Source: Dermatophagoides farinae (taxonomy: Eukaryota > Arthropoda > Arachnida > Sarcoptiformes > Pyroglyphidae). From it: a DNA stretch of 64,000 nucleotides. The notes beneath the pieces are model-generated. The model ran no database searches and was not told where the DNA came from. It saw nothing but the letters and a program-made list of their open reading frames with translations. Positions 1-64,000 of the stretch are shown piece after piece; positions within the stretch are counted from its first letter, which is position 1; every line of letters starts with the position of its first letter. Where the stretch lies: the NCBI RefSeq assembly GCF_024713945.1, contig NC_134680.1, positions 4,116,001-4,180,000 of the forward strand. The letters run 5' to 3'. The position numbers and the translations under genes were made by a program.

Positions 1-1393
1 CCCGTTACTTTAGCATTAAATTCATCATCATCATCATCACCATATGCGCCACAAGATTCTAGTCTGTTACAAACACAGCAATTATCACCTCATTCATCAT
101 GTGTTAGTCCAAGACCAAGCTCATCAGGTATTTTAATGCAAAAAATAAACCAATTTTTTTTCAAATTAATAATTTTTTTAATTACTTCATAAATTCAGGC
201 GCAATGATTGAAATGACAAGTACAACGGCGGCAACAACAAATGGTTATCATCATAATAATCATCATCAACATCATCAACATCATAATCGTTCATGTTCAC
301 CATCAACAATATCGGGTAATAGTTCACCAAATCTAATTAAATCATCATCATCATCAACGACGACGATGGGTAATCATAAATCAACAATTACCAATGGTAA
401 TAATCAAAATAATGGCAGTTCTGGTGGACAAACAACAAATAATAATAATAATAATCAGAATGGTCAGAATCGTGGTAATAATAATAATAATAATTTGTCA
501 AGAAATATTGTTATGCCAAATTCACATGCAAATATGGTTTGTTAAATAATAATTTTTAGCAAAAAATTGTCCATTTAACACATGTTTCTTTTTTGGATTT
601 TCAAACATTAGAATCATCGCAATCTAAATGGTACTCAGAATCTAACATCATTATCACAATCAATTCAGGGTATGGCTGCTGCTAGTGGTGGTTATCCGTC
701 CTCATTATCATCGTTTGGTTCAAGTTTGTATTTGATTTGATGAGAATATTCAAATGATAATGATAATTTTTTTGTAAAAAAAAATTCTAGATGATTTTCA
801 AAATATTAATCATGAATTGGCATTAGCAAGCTTTAATTCATCTGGTCTGTTGCCAAATTGGCCAACACATTCATTAGCAGGTGGTGGTGGTGGTGGTGGT
901 GGTTTAACGCCCTTAACCGCAAGTGGTGGTGGCATAAGTCTTTCACATCAAAGGTTAGATTTTAATTGATTTTTTTATAATTATTCAAATTTTATTTTTT
1001 TTTTTACAATTTCAAAGTTCATCATTACCACATTTATCTGTGAGTAGTAGTACACCGCCACCACCATCATCAACATCACCATTATCGATGAAGATAAAAA
1101 ATGAGCCAATATCACCTCAACGTGAACAACAATCAACAGCAACGAATGGTGGAGGTGGTGGTCAACAACAAAATAATCAAACAACAACAACACAATCATC
1201 AATAGTAGCAGCGGCAGCTGCAGCTGCAGCACATCAATTGGCAACATTACAACGGCCAACATCCGGTCATCTGTCACCGGGGCATCCATTAACACCATCA
1301 ACATCATCATCGCCCGATCCATCGGGTAGTTCCGATTATGAAGGACCTATTGGTAAACGGATACGTGTTACAGCCGATGGTTGGCCTGCTTGA
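1..1393 (+). CDS. Mef2: Mef2 transcription factor, C-terminal part (gene enters from left edge)
   Basis: Five exons splice in frame: 1-127, 199-536, 612-723, 791-953 and 1018-1393. They give 371 residues ending in a TGA; the first exon is cut by the window edge, so the MADS and MEF2 DNA-binding domains lie outside. Two seen motifs identify the family. 'IKNEPISPQRE' resembles the MEF2 sumoylation/phospho-switch motif (IKSEPxSPxR). The extreme C-terminus 'GKRIRVTADGWPA' resembles the vertebrate MEF2 ending (xKRMRLxxGW). Between them are Ser, His, Asn, Gly, Gln and Ala tracts typical of an activation region. Mef2 is a nuclear regulator of muscle differentiation. A polyadenylation signal AATAAA lies near 1633. 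The exact splicing of the low-complexity exons is inferred from GT..AG borders and reading phase. Confidence 0.85.
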
Positions 1394-3860
1394 TTGCTAT
1401 TATTATATCATTATTATTATTATTGTTGTTGTTGTTGTTGCTGTTGTTGTTTTTTTCTCATCATCATCATCCGTTATTGATAAAATCAATTTTCAATCAT
1501 CGTTCATCATCAACGATCATAATATTATTAAAATTAAAATAAAATCAATTAAACATATGATCATCATAATCCTGATCCTGATCAGCAAAAAAAACGGCTA
1601 CAATAATTATAGAAATAGATCGAAATGAAAATGAAAATAAATTTCGTGATATGAAATTTTGATTATTTTCTGAAATTAAAATGTCAATTCAATTCAATTC
1701 AATCATCGACCAGACACACACACAAAAACACAAAACAAACGATTCATTCACATTTTTAATATTATTGTCGATGATGATGATGATGATGATAATGATTATG
1801 AAACTTGAACGAAACAAACACACACACACACACAAAATCAGAAAATGAAATCCGGAATCAAGCAATTCTTTACTCACTCACTTACTCTCAATCTCTCGCC
1901 TGAATCTAATGTAAATGTAAATTATTATTATCATTCTTTTTTTGCTCTTTTCTTTTCATTCACTTTTTTTTGTTCATTTTTATTCTTCATTTTTTCCATT
2001 TTTTTTTTGCTAATTATTACCCATACACACACACACACACAAACACGTGTATTATGCATTTTTTTTATTATTTATTTCATCGTTGAAAAACAAAACAAAA
2101 AATTATTTTAATTAACAAAATCGAAAATTTAAATGTCACACCACATACCACACACACACACACAACAACAACAAAATGGATGTTTGTGTGTGTGTGTGTA
2201 TGTCATTGGACCACATATTGTTGATCCCTAATGATCATCGATGATGTTGAGAAACACTGATCGATCTCTTTTTTTTCGAAATTTTAAAATTCTCTTTTGT
2301 CACATCATTGTTCATCATCAAATTCATTCATTCAATTCATTTCAATTCACATATAGAATATTTCGATTGACAAATCAGGAATAATTATTATATTGAATAT
2401 TGATTATTGAAAAAAAAACATCCATGAAAAACAAAACAACAAATGACAATCCCATTTATCTGTCTGTGCATATTTTTTTTCTCTCTCTCTCTTTCTCTTT
2501 AACTTCACTTTCTTTTTACCACAACACACAGACACAAACATCCAAATCATATCCCAAATTATTATCATCAAATTGATCCATAAGCAACCAACCAACCACT
2601 ACACACCGTCCATCTTTTTGAATATTGATTATGTAATCTTTTTGTTTGTTATTTTTTTTCGATCCATTTTCGATTCATCATCATTTCTGATCATCGATCA
2701 TCATTACCATCACCACTCAGCTCTCTCTCTCTCTATCTCTCATTTTCCTCTTTCAATTTTATCTGTGTTTTTTTTCTGTCGCTTTTTTTTCTCAATCGAT
2801 ACCGATATATCGATTACAATCGATATATTCTAATTCTATATATAATAATAATAATATATATTCTAATTTTTTGAAGAAAAAAAAAAATCAATCCGCTATA
2901 TTTTTGTCTCTCTTTCTCTCTTTATATTCATTAATCACTGTTTTTTTCTGTTAATTTAATTACCCTAAAAATCGTGACTATATATGAAAAAAAACTGACA
3001 ACAAATTTCATTAATGAGATTCAAATTATCATCATTTTGACACACAAATAAATATATAATTAATATATAGTCTTAATTATAAAATGTAATCAATAAATAA
3101 AAGCATTTCTCGTTCAAACAAACAAACAAAAAAAAAACAAAAAATTCGTACAAAATCACATTTATTATTATTATTATCATTAAACACCATAATTGTCAAT
3201 GAATCAATCAATAAATGAAAAAAAAAGAGAAAATGCAAATCAAAAATGAAGATTTTTGGAATACTATGAATGGTAATCGAATGTGTATCCTGTAAGTTTT
3301 CGGTATTTTTTTTTATAAAAACAAAGAGCAAAGCAAAAAAATCATTTCGAATTTTTGATTTTCATTTCACACACACACACACATACATTGTGTGGCTATA
3401 TAATTTTCCTGGAATTGGAAATTTTTTAATTTTTTTTCCACATAATTTTTAAAACAACGATAAGAATGATGATGATAATAAACGTTTCAAAAACGAATCT
3501 CAGTGAATTCAAAGCTAGCTCCCTGTTGCCACTGCCCATACATCCATTTCATTTGATTTTCAGTTTATTTTTTTTTACGAAGAAAAAAACATTTTATTTT
3601 CCCGTATACCAAAAATGATGATCCACACATTTTGATAATAATGATGACTCAAATTCAAATCATGTAACGTTTGTTTGTCGCTTTGGTGTTGGTTTTCGTA
3701 TATACGACTACAGTATTTTTTCAAACACACACACACACATACACACACATAAATCTAGACAATTATCGAAAAGTTTGATGATTTTTAATCGGAATTTATA
3801 TTTCGATGGATGGATGTTGCTACCATTTTTGAATAAGTGCTGTGTGTGTATGAGAATGGT
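1394..3860. other. Mef2 3' region and intergenic spacer
   Basis: No convincing coding region. The first part should be Mef2 3' UTR. The rest is AT-rich with many (CA)n, (CT)n, (ATT)n and T-rich tracts; the translatable stretches are poly-Phe, poly-Ile or His/Thr runs from these simple repeats. From about 3750 the sequence begins to resemble the region upstream of the second nanos gene (from about 5745), marking the left part of the tandem duplication. Confidence 0.6.
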
Positions 3861-3890
3861 GTACCACTATTTCCACTTAATAGTGTACAT
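3861..3890 (+). promoter_or_regulatory. Palindromic upstream element of nanos copy A, followed by a TATA box
   Basis: An inverted repeat with arms CACTATT (3865-3871) and AATAGTG (3879-3885) around a 7-nt loop, flanked outside by GTAC on the left and TAC on the right. The same element with the same loop length recurs before the second nanos gene at 5864-5893. A TATA-like TATAAAAA sits at 3917-3924, about 30 bp further on, and the inferred start codon is at 4202. Conservation between copies suggests a functional promoter element; the binding factor is unknown. Confidence 0.55.
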
Positions 3891-4201
3891 GCATGTTGAT
3901 GAAATATTTTCGTTTGTATAAAAATGTATATGCATTATCATTGATTTGTTTCATTCATCAACAACTGTCCAATTAGGTTACTTCTTCATTTTGATTATAT
4001 TCTTCATTCGTTCAAAAAAAAATTCTATTTTTTTTTTTTTGTTTTATTTTTTCAACATTTAACTTTTTTTGTTTGTTTGTTTGTGGTTGCATGTTTTGCT
4101 GAGTCCAATTAATTTTCACATTTATCGAAACTTTAAGAATTTTGAATATTGATTTTTTTTTTCAAAGTGAATTTTGCTCGCCACCATTATCTGATTACAA
4201 A

Positions 4202-5284
4202 ATGACTGCAAGTGGTTTTCGATTTTATTATGGACTTTTACAATCACCATTATCTTCATCAACATTGTATTCATCAACTGCAAAATCAGCCGCAGTAACA
4301 TTAGCAGAAAACGCATTATTGCATCATCGAAATAATAATCATTTGAATTGTTCCATTAATATGGCAAACACTACTAATGATTTGTCATCACCAACATCAT
4401 CATTTATGGCTTCTTTGGAAAATCAAAATAATACAGATATATTTCGATTTGATAATCTAGGATCATTGGGTTATTCAACGAATCCATTACCATCAACTGT
4501 GGCTAAATCGATTTTAATGGTATTGAACGATCGAAATCCATTCATTAATCATCAATTTGGTGATGACTATGGTGAACGAAAATTAAATAGACGTAATAAT
4601 GGTAATTTTTATCATAATTTTGGCTGTAATTCATTTGAAAAGTATGTATGCATCACACACGAGAGTAGTAATAATAATTTATGTAATTAATTAATTAATA
4701 GTGATGGATCATCAATGATGTTGATGATGAAAAACTATAAATCACAAATACAAAATAAACAATATCGCAGCAGTAGCTTAAGCAAAAATGATCATCGAAA
4801 TGGTCGTATGGAATGTTCATTCTGTAAGAATCTACCACCTGAACGTGCTACCAATTACCGTGATCATTGGCTTAAAGATAATCAAAAACGTGTTACCTGT
4901 CCAATATTGCGTGCATATAATTGTCCAAATTGTAATAATGGTGGCGGGGATAACGCACATACTTTAATGCATTGTCCATTGAATCGTACAAATCTAGCAT
5001 ATGGTTTTTGCCATCGTGCCATTCAACAACAAAAACGACAAATGCAACGAAATCGTCGCATTAATAATTATCATGTACCGTACACTAGTAGTACTGCTGC
5101 TGATCATGATGATTCTGATGATTATGATGATTTTGGCCATAATAATGATAATAATAATTATGCAACATTTGTACAAAAATCACCAAATAGTAATGTATCA
5201 ACAATTTGGTCAACAATGTCGGAAGAATCAAATTCAAATTGGATTGATAGTGATGGCAATGGTGGTGGTGATTTTGAATGGTAA
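4202..5284 (+). CDS. nanos: Nanos-type RNA-binding zinc-finger protein, copy A
   Basis: Two exons, 4202-4641 and 4702-5284, joined in phase with a GTATGT donor, give 340 residues. The zf-nanos domain lies at about residues 183-241, with Cys185, Cys188, His202, Cys213 (first knuckle) and Cys221, Cys224, His233, Cys238 (second). Signature words are visible: 'CSFCKNLPPE', 'VTCPILRAYNCP', 'DNAHTLMHCPLN'. Nanos acts with Pumilio in the cytoplasm to repress target mRNAs and maintain germline identity. The N-terminus is low-complexity; the ~100-residue tail holds an acidic Asp/Asn run and a block nearly identical to copy B. The start is set by alignment with copy B (start 6233); an in-frame reading continues upstream to 4142 but lacks the similarity. 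A poly(A) signal AATAAA is at 5547-5552. Confidence 0.9.
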
Positions 5285-5424
5285 TCTATCTAGTTGTTGG
5301 TCAATAATTTTCCACTATTTTACTGATTTTGCATTGATATACTTTCATATATACATTTTTCGTGCCCTTTTAAATTTCATTTTTTTTAATATCAATTAGA
5401 AAACCAAACCATTATACTAATACA

Positions 5425-5490
5425 TACTGCTTTTGACCATGATGATTCTGGTCATAATAATGATAATAACTAATATTATGCAGCTTATTT
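5425..5490 (+). pseudogene. Fragment resembling the nanos tail-coding sequence
   Basis: The stretch from 'actgcttttgaccatgatga' onward resembles the end of nanos copy A exon 2 (about 5094-5168): the order CATGATGATTCTG, CATAATAATGATAATAA and TTATGCAGC is kept, but the sequence is shortened and the frame is interrupted. It lies in the 3' flank of copy A. It may be a remnant of an intermediate copy from the tandem duplication, or an unequal-exchange scar. The content is low-complexity, so chance similarity is a real alternative. Confidence 0.4.
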
Positions 5491-5863
5491 TCAATTCAAT
5501 TCGATAAATGTATTGATATATATTACATATATTTTATTCATAATATAATAAAATAAGTTTTAAATTCACGACAATCAATATTTTTTTTCAAATTTGTACA
5601 GCTTTTCCCTTTTTTTATGTTTTATCAATGGCTGTTTCTGAGGAGGATTCACACGTGTATTAACAATCCGAAGCTCCAAACGACATGGATAAAAATCAAT
5701 TTTTTGTTTTGTTTTGTTTCGAGTAACACAATTTCGAACAAACACACAAATCTAGCCAATTACCTAAAAGAAGGATTTTTTTTTTTTGATCGGACTTTAT
5801 CAAGATGGAAATAGCTTCCATTGAATATTAAAATATTTGTTGTGGTTTGTGGTTTGTGTGCAT

Positions 5864-5893
5864 GTACCACTATTTCTACATAATAGTGTACAT
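5864..5893 (+). promoter_or_regulatory. Palindromic upstream element of nanos copy B
   Basis: Arms CACTATT (5868-5874) and AATAGTG (5882-5888) around a 7-nt loop, matching the element at 3861-3890 at all but a few positions. It is followed by an AT-rich TATA-like run (about 5931-5943) and the copy B start codon at 6233. The distance from element to start codon is similar in the two copies (341 and 369 bp). Surrounding sequence is also partly conserved, consistent with one duplicated promoter. Confidence 0.55.
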
Positions 5894-6232
5894 GTATGTA
5901 GAGATATTTCGATGATGAAATATTTTTCGCTTTATATATATGTGCATTTTTATTCATTTTTATTCATTCACATCGACAACGATTCAATTACGTTATCGTC
6001 ATTTGGATAATTTAATTTAATTTTTTCTTTTTTTGATACATTTCTTTCAAATTTTCTACCATTTGATTGTGGCATTCTGTTTTTTGTTATTGACTGTGTG
6101 CTTGCATGTCCCTTTAAAAATTGGGTTACATTTAATTTTAATTTTTTCATTTGTTTTCATTGAACTTTAAAAATTTTGAATTTTAAATTTTATATATATA
6201 ATATCCATCATCCAATTGTATACAATTATTCA

Positions 6233-7331
6233 ATGGCTACAAATAGTCTTCGATCATATCTTGGTCGTTTACCATCATCATCATTGTATTCATCATCGAC
6301 TGTAAAATCAAGAGTAGAATCAGCAGCAGCAGCAGGAAAAACATTGCATCATCGTTCGAATTATTCAAAAATGGCAAATAATAATTTATCACCATTGATG
6401 AATTATTTGGATTACTATAATCAGAATAATTCAAATATATTTCAATCTGAAAATCTAGATCGATTCAATACTACAGTAGCAGCATCATCATCATTAGATT
6501 ATTGTTCATCACCATTGATGATGAATAATAATAATGGTCATAATCATAATTCAAAAAATCCATTACCATCACCAGTGGGTACATCATTTGAAATGATATG
6601 GAATGATGTTTATGGTATTCAACAACAACAAAAATCGGCTCCAAATCCATTCATTAACCGACAATTTAGTAATTATGGTGAACGAAAATTAGTTGGACGT
6701 AATGTTAATTATTATCAAATTTTTGGCTGGATTTCATCGGGAATGTATGTATAGAACACACACAACAAATTTGTTGTTATCAATGTATTTTAATAATAAT
6801 TATTATTGTGTAATTAATAGTGAAGGATCATCGATGATGTTGATGGTAAAGAATGATACATCACAATTACAAAATCAGCAATATCGCAGCAATAGTGGCA
6901 GTATCTTAAGCAAAAATGGTCATCGAAATGGTCGCATGGAATGTTCATTCTGTAAGAATCTACCACCTGAACGTGCTATTGATTATCGTGATCATTGGCT
7001 TAAAGATAATCAAAAACGTGTTACCTGTCCAATATTGCGGGCATATAATTGTCCAGATTGTAATAATGGTGGCGGGGATAACGCTCATACTAGAATTTAT
7101 TGTCCATTGAATCGTACAAAGCTACCACATGGTTTTCATCATCGTTCCATTCAAATGCAACAAAATCGCTTTTATCATGATTTTGGCCTTAATAATGAAA
7201 ATAATTATGCAGCATTTGTACGAAAATCACCAAATAGTAATGTATCAACAATTTGGTCAACAATGTCGGAAGAATCTAATTCAAATTGGATTGATAGTGA
7301 TGGCAATGGTGGTGGTGATCTTGGATGGTAA
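6233..7331 (+). CDS. nanos: Nanos-type RNA-binding zinc-finger protein, copy B
   Basis: Two exons, 6233-6744 and 6821-7331, give 340 residues, the same length as copy A, with the intron at the same place and phase. The zf-nanos domain has Cys212, Cys215, His229, Cys240, Cys248, Cys251, His260 and Cys265. As in copy A, each knuckle carries one more residue than the common C-x2-C-x12-H and C-x2-C-x7-H spacing (13 and 8 here). The N-terminus shares 'SSLYSSSTVKS'-like words with copy A but is otherwise diverged; zinc-finger and tail DNA are nearly identical. The pair is a tandem duplication in the same orientation. Expected role: translational repression in germ cells, possibly divided between copies. 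Confidence 0.9.
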
Positions 7332-8460
7332 TCTATCAGTTGTTGGTCAATAATTTTCCTCAATTTTACTGATTTTGCATTTCATACACTTTCATACACA
7401 TTTTTCGCGACTTTTTAAAATTCTTTTTTTTTAAATATCAATTAGAAAACCAAACCAAAAAACATTTTTTTCAACTTTTTAACAATTTTGTCATTTCGAA
7501 CAACAACAACAACAACTTGAAAACATTCGAAAAATATTTGCATCCATTTTTATTACATCGACACAACTGATACACACTGATCATTTTGCATAACATATTC
7601 TGTATCTCTTTTGTTTTCGATCTCTCCCATTTTCGTTCTTTATTTTCTTTCTTTTTACATCAAAAAACATCATTAACTTTGATTTATATATATATATACT
7701 AATATTATGATGATGAAATTAAAATCTAATTAAAATCTGTTACAATTTTATAACATCCATGATTTTTTTTCTATTTTTGTATATTTATTTCTCTTCGATG
7801 TTTTTTTTTTGGTCTCTCACCGATAGCCAAACGGGTATTTCTGTAAAAAACTAAATTTTTTTTTACTTTTTTTTTGCATTCTTATTTCAATCATCATCAT
7901 CATCATCATCATAATTATGAAATGAATAACACATTTTTTATAGAATAAATGTGAAAGAAAGCAAAAGGAGAAAAAAATGAATGAAAAATTTAAAAAAATA
8001 TATATGGTGGTGGTGGTGGTGGTAGTGGTTTAGAGGAGATGACAAAAAAGTGTCTGTAAAAAATGGTGAATATAATTGTTGTTGACATTATTTTATTTTT
8101 TTGTTGCTGTTGTTGTTGTTCTAATTCAAACGAAAAAAAAAACGAAAATTGAACATGATGAAAATGTGTTTGTGAGTGTGGATGAATTTGTGATGTAAAA
8201 AAAACCAATCTGGTCAAATATGAATTAAAATGAAAAAAATTTCGTAAATTGATTAAACAGCATATAATTGATGAATATTTTTGCATATCATTTATCATTT
8301 ATGTTTCTTTTGTGTGTGTGTGTGTTGTGTGTATGGTAAATGAGTGAACAAACAAATCAAATAAAAAAAAATGGTCATCATCAAATAATAAATTCGATAT
8401 ATTAGATGTGTGATAATCATCAGAATGATAAAATAATAGAATCAGAATCACAATGAATTA
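7332..8460. other. Intergenic: nanos copy B 3' flank and RCC1 3' flank (convergent)
   Basis: The first ~120 bp resemble the 3' flank of nanos copy A (the words 'atcaattagaaaaccaaacc' occur in both), so the duplication extends past the stop codons. The rest is simple-sequence DNA including (GGT)n near 8005-8030, (TTG)n near 8100-8120 and (GT)n near 8311-8325. No further gene is seen. Confidence 0.6.
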
Positions 8461-11400
8461 TTATTTTGATTCCATTAGTGAATCATCATCTTCATTAACA
8501 ATATCATCAATGATAATTGTACCAATCATTGCAGCCATTTGTGCACCAGTGGAAATCGATATGAAACGTGTACATTCAGCATACGGACCTTTCGTTATCT
8601 GTTTCGGTTCAAATAGATCAACATCAGCATCGGTACCAATCTGTAAGCCACCTTGTCCCCAACAATATAATCTACCCATTTCTGTAATGGCCATCGAACA
8701 AAAATCACCACAATCAATTTTGATAACACGTTCACCATTGAATATGGAGGATGGAATTTGTTTAAAATCACTAATACTTTTATCATTACTATTACATTGT
8801 TGAATAAAATCTTCGCCAAGACCTAATTTGCCATATAATGCCGAACCACAAGCATAAACATTACCATCACGATCCAATGCTAATGAATGTTGTTGGCCAT
8901 TAGATATTTGTTTACAATGAAAAGATAACGGTATACGTGTCGGTATCAATGTGAATAATGAATCGGAATTCAAACTATTCGCTTGTGATATGAAATTATT
9001 TTTCAATCCAAGTTGAAAATAATTATTAAGGCCCCAACCATAAAGATTGCCATCTGAGGATAAGGCAAATGAATTCCATTGTGATGCAAAAACATGATCA
9101 ATTCGTGCCTGTTCAGGTATCGATACCATTACGGGCCGTAAAAATTGGTCACGATTTGTATTGATTGAATTAAGCTCGGTCGATCCAATACGTCCTAATT
9201 GTCCTTTCGAACCTTCACCAAATGTTAATACACGTCCTTCATCCGTTAACAGTAGGATATGATGACATCCGGATGCAATATCAACAATTTTCACATCAAG
9301 TTCGATTGGTTTCGGTAATATAACAGGTAAATAATCTGAACAATTTGGTGATTTTTCACAATCAACAAATAGGCCAACTTTATCGGAATCATTTCTATCG
9401 ATTTTTAAAGACAATTAGAAAAACGTTAATAAAAATGATAATAAAAAAATGAGATTGCAAAAAAACTTACTTAAAATTTCCCCAAACATACACTTTACCA
9501 TCATCACATAATGCTGCCGAATGCATATCACCAGCCGATACTTTTACCACTTTTTTTGATTGTAATTCTTTTACCGGTAATGGACGGCCGGAAAGTTTTT
9601 CCTCAAATTCATCATCATCCACATCTAATTCATCCATATCATCATTATCACCACCATTGGTGGTGATCTTATCATTCAGATATTCTTCACGAGTAATTAT
9701 TCGACCAAGCACATAATCATCATTACAACCAAATGATAAAACTTGGCCATCCACGGTCAATGCTAACGTATGTAGGGCACCCATTGCCACCTGTTTGATT
9801 TTAAATGAACCGGTACGAACTTTTGCCGGCTGTGATCGTAATGTTTTACGACCACGAAAATGTATTTCACGTGGCCCTAATTCTTTGGATATTTGATCAC
9901 CCATGGTGAATAGATTACCAAAGTTTTGCAATTCAAATTTTGCTTTTTTCATTGCAATTTTTTCTTCCGAAATGTTAAAAGTATCATCAACTTTACGTTT
10001 TAAACCGCGATCATCATCATGTTCAGTGGTGATTGAGGATTGACCATTTGAATTGATTACATCAGCTACTTTTTTAACAGCAGGTGCATCATCATCCACA
10101 ACCGAAATTGATGGTTTTATATCGACATCGATTTTCGTTTGAACATCATTCGTAATGACGGTGGATGATTTGGATTCTTTAATCTCCATTTCTGGTTCAG
10201 TTTCTTTGACTACTGATGATGTAGATGATGGTGGTTTTATTTCGGTTTCTTGTTTTGTGATAGATTCTGAAATCGTGGATTGATGTTGTAAACTATCATC
10301 AGATTGAACCTCTTCGATGACAATAATTGTTGAATCCAAATCTGAATCTTGTTGTTTATTTTTTGATTCGACTGATGATGGCATCGAATGTGAATCATAG
10401 TCCACGATCATTTTTTCATCATCAATATTTACTACCGGTGTATCGGATGTTATCTCTTCATTATCATCCATATCGACTATTTCGAATGATACTTGTTTTT
10501 TTGGTATATCATGTGATTTTTTCTTCATTTCTGATTCCACTGATTCTGGACATGTTTTAATATCATTATCATTATCATCTGTTCCACTCCTTCCATCTTC
10601 TTTTGCTGCTTCTGTTGTTGTTGATGATGATGATTGTGAAATGGATGTTTCCGATTCGATTACTTCGACGATTTCATTTGCTTTATCAACAACTTCTGTA
10701 ATTTTCAAATCATTAGTTGGTTTTTGTTGTTCGGATTCAGATTGATCATGGCCATCTTTCTCGATTTCTACTTCTTGTTTTGGTTCCAATGGTTGTTGTT
10801 TATTATCAGGTTCATCTTCATTTGCTACTACCGAAACTTCTGGTTCAGTTTTTATTACATCATCATCCACAACAACAGTGTCAGCTGCTCGTCTGGAACG
10901 TGTAGATTTTCCTTTAGCTGTTCCGGCGGATTTCTCAGTTACGACTGGTTTGGGTTGCGGTGTTGGGAACAAAATTATTGGTTCCGGTATTTCGATTGCA
11001 GCCTGATCCATTGATTTAGCCAATTTTGTTATCGATTTTTTACTTTTTGATGACGCTGAAACTGGTTCTGATGGAGCATTTTCATGCTCTGTTCTGACTT
11101 CATCGACTATTTCGGTTTTGTTTCGCTGTTTTCGTGTATTACGTGTAGTTGTAGATTTAGCCACCGATTCAGTTAATGTTGCAGCAGCCGTTTTTCTTGT
11201 CGATCTAGGTCGCTCTTCCACAGCTATTTTGGATTCATTATCAACAACCTTTTCAACAGCTTCAGATTTAGATCTTACGGCACGTGTTGAACGTTTTTGA
11301 CTACTAGCAGTTGGTTTGGGTTTATTTTTGGTGGCCTTTTCCGTTTGTTGTTGTGATATCGATTTTGACTTTGATTGCTCCACATTTTGAGCTGATGAAT

Positions 11401-12232
11401 CTTTTGCCGTCGATTTTTTTGATACAGCAGATTTTGTTTCAGCTTTTATTGATTTTTTTTGTTTCGGTTTAACCACTACTGATGTTGTTTCTTCGGCAAT
11501 TTCTACATCAGTATCATTTTGTTCTTCATGAGAATGTTCGATTGATGGATGGGTCGATTCAACATTATCTTGTTTTTTAGAACGACTTCGAGATGATGAT
11601 GTCGGTTTTTTTATTGCTGTAGAGGATTTTGTTGTTGTTTTTCTTTTGGATACCGCCGCTGAAGACGATGAGGATGAAGATGCTGCTGTTGAAGCTCTTG
11701 TTGTTGTTCGTGAACTTCGTCGTAATGCAGGTTTTGTTTTGTCTTCTTCGACATTAATATCAACAGCAGATGTAGCAGCAGCAGTAGAAGCGTTGTCGAT
11801 TTCAAATTTAACATTTTTCGCTGATTTTTTCATTGATTTTTTTTCATCTACAATTGTAGAAGTGGATACGATATCAACAGAATTACTACTAGTAGTGGTG
11901 TTGGTCGATTCCGTTTGTTTTCGATTACCACGTGTTGTTCGTTTATTTGATTTATTATCAATTTGTGATTCAACTGGATCATTATTGTTATTGTTGGTGG
12001 TGTTCATCATCATTGTTGATGTCGCTTGATTAGTCCGACGTGTCGAACGTTTAGCCGATTTTGCTTGATGACGACGTTCATCATCACCATTATCAACAAC
12101 AATCGGTGTAGATTTTTTTCCCGCCATCACATGGCCAGTAGATTGTATTATTGCTTCGGAATTATCATCAATGGCCGGAGGATTGGTGTCGATAGCCGAC
12201 GATGCTTTACGTTTTCCGCTACGATTGACCAT
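8461..12232 (-). CDS. RCC1: RCC1-type Ran guanine-nucleotide exchange factor with ~765-residue N-terminal extension
   Basis: Two exons on the minus strand, 12232-9471 and 9394-8461, joined across a GTAAGT..AG intron, encode 1231 residues. The last ~465 residues form a seven-bladed RCC1 propeller: 'LFTMGDQISKELG' (blade 1), 'GALHTLALTVDGQVLSFG' (2), 'VSAGDMHSAALCDDGKVYVW' (3), then GCHHILLLTDEGRVLTFGEG, NLYGWGLNNYFQLG, GQQHSLALDRDGNVYACG and GRLYCWGQGG. RCC1 binds chromatin and charges Ran with GTP. Animal RCC1 proteins are usually 400-550 residues. Here residues 1-765 are a low-complexity, probably disordered region, Lys/Arg/Ser/Thr-rich first and then acidic, with 'KKSARR/TRRSxR'-like clusters that could bind DNA or serve as nuclear signals. 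An acidic insertion also occurs between blades 2 and 3. The long first exon is one open frame beginning with ATG. Confidence 0.85.
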
Positions 12233-13556
12233 TTTTTATGATGTTAGAATTTCTAAATAAACGAAGGAAAAAAAACAATTACAACAAGCCAAAATAATAT
12301 AGCAAAAAAAGAAATCGAACAAACCAAACCAAACTTCGAATTTTTTTTCACTGGTTCCTCTTTCACGTACAGACACACACCAATGAAATTGAATGCCAAA
12401 GAGAGAAAAACACGAAAAAAACGAAATTCGAATTAATCAATTGTCGATACGTTTGTGTGTGTGTGTGGCTATGCAACGAATAAAATGTAGGCAATATTCA
12501 AAATGTCAACGAGAAAAAAATTAAATTCTGTAAAAAAAAATTGAAAAATTAAAAATTTTGTATTTTAAAAGAAAAACATTTCAACATAAATGAAAAATCA
12601 ATAAACAAACAAAATGAAAGTTGAGACTGCTCACCACCACTGGTTTCGAATTTCACCAATGTTAATTTCTTGGTTTTATTCAAAATCAAATCTAACAACA
12701 ACAATGATAATTTGTCTTTAAAAGATTTGCTGATTAAATTAAACTACTATATCGATGATTGAAAAAAATCTGGTTTGAATCGATTGACAAAAAAATGAAT
12801 CAAACACTGACCCAAAAAAGAAGATATTAATTACATACGGTGGATTTCTGGATTATTCTCAAAATTCAACAACAACAACAATCAATCAATCAAAACAAAC
12901 ACACGATATATAGAAAAACAAACAAAATTAATTATTCTCGGCAAATACGTACCTTAGTGTACATTTTTTTTTTATTTTATTTAAGTTTGTCACATCATCA
13001 TCATGAGTTTATAATACAAAACACACATTCGATACAAACAATTTTCGAACACACCGACCGAAATCACACAGCTCGCCGGTATCAATGCGGTTGTTGATGT
13101 CACATTTACATACGTAACATCATTTTATATTGATGGTTACAAAAATAACATTAACGTTAATAGTATACTACTACTAAAAAACGTAAACGAAAATTTTACA
13201 TTATGACCAATGCCATTATTATTTTCGTTTTCATAACCGCATGTATTTACACGCACACTATACTAATGCCATCTATCGATTTCGAATTTTGAACAATTTA
13301 AACAATCAAATACCGGATATAAATAGTCATTGGATTGGATAAAAATAGTCATTGAAAAATATTGAGATTGAGAAAGTTTATAATTACCGCGTTTTTTTCT
13401 CTGATTTCATCATCATCATCATCATCATTGTTGTTGTCACAAAAATTATCTCAATGTCAAAATTAAGTTTTTTTTCAACTGTAAGTAAGAGAAAGTAACC
13501 ATGACTTTTTTTCTTTTTAATCTTTTTTTTCATTTGTTCTATCACATAGTTTGATA
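12233..13556. promoter_or_regulatory. Divergent intergenic region between RCC1 and the trihelix gene
   Basis: About 1.3 kb of AT-rich DNA between two head-to-head genes, expected to hold both promoters and 5' UTR sequence. A short direct repeat 'aaatagtcattg' occurs near 13322 and 13345. A pyrimidine-rich tract ending in CACATAG just before 13550 could be a 5' UTR splice acceptor for the trihelix gene. No coding region seen. Confidence 0.45.
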
Positions 13557-14675
13557 ATGAAAAATAGAAACGAAAATTTTCTCCCACTTCGTCAGATTGA
13601 ATGCTCAAAATCAATTATGATGGATGTATCTGATCATCACCATCATTTGCATATCAATCAACATAATCCTGATCAACATCAACAATATTCAGGATTTATT
13701 TTTGAAGATTTGGATGCAGCATTTCTTTCGGTACCAAATAATAATGATGAAGACGACGATGATGATGGATGTTGTGGTACAGGTGGTGGTGAAGATAAAG
13801 TTACATTGATCAAAGATGATGATGATGGACAAACATACAGTATTATGAATGGTGGTGATCTCCCATCATCATCATCATCAGCAACAATATCCGTGAAAAA
13901 AGATTATAAATGGAGCCCGAATGAAACTATATATATGATTACATCATGGGAGAAATATTCGAAAAATGCGTCCGGAAAAACATCAACATATAATAAATGG
14001 ATTTATATGAATATACAACAAGATCTACAATCATCGGGTTATGATCGTAATCTTGAACAGATACGACGTAAAATTTCACAGCTAAAAAGTCGTTATTTCA
14101 AAGAAATTCGTCAATCACCGAATAACGTTGAAAATTCCACGACAAATTGGGAATATTTTAAACAATTGGATCGTATTCTCCATCATCAATATCATGGTGA
14201 CAACAAAAACATTAATGATCAACAATCATCGTCATCATCATCATATCTAATGAATAATAGTGAAAATTATCCGATAGAATCACCAAAACCACCAACAGAA
14301 TCGAATAAACGTATACGAACGATAAATTATGATGATAATAATCATAATGATGATGAATCAAATGATGATAGTAGTAGTGTTAGTGTTGGACAAAATAGTA
14401 TAACGGCCGGTGATTCAACAACAACAACAACAACAGCCAATTCATTCGAAGATCGTATAATGAAAATGATGAAAACACAGTATAGAAATCAACAACAACA
14501 ATGGAAACGAATTTCACAACAGATTGAACAAAATCGACAATCGATTGATTTATTACAACAAACAATAAATCGTTTACAGGAACAATTACAGAATCAACAG
14601 AATGGCCAGTGGTATAATAATGGAATGAGTATGCAGAAAAATTGGAATTATGATTATAATAATCAATATTTTTGA
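13557..14675 (+). CDS. Trihelix / Myb-SANT-like DNA-binding protein
   Basis: A single exon of 372 residues from the ATG at 13557 (in-frame ATGs at 13617 and 13620 are alternatives). Residues ~116-210 fit a trihelix Myb/SANT-like domain: a first Trp in 'KWSPNE', then 'MITSWEKYS', 'NKWIYMNIQQDL', 'LEQIRRKISQLKSRYFKEI' and a last Trp in 'NWEYFKQLDRIL'. This is the pattern of the Myb_DNA-bind_4 family, likely a nuclear sequence-specific regulator. Before it are His-rich and Asp-rich stretches; after it an acidic Ser-rich linker and a Gln-rich probable coiled coil at ~296-352 ('QQTINRLQEQLQNQQ') that could mediate dimerisation. The target genes and the specific orthologue are not recognised. Confidence 0.7.
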   Translation: MKNRNENFLPLRQIECSKSIMMDVSDHHHHLHINQHNPDQHQQYSGFIFEDLDAAFLSVPNNNDEDDDDDGCCGTGGGEDKVTLIKDDDDGQTYSIMNGGDLPSSSSSATISVKKDYKWSPNETIYMITSWEKYSKNASGKTSTYNKWIYMNIQQDLQSSGYDRNLEQIRRKISQLKSRYFKEIRQSPNNVENSTTNWEYFKQLDRILHHQYHGDNKNINDQQSSSSSSYLMNNSENYPIESPKPPTESNKRIRTINYDDNNHNDDESNDDSSSVSVGQNSITAGDSTTTTTTANSFEDRIMKMMKTQYRNQQQQWKRISQQIEQNRQSIDLLQQTINRLQEQLQNQQNGQWYNNGMSMQKNWNYDYNNQYF

Positions 14676-17600
14676 TTTATTTTTGAAAAAAAATGTTCCA
14701 TGTTAGTATCATCATCAAGTACTTTATTTTTTGTGATTCTTTCTTTTAATGCTTTTTTTTCGTTTGATTTTCATATAAAGATATCAATTGTCAATGTATC
14801 AAGAATAATTCGAAATAAAAAAAAATTAATTTTTTTTCCACAAAATTCATTTAAACATCAGGCAGAATTTCCTTTCGTCATTTGTTTTTTCTTTTGTGTC
14901 TTTTATTCTTATGTATTCTATTTTCAATATAGAATTATATTATTCATATGTAGACATGTTTTTTCGAGAATTAACAATAAACAACAAACAGACACAGAAA
15001 CAAACAAAAAATGCATCTCGTTTCATTTTTGTCATGGTTTATGATTTCAAATTCTCGTATACCTGGCCTATCGTCATTGTTGTTATTTTTTTTTTCAATA
15101 ATTCTATAGACGACCATGTTCCAGGTGTTTCTTTGTTTTTCTCATGTGTGTGTGTATGTGGAAATTAATTCGAAAACAATTTGTCTGAAAACATAGAATA
15201 GGCGTATATATTATAATGTCATTCAGTTTGTCGTTTGATAATTTTTTTTTTCGCTGGTCTGTTTGTTGTCGGTAGTTAGTTTATGTGTTCCAGATGGAAC
15301 AACATAGACAACAATGACAATTACATAAATGGAATTCAAAATGTGTGTGTATGTTAACTATAATATATTTTCACTTGAATTCAGATTTGGTCTTTTTTTT
15401 TTGTTTCACTGGATCATCAATGGTCCATGTTCATGATGATGATGATGCTGTGCAGGTGTGTGTGTTTTAGGCATTGACGTAATATATTCAATTTTATTAG
15501 AGAAATGTAGAACATTCACAAACTGAAAGTTGTTGTTGAATGTTATTCTATATTAACAAAAAAAAAATGAATTACTTGGAATGAAAAAGATGCAAGAATA
15601 GACGGAATTTACTCACTTTTTTCACCAATATTAAATCCCGAGATTAAAATTCGAAAAAATCTCAATCAAAACAATATTCATTTCAGTTGTATTCAGAACA
15701 ATCATGACTGGATGCAAAAATATGGTTTTTTAGGGATTTCAAAAAGAAAAAAAAAGAAAAAAATTACAAATTTTCAGCTATGAACATAATAAAAGAATGA
15801 TGATAATCATTGTCGATATGTACCCGGAAAATATTATTTTTTCCTCGTTGTTGTTGTCACATTGTCGCCAAAAATAATGTTGTTGACATTTCATGGCCAT
15901 TTTTTTTTGTTTTCTCTCTGCAAGAATGTGTGTGTGTGTGCCAGAGATAATGGTGTTTCTTTTATGATGATGAAAAACGAATGAATGATGTTGATGTGCG
16001 GAGATGGCGTGAAAAAAAAATGTCCAAAACATTCAAAATGAGTATGTGAGGGCAAGATTTTTGTTTCTTTCTTTCATCCATCATTATGGATCCAATATGC
16101 TATTAATGTATATTATGATTTGATGATGATTATTATTATTTTGGTGGATTTCATAATTTAATGACCAGGGAGGGGGAAGGGAGATGACGATAATACGCTA
16201 TGAAACATCTCATGCATCGAATCACAAATGAAAAACATTCGAATTTTTTTTTTGGCAGAAAAAAATGTGCCAATCTGTTTCTGTGTGTCTGGTCTTCGAA
16301 TCGAATCGAATCGAATCAAATTGCCGCCCTCCATCACCATTACCGACACTATCATCACGACCACCAAAACGATCAGATGCAATGTGTGTGTGTGTGTGTC
16401 AAATGCATTGGACCGTAAAGAAAAATGAATTTGTTATTTCATTTGTTCGAGACGTCCATTTATGATTATTGCATATTGTTTATGAAGATATATACGATGA
16501 ACGGGAAATTGAAATTTTCGTAGAATTATGCAAGAAAAAACTTTTCAATTTTTCTCATGGACCAGTATTTTCTCTCTGCTCGCGGACCGGTACACAGTTT
16601 GGAAATGGGCTGTAATATATGATGATAATACGCAATAATCTTTTTCATGATTTTTTTTTCTGGTTTTTTGTTCAATTTTCATTTATTTTTTTTTTTTATT
16701 TCATTATTTTGTTTTCAATAGTTTCTCCTCTTTAATATATAGTATATTATTATTAAGGGGATGAAGTGCTTGTTCATGTGTGTATTATTGTCATTGGTGA
16801 ATGATTTGAGGTGTGAACAATATATAAATTTCTACATAAATGAATAAATGATGATGAAACAAAGAATAATAATTATTGATTAATTAATTATCAAATAATG
16901 ATGGTGTTTTTGAATGATATAATACTTTTGTTGTTTGTGTGTGTGTGTTTATGAGTGTTGAACGATATATCATCTAGAAATAATTGTTGTTTGATTTGAT
17001 TATATTTGAGATAACAAAAATATTTAGAATTTTTAGTCACAATATGAATGGTGAAATGATAATAATTAACAAATAACAGCAACAACAACAACAACAACAA
17101 GAAAAACAAATAATGATAATAAATTGTGATTGAATGATTTAAAAATGGCAGTCGTGAACATAGTAATTTTTTTTCATGGATGATGGACTTGTTGGAACAG
17201 ATATATATCTCCTCGCGAGTAGAATTCAAATCGAATGTTTTTTTTCTTGCATTTTGTCACGTTGTCGAGGACGCAATGTCGAATTTGTTTGAGAATACCC
17301 ATCAATTTCATTTGTTGTCGAGATGTTTTTCCCCCCCAAAAAAATGAGATTAGAATTAAATATGTAATATATGCTGGTGTGTGTGTGTGTTTTGAATGGC
17401 AGATTAGATGATAAACGAAATAATGAATGAATGAATGAATGAATGAAAAGAAAATAGTCAATCAAAATGGTTAAGTAAATCATCATCATCGCATTTTTTT
17501 TTTGCCGAAAACAAAAACAAAATTCAATTAAAATTTCCCAAAAAAAAACAACAAAAAAAATTTTAAATTTTGAATCAAAACAAAACAAAAATCAAATAAA

Positions 17601-18365
17601 TAAAAAATTCTTGCTACTATGAATGATTAAAATGTCGATTGACAGATAGATGGCATTGTTGTGGTTGTTGTTGTTACTGTTATTATCGTTGTACACGAAA
17701 TTATTCGAAAACTGAAATTTTAAATTTTTCAATTTTTACGAAAATCAATCAATCCGATTAATGATGGTAATAACAAAAGAATGTCAATCAATCATTGAAA
17801 CACTGATTCAATCTAATTCTCATTACAACAACATAACAAACAAACAAACAAACAAAAAAAAACGACAGCATGATTTGTGTATCAATATAATAACTTTGGT
17901 CAACATAGTTATGCTTTTGGGTGTGTATCTTTTTCGTGTTTGCTTTTAGTTTTTTTTCTTGTCACAACATATTTTTTTTTCTCTGTCAACATTTTAGCCG
18001 TAAAATAAGTTGAAACACAACAACAAAAAATATATATCTTCTTTATTTGGCCAAACGATGTCGTCTCATTGATTCTTTGATGATTGATATTGAATATGAC
18101 GATGACAACTTGTAATCATGACTATGATGATGATAGGTTTTTGATGATAATTATTCGAATGGATAATAACGAGGTATTTATTATATATGATGAACTTTTT
18201 TCTCTCAACATTGTTTTTTTAGATAATTACAATGATGATGATTGACAGAATAAATGTCGTAAGTTGTCACTATGTGATGACATATTGGTATTGTATATTG
18301 AGATAATTTTTAATTTTTTTATTTTGTTGACAATTTCTCAGTCAATCAAAGAAAAATCATCATGG
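14676..18365. other. Gene-poor intergenic region (~3.7 kb)
   Basis: No convincing coding exon. Contents: T-rich and (GT)n/(CA)n tracts, several (GAT)n runs, a repeated 'tcgaa' block near 16297-16317, and a transposon end near 16557-16612. It probably contains the 3' ends of the trihelix gene (left) and the LRR gene (right, minus strand). Confidence 0.5.
16557..16612 (-). mobile_element. Probable hAT-superfamily transposon end (relic)
   Basis: Read on the minus strand from 16612, the sequence starts 'CAGCCCATTTCCAAACTGTG', then 'TACCGGTCCGCG', and later 'ACTGGTCC'. A CAG start followed by CCAAACTGTG and repeated GGTCCGCG-type words is characteristic of termini of hAT (Charlie-like) DNA transposons. 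GC content is clearly above the surroundings. No matching opposite terminus or 8-bp target duplication was found, so this looks like a lone end of an old element. Confidence 0.4.
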
Positions 18366-19604
18366 TTATAATAATAATCGAATGCCAGTCATAACGATAA
18401 CGATTATTTCTGCAAAAATAATTGACCGATTAATGGTAGATAATGAAATGGCCCGATTATGTGATTGATCAATACCGGCACGATCAATATTATTCATTTC
18501 TTCATGTATTTCATTGTTATCATGTTTATTTGTTGTGTGGCCATTATCCATTACGATTGTACCACCACCGGATGATGGATAACCATGTATCATTTGATTT
18601 GAACAACGCCATTGATCAAAATATGATTCATCAATCATTGGTTCATCTTTGAATTGAAAAACACCTTTAAAACGATGTTTATTACGAAACAGCCATAATA
18701 ATTGGCAAGGGTTACGCATCTCTTTTGGATTGCCATGTAATATGAGCTCATGTTTTATTGGTTCCATCAGTACCGGTCGAAAAATGGCAGCTTCAAAATT
18801 TGACATTTTATTTAGGAATAAATTTATGGTTAATGGTCGCTGTGTCGACAAGAATACACGACGTTCCATTGAACCAATTTTGGCATCCAAATAAAGATCC
18901 AATGTTTTATTGCTGGCCAAACGAAAATGGAATGCATGTTGTTTAATACGGCGTATCGATTTCGTTAGCTTTAGAATGGATAAATTATCCGTATAGAAGA
19001 ATGCATTATTATTGATTATTTCTAATGGACCATCTAAATGTAATGATTTCAAACGTTTCTGACGAAACGTATATTCCGTTATATTCAATACACGATGATT
19101 TTTTAATTCCAAATCTTCCAGATTATCCAATGAATTCAATGCTTCAAAGAAATCTTCAGCAGTCGTTTCGGTTAGACCGATTGAATCGATTTTAATTGAT
19201 TTAACAAAACGTGCCGTACCATTGAATGCATCACGATCAATTGAATTCAAACGTGTACAATTACGAATCACAATATGACGAAAACGAAAATCACAGAATA
19301 CATTTCGATCAAGTTTTTCAAGCTTAAAATTATTGATCAATATAAATTGATCCAATTCTTTCGATTCATGATCATCATCGAATAAGAAGGCAATCTGCCT
19401 GAATACTTTCGATATATTGGTGAAATGTGATCCATCCAATAATATTGAATCAAAACCATCCACCTGTAAACAGAATGAGTTTGCTTTTGATGGACATTTT
19501 CCTTCGACCACCGATAATGGTATGTTAATTATAAATAATAATTGTATGATTAATGTTGATGATGATATTATCATCATCGATATTGATGTTTTTGTCCAGA
19601 TCAT
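18366..19604 (-). CDS. Secreted or GPI-anchored leucine-rich-repeat protein
   Basis: A single exon of 412 residues starting at the ATG at 19604. Residues ~1-36 are a hydrophobic signal peptide ('TLIIQLLFIINIPLSVVEGK'). Leucine-rich repeats follow, e.g. 'LEDLELKNHRVLNITEYTF', 'LKSLHLDGPLEIINNNAF' and 'LSILKLTKSIRRIKQHAF', with Cys pairs at the N-side (CPSKANSFC) and C-side (NPCQLLW..RWRC) acting as caps. A hydrophobic C-terminus ('FAEIIVIVMTGIRLLL') suggests a GPI-anchor signal or short membrane anchor. Likely an extracellular adhesion or recognition protein of the type common in mites. The specific function is not recognised. Confidence 0.75.
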   Translation of the reverse strand: MIWTKTSISMMIISSSTLIIQLLFIINIPLSVVEGKCPSKANSFCLQVDGFDSILLDGSHFTNISKVFRQIAFLFDDDHESKELDQFILINNFKLEKLDRNVFCDFRFRHIVIRNCTRLNSIDRDAFNGTARFVKSIKIDSIGLTETTAEDFFEALNSLDNLEDLELKNHRVLNITEYTFRQKRLKSLHLDGPLEIINNNAFFYTDNLSILKLTKSIRRIKQHAFHFRLASNKTLDLYLDAKIGSMERRVFLSTQRPLTINLFLNKMSNFEAAIFRPVLMEPIKHELILHGNPKEMRNPCQLLWLFRNKHRFKGVFQFKDEPMIDESYFDQWRCSNQMIHGYPSSGGGTIVMDNGHTTNKHDNNEIHEEMNNIDRAGIDQSHNRAISLSTINRSIIFAEIIVIVMTGIRLLL

Positions 19605-20258
19605 TTTTTTCAATTTTCCATAATCATGTAGATAATATCACACCCAAGAAACGATTGAAGAAATAATGCTGACCGAAGAAGAAGAAAGGTAAGTGAAACC
19701 TTTTCTTTTGTGAAATAAAAGTTTTTTATCAATTTATTCAGAAATCATTGCAATTATTCTGTGAATCTCAATATTGTTTCTGTTTGTTTGTTTTCTTAGC
19801 GTTTTTTTCAGTTTTTAACTTGGGGCAATTCGTTTTGAAATCGGAATTTCATTCTTTTCACATTTATTCTGTTTTTTCGCACTGTTTGTTTTTGTCTTTA
19901 TTTATATTTATCTATTCACAAACACTTTTCAATTATTAATGTTTTTTTTTGTTTATTTTTTTCATACACAAAAACTTGTTTCATTTTTTTCACAAAACAA
20001 AAAGTATAAAGAACAATTTTTTAACACACTGTGTGTCTGTTCACCTGTCTTTCATCATCATCATAATCACACACGAATCGATTGATTTCTAAACTTAAAC
20101 ATAACATTATTTCACAAAAAAACGTTGTTTGCAGATCGAGATTTTTTTTGAAATGGATTGAAAATTCATCCAATGAAAAAAAGATAGTTAACACAACGTT
20201 GACAATTAACAATCGTTCGTCTTTATTATATTATTATTATTGTTGTTGTTGATGTCTG

Positions 20259-20486
20259 ATGTATCATCGAACAATAGAAATGTTTTCAAATCAAACAATG
20301 ATAATGATGACGACCTTGTTGGATAATTTAAAATACACTTCACAAATATTTAACAATTCATATTCAATTTATTTATTTATTTTTGTTGCTGTTATTATTA
20401 TTATTATTATATTGATGATGTTAGTAGTGTTGATATTGTTGATGATTAGTTGGATCATTTGTTGTTGTTGTTGTGGTTGTTTATAA
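20259..20486 (+). CDS. Possible small single-pass membrane protein (low confidence)
   Basis: An ATG-started frame of 75 residues with an N-terminal part carrying two N-glycosylation sequons (NQT, NNS), one long hydrophobic segment, and a C-terminus with five consecutive Cys then Gly-Cys. The layout would suit a type III or KCNE-like small membrane protein. However, most of the hydrophobic and Cys runs come from (ATT)n and (TGT)n simple repeats, so it may be a chance frame. Confidence 0.2.
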   Translation: MYHRTIEMFSNQTMIMMTTLLDNLKYTSQIFNNSYSIYLFIFVAVIIIIIILMMLVVLILLMISWIICCCCCGCL

Positions 20487-20692
20487 ATGTATCATCATTT
20501 CATATATCAATATAATGATGAGAGAAATGATGCGGCAGCTGCATTTATTTGAATGTGTACACGAATCATGCACACACCAAGTCACTGTATTAACAAACAC
20601 GCAATCATTGATGCTAGAATAGATGAATGAAATTCAATTCAAAAATGGATGTTTGGCTTTCTCTTTCGTGTTTAGCTATTTTGTATTTGTGA

Positions 20693-20696
<4 letters not shown>

Positions 20697-20746
<50 letters not shown>

Positions 20747-20747
20747 T
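20697..20747. repeat. Compound (CT)n(GT)n microsatellite
   Basis: An uninterrupted CT run of about 16 units passes directly into about 9 GT units. It is one of the longest simple repeats in the window. Confidence 0.95.
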
Positions 20748-21197
20748 TTTCCGGATTTTGATTGCTCCCGTTTTTTCACTTTCTTTGTCGTTTGTTGAAA
20801 TTTCTTCTTTTTTTTTGTTAGTCAATTCATTTCATTTTGATTTGATGATGATGTGTGATGTGTGTTCATCTAGTTTTCTATGAATTGGAAATTTTTACAT
20901 TTTCATTCTTTAAAGATGTCAATAAGTACTGGTGGTGGTAGTAGCGTAAAACGAAACTAGACCTATTTATTCTTGTCATCGAGAAGAATTGGCACAAGTA
21001 AAAGAATGAAAAATGAAAACAATCCAAAACTTTTACTTTTCACATTGACTCAAACACATACACATGAATGAATGCGAGGACACAAAATGTCTAAAAGAAT
21101 CATTTGATCATTTTCTGACGAAATATTTATCCAATTTCTTCGTAGCTGTAGTTGTTGAGTTCTTCCTCTTTTCATATATATAATATTTATTTTTGGC

Positions 21198-21249
21198 TGT
21201 ATATATAAGTATTAGATTTATGTTCCGGAACTTTACATTCGCGCATGCG
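21198..21249 (+). promoter_or_regulatory. TATA-like element and NRF1/Ewg-type site in a gene-poor region
   Basis: A TATATATAAG run (about 21198-21207) is followed by the palindrome GTTCCGGAAC and by GCGCATGCG at 21241-21249, which matches the consensus for NRF1/erect wing. The combination is promoter-like, yet no gene starts close downstream; it may serve an exon I cannot recognise or be coincidental. Confidence 0.3.
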
Positions 21250-21596
21250 ATAGTATCTTTTATCTTCATCATATAGCTGATGAATTATAATAAGAATTAG
21301 ATCGAATCGAAGCTATACAGCTATATTGTATAATGTTGATCGTAAAATAGAAGTAGCAAATGAATTCCACTTGCATATATTCAGTTCTCAAAATGATGAA
21401 CATATATATAATTTTTTTTAATTCTTTATTTTTGTTGTTATTACCAGAATCGCATCACAAAATATATTTATTATATTCGTGCGTGGCTGTTGATGCTACC
21501 ACTATCACCATTTTCTTTTTTTTTATTTCACAAAATAATAGTTTCCATTCATTTATTCAGACATCGTATACGTAAAGAATATTCTTCTCCGCTTCC

Positions 21597-21621
21597 AAAA
21601 AAAAAAAAAAAAAAAAAAAAA
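21597..21621. repeat. 25-base poly-A tract
   Basis: Twenty-five consecutive A residues, the longest homopolymer noticed in the window. No retrotransposed body or target-site duplication is apparent upstream. Confidence 0.95.
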
Positions 21622-23343
21622 CTATGACGATGTATATATGCATACCGATATGATGATAGTATAAAATGATTATGATTATCATTATGATGTCTACTATTCA
21701 TATAATAGTTATGTGTAAAACAAAAACCAATATCATCATCATCATCAGCATCAGCATCATTTATAATAATAAGACATAAATATTAGATGTTCAATGAGAA
21801 ATGTATCATATCATAACAAAATGATCGCTATGTAATTATATAATAGCGATGACTAATGAAATTTTATCTCGAATACATTTAAATAAGTCTAAATATTGTT
21901 TATATCCAATATGAAACATTATTATGTGAAATAAATGGTTAGGAATTGAAAAAAATTGTTTAGCTGTTTTTGTTGTTTCAAAGATCGATACTTTTTTCCC
22001 GGGTTTGTTTTTTTTTCCTGTTATCGTTTTTTTTTATTCTCCCACTACTTTTTTCATCCATTGATCTTTATGAAAAGTTTTGATTTCTTTTTAATTCTCA
22101 TGGAAACGAACATACACACACACACACACACGTTCAAAAGTTATTTTGATAACCGCGATAAAAAAAACCAATTTGATCGATCAAACAACTAACAGTTGAA
22201 AAAATTTCTCTTGCTCCGCGTTCAATATAAATTCAAATTCTAAAATTAGAATCACACTCATCAAAGAAAAAAAAAGATAATCACATAATACTAAGAATTA
22301 CAAAAAAAAAATTTAATCCAAAGATTTTGGTTAGATTTTTTTGTTGTTGTTGTTGCTGTTCACATTATAATGAATAAAAAGTTTTTGAATCCAGAATTTC
22401 TTTTTTTTGAGATTTTCAAATTCTCATCTTTTCCAATTCGTATTCTGCACACATTAATATTTAAAGAATAATTCTCCTCATTCTCATCATCATAATCTTT
22501 TAATCATATGTTTATATAACCCAGATGTGGTTATACTTTTGTCATCAAAAGGATTAAGAATCATCATTTATTCATATTACAAATCAATCAATCAATAATC
22601 AATTTATAGTCGATGATTTTGTTGTTGTTGGTTTTTTTTCGTTGTTTTAAACCAAATAATTAATGTATCAAACAACCAGACAAACGCAATATAGAAATGT
22701 CATTTTGAGTTTGACATCATCATTAAAATTTGATCCATTTTAATGAATCGTAATGAGATAGAGTATCTCAATAATACATGTTAGAGCCCTGAAGGTGCAA
22801 TTTTTTTTACACCAAGCCATAATTGGAATTTCTTTTGGTTTCAACTTTTTTGTTGCTGAAATCCCATTATATCATCGATCATCATTATGATAATTCTCTT
22901 TTTAGTTTTGTTTTTTTTTTCGTTCCAATTAAATGAAGATGAATTGGCCTTACGGGCCTTATTCTTTTCTGTTTTATCTATTGTCTGTTTTGAAAATCGA
23001 TAAAACCTTCTGAGATAAAATATTACTTTATTAACTAATGATGATGATGATGATTATGAATTGAGAAGTGTGAAAGTATTTTTTCCAATTCTTTCTCTTT
23101 TTTTCCTACTATCTAAATCAAAATGTAATAGTTGAAAATATTTGTTTGATGTAATCATTCATGATATATAATAGTTTATCATTCATAATTACAACAATAG
23201 GACAACAACAACAATTTCTCATACTCGAATGTTCTTGTATGAATAGTTAGGAATTTAGTGTTAGACACGTTTCAACAATAAATTAATTGGATATTGATGA
23301 ATGAATGGTGATCAAATTTCAACAAATCGATCATCATTCGATA

Positions 23344-23601
23344 TCAACACAAATTCTCAAACAATTTGATCACTGTTGTTTTTTTTTCTTCCAGTTTTTT
23401 TTGTTGATAATAATGATGATTCATTGTTTGGATTGTTTGAAATTCGGATTCTTCAGTATTTGTTATTGGATCTTCAAACGTTGTCATTGAATCACAGAGT
23501 TCTTTGATATTGATAATTCGATGTTTTGAACAAAAGTATTGAAATAATTGATTATTAATTTTTTTTTGTTTCATCAGAAATATTTTCAAATTTGTTTTGC
23601 T
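23344..23601 (-). CDS. Unassigned minus-strand frame (low confidence)
   Basis: From the ATG at 23601 this reads 85 residues ('MSKTNLKIFLMKQKK...ELCDSMTTFEDPITNTEESE...'), and the frame stays open upstream to about 23700. Composition is more protein-like than neighbouring simple-repeat frames. No family is recognised, and splice borders that would join it to another exon are not clear. Confidence 0.2.
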   Translation of the reverse strand, partial: SKTNLKIFLMKQKKINNQLFQYFCSKHRIINIKELCDSMTTFEDPITNTEESEFQTIQTMNHHYYQQKKLEEKKTTVIKLFENLC

Positions 23602-24151
23602 CATAAAGAATTTTTGCCAATTTTCTTTCAAAATCAACCAACCGTCTTTCGATTGTGACTTACTGACTGATAACTGTGGTTGGTGGTGTTGATAACCCAG
23701 TTTTTTTTGCTTACTTTGCTAAATTTTTTTTTTGCTCATTTTTTGAAATTCGTTTGAAATTCATGATAATAGTTTGTTGTTTTTCAAGTGAAATTCTTTC
23801 AAACGGAAATTTTGTCAAGTCTCAAGAAATTATTAATTAGTCAGTTTATTTGTGTTTTCATCTTCTTTGAACGGGATACAATATTTTGAATTATACTTGT
23901 GAAATTATTAATACATTTGAAATAGGAAAAAAAATGAATTGAAATGACCTTCAATATATATATACTGCCATTCGTTCATATATGTAAATTCTATTATAAT
24001 CAATAATAATCGATTTTTACCAAACACATGTAGAAAATTAAAAAAAAAAGTTTGAAACATCAACGATCGAATAAATATATAACATTCAAGCATTGAATCA
24101 TTTATATTGATTTTTTTTTCTTTGAAACAAAATAATCGAATGACATATGTC

Positions 24152-24180
24152 AATTGTTGTTGTTGTTGTTGTTGTTGTTT
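24152..24180. repeat. (TTG)n microsatellite
   Basis: About nine TTG units about 210 bp upstream of the start of the P5CR-like gene. Confidence 0.9.
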
Positions 24181-24393
24181 GTAAATCGATAATTTGATAA
24201 ATGTAATTGAATTTTTTTTTTGATTGATGAATTGTGCCCTTGTCGGTATAAAAATGATAGTAAGTAGAATTTTTTCTTTAAATTCGATTTAAGTTTTGTG
24301 ATATTTCGATTTATTTTATTTTTTTTTGTTGTTCATATCACCCCTCTCTTTTTTTATTGAATAAGATCAAAGAGAAAAATAAAATAAAATAAA

Positions 24394-25458
24394 ATGGCAT
24401 CACGACCACCAACATCATCAAACACACGTGGAACGAAAAAAACACGACGTGGCGGTGCCGATTGTAATACGGCACGTATTGGGTTTATTGGTGCTGGTAA
24501 AATAGCAACTTCCATCATCACCGGTCTTGTATCACAACGTGGCCAAGTGGATCCAAAACGTATCTATGTATCAGCACCAACTACAATCAATACGGATTCA
24601 TTCAAAGTTACCTATCCGGGTATTCATATATCGAAAAGAAATATCGATATTTTTGGCCGTTTTGATTGTGATATTGTATTTATTTGTTGTCCACCAAATG
24701 TTATTCGTAATTTATATAAAATTGGTGGATCGCGGCCAGCAGCATTGACCACAAATTTTATACCAAATATGCGACATCCAGTTTATATATTTAGTCTTGT
24801 ATTTGGTTTCACCACTGAACAGATAAAAGAATGTCTATTGAATCCCGAAAATCCAGAACGATATACGGCCAAATTTTTTCGTTGTGTAATTAGTCATCCA
24901 ATTGCATTTGGTGTTGGCCATTGGTGGATCGATATCGAACCGGATAGTGCAAATTTTCCTAATATTGTACGTGAAATTTTCACACGTATTTCATTGATCG
25001 AATATGCACCGGAATCACTTCTCGATACCATATGTATTATTGCCGGTTCCAATATAACATTTGTAAGTAATAATCACAACAACATTGTTTCTCAGTGTTT
25101 TATTTACTAGAAAAAAATGATTTGTTTTCACCATTCTCATCTCGTTTTTTTTATTATATAGTGTTATTATTTTATCAATGCTATTGCTGATGGTGCTGTG
25201 AAAAAAGGAATGCCACGAAAATTGGCCGTAAAATTTGCGGCTAAAGTTGCATCATCAGCATCACAAACAGTATTAACAACGGGTACAAATGCTACTCAAT
25301 TAAAAGAAGATGCAAGCAGTCCATCCGGTGGTGCTATCTATGGACAAATGATATTGGATAAAAGTGAAGTTGCATCCGGTATTTGTGGTGCAATTGAAGC
25401 ATCATATAAACGATCACAAACATTAGCAATGACGGGTAAAACAGAGAATACCGAATGA
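24394..25458 (+). CDS. Divergent pyrroline-5-carboxylate-reductase-like protein
   Basis: Two exons, 24394-25062 and 25162-25458, with a GTAAGT donor and phase-0 junction, encode 321 residues. Residues ~27-42 form the dinucleotide-binding loop 'RIGFIGAGKIATSIITGL', and 'DIVFICCPPNVI' follows as in P5C reductases (ProC/PYCR family). The C-terminal dimerisation part is well kept: 'AIADGAVKKGMPRKLAVKFA' and 'LKEDASSPSGGAIYG'. P5C reductase makes proline from pyrroline-5-carboxylate. Two signatures differ: the usual PNTP word is replaced near 'CVISHPIAFGVG', and the usual GSGPAY word is replaced by 'GSNITFCYY'. Catalysis of the standard reaction is therefore uncertain; it may be a diverged paralogue. 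The N-terminal ~25 residues are basic and Ser/Thr-rich. Confidence 0.75.
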
Positions 25459-25764
25459 ATCTTACTTTTTTTTTGTTTCTCTGATTGTTTTCAATCTACG
25501 AATGATAATAATGATGAGTGAGTGTATGTATGTTTGTGATTCATTTGGTTAATTAATTAAAATCTATTAAAATATAAATCTTACAAAAATGTTTTGGAAA
25601 CACGGAAGAAGAAACGCAAATCTCAACATGTCATAGTAGTAAATCATGATATTAGATAACCCGATATATGGTTCTATCGTATTCTTGAACACCACATACA
25701 CATACATATTAAATACATGTACTTGGAATTCTCCTTCAAAAGTTCTCATAGAGAGAATACCGAA

Positions 25765-25815
25765 GACCGACGAAAAATCCCGAAGGTCGACAAAGGCGCG
25801 CGCGCTACGTCCGTA
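25765..25815. other. GC-rich islet in AT-rich spacer
   Basis: A ~50-bp block rich in CG dinucleotides, including 'GGCGCGCGCGCTACGTCCG', differs sharply from its surroundings. No coding frame, tRNA or transposon end is recognised. It could be a fragment of a foreign or mobile sequence. Confidence 0.5.
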
Positions 25816-27679
25816 TCCTTGTATATTGAAAAAAACCAAGCTTTATCGTCAACAACAATGAATGCAAATAGACCAAAGAAATCATCATCGAATATAGTAG
25901 TAGTTGCCGTTGTTGTTACGTCACGCACCCATTTTCCGAGTATCAGAAACGCCTACACACCCACTTGTCTATCAAAAAAAAAAATTAAGTATTAGAATTT
26001 GAAATAAAACATTAAGACCAACAAACAAAAAGAAGAAAGAAAGAAAGAAAAACATCTGAAAATCTTATAAAATCCAAGTATCATCATTTACATTTTTTTT
26101 TCTTTCCCAGAATATTCCTATCAAATTCTGTTATATATACTTCAACCACCACCGGCCTTAAGAGAAACAGGCCAGACTTTTTTTTTGGATATCAAAAACA
26201 TTCATTATTCTGATGATGATGATGATGATGAATGCTTTGAACATATTTTTCTTTACAAAAAAAAACAAACACAATGATTACCCGATGTGATTGAATAAAA
26301 AAAGGGATTGAATATATAATAAATAATGAATTCAGAATAAAGAGTTCGATTAATATTTGATTCAAAAACACAAAAAGATCTAGAATCATTTTATTTTTGT
26401 TTTTATTCATTCATTTATTTATTTAAAAATTTGAAAAATAATGAAACAAAAACAACAACAATAAAAACACATTACCCTTTTTACGATGCTATATATCATC
26501 ATTCTACCTAAGTGAATTTAACATTCCATGCACACACACACACACAAACAGACAAGTGACAGATTTTCAAAAAAAAATATAGTCAAAGAAGAATGAAAAT
26601 AAAATTCAATTTTTGTTTTCACTCGTCAACATTTTAAAAAAATTATTTAAAAAAAAATCCCCGTACATTGAACATCATCAACAAAAGCACAAAAGGCAAC
26701 AAAAACCACAAATATTGATCACAATGTTTGACGTCACAGCAAAATCAGAAACCATTAGCAATAGCAATGAGAAAAAGAATTGGAAAAAAAGGTAAATTTT
26801 TTTGAAAAAAAAAAATTTTAAAAAAATTTTAGAAAAAAAACTCTTGGTGGTCGCTTGCCCTACAGGCTTTGTGTGTGTGTGTGATGTGTAAAAAATATTG
26901 ATAAAAATTTTTTCAAATTCGGGCAATTCAATTTCCACAACAAAAAAAATTTCACATCCAAAAGCAAATTTGATAAATGAATGATGATATTTTTAAATGA
27001 TGTTCATCAAATAATTATTAGTAATCATGACGTGAAAACTTTTTTTTCTTGACATTCTAAAGTTTAAAATCTAAACCGAGAAAAAAAAATCTGTCAACAT
27101 CATCGATTATTAAACATGGTAAACAAAAATCAATCACATATAAACTTCGGTTGGAAAAAAAACATTCAGATTTTATTTAATTTTCTTTTTATTGTTCCTA
27201 TTATCTAGTTCTAGTTCAAAATGAAATGAAATGAGAAAAATGGTGAATAATTTTAATGCATATTCAGCGATAATTTTTAAAATAATTCAAATATTTTTTT
27301 TATTATTTTGCTCCAGAATAAAATTAATAATCCAGAATAATAACTTTACCACAATTGTATGTCAATTATTCATGAATGATGATGATGATGATGGTTGATG
27401 GTTGATGGTTGCCTATTTTTTTTGTGTTTAGGTACCGGATCGAAAGACCTAATTTTTCATACTTGAACTTTTCTATCATTTTGTGTGTGCGTGTGTTACT
27501 CATGTGGGTTTATGTTTTTTCGTCAAAACATACATAGATTTTTTTTACAACAACTACATTGATCAACATCACCACACCATTACCCATCGTCGTCGTCATT
27601 TTCAAATCAAATAATAAAGATGATGGAATAGAAAAAATCTCGCATCATTGTTATGATGAGATTTTGTTGAAAAAATGTG

Positions 27680-27931
27680 CTATAACAAAAATCTCGAATA
27701 CAAAAATCTCTAAAATGAGGGAAAAAAAATGACACTGACGTTATGTACAAAGAAGATGCAAAAAAAAAAACAAAAACAAACGAAACTTACGTTATGTTAT
27801 AATTTTCATAATTGTTAGATATCTAATGGCCATGTTCTGCTTTTTAGGTGAGCCGCTCATATATACATTCAATTAGCTAAGTTTTAATAAGCGCTTGCAC
27901 TCATTTAAGAGTTTTCGAGATTTTGTTATAG
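27680..27931. mobile_element. Probable MITE with ~18-bp terminal inverted repeats
   Basis: The left end CTATAACAAAAATCTCGAA (27680-27698) and the right end TTCGAGATTTTGTTATAG (27914-27931) are inverted copies differing by one A. They enclose ~215 bp with no coding frame. Size and structure fit a non-autonomous DNA transposon. Just outside the left end, around 27636-27665, is a second small hairpin built on ATCTC/GAGAT. A target-site duplication is not clear, and the family is not recognised. Confidence 0.5.
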
Positions 27932-30900
27932 AATCATTTGGTCATTTTATTTTTCTGGTTGTGTTTGTGGAAAACAATCCCACTATACACACACCCAACG
28001 TCTATATATAAAAAGATTCGTCATTTAGGTATTAACCATTAAATGTATGTGTTTGTATAAGTAATTTAGGACATTTTTCATTTTATGTTTGTGTGTATTG
28101 TTTGTTTATATTATTTAGTTTGTCGTGGTGTTGTGCTGGTTTGAATGAAATAGATAGATAGATAGAAAGAATCGTAAATTGGATTGTCAAAATGATTGTG
28201 TTGTTTATTTAGGATTCATCATCATCAACAACAATAAAAAAAATAAAAATAACAAAATAGAATTTTTTTTCAGCATTTTCAGTATTCAATGTTCAATAGT
28301 AATTATATATATAAAATTTTATAAATGTCTTACACCTATTTATTATTGCAAGAAATATTGAGTAAATAAGATAAAAAAAACCAGAGAGGTCATCGTTTGT
28401 AAAACAAACACATAAACTATCGATAGTTTAATGGATCAATATATCGATCTTACATTTGTTTTTTTTTAAATTGTTCAATCAATCTTTTTCGCCAAAGAAC
28501 AAAAAAAAGACACCATCGATCAATCTACATTCGACAACAAACAAAAATTCTTATTATTCAAATTAACCGTGATGAATATATATGTGTCATTGTGATATAA
28601 ATATATAATATCAAGGTCTAGAATCTAGACTCTAGATAATGGTATCCATTAAGATATTAAAATAAAAAATATCAACCATCATTACCACCACCAGCATTGA
28701 ATTCACACACACACACACACGACTACCATGTATGTCCAGAATTTTTTTTAGATGATGAAAAACTTTTTTTTTCTGAAAAAAAATTCTAAATGTTTGCATT
28801 CGCTGCCGCCATCAAGTCGATGATGATGAACATAATTAAATTAAAATTTTTTTTTGTGTTCGTGTTTTGTTCGTTTTTGTAAACGAAAAAAAAAAGATTT
28901 TCTGGATCATCATCATGATGTTTTTTCTTCTTTTTTTTCCGTTTTTGTGCCATATGGGTTTTTTTTGTGCGTGTGTTTGTGTGGGCATAATACAACTGAC
29001 AATGGAATATAATTTTTATTCATAAAAATTAAAATTCCACTGCAATGTATTTGTGTATGATGTATTTTAGTATTTATATTTGTCAGCCATTCATGTATAT
29101 TCATATTTTCTATATGAATATTAGATTGGATTATTTCGTGTGTTTTTTGTTTTTGTTTTTGTTTTCATTCATACACACACAGAAGACGACATTTATTCCA
29201 CTGGAAAAACAAAATGATTTTTTTCCTCTCCCCCCCGAGCAAACACACACACATACAATGGAATTGTTATTTTAGTTTTCAAATATCGATAAGGGAAAAA
29301 AAATATCGATCATTTTTGTGAACAATTTATTTTCAAATATGACCAAAATTTTTTTTTGTATACATTGTTAATTTGGAATTTTAATTTTTTTTTCAAAATG
29401 AAAATATTAAACTTTTTGTTAAAAGTATGTAATTATCATGTACAGATATGAATTTTTTCAAAAAAAAAAATTTTTCCGGTTACCATGGTGATGAAATTGA
29501 CGATAAATTTTTTTTCATTTTTTTTCCATTTTTTTTTGTTTAAGCGAAACTATGAAAAAAAAGTTTGAAGAATCATGAGTGATGGGACGGAAATTGAAAA
29601 CGTGTAAAGAGAAAACAAAACAAGTTTGTAAATGATGATGAACAAAAAAAACTTTTTCTTTTTTAAATTTGAAATGGCCCTTGAAATTGACAGCATTCAG
29701 TGTTCCATGAGAATTTCTAAAGTGGACATCCATATGTGTGTGTGTGTGTTTGACATTCCAAACAATGTCATCATCATCATCATCGTCGTTTTTTTAATGT
29801 AAAAATTATGTATGATGTGTAAACATTTTAAATAAGCAATAAGGAAGCACAATAGTAGCGTATTTCAACAATATCCAATTACCCTATATATTCGCTGGAA
29901 AATATTCTAGGCAGCAAAAAAACCCACACATAATCATTCGTTGTTTGTAAATATAAAAACACAAAACTATAGACATAAAAAAAATGACCGGGATTTCGGT
30001 TACTGACCTAAATATATCGACGAAATTGTTGTTATTGTTGAACAAATATAGAAATGAACAAACTCATTTAAAAAAAAAATAGTTCACAAAGTAAACACAC
30101 ACACACTCACACACCGGAAATATATACACAGGTATAAGTATAGAAATAATTCATCATTCGATTCAGTCATGCGTACAAAAACTTGATCCAAATGGAACAC
30201 ACACACACACTTACAAATACATAAAGTACATTTTTTAGAAATATTAATTGAAAAAAAAATTATTCACAACCACCAAAAAAAAAATTGAGCAAATTTTCAA
30301 TCATAAAAATTAATTGATTGTAGAAGAAAAAAAACGGAAACAATTCAACCATAACAAAAAAAAAACTGATACCTTTTTCATCCGTTTTTGATAGATAATT
30401 AAATGAATCTAATTATCATCATCATCATCATCATCATCGTCAATAATGATTGTGAGAATTTAAATAAATTATTCTGTAATAGAATCGTAATGAAAATTAT
30501 GAATATTCTATATATAATACAGATTTATCAAGATGTAAAAGAACTGAAGATTGTGATTGAATATATTATAGTTGAATTGAATTATTTTGAAGGTTGGAAA
30601 AAAAACGAATGATAATATATTGATAATAATTGAAATAGCGAATGTTCGTTTTGTTGTTGGATTGAATTGAATTGAATTGGTTGATATCAGCAATAATAAT
30701 TTCTTATTCTCAATCTCTCTATCTAGTTAATTCTTCTTCTTTTTCTTTGAAATTTTGTCTTGTACCGTTACAATACGTTATTATGATAAATTTTTATCAA
30801 AAATCTGTGAGCCTATTGTATGGTCGTCGGTTGAATCGAATGAAAAAAAAGAATAGAAAAAAAAGTCAATTCTTTGTCATTCAAATGATTTGAAAAAAGT

Positions 30901-31753
30901 GGTTTTTTGGTGCGTGGTTCTCGTCGATCAAATAGTTTGTCATCGTTCAAAAAGTAGAAATAGAAATAAGATTTTTCGATATGGGACAATAGTATTTTAG
31001 TAGTTCGCATAAAAATATTTGATTTGAATTTGGATTTTGGATTTTTTTTTCATTCCTTTACCACACATTTAAAACTTCAGTACAAACTTTTGATGCATTC
31101 ACCATAATATTTCAATTGAGAAAAGATCAATGTGTGGAAAAAAATAATTGGATTTGATTGATTTCAATTGATCGATATATTTATCAACAATTGAATTTTT
31201 TTTTTTATTTTTGAATGGCCCATTTGAATAATGATGATGGTCATTCTCAATGACATTGTTTGAATTCTCTACATTCGTATGTACCTTTTTATCAATTTGG
31301 GTGTAAATAGAATTCGAATGTTTTTTTTTTTTAGATTATTATCCACTTCAGCTTCGCCCGAATTTATTCTATTTTTGTAGACCATATTCGTATGTTATGT
31401 GCACTTGCATTAGATTAAATCTAATCTTTTCGATGTATGTTTTTTTTTGTCTCGTTGTTGTTGTTGTTAACGATGATGATGGTTTCCAACATTAGGCCAA
31501 CTTTATCGTCATTATAATGATGATGATAATCTTTGATTGAAAAATAATTAACTAACCATTTAATGACCGTATATCATAATAATGATGTATGTATGAATAA
31601 ATGAATGAATCCATGCAATTATTTTGGAATTAATGAAAAAAGAAAATTGGAAAATAATTTTCCGGAACAATGATGAGATTGTTCTGGATTCTATAGACAA
31701 AAAAAACAGAAAAGAAAAAATTCTTTATTCTTGATAACGATGGTGGTCATTTT

Positions 31754-31908
31754 TTAGGTTGAAATAGAAAAAAGGCCTGCTGCTGAATTCGATCGAAATG
31801 ATGTCGGTGTTTTTTTTTCATCCAACAACAAATTCGAACGCTTTTCAGGTTTGAGTTCGTTATAAATGACCGATTTGATGATCATGATCATGATGATGGC
31901 AATTAATA
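31754..31908 (-). CDS. Possible terminal exon of a small secreted peptide precursor (low confidence)
   Basis: A very good minus-strand splice acceptor (T-rich tract then CCGGTTTTCAG) precedes 31908. From there an open frame reads a hydrophobic stretch ('LIAIIMIMIIKS') followed by a polar part with a dibasic site ('ELKPEKRSNLLLDEKK') and ends at a stop at 31754. An in-frame ATG is at 31891. This resembles a neuropeptide precursor with its signal peptide split by an intron, but no known peptide motif is recognised and no first exon was located. Confidence 0.25.
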
Positions 31909-33252
31909 CTGAAAACCGGAAAAAAAAATTCTTCAACCATGACCAATAACTGTTTGTTTTTTATTTTATTTTTTTCCCATTAAATTCATAGGAATTTTAA
32001 ACAAAACAAAAAAATATGAAATGAAATGTAAGCTTCACTGTCTATATTTCACTCAGTCTCCAAAAACCATTGAACAGTACAGTTACATATGATGATGAAG
32101 AAGAAGACGAAGAAGAAGAAAAAAAATCGAATTTAAACTTTGAATTTTTTGTTTCGTTTGGAGAAAAAAAAAAATATTCTTCCACAACACTGGTCGATAG
32201 TGGTTAGTTTGGTTTGGTTTGGTTTACTTTGGTAAAAATGAAAGAAACTAACAATCTTGTTTATACCAATACATACAACATAATAGAATAGAAAATCCAT
32301 TATCGTCAAATGGATGCTGTTGCTGTGTTATATGATGAAGTTTTTTTTTCTATCCATGGATCACCATTTTTCATTCCCATCATCATCATTATTATTATGT
32401 GTATGTGTATGTGTGTGTGTATATATAGTATAACCACCACATTCAACGAAATCTATTTTTTCCGTTTTTTTTTAAATTCTCAGAATCTTTTTTTTTCTCT
32501 TTTCTTCTCAGAATATGATGAATTTAATAGTAAGTAAATAAATATCTGGGGCCGATTTTTTTTTTTGGAAACATAACATAATTTGTTGTTGTTGGTAATG
32601 TTGTGATGGTCCGTTTTGTTTTGTCTTGTCATTGCTCAAGGACCCATTATATATATTGTGTGTGTGTGTGTAACCAAATGATTTTTTGATGATGATTATA
32701 ATGATGCTGGAGATAATATTTATGCTCGCGTTTTTTTTCTCTCTCTCTCTCTCTCTGACCAGAATCAAAATCACTCGACATCACTAACAAAAACAAAAAA
32801 CTCATCGATTTGAAATTTAATAAAATAATTTATAATTTGACAAGAATAATTTGTTTTTGTTTTCATTTCAAATTCAAATGAGCAACAATAATAATGATGA
32901 AAATAATAATAAGCAAACAAAAATTATAATGGAAAAAAGAATTTCAATTTAAAATCATTTTCTGGAAATGATCTTTTTTTTTGTTGGTGTGTGGGGATGG
33001 TGGTATTTTTTTTTTTTTAGTCAAAGAAAAGAGAAAAACAAACAAACAAAAAAGAAAAACAGATAATAATCAAACAGAATTTAAAAGGTCAATGGGTCAA
33101 AATGTGTATGCATGCTACATATTTGAATCAATCATTTCAGATATAATTTATTCATTGTTTGGTGGGATAAAGTGGACAGGCTGTATGGTTCTTTTTTTTA
33201 TATTTGATTCTTGAAATTCTTCAATACACATACATACAAATTGTTGTCTTAA

Positions 33253-34736
33253 TTAGATGGGCAATTCAAAATTAACATCAACCGCTGCTGAACGTGCTAA
33301 ACCAATAATTGCAGACATTTTTACCACCATTTTGGCTGCCTCTTCCAAATTATCACAAGCCAATATACGAAGATTTGATGATGCAATCAATGCTTTTGCA
33401 TCATCAACGTTTGTGCCTATGAAAAATGAATAAAAAAAAAACATTGATTAAATTTAATTTTGAAAAGAAATACAAAAGAAACAAACCTTGTAAACGTACA
33501 ACGATAGGAATCTTTAGTTTCAATGTTTGTGCTGCAGCAATAATACCTTCGGCAATAACATCACAACGCATTATACCACCAAATATATTGACCAGAATAG
33601 CTTGCACTTTGGAATCGGATGAAATAATACGAAATGCTTCTTTCACTTGTTGTGCTGTTGCCCCACCACCAACGTCCAAAAAATTAGCCGGACTACCTCC
33701 ATGTAATTTGATTATGTCCATTGTAGCCATTGCTAAACCGGCACCATTAACTAAACAACCGATATCACCATCTAATGAAATATAATTTAGATTTGCAGCC
33801 TGTGCTTCAACTTCACGTTGATCAATCTGTGTTGGATCTTTAAGATCGTAAACATCTTGTTGACGAAATTCTGCATTATCATCGAAACGACATTTAGCAT
33901 CGATACATAAAACATGACCATTTGAATCTTCAATCATTGGATTAATTTCGATCATTGAGGCATCTTTTTCCAAAAATAATTTATATAAATTCATTACTAA
34001 TTGGGCAGCATGTTCATGACTATTCGGATGGAAGCCAACTTTACGTACAACATCCATTGCCATCTCTGAGGAAAGGCCATTCACTATGTCAACAGGTACA
34101 GTAATAATAGCTTCCGGTGATTCTTTAGCAACATCTTCTATAGCCATACCACCTTGACTTGATGCAATAATTACTGGACCTTGATAGGCACGTTCCAACA
34201 TGATGGCAAAATAATATTCACGTCTTGGATAAAGACGTTCAACGATCATAACCTTATTACAAATCATTCCTTTTTCACCCGTTTGTTTCGTAAATATATT
34301 GTGTCCTATATTTCAAACAACAAAAAAAAAAAAAAAAAAAAATCAATCGAATCGAACACACAAGCAAACGAGCAAAGCACTTACCCAACATTTTGGACGC
34401 AACTTCACGAACTTCCTCGGCTGTATATACTAATTTAACACCACCCTTGAGACCGCTACTAAAATGTCCACGGCCACGACCACCGGTCAATACTTGGGCT
34501 TTAACAACGAAATCATTTTCACCTAAACGTTTCGATATTTCAACAGCTTCATCCGGTGTACTTGCTACACCAAATCTTGGTACTTTAACACCACCTTTTT
34601 GTAATATTTCCATTGCAACATATTCATGTACATTTAGAAATCTTCGTCCAACCGTATGACCACCAGTACCATTATTATTTGCAGCATTGGCTATTTGTTT
34701 TGCCAAAATGAATTTATTTCTTAATGATCGTAACAT
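33253..34736 (-). CDS. SUCLA2: Succinate-CoA ligase [ADP-forming] beta subunit, mitochondrial
   Basis: Three exons on the minus strand, 34736-34385, 34305-33487 and 33416-33253, encode 444 residues. It is the beta subunit of the citric-acid-cycle enzyme converting succinyl-CoA to succinate with ATP formation in the mitochondrial matrix. The first ~30 residues are basic and hydroxylated, as for an import signal. The mature start '[20 protein letters not shown]' and the ATP-grasp words '[16 protein letters not shown]', 'FTKQTGEKG', '[14 protein letters not shown]', '[13 protein letters not shown]', 'MIEINPM' are all present. In the ligase part '[20 protein letters not shown]', '[13 protein letters not shown]' and '[14 protein letters not shown]' are intact. 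It ends '..VNFELPI', close to the human ending. All introns have GT..AG borders and preserve the frame. Confidence 0.95.
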
Positions 34737-35968
34737 ATTTTTTTCAGGTGTAATTATCGTTATTGAAAAATAATTTCAAAAAGAAAACAATAAAAACGAA
34801 TAAGATTAAAACAATGAACAATCGATATATCGATAGAATTAAAAATGATTCGAATATATTCCAACAATCGATTGATGATTTGTTTTGTTTTTATATTCTT
34901 CGTCTTTTTAAGATTTTGTAAAGGTGAAAAATCTTATCTACGACAACAGTCACCACAACCAAAACCACAACACCAGAATAAAAAAAAATTCAATGAATTC
35001 AAAATATTTTTTTTTAAATTCAAAAATTCAATTAAAAAAATTTTCAAAAAACATCATTTATACACCATCAATAATCAGTCAGGAAAAAAAACAAAAACAA
35101 TCCAAACAGAATAAAGTTGAACTCATTGACATTACACAAAGCTACCAGAAAAACATATGTATTGAATTGAATATTGGCCAACAACAATTTTGGGGAAAAG
35201 AAAAAAATCTGAGTACATGCGTACACACAGACAAACACACACACACACAAAATCAATGCAAACAAAGCAAGAAAAAGAAGAAAAAAAAAACATTGGAATT
35301 TTTCTTCTGATGATAATAATTCGTATACGGGCGTGTGTATGTTGTTGTTGATGATGATGATGTTGATGTCTGTCTGTATATCAAACCATTACCACCACCA
35401 TCTAATCTATGTGATTATTAAGACAAAAGCATACAGGAATTCATTGAATTGAAATAAAGAGAAAAAATAAAATAAAATTTACAATCCAAAGGTGACAATG
35501 AAAATAATTTCCTATAATCCATATAAATTCTACCACATCCATAAATGAATGAATGATGATGATGATGATGAATAAAACGGTAAAATAGAAACGTCATAAT
35601 CAAATCACAATCAAACACACATGTATATTTATTATATGAATGGGTACATTAAACATCATTTAAAAAAAAATTTAGTATAATTATCATAGATACAAATTTT
35701 ATTCGATATTATCCATCATCATCATTAAAATATATATTTCTTTTATTATATCTTGATAATTATGTTTATCAATAGTTAATAATACACACACACAGCATGT
35801 AATTTGATCATTTTTTCTTTTTTTCTTTGACGTAGACATGTCAATTTTGATTGATTGATTGATTGATGTGATGTGTGAAAATGATAATAAATTAATTATC
35901 ATGTATCATTTTTATCGTTATTTTATCTTGTCATTACTTTATTCACATTTGGCCAAATTATTTTATAT
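34737..35968. other. Spacer between SUCLA2 (5' end) and CSTF2 (3' end)
   Basis: Both flanking genes are on the minus strand, so this holds the SUCLA2 promoter (left) and the CSTF2 3' flank (right). It contains poly-A and (CA)n tracts and a (GAT)n run near 35558. No additional gene is seen. Confidence 0.6.
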
Positions 35969-37340
35969 TTATTTATTTTGTTGCTGTAATTGTTGCCGTA
36001 ACATTAATATCGATTGTCTTTGATCTGCCGGTAACATATTTATCTGTTGATCAGATAATGATAATACTTGCATAATTAGTTGTGCTTTTTCCTGTTCCGA
36101 TTGATTCATTGTAGATTGATTATTATTTGTCTGTATTGTCGATGATGTTGATGATGATGATGATGTTGATGCTGGTGGTTGGTTCGATGTTGGAACTTGA
36201 GCTGAAGTTATAGCCGATGAAAGTTGCGATGGTTGTTGATTGAATAAAACACCCCCTGTTGTTGGTCTTATCGGACCAGGTGGTTGTGGTCCACGAGGAT
36301 TTGGTGTTACAGTTACGACAGGAGCAATAGCATTTGCTGTGGATGCTACCGTGGGAATTTGAACACGTAATCTTGGATCTAATGGAGGTGGAGCAGCCGT
36401 GACAACAGTTTGTGTTGGCTGAGGTTGTTGTTGAACAATTCTTGGATCAAATGCCTCGGTAGGTGGTTGCGCTTGTTGCTGTTGTTGTCGAAGACGTGGA
36501 TCTAATCGTGGATCGAATGGATTTTGAGCCATCGATGGTGGTGGTTGCTGTACAGCGGCTACAATATTTGGGTCATAAAGATTCGGATGTATCATCGGTG
36601 GCTGTTGTGACATTGGCATAACCATATGTGAAGCTGGTGGCATTCCCGGGGTTGGAATGTTTGCCGCTGGTTGAATTGGCATCGGTGGTGGATTTGGTTT
36701 GTATAGAATGGATGAAGCAGTTTGTACATCGATAGCACGCATTACAACCAATAGCTGAAGTAATGCATAAGCTAATTGTGGATTCTGCAGTAGCATATTT
36801 CTCGCTTCATTTGGATTCGTAAGAACACAATGTTTCATTTGTTTAGCAATTTCGAACATTTGTTCTGGTGGTAATGAACTGACCACTTTTGCTATCTGTT
36901 CAGGTGCTTTATCAGGTTCCACTTCTTGTCCATATGGTGATTCAAATGATCCCGATAATGACATTTGTAGGTTTTTTATCTCCTCTTTAAAACGTTCATT
37001 TGTGGCCGTATCCACACGAAGATTACGGCCATTCAATTCATAAGTATTTAGATTTCGCATAGCCGATAATGCCGTTTCTTGATCACGATATTCACAGAAT
37101 CCATAACCTTTTGGTTTACCCGATTCACGGTCATAAACTAATTTGAAACTAATGACCGGACCAGCTTCGGAAAAGATTTCCTTGAGTTTTTCTTCACTTG
37201 CATCGTATGGAATGTTTCCAACTACGAATTTAAAAAGAATTAAATTATCAATTAAAAATATAAGAACCAAGTTAAAACATACCAAAAACTGAACGAAGTG
37301 ATCGTTCATTTGTTGCTTGTTGTTGTGAAATGTTTGACAT
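35969..37340 (-). CDS. CSTF2: Cleavage stimulation factor 64 kDa subunit (CstF64)
   Basis: Two minus-strand exons, 37340-37283 and 37221-35969, encode 436 residues. CstF64 binds the GU-rich element downstream of poly(A) sites during nuclear pre-mRNA 3' processing. The start ('[20 protein letters not shown]') leads into an RRM: RNP2 '[10 protein letters not shown]' spans the intron, RNP1 is '[10 protein letters not shown]'. The hinge that binds CstF77/symplekin follows ('[20 protein letters not shown]', '[18 protein letters not shown]'). A Pro/Gln-rich middle carries repeated 'DPRL' words. The C-terminal helical domain is '[20 protein letters not shown]'. It is somewhat shorter than human CSTF2 (577) because the MEARA-type repeats are absent. 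Confidence 0.95.
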
Positions 37341-37554
37341 ATTGTTTATGGAATCAGAAGAATTTTTTTTCTCAATATTTCAAACCGATTGAATAATGAT
37401 AATCGAATTCGGTCAATAAAAAAAAACTCAAATCATACACGTTTTTAGCAAAAATTCCTTCAAATACGACGTTACACGTTAATTTTTGACGAATGTTTTC
37501 AGTTTATTTGGCTCATCATTTTTTTCGTTCCAAATTTTGAAAATTTCTAAAATA
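37341..37554. promoter_or_regulatory. Compact bidirectional promoter, CSTF2 / UBA3
   Basis: Only 214 bp separate the start codons of two head-to-head housekeeping genes. No TATA box is clear; a TACGACGTTACACG stretch near 37466 contains an ACGT core. Confidence 0.6.
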
Positions 37555-38865
37555 ATGGAAACCGACTCCGTTTCATCATCGACACGACGACAATGGAATC
37601 ATTTGAACAAAGTTCTCTCACGAACCGGTCCATTTGTACAGGCTGGATTTGATGTAACAGCAGGTTTAACCGTATTACAAGAGGCAAAAATTCTGGTCGT
37701 TGGTGCAGGTGGTCTTGGCTGTGAAATGCTCAAAGATCTAGCCATGATGGGTTTCGTGGATATTCATGTTATCGACTGCGATACGATTGAAATATCGAAT
37801 CTAAATCGTCAATTTTTATTCCGTACCAAAGATGTTGGCCGTAGTAAAGCAGTGGTTGCTGCCGAATTCATAAACAAACGTGTTGCTGGCTGTAATGTTA
37901 CCGCTCATTTCTGTAAGATTGAAGATAAAGATCCGGAATTTTATTATCAATTCAATGTAATCGTCAGTGGTCTAGATGCTATTGGTCCAAGACGTTGGCT
38001 AAATACTATGCTATTCGGTTTGTTGCAACCATCGTCTGAAATGAATCCAGCCGAAATGATCAACATAATACCATTGGTTGATGGTGGAACCGAAGGTTTC
38101 AAAGGAAATCTTCGTGTAATCATACCAAGTCATGCCGATTATCCATGTGTTGAATGTATGCTGGACTTGTATCCACCACAGATTACCTATCCACTTTGCA
38201 CATTGACACATCGTCCAAGACTTCCTGAACATTGTATTGAATATGTTAAACTTATCCAATGGAATCGTGATAATCCATTCGGTGAAGTGGAATTAGATGG
38301 TGATGATCCAACACATCTTCAATGGGTATATGAACGTGCAATGGAACGTGCTACTGAATTCGGTATCGAAAGTGTTACCTATCGACTTACACAAGGTGTT
38401 GTCAAACACATAATACCTGCGGTAGCATCAACTAATGCAACGATTGCAGCTGCTTGCTGTACCGAAGTATTCAAATTAATGACTGCTGCTGCACCATTTC
38501 TTAACAATTATCTTGTACTAAATAATTCTGATGGAATCTATACGTATACATATGCAGCCGAACGTAAACGAGATTGCAAGATTTGTGGTACATTACCGAT
38601 ACCATTGAAAATTTCTTCGAAAAAATTATCATTAAATGATCTCATCGATCAATTGGTATCGGATTATCAAATGGCCAAAGAAAATATATCCATACGAACA
38701 ATAATGAAAAATGGTTCTGATCAAACATTATATATGGCAAGTTTAGCCGAGCAAACATCGTTGAATCTAACAAAAACATTACCACAATTAATGATTGATG
38801 ATGGTCAATTGATTGTTGTCATTGATAATCATTTGATGAAAAAATTTGTAATTAATTATGTATAA
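37555..38865 (+). CDS. UBA3: NEDD8-activating enzyme E1 catalytic subunit
   Basis: A single exon of 436 residues; the ATG at 37555 agrees with the family start. UBA3 with NAE1/APP-BP1 adenylates NEDD8 and passes it to UBC12, driving cullin neddylation. The nucleotide loop GAGGLG is at residues 50-55, followed by 'HVIDCDTIEISNLNRQFLFR' and 'DVGRSKAV'. The catalytic cysteine is Cys215 in 'YPLCTLTHRPRLPEHC'. Zinc-binding pairs CVEC and CKIC are present. 'NATIAAACCTEVFKL' matches the adenylation domain, and the C-terminal part fits the ubiquitin-fold E2-binding domain. Human UBA3 has 463 residues. Confidence 0.95.
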   Translation: METDSVSSSTRRQWNHLNKVLSRTGPFVQAGFDVTAGLTVLQEAKILVVGAGGLGCEMLKDLAMMGFVDIHVIDCDTIEISNLNRQFLFRTKDVGRSKAVVAAEFINKRVAGCNVTAHFCKIEDKDPEFYYQFNVIVSGLDAIGPRRWLNTMLFGLLQPSSEMNPAEMINIIPLVDGGTEGFKGNLRVIIPSHADYPCVECMLDLYPPQITYPLCTLTHRPRLPEHCIEYVKLIQWNRDNPFGEVELDGDDPTHLQWVYERAMERATEFGIESVTYRLTQGVVKHIIPAVASTNATIAAACCTEVFKLMTAAAPFLNNYLVLNNSDGIYTYTYAAERKRDCKICGTLPIPLKISSKKLSLNDLIDQLVSDYQMAKENISIRTIMKNGSDQTLYMASLAEQTSLNLTKTLPQLMIDDGQLIVVIDNHLMKKFVINYV

Positions 38866-39023
38866 TTCAATTTTTTTCCATTTAAATTTTAGTCATCGAT
38901 TAAACTAAAATCATGAATGAATGATACAGGTGAAGGGGATTGTGAATTGAATTCTTTTGAGAATTCGAATCAAACATGCAACTATTTCAATTCAATCAAA
39001 AAATTACTTCTATTTTGATTCAT

Positions 39024-39038
39024 CACGTGAATCACGTG
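39024..39038 (+). promoter_or_regulatory. Two CACGTG E-boxes upstream of ELAC2
   Basis: Two perfect CACGTG hexamers (39024-39029 and 39033-39038) nine bases apart, each preceded by T, sit ~80-95 bp before the ELAC2 start codon, in the 252-bp gap after UBA3. TCACGTG is a site for Myc/Max, USF or MITF/TFEB-type bHLH factors. Confidence 0.55.
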
Positions 39039-39117
39039 CTCGATCAGCGTTCTAACATGTGAATATATTATTGTGTTTTTTCAAAATTCCAAAATTTGAC
39101 TGAATAATTTTTCTCTC

Positions 39118-41348
39118 ATGTCCATTATTTCGTATCGTTTCGTATCTCGTTTTCTATCTTCACGTACTATCTTACATAATAAAAATCGAACAATGTTAAG
39201 TAATAATATATCGGCTCGTATCAATATGATTGTCATGGGAAATGGTGCTATGATGCAACCATCGGTAATTGTTACAACGGATAAAATTAATTACCTATTC
39301 AATTGTGGTGAAGGTACACAACGAATGATCATTGAACATAATAAGTAAGTTTGTTTCTGTAATCAATTTATAGTTGACAGTTTTTTTTGTATTCCACCGA
39401 AAAAAGATTCCTGAAATTGGGTAAACTTCATAATGTATTTTTCACTGGTACTACATATGAAAATTGGTCCGGTTTTTTTGGTCTCATATTAACCGTTGCT
39501 GATATTAAAAATCAATTGAAATTTTATGGTTCAAGCAAATTCGAACAGATCATACAAATGTATCGTCAATTTTTACAATCAGCTAGTAAAGTTGAACTTC
39601 AACATATTGTAACCGATAATAGTGATGCAGTGATAGATTTAATCGATGATGATGATTTCCTAATTCGATCATTATCATACAAAGAATCAACAGCATACAT
39701 TGTTATTGCCAAAGATAAAATCGGACGATTATTGATTGATAAATGTAAACAATTAAACATACCACCTGGGCCAAAATTTGCTGCATTAAAAAATGGCCAA
39801 ACAATCGAAATCGATGATAGAATTATTCAACCTGGCGATGTTCTTGGACCACCTGAACCTGGTGCAGCTATTGTGATATTAGAATGTCCACAATTCGATT
39901 ATCTAAATGATTTTTATCGAAAAGTGAAAAATTTCACTCCATATGTACATGGAAAACAGATCGAATTAGTTGTTCATATGACACCGGCTACAATTGTCAG
40001 TGATTCCAATTATCAGCAATGGATCAAAACATTCGATTCAAATGTTAAACATTTGATTTTGAATGAAAATTCTGGTTATGATTTAGGTCTTATTTCGTCC
40101 ACTGAATTACAAATCAAATTAAATCTACTTGATAATGAAATATTTCCATTATTACCGGAACGACAATCTAGTGGCGAAAATGTTGATTTTGAATGCCAGA
40201 AAATTATTGAAAATGTACCGAATCTATTCACATATCAGATAAGACCGCGAAGAAAATTTGAAATCCTCGATTCGAATTGTCGCTATTTGAATAGTGGAAA
40301 AATTCAAGAGGAAATTCTTGAACAAACAGAATTCAAAAATCGTCTTGATGAATATAAATCAATGGCAATAACAAACCAACAACAGTCATATCCAAATGTA
40401 ATATTTCTTGGAACCGGTTCCAGTTCACCGGGTAAACAACGTAATACCAGTGGTATATTAGTCAATGTGAATACAGAAAGATCTATCCTATTGGATTGTG
40501 GTGAATCAACCCTTTTGCAGATGAAACGATTTTTTGGTCATGATCATTATCACCGAGAAATTGGTCGTATTGATGCTATATTCATTTCACATTATCATGC
40601 TGATCACCATTTTGGTCTTGTCAAGTTGATAAAAGAACGTTTAAAATTATCAACCAAACCAATATGGGTTATTGCACCATATTCAATTCTATCATTTCTT
40701 GATTATTTTGCCATAAATTTTGAAAATATCTCCAATGGTTATCGTGGAATTGCATGTGAAACATTATTGTTCGATAAACTTACGAAAAAGTTGAATCAAA
40801 ATGAAGAAAAACAAGAATTATTACGACAACTTGTCATCAATGAAATTGCCACTGTATTGGTACCACATTGTTTTGAAAGTTATGGTATTATTCTGGAAAT
40901 TTTTGGAAAAAAATTAGCCTATTCCGGTGATTCAATGTATTCTGATTCATTTGATCATATTGCACAAAATTGTGATATGATCATACATGAAGCAACAATG
41001 AATGATGATCTATGGCAAGAAGCTGAATACAAACGACATTCAACCATATCACAGGCAATAAATGTTGGACGACGAATTGGAGCACACTATACGGTGTTGA
41101 CACATTTTTCACAACGTTATGCAAAAATAGCACCGATAACTCTAATCGATGATAAATCATTGGCTAGCTATATTGAAAAACAAGTTGTAATTGCATTTGA
41201 TTTTATGCAAATTTCATTCACAAATTTAGCACGTGCTGCACGTCTCAAATATCCTCTTGAAGTATTATTCGATGAAGAGATACAACGAATGCAGGACGTC
41301 GTAACCAAACGAAATAATAAACGAAAATTATTGGAAGAATTTTCCTAA
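39118..41348 (+). CDS. ELAC2: Long-form tRNase Z (3' tRNA processing endonuclease)
   Basis: Two exons, 39118-39344 and 39407-41348, encode 722 residues. The enzyme cuts the 3' trailer from precursor tRNAs in nucleus and mitochondria. The N-terminus ('MSIISYRFVSRFLSSRTI') looks like a mitochondrial signal; an in-frame ATG at about 39193 could start a nuclear form, as known for ELAC2. The inactive amino domain shows 'YLFNCGEGTQRMI'; the catalytic domain begins 'VIFLGTGSSSPGKQRNTSGI' and has 'LLDCGEST'. The zinc motif is His471-x-His473-x-Asp475-His476 in 'ISHYHADHHFG'. Later ligands are in 'VPHCFESYG', 'AYSGDSMYSD', 'IIHEATM' and 'LTHFSQRYAK'. The second exon boundary was chosen because it alone keeps the frame. 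Confidence 0.95.
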
Positions 41349-41580
41349 AATTGAAAAAAAAATTAAAATTTTCAAAAAAAAAATCTATAACATTCTTTAT
41401 GAAAAGACACACGAGTGTTTTTTTCTGTGTGTGTGTGTGTGTTTCTCATTCGTTTGTTCGTTTGTACAGGTCAATGAGAGAGAGAGAGAGACGATCATTG
41501 CCATAAACAAGCCAAGATCATCTGTTGGTGAAAAATATTAAATTAACAATTAGAAAAAGAAAATTGATCCACATACATAG

Positions 41581-42231
<651 letters not shown>

Positions 42232-42681
42232 TTTTTTTCCAATGCAACCAATGAAAATTAGGCAATCATTTTGTTGAATGAATGAATGAATGAAACGAAT
42301 TTTTTTCTGTAAAAACAAATATCATTATCATACAGAAATTCTTGTTGTTGCCTAACATTTTTTACACCACACCAACAAACATTTCAAAAATATCTCATAG
42401 TTTTGGTTTTGCCTTTAAATTCTAGTTAATGAAAAAAAAAATTCAATTCAATTGAAAAATTTGCGAAAAAAAAGAATCAATTTTTTATGTTGTTCAAGTT
42501 TCTGGTGATTTTTTTCGCTTCTTGGAATTGATTTCCGGGTCAGTTTTTTATTTTTTGAAAAACTCGAATTTCTTATTGAACTCACTCATTGAGTGGATAT
42601 AGAAATCGTGGAATGTTTGTATATGGATATAAATAGTGATAATTCTTGTTGACATTTGGAATATTTGCATCAACCCGAATA
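42232..42681. other. Short intergenic spacer (mtACP 3' flank / USB1 promoter)
   Basis: About 450 bp of AT-rich DNA with a (GAAT)n run near 42275-42295. No further gene seen. Confidence 0.6.
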
Positions 42682-43449
42682 ATGTTACCTTCGGTACGGA
42701 ATTTATCCTTATTCAATGGAACATTGCGTGATGACGATGATCAAATGAGGGAAAAATCTACAAATTTTCCAACCGAAAAACGAACGCGATCATTTCCAAA
42801 TATTCGAAATCAATTTGTCATACACATTTATTATCATTTGAATGATGATGATAACAACGAAATTTTGCAAGAAATTCGCCAACAATTTTCAGAAAAATGG
42901 TTAAACTTTGAACAAGAATCACATATTTCATTAATATATGGACATTATGCTGTACAATATCATCAAATTGAACCGTTAATATATCAATTATCCGAATTGA
43001 TTAAATCATTTGAAACATTTTCACTTTATCTGAATGAAGCTCGAATTCTGCCCAATAGTGATAAAAGTCGATATTTTTTAGCCATTTGTCAAGTTAGTTC
43101 GGCCGATTTTATTGATAATGAAATGGATAGTGACAACAATGAAACTAATAGTTTAAAAAAACTCCAACCACCATCACCGAATCGTATTCTAGTCAAATCA
43201 ATACATCATATTATTCGAAAATATCGATCCGAAATCATTCCGGTTGATGATGATCAAATTGAACAATTTATATTTCATACAAGTATAGCTTGGTTTACAC
43301 CTGAACATCTTGATGAAGCTCAATGTATTTGTGATCGATTGAATAGGAATTATTTCAACGGCGATGATGAAGATCGAATCTTATCCATTCGAATCAACCG
43401 TTTACATTTAAAAATTGGTCATATTTCTAGAATTGTTAATTTATTGTGA
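42682..43449 (+). CDS. USB1: U6 snRNA 3'-5' exonuclease/phosphodiesterase
   Basis: A single exon of 255 residues from the ATG at 42682 (human USB1 has 265). USB1 trims the oligo-U tail of U6 snRNA in the nucleus and leaves a 2',3'-cyclic phosphate. The two HxS motifs of the 2H phosphoesterase fold are His81-Ile-Ser83 ('SHISLIYGHYAVQYHQIEPL') and His199-Thr-Ser201 ('FHTSIAWFTPEHLDE'). The interposed 'SRYFLAICQVSS' and the end 'INRLHLKIGHI' fit the family. An acidic Asn/Asp insertion is present before residue 170. Upstream in-frame codons lack ATG. Confidence 0.9.
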   Translation: MLPSVRNLSLFNGTLRDDDDQMREKSTNFPTEKRTRSFPNIRNQFVIHIYYHLNDDDNNEILQEIRQQFSEKWLNFEQESHISLIYGHYAVQYHQIEPLIYQLSELIKSFETFSLYLNEARILPNSDKSRYFLAICQVSSADFIDNEMDSDNNETNSLKKLQPPSPNRILVKSIHHIIRKYRSEIIPVDDDQIEQFIFHTSIAWFTPEHLDEAQCICDRLNRNYFNGDDEDRILSIRINRLHLKIGHISRIVNLL

Positions 43450-43637
43450 ATTTAATATAATTTCGTTTATTACTATTTTTTAAATATTCATTATTATCAG
43501 AAATATTTTTTTTCACAATGAATTCAAGAATTTCCAATCAAATGAAATTAAATTGAATATAATCACATCATCTGTGAATGTGGTATGGCACGTTGTTTTT
43601 TCTTTTACATGATATTTTGATTGATTGGTCAACCAGA

Positions 43638-44837
43638 ATGAAACCGAATCAAATTCCCGATGAAATAATCAACGATCCAATACTCAATCAACGGATCGCT
43701 CAATTCTTACCGGATAATTATAACTTTGAAATACATAAAACTATATGGCGTATACGACGTGATGGTTCGAAACGTGTTTGTTTACAATTCCCAGATGGTC
43801 TATTTATTTTTGCCGTTCCAATTGTCGATATTTTACGTGAATTCTCCACCGATGATGTTGAATTCATTATTATGGCCGATGTTGCATATGGTGCATGTTG
43901 TGTGGATGATATGAAAGCACGTGAAATGGATTGTGATATGCTCGTACATTATGGCCATTCATGTTTAGTGCCAATCAATCGTATGGCAACTGGGATATCT
44001 GTGTTATATGTTTTTGTTGATATAAAATTTGATCTTTTACATTTTATTCAGACGATTGTAAAAAATTTTTCGACCACTGAACATCGAATATGTTTAGCAT
44101 CTACCATTCAGTTTATACGATCCACACATATGGCGGCAAAAGAATTAAGGGAAAAATATTCATTCAATGTGCATATACCACAATCACGTCCATTAACACC
44201 GGGTGAAATTCTTGGCTGTACGGCACCTACGTTAAAATCGGATCACGCAAATACAATAATATTCATAGCTGATGGACGTTTTCATTTGGAAGCATTAATG
44301 ATTGCTAATCCCGAATTGCCAGCATATCGTTATGATCCATATAGTAAAGATATGACACGTGAATATTATCAAGTGGATCAAATGATACGACAACGAACAG
44401 AAGCAATCGAACGTTGCGAAAAAGTTTTACGTATGAATCAACCCATTGGAATCATAGTCGGAACTCTTGGTCGTCAAGGTAGTCTACGAATTGTCGACAC
44501 ATTACAATCATTATTACGGAAAACATCAATTCAATCGCCAGTTTTTTTGTTCACAATTGCTGAAATTAATCCACAAATGTTACGTGAACTTGGTACGGAT
44601 ATCGTCGAATGCTGGATACAGATTGGTTGTCCTCGTTTATCCATCGATTGGGGTGCCAATTTTATGGAAAAACCATTATTAACACCATATGAATTTCGTA
44701 CAGCCATAAAAAATATTGATACAATGAATGAAACAAATTTTAGAAATCCATATCCAATGGATTTTTATGCAACATCTAGCCTCGGTAATTGGACACCGAA
44801 TCATAAATGTCATGATCATTGTAAATGTGAAAAATGA
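43638..44837 (+). CDS. DPH1: Diphthamide synthase subunit 1 (Dph1)
   Basis: A single exon; from the ATG at 43638 ('MKPNQIPDEI') 399 residues. An upstream in-frame ATG at 43578 adds 20 residues, but homologues begin near NQIP. With Dph2 it transfers 3-amino-3-carboxypropyl from S-adenosylmethionine to His of elongation factor 2, the first step of diphthamide synthesis, using a 4Fe-4S cluster. Candidate cluster cysteines are Cys87 ('YGACCVDD'), Cys194 ('ILGCTAPTL') and Cys331 ('IGCPRLSIDWG'). Other family words: 'NYNFEIHKTIWRI', 'DMLVHYGHSCLVPI', 'DGRFHLEALMIANPELPAYR', 'GTLGRQGS', 'KPLLTPYEF'. The C-terminus is Cys/His-rich ('KCHDHCKCEK'). Confidence 0.95.
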   Translation: MKPNQIPDEIINDPILNQRIAQFLPDNYNFEIHKTIWRIRRDGSKRVCLQFPDGLFIFAVPIVDILREFSTDDVEFIIMADVAYGACCVDDMKAREMDCDMLVHYGHSCLVPINRMATGISVLYVFVDIKFDLLHFIQTIVKNFSTTEHRICLASTIQFIRSTHMAAKELREKYSFNVHIPQSRPLTPGEILGCTAPTLKSDHANTIIFIADGRFHLEALMIANPELPAYRYDPYSKDMTREYYQVDQMIRQRTEAIERCEKVLRMNQPIGIIVGTLGRQGSLRIVDTLQSLLRKTSIQSPVFLFTIAEINPQMLRELGTDIVECWIQIGCPRLSIDWGANFMEKPLLTPYEFRTAIKNIDTMNETNFRNPYPMDFYATSSLGNWTPNHKCHDHCKCEK

Positions 44838-44871
44838 TGATCAATTCTTTTATTGTTATAATTTAATTCAG

Positions 44872-44887
44872 AATAAATAAATTTATT
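44872..44887. terminator. Near-palindromic bidirectional poly(A) signal between DPH1 and the bHLH gene
   Basis: The stretch AATAAATAAATTTATT carries AATAAA on the plus strand (for DPH1) and, on the minus strand, AATAAA overlapping the stop codon of the bHLH gene. Stop codons of the two convergent genes are only 45 bp apart, so their transcripts must overlap in this region. Confidence 0.6.
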
Positions 44888-45558
44888 TTTTATCATTTTT
44901 ATATAAAACATTTTGCAAACATCTAATATAATCAATTGCCGAATGTAATATCTGTACTTTGGACATTCTTTCTTTTTGTCGAAATTCTTCCGGTATTATC
45001 TATTTGAAAGAGGTAAAAAATAAAAGATTCGATTTTTTTTGTTGTTCAATTAGAAAAAGTTTCGCATACCTCTTTAAGGCGAAATAATGCATCATTTAAA
45101 CGATGCATTCGTTTCCGTTCCTGATCATTGGCTAGATCACGATTACGTGTTGATGTCGATGATGTATGATTGGTTAATGATTGCCGTTGTGATTGATTTT
45201 GATTGTCCATCATTGTCATAGTTGTTGTTAGATTATAAAATTGATTATAATTGTCAAAATCAAAATAACCATATAGACAATTTTTTTGTTGATAATTTAG
45301 GGATGTTGATGAATATTGTGACCCTCCATTATCATCATCACTACTACTATTACCATTACTGGCTGTATTTGTAGTTGAATTAGAAATTTCCGATGTATAT
45401 AACGGTTGTTGTGAAGAAATTGGCATCCAAGAATCATACATTGATCGTTGTCCAACAACTACAACAGGCAAATTTGATTCGATTGAAGATGGTAGAATCC
45501 AATTTTGATTATTATAATCATCGTCCATTTCATTCGCCGTCATCATCATCATCATCAT
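44883..45558 (-). CDS. Basic helix-loop-helix transcription factor, subfamily uncertain
   Basis: Two minus-strand exons, 45558-45070 and 44999-44883, encode 201 residues. The bHLH domain is at the C-terminus and is split by the intron at the end of helix 1: 'NDQERKRMHRLNDALFRLKE' then 'IIPEEF', loop, and helix 2 'RMSKVQILHSAIDYIRCLQN'. It ends ten residues later. The basic-region ERxR core is kept (QERKRMH). The rest is Asn/Ser/Thr-rich low complexity. The start is a run of six ATG codons. The domain mixes Group A features (RMHxLNDAL) with an achaete-scute-like helix 2 (DYIRxLQ), so I do not assign an orthologue. Likely a nuclear developmental regulator. Confidence 0.8.
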
Positions 45559-46229
45559 AGTCGTCGTCGTCGTTTCGAATTAAATCAAATGAATGATTAT
45601 TGCCAAGATTCGAATGATTTCATTTTATATCAACAAAAAAAAGACCACATTCACAAAGAAAAAATGAATCAATGAATCTAGACCATCTGGGAATTATGAT
45701 GATGATGATGAAAGTCAATTATCTGAAAAAAAATCTTCAATTGCATCACCATCATCATCGGTGTTATTTATATTATACTCAAGGAATCACAACGAAATAA
45801 TCGTCAGAAAACTAATTCCCAATTTCATCCACATCCACATCGACACACACACACACACACAAATGTGTAATTAAAAGAGACATGGACTTGCATATTGGTT
45901 CGAAAAAAAATTAGAGCGTAAACGAAATAAAACAAAACAAAAAAAAACGCAAATGAACTATGTGTACAAATACATTCCACAGGGCCAAGGGTCGTCGTCA
46001 GTCGTCATACAGTCCATTATCAATAGACAAAATTCTTAGTAAATGACTGTCATGCATACCATAACAAAAAAAACATCGAAAAAGGATTGTGTAACAGAAG
46101 AAAAAAAACATGTTTTCTTCTGTCTGTCAAAATTCATCTGTTCTACAAATATCTATTGTGGAATCATTTATTTATTCATCATAAAAATCTAAATCTAATC
46201 GAATCGGGTAGATTAATGAATTGAAATTC
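45559..46229. other. Spacer between the bHLH promoter and the tubulin 3' end
   Basis: About 670 bp holding the 5' flank of the bHLH gene and the 3' flank of the alpha-tubulin gene, both minus strand. Contains (GAT)n and (CA)n; no gene seen. Confidence 0.6.
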
Positions 46230-47615
46230 TTAAAATTCTTCACCATCCCGATCATCATAATCATCATCATCTGCATTATATTCGGCAGCCACCTCTTCAT
46301 AATCTTTCTCCAATGCTGCTAAATCTTCACGAGCTTCGCTAAATTCACCTTCTTCCATACCTTCGCCAACATACCAATGAACGAAAGCACGTTTTGAATA
46401 CATAAGATCAAATTTATGATTCAATCTTGACCATGCTTCAGAGATGGCCGTTGTATTCGATAATAGACAAACGGCCCGTTGAACTTTAGCCAAATCACCA
46501 CTCGGAACTACAGTGGGTGGACGATAATTGATTCCAATTTTGAAACCAGTAGGGCACCATTGTACGAATTGAATGGTACTTTTAGCTTTTATGGCAGCAA
46601 TTGCCGCATTCACATCTTTTGGTACAACATCACCACGATATAGCAGGCAACAGGCCATATATTTACCATTACGTGTATTACATTTAACCATTTGATTTGA
46701 TGGCTCAAAACATGTACCGGTTATTTCCGAAACAGTAAATTGTTCATGGTAGGCTTTTTCACTCGATACAATCGGTGCATAACTAACCAATGGAAAATGT
46801 ATCCTTGGATAGGGTACCAAATTGGTTTGAAATTCGGTCAGATCAACATTTAGTGCACCATCAAAACGTAATGATGCCGTAATTGACGAAACGATTTGTC
46901 CAATTAAACGATTTAAATTCATATATGATGGACGTTCAATATTTAGATTACGGCGACAAATATCATAAATGGCTTCATTATCAACCATAAATGAACAATC
47001 CGAATGTTCCAATGTATTATGCGTGGTTAATATTGAATTATATGGTTCAACAACAGCGGTTGAAATAGCAGGTGCCGGATAAATAGCGAATTCTAATTTA
47101 GATTTTTTTCCATATTCAACCGATAAACGTTCCATTAATAATGAAGAGAAACCTGAACCAGTACCACCACCAAATGAATGAAATATAAGAAATCCTTGTA
47201 GACCGGAACATTGTTCAGCTAATTTTGCGATACGTCTCATAACTGGTTCGATCAGTGTTTTACCTTCCGTATAATGTCCACGTGCGTAATTATTAGCCGC
47301 ATCTTCTTTCCCAGTGATCAATTGTTCTGGATGAAATAGACGACGATATTCACCCGTACGTACTTCATCAACAACTGTTGGTTCTAGATCAACATAAATT
47401 GAACGAGGTACAAAACGCCCATTACCGGTTTCATTGAAAAATGTTGAAAATGAATCATTCGATATAGTTTCCGATGAAGACAATGTTGTTGTCGATTTAA
47501 CAGGTGATAATTGGCCATCCGGTTGAATTTCATGTTCCAGACAATACAATTCCCAACAGGCATTCCCGATCTGTACACCAGCTTGGCCAACATGTAATGA
47601 TATACATTCACGCAT
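46230..47615 (-). CDS. Divergent alpha-tubulin isotype (candidate group 33 mite allergen)
   Basis: A single minus-strand exon of 461 residues (typical alpha-tubulin ~450). It starts with MREC, the motif read by the tubulin mRNA autoregulation system. The GTP-binding loop GGGTGSG is in '[20 protein letters not shown]', and the Glu of '[20 protein letters not shown]' that triggers beta-tubulin GTP hydrolysis is kept. Lys40 is present in 'SPVKSTTT', but the luminal loop is ~10 residues longer and Ser/Thr-rich, unlike the usual KTIGGGDDSF. The acidic tail ends in Phe, not Tyr. Alpha-tubulin of this mite is listed as allergen Der f 33; that this locus encodes it is my inference from length and organism. 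Confidence 0.92.
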
Positions 47616-48292
47616 TTTTGGTCAGTATTCTAAAAAAGTTTCAGAGTTTTAAAATTTTAAAATTAAAACAAAACAAAAAAATGTTTCTGGTTGACAAGCA
47701 ACGAACACAACCGAAATCGAAGAACGAATGTTTAGTAGCTAGAAGGGCGCGTCCAATGATTTGTTCAATTTGGGTTGGTGATTGTTGACATTTTTATCAT
47801 CATGATCGAATCAGAAATGGATTCACCAGATTTTTTTTTCAGTTCGTTTGTTATCAGAAAAAAGACTTTGGTAATATTATATCCAGTGTATTTGTGTGTT
47901 TGTGATTTGTATTTGCATATTTTTGTCGATTGCCAACAACAACCAATCAAATTCGACAAATCACACTGATTATTTTGCAGATATAATATATATACAGTGA
48001 GGCAAAGAAAATAAACCGGATAACAGGATATGTAGCATTTTTTTTCTTGCCGTTGTCTAAATTAAACATTCACATTCGAACGTTAAACACACACACACAC
48101 ACAATAAATAAATCTTGTCATTTTATTTTTTTCTTTTTTGAATAGAAATTTTAATTTGAAATTTCAAATCGTAGTAATAATAATACACTACAAGAGTGAT
48201 TATTATTGGTAATATATAAAAAGGCAGAAGGTCAAAAATAAAAATAGGAAATTCGAATCATTATCAAGAAAATCTCGAATGATGATGATAAT
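47616..48292. other. Spacer: tubulin promoter / GRWD1 3' flank
   Basis: Both neighbours are on the minus strand. AT-rich with a (CA)n run near 48088-48103; no gene recognised. Confidence 0.6.
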
Positions 48293-49939
48293 TCAAACTG
48301 AAACGGTACGAAATATATCGAATCCAGTTGCAGCCGTAGAGATTAATAATCCAGGTATCTGTGGATGCCAATGTATTTCTTTCACCTCTTTCTGTCCTTG
48401 ATGTATGAATAATAATTGTGGTGGTAGTTTGCCAATTATAGGATCATCTTCCATTTCTTTTCGTTGTTGTTTACCACCATCACTAATCGAATCATCTGTT
48501 TTGGGTCGTTTACTAGCCGATGTTTCTTTATCATCATCTTGTTGTTCATCAGTTTCAACCGATAGATCCCATTGTGTTATTTGATGATCATCACTTGATG
48601 CAGCAAACACGGTACCATCGGTTCGATGCCAATCAACCGATGTAATGGGGCCTTTATGTTGTTTAAATGTTGCTACTGGTTTACAACCACCACCACTTGT
48701 CGATGTTGATGATGATGTTGAACCACCATTCGATGATTTAATTGTTTGACGACGTACTTGTCGTAAATCCCAAACTTTAATAACACCATCATCACCTCCG
48801 GATAATATGAATGCTTTTTCCATACGATTCCAGCTCAAAACATTTACATCCGATTCATGTGCATCCGCAATAATGATTGCCGATTCATGGCGTCGATTAC
48901 GTGTATCCCAGATACGAATCGAACGATCAACCGAACAAGAGCTTAATATTGTAGATTCATTCGGTGACCATTGTATATCTTCCACTGATGATTCATGACC
49001 AATCAATGGTAGTTGATCAACTTTCCATCCATCATCCGAAACATTCCATATGAAAATATGTTTCTGTGAATCGCCAGTAGCTAATACACCATCGTTGACA
49101 GGTGACCAATCCAAACCGAAACCCGGAGAATGATGACCATTAAATGAATAAATAGGTTTTGTATGTAAATTTTGTTTATTAAAATCGGCTATACGTTGTG
49201 AATCACCTTCATCACAAGTATTTAATGCATCGGTCATGTTCCACAAATGTACGGCACCATGGTCGGACCAATTGGCTACAATCAATTTATCACCGATTCG
49301 CCGACAACGTATACGATTAACACAACCGGAATGTGGAATCGATGCGCAGGATAAATCGGGTAACGTTTCTTCCTCTTCATCTTCATCATCGTCGTCATCG
49401 TCATCATCGTTGTTATGTTTTTTATCATCAACAGGATTCATATTGGAAAATTTCATTGCCAATAAACGATTATGATGATCTTTATCCGCTTGTGTACCGG
49501 CAACTAGATATGCTGTCATTGGAAATGTTTGTGAACGTTGTTCACCTGAACCAAATTGATCTTCAACAATATCAAAACTAAGACATGGAAATCCTGTTTC
49601 AGCTTTATGATATACAACATAGGCGGAATAATCACATTCCAATTGTTCAACATTATCGTCGGATGATAATTTTGAAATATTTGGTACATATATTCGTTTT
49701 TGGGATGTTGAACTACTGGCACTTTGGCCATCATTGTCATCGTTGTTGTTATCGTCGTCATCATAATCATCATCAACTTCTTCATCATCTAGATAATCAG
49801 AATCGGATGAACATGATTCATCATCATCATCATTATTATCGTTGTTATTATTGGCTTCCATATCGTCATATTCTGAATTTGTCGATTCTTGTTGTTTACC
49901 ATCATCATCATCATCAACGATATTTGATAATATGGTCAT
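48293..49939 (-). CDS. GRWD1: Glutamate-rich WD-repeat protein 1 (Rrb1 homologue)
   Basis: A single minus-strand exon of 548 residues. GRWD1/Rrb1 is a chaperone for ribosomal protein L3 in 60S assembly, in nucleus and nucleolus, and has been linked to histones. The N-terminal ~75 residues are strongly acidic. The CAF1C/H4-binding-like segment follows: 'CDYSAYVVYHKAETGFPCLS'. WD repeats are seen at 'GCVNRIRCRRIGDKLIVANW', 'SPGFGLDWSPVNDGVLATGD', 'HESSVEDIQWSPNESTILSS', 'HESDVNVLSWNRMEKAFILS', 'HKGPITSVDWHRTDGTVFAA' and 'VKEIHWHPQIPGLLISTA'. Poly-Asp and Ser/Gly insertions lengthen it relative to human GRWD1 (446). Confidence 0.93.
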   Translation of the reverse strand: MTILSNIVDDDDDGKQQESTNSEYDDMEANNNNDNNDDDDESCSSDSDYLDDEEVDDDYDDDDNNNDDNDGQSASSSTSQKRIYVPNISKLSSDDNVEQLECDYSAYVVYHKAETGFPCLSFDIVEDQFGSGEQRSQTFPMTAYLVAGTQADKDHHNRLLAMKFSNMNPVDDKKHNNDDDDDDDDEDEEEETLPDLSCASIPHSGCVNRIRCRRIGDKLIVANWSDHGAVHLWNMTDALNTCDEGDSQRIADFNKQNLHTKPIYSFNGHHSPGFGLDWSPVNDGVLATGDSQKHIFIWNVSDDGWKVDQLPLIGHESSVEDIQWSPNESTILSSCSVDRSIRIWDTRNRRHESAIIIADAHESDVNVLSWNRMEKAFILSGGDDGVIKVWDLRQVRRQTIKSSNGGSTSSSTSTSGGGCKPVATFKQHKGPITSVDWHRTDGTVFAASSDDHQITQWDLSVETDEQQDDDKETSASKRPKTDDSISDGGKQQRKEMEDDPIIGKLPPQLLFIHQGQKEVKEIHWHPQIPGLLISTAATGFDIFRTVSV

Positions 49940-50243
49940 TATATTTATTGTTTGAAAAAATTAATCAAACAGTTTTATGTTGAAACGTGGTTTTTAGTAT
50001 ATGCAATGCGAAATCATTAGCCGATGTGCACGTGTATTTCTTGTTTCGACCAAGTTTTTTTTTTGATTTTTGGTCTATTAACACCCAAATCGAAAACATG
50101 TGCTTTGAAGATGTTTTGTTTTTCATAAACACAATGTGATCCAGCAACTATTTCCACCGTAGATGTTTGTTTGTTTGTTGTCAAGACATTTAAATAAATT
50201 GGTGAGTTTGTGAAGTTTTGAAATTGAAATAATCATTGAAAAT
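49940..50243. promoter_or_regulatory. Bidirectional promoter GRWD1 / THUMPD1 with a CACGTG E-box
   Basis: 304 bp between head-to-head start codons. A perfect E-box CACGTG lies at 50029-50034. Both flanking genes act in ribosome assembly or tRNA modification, the class of genes driven by Myc/Max in animals; control by that factor here is inference. Confidence 0.5.
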
Positions 50244-51194
50244 ATGGATAATGAAAAACAGCGACAGCAACAGCTACGACGAAATCGTCGTGATAATAGA
50301 AAGAAGAAACGATTTTATTATAAACAATCGAAAAATAAAGGTAATGAAAAGGCCAGAATTCGTGTTGAACTAGAAGATGGGCATCGTGGATTTTTGGTCA
50401 CTTGTAATCAAAAAGAATATCATTGTTTACAAGAATCGTATAATATATTGAATGAAATATCAGATCGGATTTATCCGAACGAAGAAGCCAAACATCCTGA
50501 TCCGAATGATATTGAAGCCTGTATACAAGCTGAATTAGCAGCAGAACAAAAAACGAATCTACGTTTTTTACAACTAAAAACTCGATGTAAAAATCTACTA
50601 TTCATTCGAATACAGGATGATCAAATTGATCCACAAACATTATCATCGGAATTATGGAAAGATCTTGAGCAGAATCAACGACAAAATTGTCGATATATTC
50701 AACGAATCATTCCGGTTATACGAACATGCCGTACGGATAAAATTGTCACAAAATTTGATGAAATATTCGAACGTATAGCAACGAAAAATGTTTGTTCCTA
50801 TCTGGTACAATGTCGGATACGAAATTATTCATCATTAACCGAACGTATATTACAGGAATCGATCATACAAATTGTACGTGAACGACGGCCAAATTGGTAC
50901 GCCAATTTAGAACGACCGGACCAATTGATTCAGATAAATGTTCTTTGTAAAGCTGCTTGTATTTCTTTATTACCTGATTATAATCGTTATGCTAAATATA
51001 ATGTAATTGAATTTATAAGAAAACATTTCGGTAATGTTGAAAAAGCTGATGATGATGATGATGGTGATGATGTGAAATCGGAATCGAATTCAAACAAGCA
51101 GCAACAACAACCGAAAAATGTTGATGAAATTCAAAATGAATCCATTCAACAAGTAACCGAAAACATTACATCACAACCGATTACTGAACAATAA
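50244..51194 (+). CDS. THUMPD1: THUMP-domain protein, Tan1/THUMPD1 homologue
   Basis: A single exon of 316 residues. THUMPD1/Tan1 binds tRNA and helps NAT10 (Kre33) acetylate cytidine 12 of Leu and Ser tRNAs. The N-terminus is basic ('RRNRRDNRKKKRFYYKQSKN'); then 'GHRGFLVTCNQKEYHCLQES' and 'YNILNEISDRIYP' match the family start. The THUMP domain is at ~120-265: 'RYIQRIIPVIRTCRT', 'ERIATKNVCSYLVQCRIRNY', and 'INVLCKAACISLLPDYNRYA'. An acidic, Gln-rich tail follows. Confidence 0.92.
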   Translation: MDNEKQRQQQLRRNRRDNRKKKRFYYKQSKNKGNEKARIRVELEDGHRGFLVTCNQKEYHCLQESYNILNEISDRIYPNEEAKHPDPNDIEACIQAELAAEQKTNLRFLQLKTRCKNLLFIRIQDDQIDPQTLSSELWKDLEQNQRQNCRYIQRIIPVIRTCRTDKIVTKFDEIFERIATKNVCSYLVQCRIRNYSSLTERILQESIIQIVRERRPNWYANLERPDQLIQINVLCKAACISLLPDYNRYAKYNVIEFIRKHFGNVEKADDDDDGDDVKSESNSNKQQQQPKNVDEIQNESIQQVTENITSQPITEQ

Positions 51195-51674
51195 TTTTAA
51201 TAAATATATAATTAAACATAATAATTAAATTTTATTTTTAAAATTTTAACAAATCTAATCTAATGGTTTATCTGAATTTTGTCATAAACAGAGAAACGTT
51301 TTTTTTTGCTAGCTCTCTCAATCAACACGTCAAGAATTGAATTAAATGAAATCGTATATATCTCTCACACACGAAAAGTAAAGGAAAAAAACTGGATGAT
51401 GATCACATCGTTTGGAATGAATGAATGAATGAAAGAATAGTTGGAAAAAATTTTTTTGTTGTGGCGAGTAGAGAAAAAATACAATTGACATTGATGATTT
51501 ATAAATTTTGAGCCATTAAATTGATTGATTGACTGATCGATCGGAAATTATATTGAATATAAATAAATAAATAAATATTTGATTTGAAAAAAATCTAAGT
51601 AGATATCATTTTGTTGTTGTTTTCCATATTTATTCTTCATTCACACTTATTCATCAGGGAGATGTGTGTTTTCA
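51195..51674. other. Spacer between convergent THUMPD1 and Gly/His-rich gene
   Basis: About 480 bp with an AATAAA just after THUMPD1 (near 51199) and a (GAAT)n run near 51417-51432. No gene recognised. Confidence 0.6.
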
Positions 51675-52480
51675 TCAATAATGGCCTCCATATTCATGTC
51701 CACCACCACCACCACCGCCGTAACCTTTTTCTTCATGTCCATATTCATGCCCACCACCGTGATAGCTATCGCCACCATGTCCATAGCTATCTCCACCATG
51801 GCCATAGCTATCGCCGCCATGTCCATAGGAATCATGGCCATAACCACGTGCAACAACTGTTTTAATTTCTTCTTTAACCGGTTCAACAGTTTGGACAACT
51901 TTACGATATGGTGATATAACTTCATGTACTTCCTGAATAATTGGTTTAGTCACATGGTGTTTTAAAACGTGTGGAGCATCTTTTGAATATGATGTTTGAT
52001 AAGAACCAGGTGAGCCGATGTGTTTTTGTTGTGCATGTATCATACTGGATGCTGAACGGAAAACAAAATTTATTGGTACATGATTTGGCGGTACATCGAT
52101 CGTTGTTGGTTTTACATGACCATGGCTATTAATTGATTAATTTAAAAATTAAAAACAAGAATTTTACAAAAGTTTACACACACACGCATAAGCGTCTTAA
52201 TGAATAGGAATATGGCGGAATTTATCAGTATAAATGGGCAAAAAATTAAATACCTTGGAACGTCATAATATTTGACATTATGATGACTTAATACAGCTGC
52301 GGAAACAGCATGACCGTGCCCGTAACCATGACCACCCCCATGACCATAAGGCTTCGCAACTGCTATGCCGGCAACAAAACCGATCAACAGTATCAACTAT
52401 TAAAATAAAATATTACCGAATATCGGTAATCGATATGAAAAAAAATATTTGTTGAAATGAAGAAAACTTACACGAAACAT
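51675..52480 (-). CDS. Secreted Gly/His-rich protein, probably cuticular
   Basis: Three minus-strand exons, 52480-52472 (only MFR), 52396-52254 and 52125-51675, encode 200 residues. The signal peptide is split by the first intron: 'MFR' + 'LILLIGFVAGIAVAKP'. Then a GHGHG stretch, a conserved middle 'VPPNHVPINFVFRSASS', 'KHIGSPGSYQTS', 'KPIIQEVHEVISPYRKVVQ', and a tail with tandem GHGGDSY repeats and Gly runs. The middle resembles a family of arachnid secreted structural proteins that I recognise only loosely. Gly/His/Tyr-rich tails are common in cuticle proteins. Confidence 0.75.
51760..51830 (-). repeat. 21-bp coding minisatellite (GHGGDSY units)
   Basis: Three to four nearly identical 21-bp units encode the heptad GHGGDSY in the tail of the Gly/His-rich secreted protein. 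Confidence 0.85.
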
Positions 52481-54426
52481 TTTTTTATTTTGTTGACAAG
52501 AAAAAACACAAACAAACGAAATATGATTGATGATCAATAAATGATTCGAATATTGAATATGAATTTTGAATCATTGAATGTCACCTGTTTTTATATATAA
52601 CGTAAATTTTTTTTTGATTGTCGCCCGATCGAATATGATGATGGTGGCTATAATTACCAGCCATGATAATAATCTTTTTTTTTCTTTTTCTTTGATTGTT
52701 GTCGTTGTTTTGAATAATTGAAATTAGTCTATGAAATTACAACAACAACAACAACAACAAAAACAAAAGTAGAAAGCATTCTGCCAAAGAGGATCAATGG
52801 CTCTTTTTTTCCAATTGGAACATATAATAATGGGGAAAAAGAACAAAAAAATCATGAAATTGTCTCATGGTGGTTGCGGTCGGTGTTGGTGGTGGTGGCA
52901 TAATAAATCATCATGATGATGATTAAATCCGTAATCAAAGTCCAATATAGTGACATGTTGGTACGTTTGAAAGAACGAAAAAAAAGAGAGAGAGAAAAAA
53001 AAGACAAAAAGAAATTTGGCAAAGAAAATTTCAAAATCATCTGGAACAAATTATAAATTTCGAATGTCAAAAAAAGTGTTTTTTTTCGAACGTTTGTGTG
53101 TGTGTGTGTGTGCAGTATGGCCAAAATTTTCCAATCGAATTATTATTATTATCATCATCAAATTTAATTTGATAAAAATTTTTTTTTTTTGCGAAATTGT
53201 CTTAATCATTTCCATTACTTATTATTATTATATTATTATTAGTGTTGTTGCTGTTGAAATCATTATGAAGGGCTGTGGTTCATTTTTGTTGTTGTTGTTG
53301 TTGTTCTTGTCTGTTTCTGTTCGAGCTTCTTGACTCGATGATTAAATAATAATAATAATAATAGTCGAGGAAAATGAAAAAAAAAATTTTTTCGGGCAAA
53401 GGTGTTGTCGGTTTTATGATTTCATAACCGAATTGTTATGTTTCATTTTTTTATCGGGTTAACTGGAAACCGCCACCATTTTCAGAGGAATTATATTTGT
53501 TTTTTTTTCTCTATTTGGCCCCGAAAAGTTAGGTAATTAGGAATTTAATTAATCGATTTTTTTTTTGATGAAATCAAATAACTTACGTTTGTTTTTTTTT
53601 TTTTTGGTTTGAAGAATGCTGATAAGAAATTTTTATTAAAATTTTTTTTCCTCTCTTCATGACCATCTCACTACATTTCAATTTCCAATTAATTGATCGA
53701 TTTTAAATTAGAAAATAATTACACTTACATATCGTTGAATGTATTTTGCAATAAAACAAAACAAAAAAAAATAAGGGCATAGATCACATATATAGTGAAA
53801 AAATAAATTTTCCCTAACCCGATTATAAATATTGATTGATGATTGATTGAGCAACGGCAAACAACAATACTGATTATTGGCCTTGACTTTCAAAGATATT
53901 TCAATTGATTCATTCATCTTTTTTTTATGTTTTTTTTCAAATTATTAAATTGTATCGATTGACAATTTTTCCAATTAATACGATATATGATGATCGAATG
54001 AAATAAGAATATAAACAATCCGATAAACAGATATCGCCATCATTGATTGATAAAAACAAAACATCAATCGAAACATAAAGAGAAAAAATTGATCTTCACA
54101 ACATCATGGCTTATAACTTGAAAATGTATATACATGTTTTATGCGATATATGGCTATCGTAAATTTCAAAAAAAAAAAAAAAAATCAAAATAATTACTCG
54201 AATCGAATGGAATCAAGTGTTGCTAGTGAATTGGCAATGAAATTTTAAACTATGATTTGAACTTTAATAACCAGCTTCGTGGCAAGCCGATGATGATGAT
54301 CAGGGGTTCAATTATTATTTGAATAAATGGACATTACACAGTGTTTTTAATTAGTTTATATTATTTTATTGAATACAAACTGTCCACAAAAATTGTTTTG
54401 TTTTTGTAATTAATTTTTTTTTTGTT
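52481..54426. other. Gene-poor spacer (~1.9 kb)
   Basis: Contains the promoter of the Gly/His-rich gene (left) and the 3' flank of the group 5 allergen gene (right, with poly(A) signal AATAAAATAA at about 54361-54370 on the minus strand). Poly-T, (CAA)n and (GT)n tracts; no other gene recognised. Confidence 0.55.
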
Positions 54427-54891
54427 TCAAACTTCAATCTTTTTAACACGTTGTTCTTCTTTTTTAAGATCACGTTCCAATATTTCATTAGATTTCAATG
54501 CAATTTCTACGTTATATCGTTCAAATATGTCCAAATCGGTACGTTTCATAAGACGATTCAAAACACCACGAACACCGTCGATCAGTGCAATAATAGTATC
54601 CATTTCACCTAAGATCTGTTCTTTCATCTCTTTGGTTGGGTTTTCTTCGAATGTGTTAATTTGATGTTGAAGATGTAACAATGCTTCTTCTCCTTTTCTC
54701 ATCTGTTCATGGATACGTTGCATGAGAAGAAAATCAAATTCATTTTGATAATCATGTTTTTTTGGTTCACCCGAAACGCATACAACTGAGAAGAATTGGA
54801 AAATTTTATCAGATTAGAATGGGTAAGAAAATAATTACGGGAAAAACTTACCGGCCAAAGTGCAAACAGCAATAGCAATGATGAATTTCAT
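54427..54891 (-). CDS. Der f 5: Group 5 mite allergen (Der f 5)
   Basis: Two minus-strand exons, 54891-54852 and 54785-54427, encode 132 residues. Exon 1 gives most of the signal peptide ('MKFIIAIAVCTLAV'); the phase-1 intron falls inside it. The mature chain 'KKHDYQNEFDFLLMQRIHEQ' to 'KKEEQRVKKIEV' matches Der f 5 as I remember it. Group 5 proteins are small secreted helical-bundle proteins of the mite gut of unknown function, with hydrophobic surfaces that may bind ligands. A minus-strand TATATAAA lies at 54999-55006, ~110 bp from the start, with a CCAAT box just beyond. A paralogue (group 21) lies head-to-head. Confidence 0.97.
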
Positions 54892-55475
54892 GATTATTTT
54901 TTTTTTTTTTTTTGGTCGGATTGTTTTTCTTTTGTGTGATGTCAAGAATTTTGGAAAATATAATCGACAGATGATTTTCGATGACAGATTAACATCGATT
55001 TATATACCCTGATTGGATTATTGTTGCACTGTATTTGTACGTTACCTAAAAGAAAAACCTTTTTTGATCAACAACTATTGATAACCATCATCATTCAATC
55101 TACTCGGTAAGATTCTCATCTGATTAATTAATTATAATTAATTAATTAATTATTTTTCTAATTTTAAAAATAGCCGGGCATATATCAATGATAATCAAAA
55201 TTACAATCAAAAATAAGAGTTTTACTTTATGAAAAACAATTATAATTGTTCAGATATGTATTCGGTCCAAAGTACAAGTACATTCAATCTAGAAAAATCT
55301 CAAGATCATAATCCTATTGATTTTATCAATAAATGTATCAATTTTATGATCAATAATGATCCATCGATCGATATATAAATAAATCATCATTCAATCGAAC
55401 GGTCATTGCATAGTCAACTACTATATGTTCTTTATTTCAATCGAATCAAAAACAACGACAAAAAAAATTTGAAAA
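54892..55475. promoter_or_regulatory. Shared bidirectional promoter of Der f 5 and Der f 21
   Basis: 584 bp between two divergent paralogues. There is one TATA box for each direction: minus-strand TATATAAA at 54999-55006 and plus-strand TATATAAA near 55372-55379, each about 100-110 bp from its start codon. A CCAAT motif (minus strand) is at 55011-55016. The middle is AT-rich with a (TTAA)n run near 55126-55153. Confidence 0.65.
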
Positions 55476-55943
55476 ATGAAATTCATTATTTTCTGTGCCA
55501 TTGTAATGGCTGTTTCTGTTTCCGGTTTGTAAATTTTGTAAGTTTTTTTGAAAATAATAACCAATCTTCTGTTCATTTTAGGTTTCATCGTTGATGTCGA
55601 TACAGAAGATAAATGGCGTAATGCATTCGATCATATGTTGATGGAAGAATTTGAAGAGAAAATGGATCAAATCGAACATGGCCTACTTATGCTCAGTGAA
55701 CAATATAAAGAATTGGAAAAAACCAAAAGCAAAGAATTAAAAGAACAAATTCTTCGTGAATTGACAATCGCAGAAAACTATTTGCGTGGTGCCTTGAAAT
55801 TCATGCAACAGGAGGCTAAACGTACCGATTTAAATATGTTCGAACGTTATAACTTTGAAACAGCAGTGTCAACTATCGAAATATTGGTTAAAGATTTGGC
55901 TGAATTGGCCAAAAAAGTTAAAGCTGTAAAATCGGATGATTAA
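55476..55943 (+). CDS. Der f 21: Group 21 mite allergen (Der f 21)
   Basis: Two exons, 55476-55524 and 55582-55943, encode 136 residues. Signal peptide 'MKFIIFCAIVMAVSVSG'; a phase-1 intron lies at its end, as in the group 5 gene. The mature chain 'FIVDVDTEDKWRNAFDHMLM' to 'LAKKVKAVKSDD' matches Der f 21 as I remember it. It shares the three-helix pattern and words with Der f 5 ('KELKEQILRE', 'KRTDLNMFERYNFE'), so the two arose by inverted duplication. Its 3' end converges on TMEM222 with only 111 bp between stop codons. Confidence 0.97.
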
Positions 55944-56054
55944 ATACAATCCACAATTTAATATAACACAATTTTCATCATCAACATCGAGGAAATAATT
56001 ATAATATAAAAGACGAAAAATTTTGAAGAAATAAAAAAATAAAACAAAAAAGAT

Positions 56055-56827
56055 CTAAAATTTATGAATTGTTGTTGTTATTATTGCAGTTGTTGTTGTT
56101 GTTGTTGTTGTCGATGATGATGATGATGTTGATGGTAAAGAGAATAGTAATATTAGAATGGTGACGATAATTATCCATAGTGACCATGTATGTATAATCG
56201 AATAGATGCTTTAAAAAAACAAATGTATATGAATTGATTGTCAGATAATATTATATATCGGATAACCAAACAAACAATCCAAAAAACTTACCTCACATAA
56301 TGAGAATTCAATGTAAAATGCCATAATAATGATCGAACATTATGATTATTATGGCCATCATATGACATTTGATTTAATGCTTCACAAACAAATGAATGAC
56401 AATTTGACCATAATATATAATGCTAATGAATATCATATGATTTGATGAAAGTAATGATAATTGAACAAAATTTATTCAATACACTTACAACTTTATGATC
56501 ATAAATAACTGCTGCACGTTTAATACCATCATCCCATTGATGATAATAATTTTGTTTATCACTATTCATTCGTAAAAATTTTATCGCTGGACCAAATGTA
56601 AAATTATTTTTGGATACAAAAAAAGATTCTGAAAAATCCCAAAGATTTCCACATGAATCAGTGATAGCCATATGACCAATCGATGGTATAAAATATGATA
56701 ACCATGATAATGAACACCAAACAATACAATATGGTTCAAATATCAAATGTTGTTGTTTTGTTATTGGCCGTAGTTTAATCATATCGGATGATAATAAACT
56801 ACAGTCCATTATCACGGACATGATCAT
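56055..56827 (-). CDS. TMEM222: TMEM222-family membrane protein
   Basis: Three minus-strand exons, 56827-56489, 56422-56292 and 56208-56055, encode 207 residues (human TMEM222 has 208). Family words: 'EPYCIVWCSLSWLSYFIPSI', 'GHMAITDSCGNLWDFSESFF', 'FGPAIKF', and in exon 2 'WSNCHSFVCEALNQMSYDGH' with the conserved NCHS. Exon 3 supplies a hydrophobic segment ('HTWSLWIIIVTILILLFSLP') followed by a Ser/Thr tail from (TCA)n/(ACA)n repeats. The family resembles a papain-like amidase fold (Cys/His) but its reaction is unknown; it has been tied to human neurodevelopmental disease. Confidence 0.88.
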
Positions 56828-58164
56828 ACATTACATTGACAAATAACTGTGATTGACAATTTAATTCATTACAATGATTTTTATCAACAAATTGTCATCA
56901 CCATCATGAAAAAATGGACATTTATGACCTTTTTGGTTGGCCTGAATTTTAATAAAAACAACCAAATCTGTCATTCTTGTGGTATTTTTTGTTTGAAAAA
57001 ATGACATGACGAAATTCAATTAATTTTACCTGTCATCATCATCAATATGATCATCATAGTATCATGTTGATCTACTAATTGTTTCATGATTCATTTGATT
57101 TTGAATTTTTTTTTCTTTCTCGCTTTCTTGATCACACAATAACATCCTTGACATGAAAATATTATTTTTTTCATTATTCAGTATTGTCAATTTATGTGTG
57201 TTATTTTTTCTCGTTTTTAATCCCGAAAAAACATCTCGAAAATCATTTGATCATTAGCATCAATTGATTTTTTCATTCAAAATGATGATGATGACGCATC
57301 AATCCATCAATTTGGACAATAAATGGCCATTTATGATCAATCAATCAATCGATATCGATACTATTAATAAAAAAAAATACATTCAATCATCGATCATATC
57401 GAATGTTCATTTGAATGATGAACAAAAATAGTTTTGAAAACGAAAAAAAAAATTGTTTTCGCTTTTTTTTTGACTGATTGTTGTCGTCGTCGTCACTAAC
57501 CAACTAACCAACCAACCAACCGACAGAAAAAATGAAAATTCAAAAAAGAACATCATCGAGGTTATGGTCGTTGCTGTTGTTTTGTTTTTATTGATTTTTG
57601 CATTATTCAATTTGATTGATCGATTTTTTTTTTGCTTTTTTTCTGACTAAAAATCAATCGAATCATACAATTACCATCCTTTTGACATATGCATGCATAC
57701 ATCCTATACTTCTACGAATTGACAATCATCTAATACAATATTGTACACAAACGTTCGAACGTTAATCAATCAAATAGAAAAAAAGAAAAAAAAATTTAAG
57801 CAAATTATCAAATGAATTTTTTTTTATATTTTTTTTATGCCACTACCCAAAAAAATTGTCTGATTTTATCTTGTTATTTCTCGAATGATCATAAATTTTT
57901 TTTTTGTTTTTGGTTTTTTTTCTGGTCTGTCATCATCACCAAATAAAATGACAGTGATTGATATTTGATGGTATAGTCAATAATTATCACATTCACGCAC
58001 ACACACGACAACGACAACGACGAGGACGACTACGAACATTTCTGATTTGATTTTTATTTTTATTAATAATTTTTGTCACAATTTTCGGTTGTTGTCAAGC
58101 TTCGATTTGAATATATTGATTGGATAAATTCCATTTTGTAAAGAACAACATTTCGTTCATCATC
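56828..58164. other. Divergent spacer TMEM222 / perilipin-like gene
   Basis: About 1.3 kb of AT-rich DNA between two head-to-head genes. Contains an AACC repeat near 57502-57520 and a CGACAA(C/A)GACG purine-rich run near 58010-58035 close to the right-hand gene. No gene recognised. Confidence 0.55.
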
Positions 58165-59588
58165 ATGTCTTCACCATCTTCATCATCAGTCCCATCCAAT
58201 ACGGTTACCAATGTTATTGCATCAAATTCAAACAACAATGATGATGATGATCTGAAACATCCATTATTTCATTTGGCTATTGTTAATCGTTTAAAAGAGA
58301 AAATTCCATTGATTAATCGTATCATAATCTATGTTGAAGATAATTATGCACGAATCAAATCCGGTACTGGTATGTTATCGATTGTAATGGGTCAAGTTGA
58401 ACAAGGTATCAATTCTATGGCCATAAATATTGTTCATTATGTACCTCGAAAACCTGGTAAGTGTATGAATGATTGATTGAATTGATGATTGTAATTTGTA
58501 ATCATTTTTTTTATGTCTTAAAACTTATCATAACAGTTGAAATGATTGATAAAATGGCATGTAATGGTGTGGAAATTGTTGATAAACGATTACGACAAAT
58601 GTTTGATTTATCCATTATTATTCGTGATAATGTCGTTGCCATTCCTATGGTAATCTGGAAACAATGTTCAGAATTAATGACAGTCGATGGATTCTATGGA
58701 AAATTAGATCAATTTCTTTCATCATTGGAAATGAAATTAGAATATTGGATGCCGCTTCCAGAACCGCATCAAAATGTTCAGGATCAAGAATCGACGAAAA
58801 AAATGTTTGCTCGTTTATGGATATTTGTTAAACATTTGAATGAACATTTGAAACATTATGCTAAAGGACATTTTTTTATCATACGATTAATAGCCATTAT
58901 GGATCGTTTTAAACCGAATTTCATCACCAATGGTACGTTGATTTCGCCACCAAAATCATTGAAAAGTGATGATCAAAAAGTAATCAAACCGGATGTTGCC
59001 ATGGAAAAATTATCATCAACAATGGAAAAAATGGTCGAAACAATTTCCAATAATCCAAATTTATCCAAATCAATTGGTGGTGATCAACAACAACAACAAC
59101 AACAACAGCAACAAAAATCAACAGCAACAACAACAATTTCTACCGACGACATTGTTGAACAAAAAAAAATTCAACAATTCAAAGATCAAGTAACGGCTGC
59201 TGTTGATCAAATTATTTCCAACGATATGATGAAGGTGATGGATAAAAAAATTGATAATAATCAAAAAATAATGAACAATCATATGAATGGTCAAAATGGC
59301 GATGTAAACAAAGTACCAAATAGTATTGATCATCAACAACAACAACAACAACAACAACAACAAGAATCGATAATCAAAGAAAATCATAATGACAATGAAA
59401 AAGTAAATGGTGAACAACAAAAATTGCAACAACAACAACGAGAACAAGGTACCACTAATCAGATGAAAAATAAGGTTACACCACCATCATCGTCATCAGT
59501 GAACAATCCATCATCTAAAATTCAATCAACTAAATCAACAAAATCATCGAAAAAATCAACATCTTCATCATCGGCTAATGGATTCTGA
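58165..59588 (+). CDS. Perilipin-like lipid-droplet protein (putative)
   Basis: Two exons, 58165-58456 and 58537-59588, encode 447 residues. The N-terminal third fits the perilipin layout: 'FHLAIVNRLKEKIPLINRII', 'YARIKSGTGMLSIVMGQVEQ', 'VEMIDKMACNGVEIVDKRL' correspond to the PAT region and following amphipathic segments of arthropod Lsd-2. Perilipins coat lipid droplets and control lipolysis. The C-terminal half is low-complexity: poly-Gln blocks, Asn/Asp runs, and a Ser/Lys tail. No signal peptide. The assignment is by pattern only; a helical lipid-associated protein of another family remains possible. Confidence 0.55.
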
Positions 59589-60758
59589 TTTTTTTTTTAA
59601 AGAAAAAAAAATTCTATATCAACTTTTTATTCAAACCTCTAATACTCTTTGTTTGTTTTTATATTTTCAGAAAAAAAAGAAAAATTAATTTAAATTTTAA
59701 TCAATGAACATTTGTGAATGATACAACAAGTTTGTAACCTTGAAAATAAAAATTCAATAAAAAAAATTGAACCGCGCCCTAATTTTCAATACATCAACAT
59801 TACCCTCTTTTTTGTGAATGTGTGTGTGAGAGAGAGAGAGAGAGAGAAAGAGAAAAACAAGAAATTCAGTCACAACTGTCAATCAATTAGTCAATCAATC
59901 AATTTGTACAATTTTTCTCTTTATTTATCTGATTTTTTATGTAATCACAAATTGATTGTCTCAAACACACACACACATTGATGCAAATTTTTTCGCTTTG
60001 AATGAATTCAAATAATATAATCGGCACAACAAGATTCCGGCCTTTTTCATCATCATTTTTTTTTATATATATTTTCATGAGAAAAAAATTAGGCCAAAAA
60101 AAATTTCAAAATATTTTATCATCATAGTTCAATGTCTTGATGATGATAATGATGAATAGTCTGGCAATTTTCCCCCTTGTCGGTTTCCGGCGTAATTTTT
60201 CGTATTAATTTTCGTATATACAAAAATTTATTTCATGGCAGTTGACAAAATGACTAATCAAAGTTTATATTTTCTGGCAAACATTTATCAAAATAATAAA
60301 TAATAAATATATATCGATATTATCGATAGATTTATCACGGTAGGCTCCCATCACTATCTAATTTTTTTTTTCATTGAAATTTTAATTTTTGTTAATTATT
60401 AATCCCTGATATTAACATATGGATGGATCCTCTTCATCAGCCAAAAAAAAAAATGATCTCTAATCATCATATCAATATCGTATCGATTAATCAATCAATC
60501 AATCATTGTTTTCAATTAATCAATAATGTATGTCGAGATCATTTTTGAGAAAAGATTTTTGATTTGTCAATAACAATTTTAGATTAATTAATCCATTTAA
60601 AAAAAATGTCATTCAAGTGCAAATAATAATAATAGATCTTTACCTATTAGGACATGTAAAGATCAAATAAAACGAATTTAGAAATATTTTCATGAATTTT
60701 TTTTTGATTGTTTTTTTTCACAAATAATTAATAAGGAATGGAGAATATGATATCACAA
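59589..60758. other. Spacer between convergent perilipin-like and Gln-rich genes
   Basis: About 1.2 kb. AATAAA occurs near 59745-59762 for the left gene. Includes a (GA)n run near 59827-59850, (CA)n near 59965 and a 9-bp stem hairpin at 60635-60664. No gene seen. Confidence 0.55.
60635..60664. other. Perfect inverted repeat (hairpin)
   Basis: Arms GATCTTTAC (60635-60643) and GTAAAGATC (60656-60664) with a 12-nt loop. It lies ~95 bp beyond the stop codon of the minus-strand Gln-rich gene, so it may fall in that gene's 3' UTR. Confidence 0.6.
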
Positions 60759-61736
60759 TCAATCAATAGATTTTCGAATATTTTGTTGCTGTTGTTCGAA
60801 TGTTTCATTATTACTCGTTGGTGTTGTTGTTGCTGCTGTTGTTGTTGTTGTTGTACTTTTTGGTGAACTATCAATCGTCGTTTCAATCATTGTATCTTGT
60901 GTATCTTGAACATCGGTTATTAATGAGAATACTTGTACACGTTGTAATGAATTTCGTATTAATGGTGAAATATTTTCATCAATAATCATCATTGTTTTAT
61001 TGAATTTATTTGTTTTATTATTATCAGATGATTTGACTGACATTGATGATGACCGTTCTTTTGATGATGTTTTCCGTTGCTGAGGTTGTTTTTGTTGTTG
61101 TTGTTTTTTCTTTTTTTCTGAATCCGATATCGATGATAATGATGGTGCACGTATTGGTTGTCGATCAAGAACATCAGCTCTTTGTGCTGCTTCAATCACA
61201 ATATTTGGATCAAGTTTAAATGTAATTTTAGCCTGATGACAAACATTTGGTTTTTGTTTCCTGATGAATTCTTTCAATGGACCATTCGATGATATGGATG
61301 TATCCGATTTGATCATTAGTAGTGATTCAAATTTTTCATTAGAAAATTTTTCAATTTCCGCATTCAATGTGGTTGTAGTCGATTGATGATTACTCGAAGT
61401 TGGACATCGCCAACCGGGTCTTTTCGGTAAATCATCGCAATCAGATTTTGGTGACCAATCAGCAATAGCAATGCGAATTTTTTGTAGATTTTCCGTCAAA
61501 CTAATCAAACGTTTTTCATTTTGTTTCGGACTATCACTTTGTCTTTGACCAAAATTTTCACCACTTGTTTTCGGCTGTATCTGTTCTTGTTTTTGTTGCT
61601 GTTGTTGTTGTTGTTGTTCACTTTTTGTTGTCACCATTTCTTGTTGACTATCGAATTTTGTTGTTGATATACTTTTCTCATCCGATAATAATTTATTATC
61701 ATCATTACTATTAATAGTATCGTTATTCGAAATCAT
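60759..61736 (-). CDS. Gln/Ser-rich protein of unknown function
   Basis: A single minus-strand frame of 325 residues from the ATG at 61736; codons upstream of it are in frame but lack ATG. Not recognised. It has a less biased core: 'LQKIRIAIADWSPKSD', 'DLPKRPGWRCPTSS' and 'AKITFKLDPNIVIEAAQRAD', which argues for a real gene, surrounded by poly-Gln, Lys and Thr runs. No signal peptide or membrane segment; likely cytoplasmic or nuclear. It lies 136 bp downstream of the IER3IP1 stop codon on the same strand. Confidence 0.6.
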   Translation of the reverse strand: MISNNDTINSNDDNKLLSDEKSISTTKFDSQQEMVTTKSEQQQQQQQQKQEQIQPKTSGENFGQRQSDSPKQNEKRLISLTENLQKIRIAIADWSPKSDCDDLPKRPGWRCPTSSNHQSTTTTLNAEIEKFSNEKFESLLMIKSDTSISSNGPLKEFIRKQKPNVCHQAKITFKLDPNIVIEAAQRADVLDRQPIRAPSLSSISDSEKKKKQQQQKQPQQRKTSSKERSSSMSVKSSDNNKTNKFNKTMMIIDENISPLIRNSLQRVQVFSLITDVQDTQDTMIETTIDSSPKSTTTTTTAATTTPTSNNETFEQQQQNIRKSID

Positions 61737-61872
61737 TTGAAAATCGATTTTTTGGAAAATTAAAAAAAAAATTGTAACAAACTTCACGAAATTATATCAC
61801 CCAAAAAGCATATTTTAATATATGGTTTTCTATAATAAAAAAAAAGAATTCGAAAACAGTGAAATTAAATTT

Positions 61873-62250
61873 TCATCCAAATAATAATTTAAATATAATG
61901 ACAACAATATTGATTGCTATTAATGGTACACGTGCAACCGTTCTTATCGAATGTAATAGATTTAGAATTTGCATTTTTGGTGACATTATTGATGGCTGTG
62001 GCATTGCTGTTGATTGTGGTCCATATCCACCTCCATATGGTATATTTGCCTGATTCAATGATGCAGATGATATTAATGAATTTCGATCTAAACCAACTGT
62101 GTATAAATGAATTGAATTAATAGACAAAAAAAATCGACAAAATAATAAACAAAAATTACATTTGACAAGAAATCGTTCTTCATTCAATATGGCAATAGCA
62201 TTGATAACCAATAATGCTGCTTCAAGCAATGAATATAAACCAAGGGCCAT
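61873..62250 (-). CDS. IER3IP1: Yos1/IER3IP1-family ER-Golgi membrane protein
   Basis: Two minus-strand exons, 62250-62160 and 62096-61873, encode 104 residues. 'MALGLYSLLEAALLVINAIA' then 'ILNEERFLVKFG' and the C-terminal 'LLHSIRTVARVPLIAINIVV' are hallmarks; human IER3IP1 has 82 residues and the same two hydrophobic segments. Yeast Yos1 acts with Yip1/Yif1 in ER-to-Golgi transport. The extra ~20 residues are a Pro/Gly/Gln/Ser-rich loop between the two membrane segments ('PYGGGYGPQSTAMPQPS'). Confidence 0.92.
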   Translation of the reverse strand: MALGLYSLLEAALLVINAIAILNEERFLVKCNFCLLFCRFFLSINSIHLYTVGLDRNSLISSASLNQANIPYGGGYGPQSTAMPQPSIMSPKMQILNLLHSIRTVARVPLIAINIVVIIFKLLFG

Positions 62251-62557
62251 GTTTTATTTTTTGGTCAATAATTTTTTTTTTTGGGATTTGGAATTTCAAT
62301 CCAAAAACAAACCGAGAATCCACTTGATTTGATTTGACGCGTTGACAGAATTCTTGAATACACGTGATCACAATAATAATGCTGTTCATATATGAAATCA
62401 CGCTATAAAATTGTTACAGGTTGTATAAAATTCGAAAAATGAAAATTTTTTTTTCTATTTTACATCAACATTTTATCATTAACATCAATCAATTAGATTA
62501 TATTGAATAAATTTTGATTGAAACCTGATAATTATTGATTCTAAAAACAATTCCACA
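62251..62557. promoter_or_regulatory. Divergent promoter IER3IP1 / small membrane protein
   Basis: 307 bp between head-to-head start codons, with a CACGTG E-box at 62361-62366 (CACGTGATCA). Otherwise AT-rich. Confidence 0.45.
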
Positions 62558-62827
62558 ATGCTTGAAATGATACAACCAACACAACCGACAAAAATTGTTG
62601 CATTATCATTAACCAAATGGTTCAATTGGACTTGTATTTTATCGTTGATTGTAATGATATTTGTTTTAGTGAAATTATTCCTATGGATCTATGTATTACA
62701 AAATGTTCATCATAATCAAGATTTAACTAATGATGAAACAAATGTCGATAATGATGAACATGTACAAATTATTCGATCTTTATTCAATATTTCATCATCA
62801 TCATCATATACATCGAGCCATGGATGA
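62558..62827 (+). CDS. Small single-pass membrane protein of unknown function
   Basis: An ATG-started frame of 89 residues: a short polar N-terminus, one transmembrane helix ('CILSLIVMIFVLVKLFLWIY') and a polar, acidic tail with Ser repeat. Composition away from the tail is protein-like and an AT-rich promoter lies upstream. Not recognised. It could also be a 5' exon of a longer transcript. Confidence 0.45.
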   Translation: MLEMIQPTQPTKIVALSLTKWFNWTCILSLIVMIFVLVKLFLWIYVLQNVHHNQDLTNDETNVDNDEHVQIIRSLFNISSSSSYTSSHG

Positions 62828-62836
62828 TTATAATTG

Positions 62837-62903
62837 CAGTAATACCCCGCTTAACGCGGGGGTTACGTTCCAAAAATTTTGAGCGTTAAGCGGGGTTTAA
62901 CTG
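62837..62903. mobile_element. 67-bp palindromic MITE, Tc1-mariner/pogo-like ends
   Basis: The ends are inverted copies: left CAGTAATACCCCGCTTAACG and right, read on the minus strand, CAGTTAAACCCCGCTTAACG. The whole folds into one hairpin. CAGT followed by A-rich then CCCGC..TTAACG recalls pogo/Tigger-type termini. GC-rich against an AT-rich background. Right flank begins TA; the left flank does not clearly show a TA duplication. It sits 9 bp after the stop codon of the small membrane gene. Confidence 0.6.
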
Positions 62904-63066
62904 TATATGTTTTTTTTAAAAAAAAGAATTACCATAGTAGCCACAAATGAGTGATATCAATGTTTGTATATTATTTTGAAAAAAATGATAATCTATTAAT
63001 ATTAAAATCACTTTTTTTCAATTCTATAGTATGGCGTGATTTATTCCTTATTGTTTACAGAAAAAA

Positions 63067-63822
63067 ATGCATCGAATGATAATGATTTGGTTAATTTTAT
63101 TATTATTATTGATGATAATGATGATCATGTTCACTGAATCAAATGTTCTCGACAACATCATCGAACAACAACGTTTTTCAAGAAGTAGTAAGAATGATTA
63201 CAATCCGAATCATCAATGTAAATATCATCAAGATTGTAATCAATTATTAACGAAAATATTGTCTTGTTCAAATGCATCGATCGAAATGTATAGAATGATC
63301 GATAATGATTGTACGGAAGAATATCATCGACAACTTTTATTATATTTAAAACAAAATCCACGTGTTTCTTGTCATGAAAATCGTTGTCTTTGTCATGATC
63401 CGGCATATAGTTATGATTCAATCGATCGAATTTGTCGATATCGATGCAAACATGATGGTGATTGTCGTTCCATTCTTAATGAACCACAACAACAATCGAT
63501 AATTGTAGATTATTCGTCGTATGGTCTTGGCCACCAATCAAAAAAACTTCATGATTACATGGAATCATATAATCGTTTCATACCGATGATATGTTCTGAA
63601 CAAGGTCTTTGCCGTTGTCCACAATATTCGCGACAATCATTATTGGATTGGACAAAACATTCATGTCTTGAAGAGATTCAAATTGAATTTCATAATGTTA
63701 ATTTTATTGCCATAACTGCCGTTTCATTATTGTTTCTTATCATCATTATTATGGCACCAATATTCATATTCTGTTTTGGTCAACATACAAATGCTTACAG
63801 TGGCCTTCGACAAACAATTTGA
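63067..63822 (+). CDS. Cys-rich type I membrane protein, unknown
   Basis: A single frame of 251 residues. Signal peptide at residues ~4-24 (Leu/Ile/Met-rich), then an extracellular part with about 16 Cys, including 'CKYHQDCNQ', 'CHENRCLCHDPAYSYDS', 'CRYRCKHDGDC' and 'CSEQGLCRCPQYS'. These C-x4-C/C-x(3-5)-CxC patterns recall EB modules or EGF-like domains. One transmembrane helix near the end ('FIAITAVSLLFLIIIIMAPI') and a short cytoplasmic tail. Sequon NAS present. AATAAA at 63928-63933. A possible splice acceptor (TTGTTTACAG) precedes the ATG, so an upstream exon may exist. Function not recognised. Confidence 0.65.
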   Translation: MHRMIMIWLILLLLLMIMMIMFTESNVLDNIIEQQRFSRSSKNDYNPNHQCKYHQDCNQLLTKILSCSNASIEMYRMIDNDCTEEYHRQLLLYLKQNPRVSCHENRCLCHDPAYSYDSIDRICRYRCKHDGDCRSILNEPQQQSIIVDYSSYGLGHQSKKLHDYMESYNRFIPMICSEQGLCRCPQYSRQSLLDWTKHSCLEEIQIEFHNVNFIAITAVSLLFLIIIIMAPIFIFCFGQHTNAYSGLRQTI

Positions 63823-64000
63823 TTGATAATTTCCATATATATCATTGGTCATGATAAAAAGAACATTTTTTTTTTTTTTTGATTATATCAGGTCATTATT
63901 ATTATTATTATCTAAGAAAGTTTTAAGAATAAAAATGTGGATTAAAATAATAACAATTACAACAACAAAAAAAACAACAACAATAATAATAACAACAATT

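Follow-up and report, generated by a model that had tools for sequence, protein, structure and literature searches.

A diverged tandem pair of nanos genes and a canonical third nanos in the mite Dermatophagoides farinae

The mite Dermatophagoides farinae carries two complete nanos genes in head-to-tail order, together with a third nanos gene of the canonical type. The tandem copies have been kept under coding constraint beside this third gene, and the account toward which we lean, with modest confidence, is that of a division of labor after the duplication rather than a doubling of dose. The pair lies in a window of 64,000 nucleotides (contig NC_134680.1, positions 4,116,001 to 4,180,000, assembly GCF_024713945.1), to which all positions given without a contig name refer.

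Members of the Nanos family, widespread regulators of the germ line, are mRNA-binding repressors that partner Pumilio, and the recognition of RNA by the fly protein is known from crystal structures. A canonical Nanos and a duplicated, altered pair within one genome constitute a natural experiment on the changes that the fingers tolerate, and the trio would bear on germ-cell specification in chelicerates. The pair itself is a well-supported but ordinary event, a gene duplication with fast divergence, which is a known kind of gene-family expansion.

Results

Both genes are on the forward strand and comprise two exons and 340 codons, with coding sequences at 4202-5284 (copy 1) and 6233-7331 (copy 2), so that the gene models bear out the first-pass annotation, which had described two 340-residue genes, head-to-tail, with one intron at the same position. 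Exon 1 of copy 1 (4202..4641), by eye a low-complexity N-terminal region, is followed by a 60-nt GT-AG intron (4642..4701) and by exon 2 (4702..5284), which encodes zinc fingers from residue 185, recognized by the PF05741 profile and by finger spacing, and a C-terminal tail. The gene model of copy 2 has exon 1 at 6233..6744, a 76-nt GT-AG intron (6745..6820), and exon 2 at 6821..7331, with PF05741 fingers from residue 212 and a tail. The place and phase of the intron are identical in the two copies; since the lengths of exons 1 and 2 differ (440 and 583 nt in copy 1, 512 and 511 nt in copy 2), the shared total of 340 amino acids is a coincidence.

By Pfam profile, both predicted proteins are full-length members of the Nanos family, matching PF05741 (zf-nanos) over profile positions 1-53 of 54 with 59.3 bits (copy 1) and 59.6 bits (copy 2), against a gathering cut-off of 27 bits. 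All eight ligands of the two CCHC zinc knuckles were found in both copies with a regular expression. The spacing typical of the family, although not Pfam's own criterion, is CX2CX12HX10C followed by CX2CX7HX4C; both copies depart from it with X13 and X8 (X13/X10/X7/X8 in copy 1), that is, with one extra residue per finger relative to canonical Nanos, and we therefore call the pair Nanos-family proteins with derived fingers.

The two units are homologous in their coding as well as their flanking parts and follow each other head to tail, as in a tandem gene duplication. Upstream, the 5' flank of copy 1 (3713..4201, forward strand) is homologous to that of copy 2 (5711..6232, forward strand), with a blastn match between 3713-4157 and 5711-6191 at E 7e-36. 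In a global alignment of 3750-4201 with 5744-6232, 286 of 432 positions are identical (66%), compared with 48% on average and 52% at most among 30 controls in which one flank was shuffled base by base and aligned under slightly simpler settings than the real pair. Downstream, the flanks at 5285..5416 and 7332..7461 (both forward strand) align with 112 of 130 positions identical, and similarity stops at about 5411-5416 and 7457-7461. The base-by-base alignment of the units called for earlier thus finds homology through flanks and coding sequence, and the claimed reach of about 450 bp upstream and about 120 bp past the stops holds, our figures being about 450-490 bp and about 130 bp. These limits define a unit of about 1.7 kb, containing a whole nanos gene and its presumed promoter, that was duplicated in tandem; the first-pass figure of a 2-kb unit was right as to a duplication that includes the flanks but takes in a 0.3-kb spacer, the units repeating at a spacing of 2003-2128 bp.

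The spacer holds two fragments. A short partial copy of exon 2 (5439..5482, forward strand; 39 of 44 positions identical to copy 1 exon 2) was matched at E 9e-11 when low-complexity filtering was switched off, and is weak evidence because it is simple sequence. Antisense to nanos, at 5558..5658 on the reverse strand, is a protein-kinase-like exon fragment identical at 81 of 101 positions to C4:4005158-4005254 (E 6e-21), where the source frame itself resembles Pkinase weakly (20.5 bits, short of the required 31.7). Upstream of each copy stands the dyad CACTATT-n7-AATAGTG (3865..3885 and 5868..5888), which a genome-wide motif search found at 4 places, two of them these; that of copy 2 overlaps the best conserved 30-column stretch of the 5' flank alignment (29/30). 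As a genome-wide promoter motif the dyad was rejected, its 4 places comparing with 5 for a reversed control, and as an RNA hairpin it gave z values of -1.34 (copy 1) and -3.55 (copy 2). Across positions 1-14000, each of six RNA-family matches fell below its gathering score, and a bacterial promoter scan, not apt for this genome, found 3 where 3.5 were expected.

Between the two copies, exon 1 has changed rapidly and the fingers have remained similar. Exon 1 is 75% identical overall, with 64 of 131 aligned amino acids the same, and the zinc fingers agree at 49 of 55 residues. All 14 gaps between the coding sequences are multiples of three, as are 5 of the 17 gaps outside the coding sequence (flanks and intron), a contrast which indicates that both copies evolve as coding sequence. 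For exon 1, dN/dS is 1.45 (bootstrap 95% 0.92-2.45), not different from 1, and over the whole coding sequence it is 0.98; on these two values, the divergence may reflect relaxed constraint. Residues 149-242 of copy 1 give 0.33 (bootstrap 0.14-0.79), a pairwise estimate that cannot assign the constraint to either copy. At the exon boundary, past residue 146, the nonsynonymous rate changes sharply (0 of 2000 permutations), and of the final 44 aligned residues 39 are identical, with dS 0.04. A genome search with exon 1 of copy 2 listed that exon alone (one match, four candidates scored). Exon 1 of copy 1 did not appear among its results, which fits the divergence of that exon.

The first-pass annotation had counted two nanos genes where one is usual, a count that has to be raised: a PF05741 search of the genome gave five matches, three above the Pfam cut-off, and the third of these genes (C7:559061-559219; 82-84 bits) has the canonical X12/X7 spacing found in fly and zebrafish. 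It has 135 codons in one open frame, with an upstream exon possible. Genes of the RCC1-BTB and CD36 families lie upstream of it, and an RCC1 gene lies downstream of the pair. Although of the same family, it is identical to copy 1 at 20 of 53 residues and to copy 2 at 23 of 53, so that the pair stands no closer to it (38-43%) than to fly Nanos (47-49%). All seven PUF-repeat matches fall within 1.1 kb on C2, which implies at least one Pumilio-type gene. Pattern scans of collections of genome contigs (32 matches) and viral contigs (67 matches) found no nanos. In a PF02221 search of the mite genome, which gave seven matches, the best one, on C1, was similar to the allergens Der p 2 and Der f 2 (about 108 bits) but clearly differed from them.

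The available text on the Drosophila complex reports that F321, T366 and Y369 hold base -1U that the Ala mutant of each abrogates repression, and that K368Q drops to 32%, versus 75% (PMC4995099). By alignment, the equivalents of residues 321, 366, 368 and 369 are F, T, M and H in copy 1, F, T, I and Y in copy 2, and F, T, S and Y in the third gene; so judged, the -1U pocket would be complete in copy 2 (3/3) and lack one residue in copy 1 (2/3). Lys368 is absent from all three genes, and different contacts may therefore serve in the mite. The His of copy 1 could still supply some of the stacking that Tyr provides. That three neighboring residues have all changed is only weakly unusual (3336 of 100000 permutations), and the same run taken as 4 changes in 9 nt gave 5876 of 100000. 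For the fingers of copy 2, a structure predicted from one sequence had a mean pLDDT of 43.6 and a pTM of 0.28, too low to be of use.

Discussion

We infer two working repressors whose effector regions are diverging. Each copy would act, as Nanos proteins do, as an mRNA-binding repressor partnering Pumilio in the germ line or embryo; with the N-terminal effector part and the promoter having presumably drifted apart, the copies would have different partners or act at different times. Copy 1, through loss of the uracil-pocket tyrosine, would bind Nanos sites more weakly or have another preference, RNA recognition being perhaps altered in this copy, and copy 2 and the third gene would keep the usual recognition. 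As judged from sequence, a division of labor is plausible because exon 1 has strongly diverged and one pocket residue differs, and a simple dose effect appears weakened by the divergence.

This account is compatible with a further possibility, to which we give somewhat less credence, that gene conversion homogenized the fingers and the 3' part, making the duplication older than the fingers suggest. The 3' flanks are indeed closer than the 5' flanks (112/130 versus 286/432, Fisher p 5e-6), and pS is 0.10 in the fingers and 0.09 in the C-terminal part, whereas exon 1 has 0.23 and the stretch that precedes the fingers 0.34. However, a searched change point at silent sites was not significant (129 of 2000 permutations), a comparison of the two exons gave 97 of 2000, a Fisher p of 0.008 used a fixed boundary picked after looking, and constraint on the 3' UTR would look alike; the signal of conversion in the fingers and 3' part is no more than suggestive.

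It is rather doubtful that both copies do the same job, with the pair serving dose or redundancy and the divergence being neutral drift in a disordered N-terminus. The near-identity of the fingers and of the final aligned residues, with their low dS, would suit such a reading, as would an exon 1 dN/dS no different from 1, but the 5' flanks are only 66% identical and the copies differ, Tyr for His, at a site needed in Drosophila. A more elaborate proposal, which we hold to be improbable as a whole, is that a second Nanos class with one added residue per finger arose in this lineage of mites and was then duplicated in tandem, that copy 1 switched RNA specificity by the replacement of uracil-pocket residues, and that three Nanos proteins of one genome now read different mRNA sets together with one Pumilio. 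That one of the copies, copy 1 being the likeliest, is decaying toward a pseudogene we consider quite unlikely: the His at the Tyr369-equivalent site and the overall dN/dS of 0.98 point that way, but every coding gap is in frame, splice sites and stop are intact, and residues 149-242 are constrained, even if a pairwise comparison cannot say in which copy. Adjacent similar genes are a usual sign of an assembly artefact, here two alleles or haplotigs placed in tandem, yet this is extremely improbable given flanks and first exons (66% and 75% identical) that differ far more than alleles do, a spacer of unrelated DNA that includes the kinase-exon fragment, and a single full-length hit for 3700-7500 in a listing of 10 places.

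Among known systems, Drosophila Nanos (PDB 5kl1, 5kl8) resembles the pair in its tandem CCHC fingers, with 25 of 53 residues identical in copy 1 and 26 of 53 in copy 2, and in the equivalents of Phe321 and Thr366, which the pair keeps. The pair differs from it by one added residue per finger, by the missing equivalent of Lys368 in both copies, and by that of Tyr369 in copy 1.

Another system is that of the mite Sarcoptes scabiei, whose nanos gene Ss-Nan (GenBank KPM04769.1 as cited there) is, unlike the pair described here, reported as single-copy in the available text; egg transcripts stood at 186x the female level, and a knock-down of 84.1% left hatching unaffected (p 0.9889) (PMC8777771). 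One open frame of the dsRNA primers reads PSKPIP and ICDAT, against PSEPIY and FCGAT in the C7 gene, at 64 versus 63 codons apart, a score reached by 0 of 1000 shuffles. The qPCR primers (SMYCGFC, RTTLNG) score 35 with the pair and 25 with the C7 gene, with 8, 2 and 46 of 1000 shuffles for copy 1, copy 2 and C7; read in another open frame, the dsRNA primers give CHRNLYP, which is similar to copy 1 immediately after its fingers (98 of 1000 shuffles). The source text available states that the qPCR primers leave out the dsRNA target (PMC8777771), which relating Ss-Nan to the C7 gene would not satisfy. One reading of the dsRNA primers thus fits the C7 gene and the qPCR primers fit the pair better, and we do not assign Ss-Nan to the type of the C7 gene. 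As DNA, the primers fit none of the three genes closely, the best match (13/21) being not above chance.

Literature searches, covering journals outside subscription, listed no report of paired nanos genes in a mite. The available text of a 2026 review names germ-cell marker data in chelicerates for the mite Tetranychus and for spiders (PMC13120685). Multiple nanos genes are already known in Lepidoptera, the accessible accounts giving four homologs for Bombyx mori (PMC13120685; PMC3654919), and nanos M, O, P and N are there described with functions divided up (PMC3654919). Bombyx thus resembles the mite in having several nanos genes in one arthropod, but belongs to an insect lineage, and its expansion is presumably independent of the mite pair.

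Structure and surroundings of the nanos genes

The window (G000:C4:4116001-4180000, in a genome of 62.4 Mb and 22 contigs) contains two nanos genes of 340 codons each, arranged head to tail: copy 1 at 4202-4641 and 4702-5284, and copy 2 at 6233-6744 and 6821-7331. Each has a GT-AG intron in identical phase (60 and 76 nt, respectively) and scores 59 bits with the zf-nanos profile, whose cut-off is 27; gene models and profile matches agree with the first-pass annotation, which had described two complete genes with a matching single intron. Its claim that the duplication extends past the coding sequence on both sides also holds, with homology running from ~3713 to ~5416 in copy 1 and from ~5711 to ~7461 in copy 2. 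The base-by-base alignment it had proposed gives identities of 66-91% by segment: 66% (286/432) in the 5' flank, 75% (297/395) in exon 1, 68% (41/60) in the intron, 91% (458/502) in exon 2 and 86% (112/130) in the 3' flank. Base-shuffled 5' flanks average 48% identity and reach 52% at most (30 shuffles). The likeness of the copies is well above chance, yet well below allelic.

The 0.3-kb spacer between the copies carries an antisense kinase-like exon fragment (5558-5658), 81 of whose 101 positions are identical to C4:4005158-4005254, which lies ~116 kb off on this contig, in a coding exon of a gene with weak likeness to kinases. Another spacer stretch resembles exon 2 of copy 1 (39/44 identical), although its sequence is simple and the likeness perhaps of little significance. 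Filler of this kind would be compatible with duplication by template switching, or with later insertion. Upstream of both start codons, at ~315-365 bp, lies a dyad, CACTATT-n7-AATAGTG, which overlaps the best-kept part of the 5' flank (29/30 columns, reached in 34/5000 permutations). It has matches at four places genome-wide, against five for the reversed pattern, and may be a control site common to both copies.

A whole-genome search with the PF05741 profile returned five matches, three of them above cut-off: the pair and C7:559061-559219, the strongest at 84 bits. This third gene, on contig C7, has a reading frame of 135 codons (L003:1384-1791, in a stretch around the gene) and the X12/X7 finger spacing of fly and fish, as opposed to X13/X8 in both pair members. 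Finger identity is 38% and 43% between the pair and the C7 gene, 47% and 49% between the pair and fly, and 49% between the C7 gene and fly. Spacing and identities together argue that the pair did not arise from the C7 gene recently, or else that it has evolved very rapidly. RCC1-repeat genes occur near both loci, one downstream of the pair on the minus strand (8461-12232) and one upstream of the C7 gene (L026:2-1525, in another surrounding stretch) with a CD36-family gene in between; of the two RCC1-repeat genes, only the one near the C7 gene shows a BTB domain, so their proximity is probably coincidence. Also upstream of the C7 gene is a ~165-bp element (L026:3860-4024) whose 21-nt inverted ends are 90% complementary, resembling a small DNA-transposon relic.

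Divergence and constraint

In alignments blind to protein, all 14 gaps within the coding sequence are divisible by three, compared with 5/13 in the 5' flank, 0/1 in the intron and 0/3 in the 3' flank; in-frame gaps in exon 1 could owe something to its trinucleotide repeats, but exon 2 still has 4/4. Overall dN/dS between the copies is 0.98, comprising 1.45 in exon 1 (bootstrap 0.92-2.45) and 0.52 in exon 2 (0.29-1.05), with 0.33 (0.14-0.79) for residues 149-242. The nonsynonymous rate shifts after residue 146, the exon boundary (0/2000 permutations). These regional differences point to fast divergence of the N-terminal region and constraint on the finger domain.

Silent divergence (pS) is smaller in the fingers (0.10) and at the C-terminus (0.09) than in exon 1 (0.23) and the segment preceding the fingers (0.34). 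The 3' flank is also more conserved than the 5' flank (p 5e-6). Gene conversion may account for this pattern; a silent-site change point, searched along the pair, was not significant (129/2000). The last 44 aligned residues (5147-5281 and ~7197-7328) are identical at 39 positions with hardly any silent change, and their end is acidic and contains Trp; no such tail was seen in the C7 gene. This stretch could represent a conversion tract or serve as a binding motif.

In the Drosophila Nanos-Pumilio-RNA structure, base -1U is held by F321, T366 and Y369, where alanine at any one alone abrogates repression, and K368Q leaves 32% versus 75% (PMC4995099). Counting from F321 along the fly chain places T366, K368 and Y369 on Thr, Lys and Tyr, matching that source. 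The pocket stretch reads Thr-Leu-Met-His-Cys in copy 1, Thr-Arg-Ile-Tyr-Cys in copy 2 and Thr-Arg-Ser-Tyr-Cys in the C7 gene. Three of the six finger differences between the copies are adjacent changes here; as this clustering is only weakly unusual (3336/100000 permutations), we treat a functional switch as hypothetical.

Comparison with other arthropods

Attribution of the genome to a mite is based on the first-pass annotation and on a group-2 mite-allergen relative. No report of a nanos pair in mites was found in the literature searched. Nanos is not a kinase. The label 'nanos-type kinases' for derpt19g00270 in section 25 of PMC12105342 therefore looks like a slip; that source names one nanos-type gene in D. 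pteronyssinus, which is female-enriched. For Sarcoptes scabiei, PMC8777771 describes one nanos gene, single-copy by OrthoMCL, with egg transcripts at 186 times the female level and hatching unchanged upon egg knock-down. Assignment of this gene to the C7 class was not borne out on checking, the published primers giving conflicting class signals; if it belongs to the class of the pair, Sarcoptes lacks the tandem arrangement. In Bombyx, nanos roles are split among four genes (PMC13120685 and PMC3654919).
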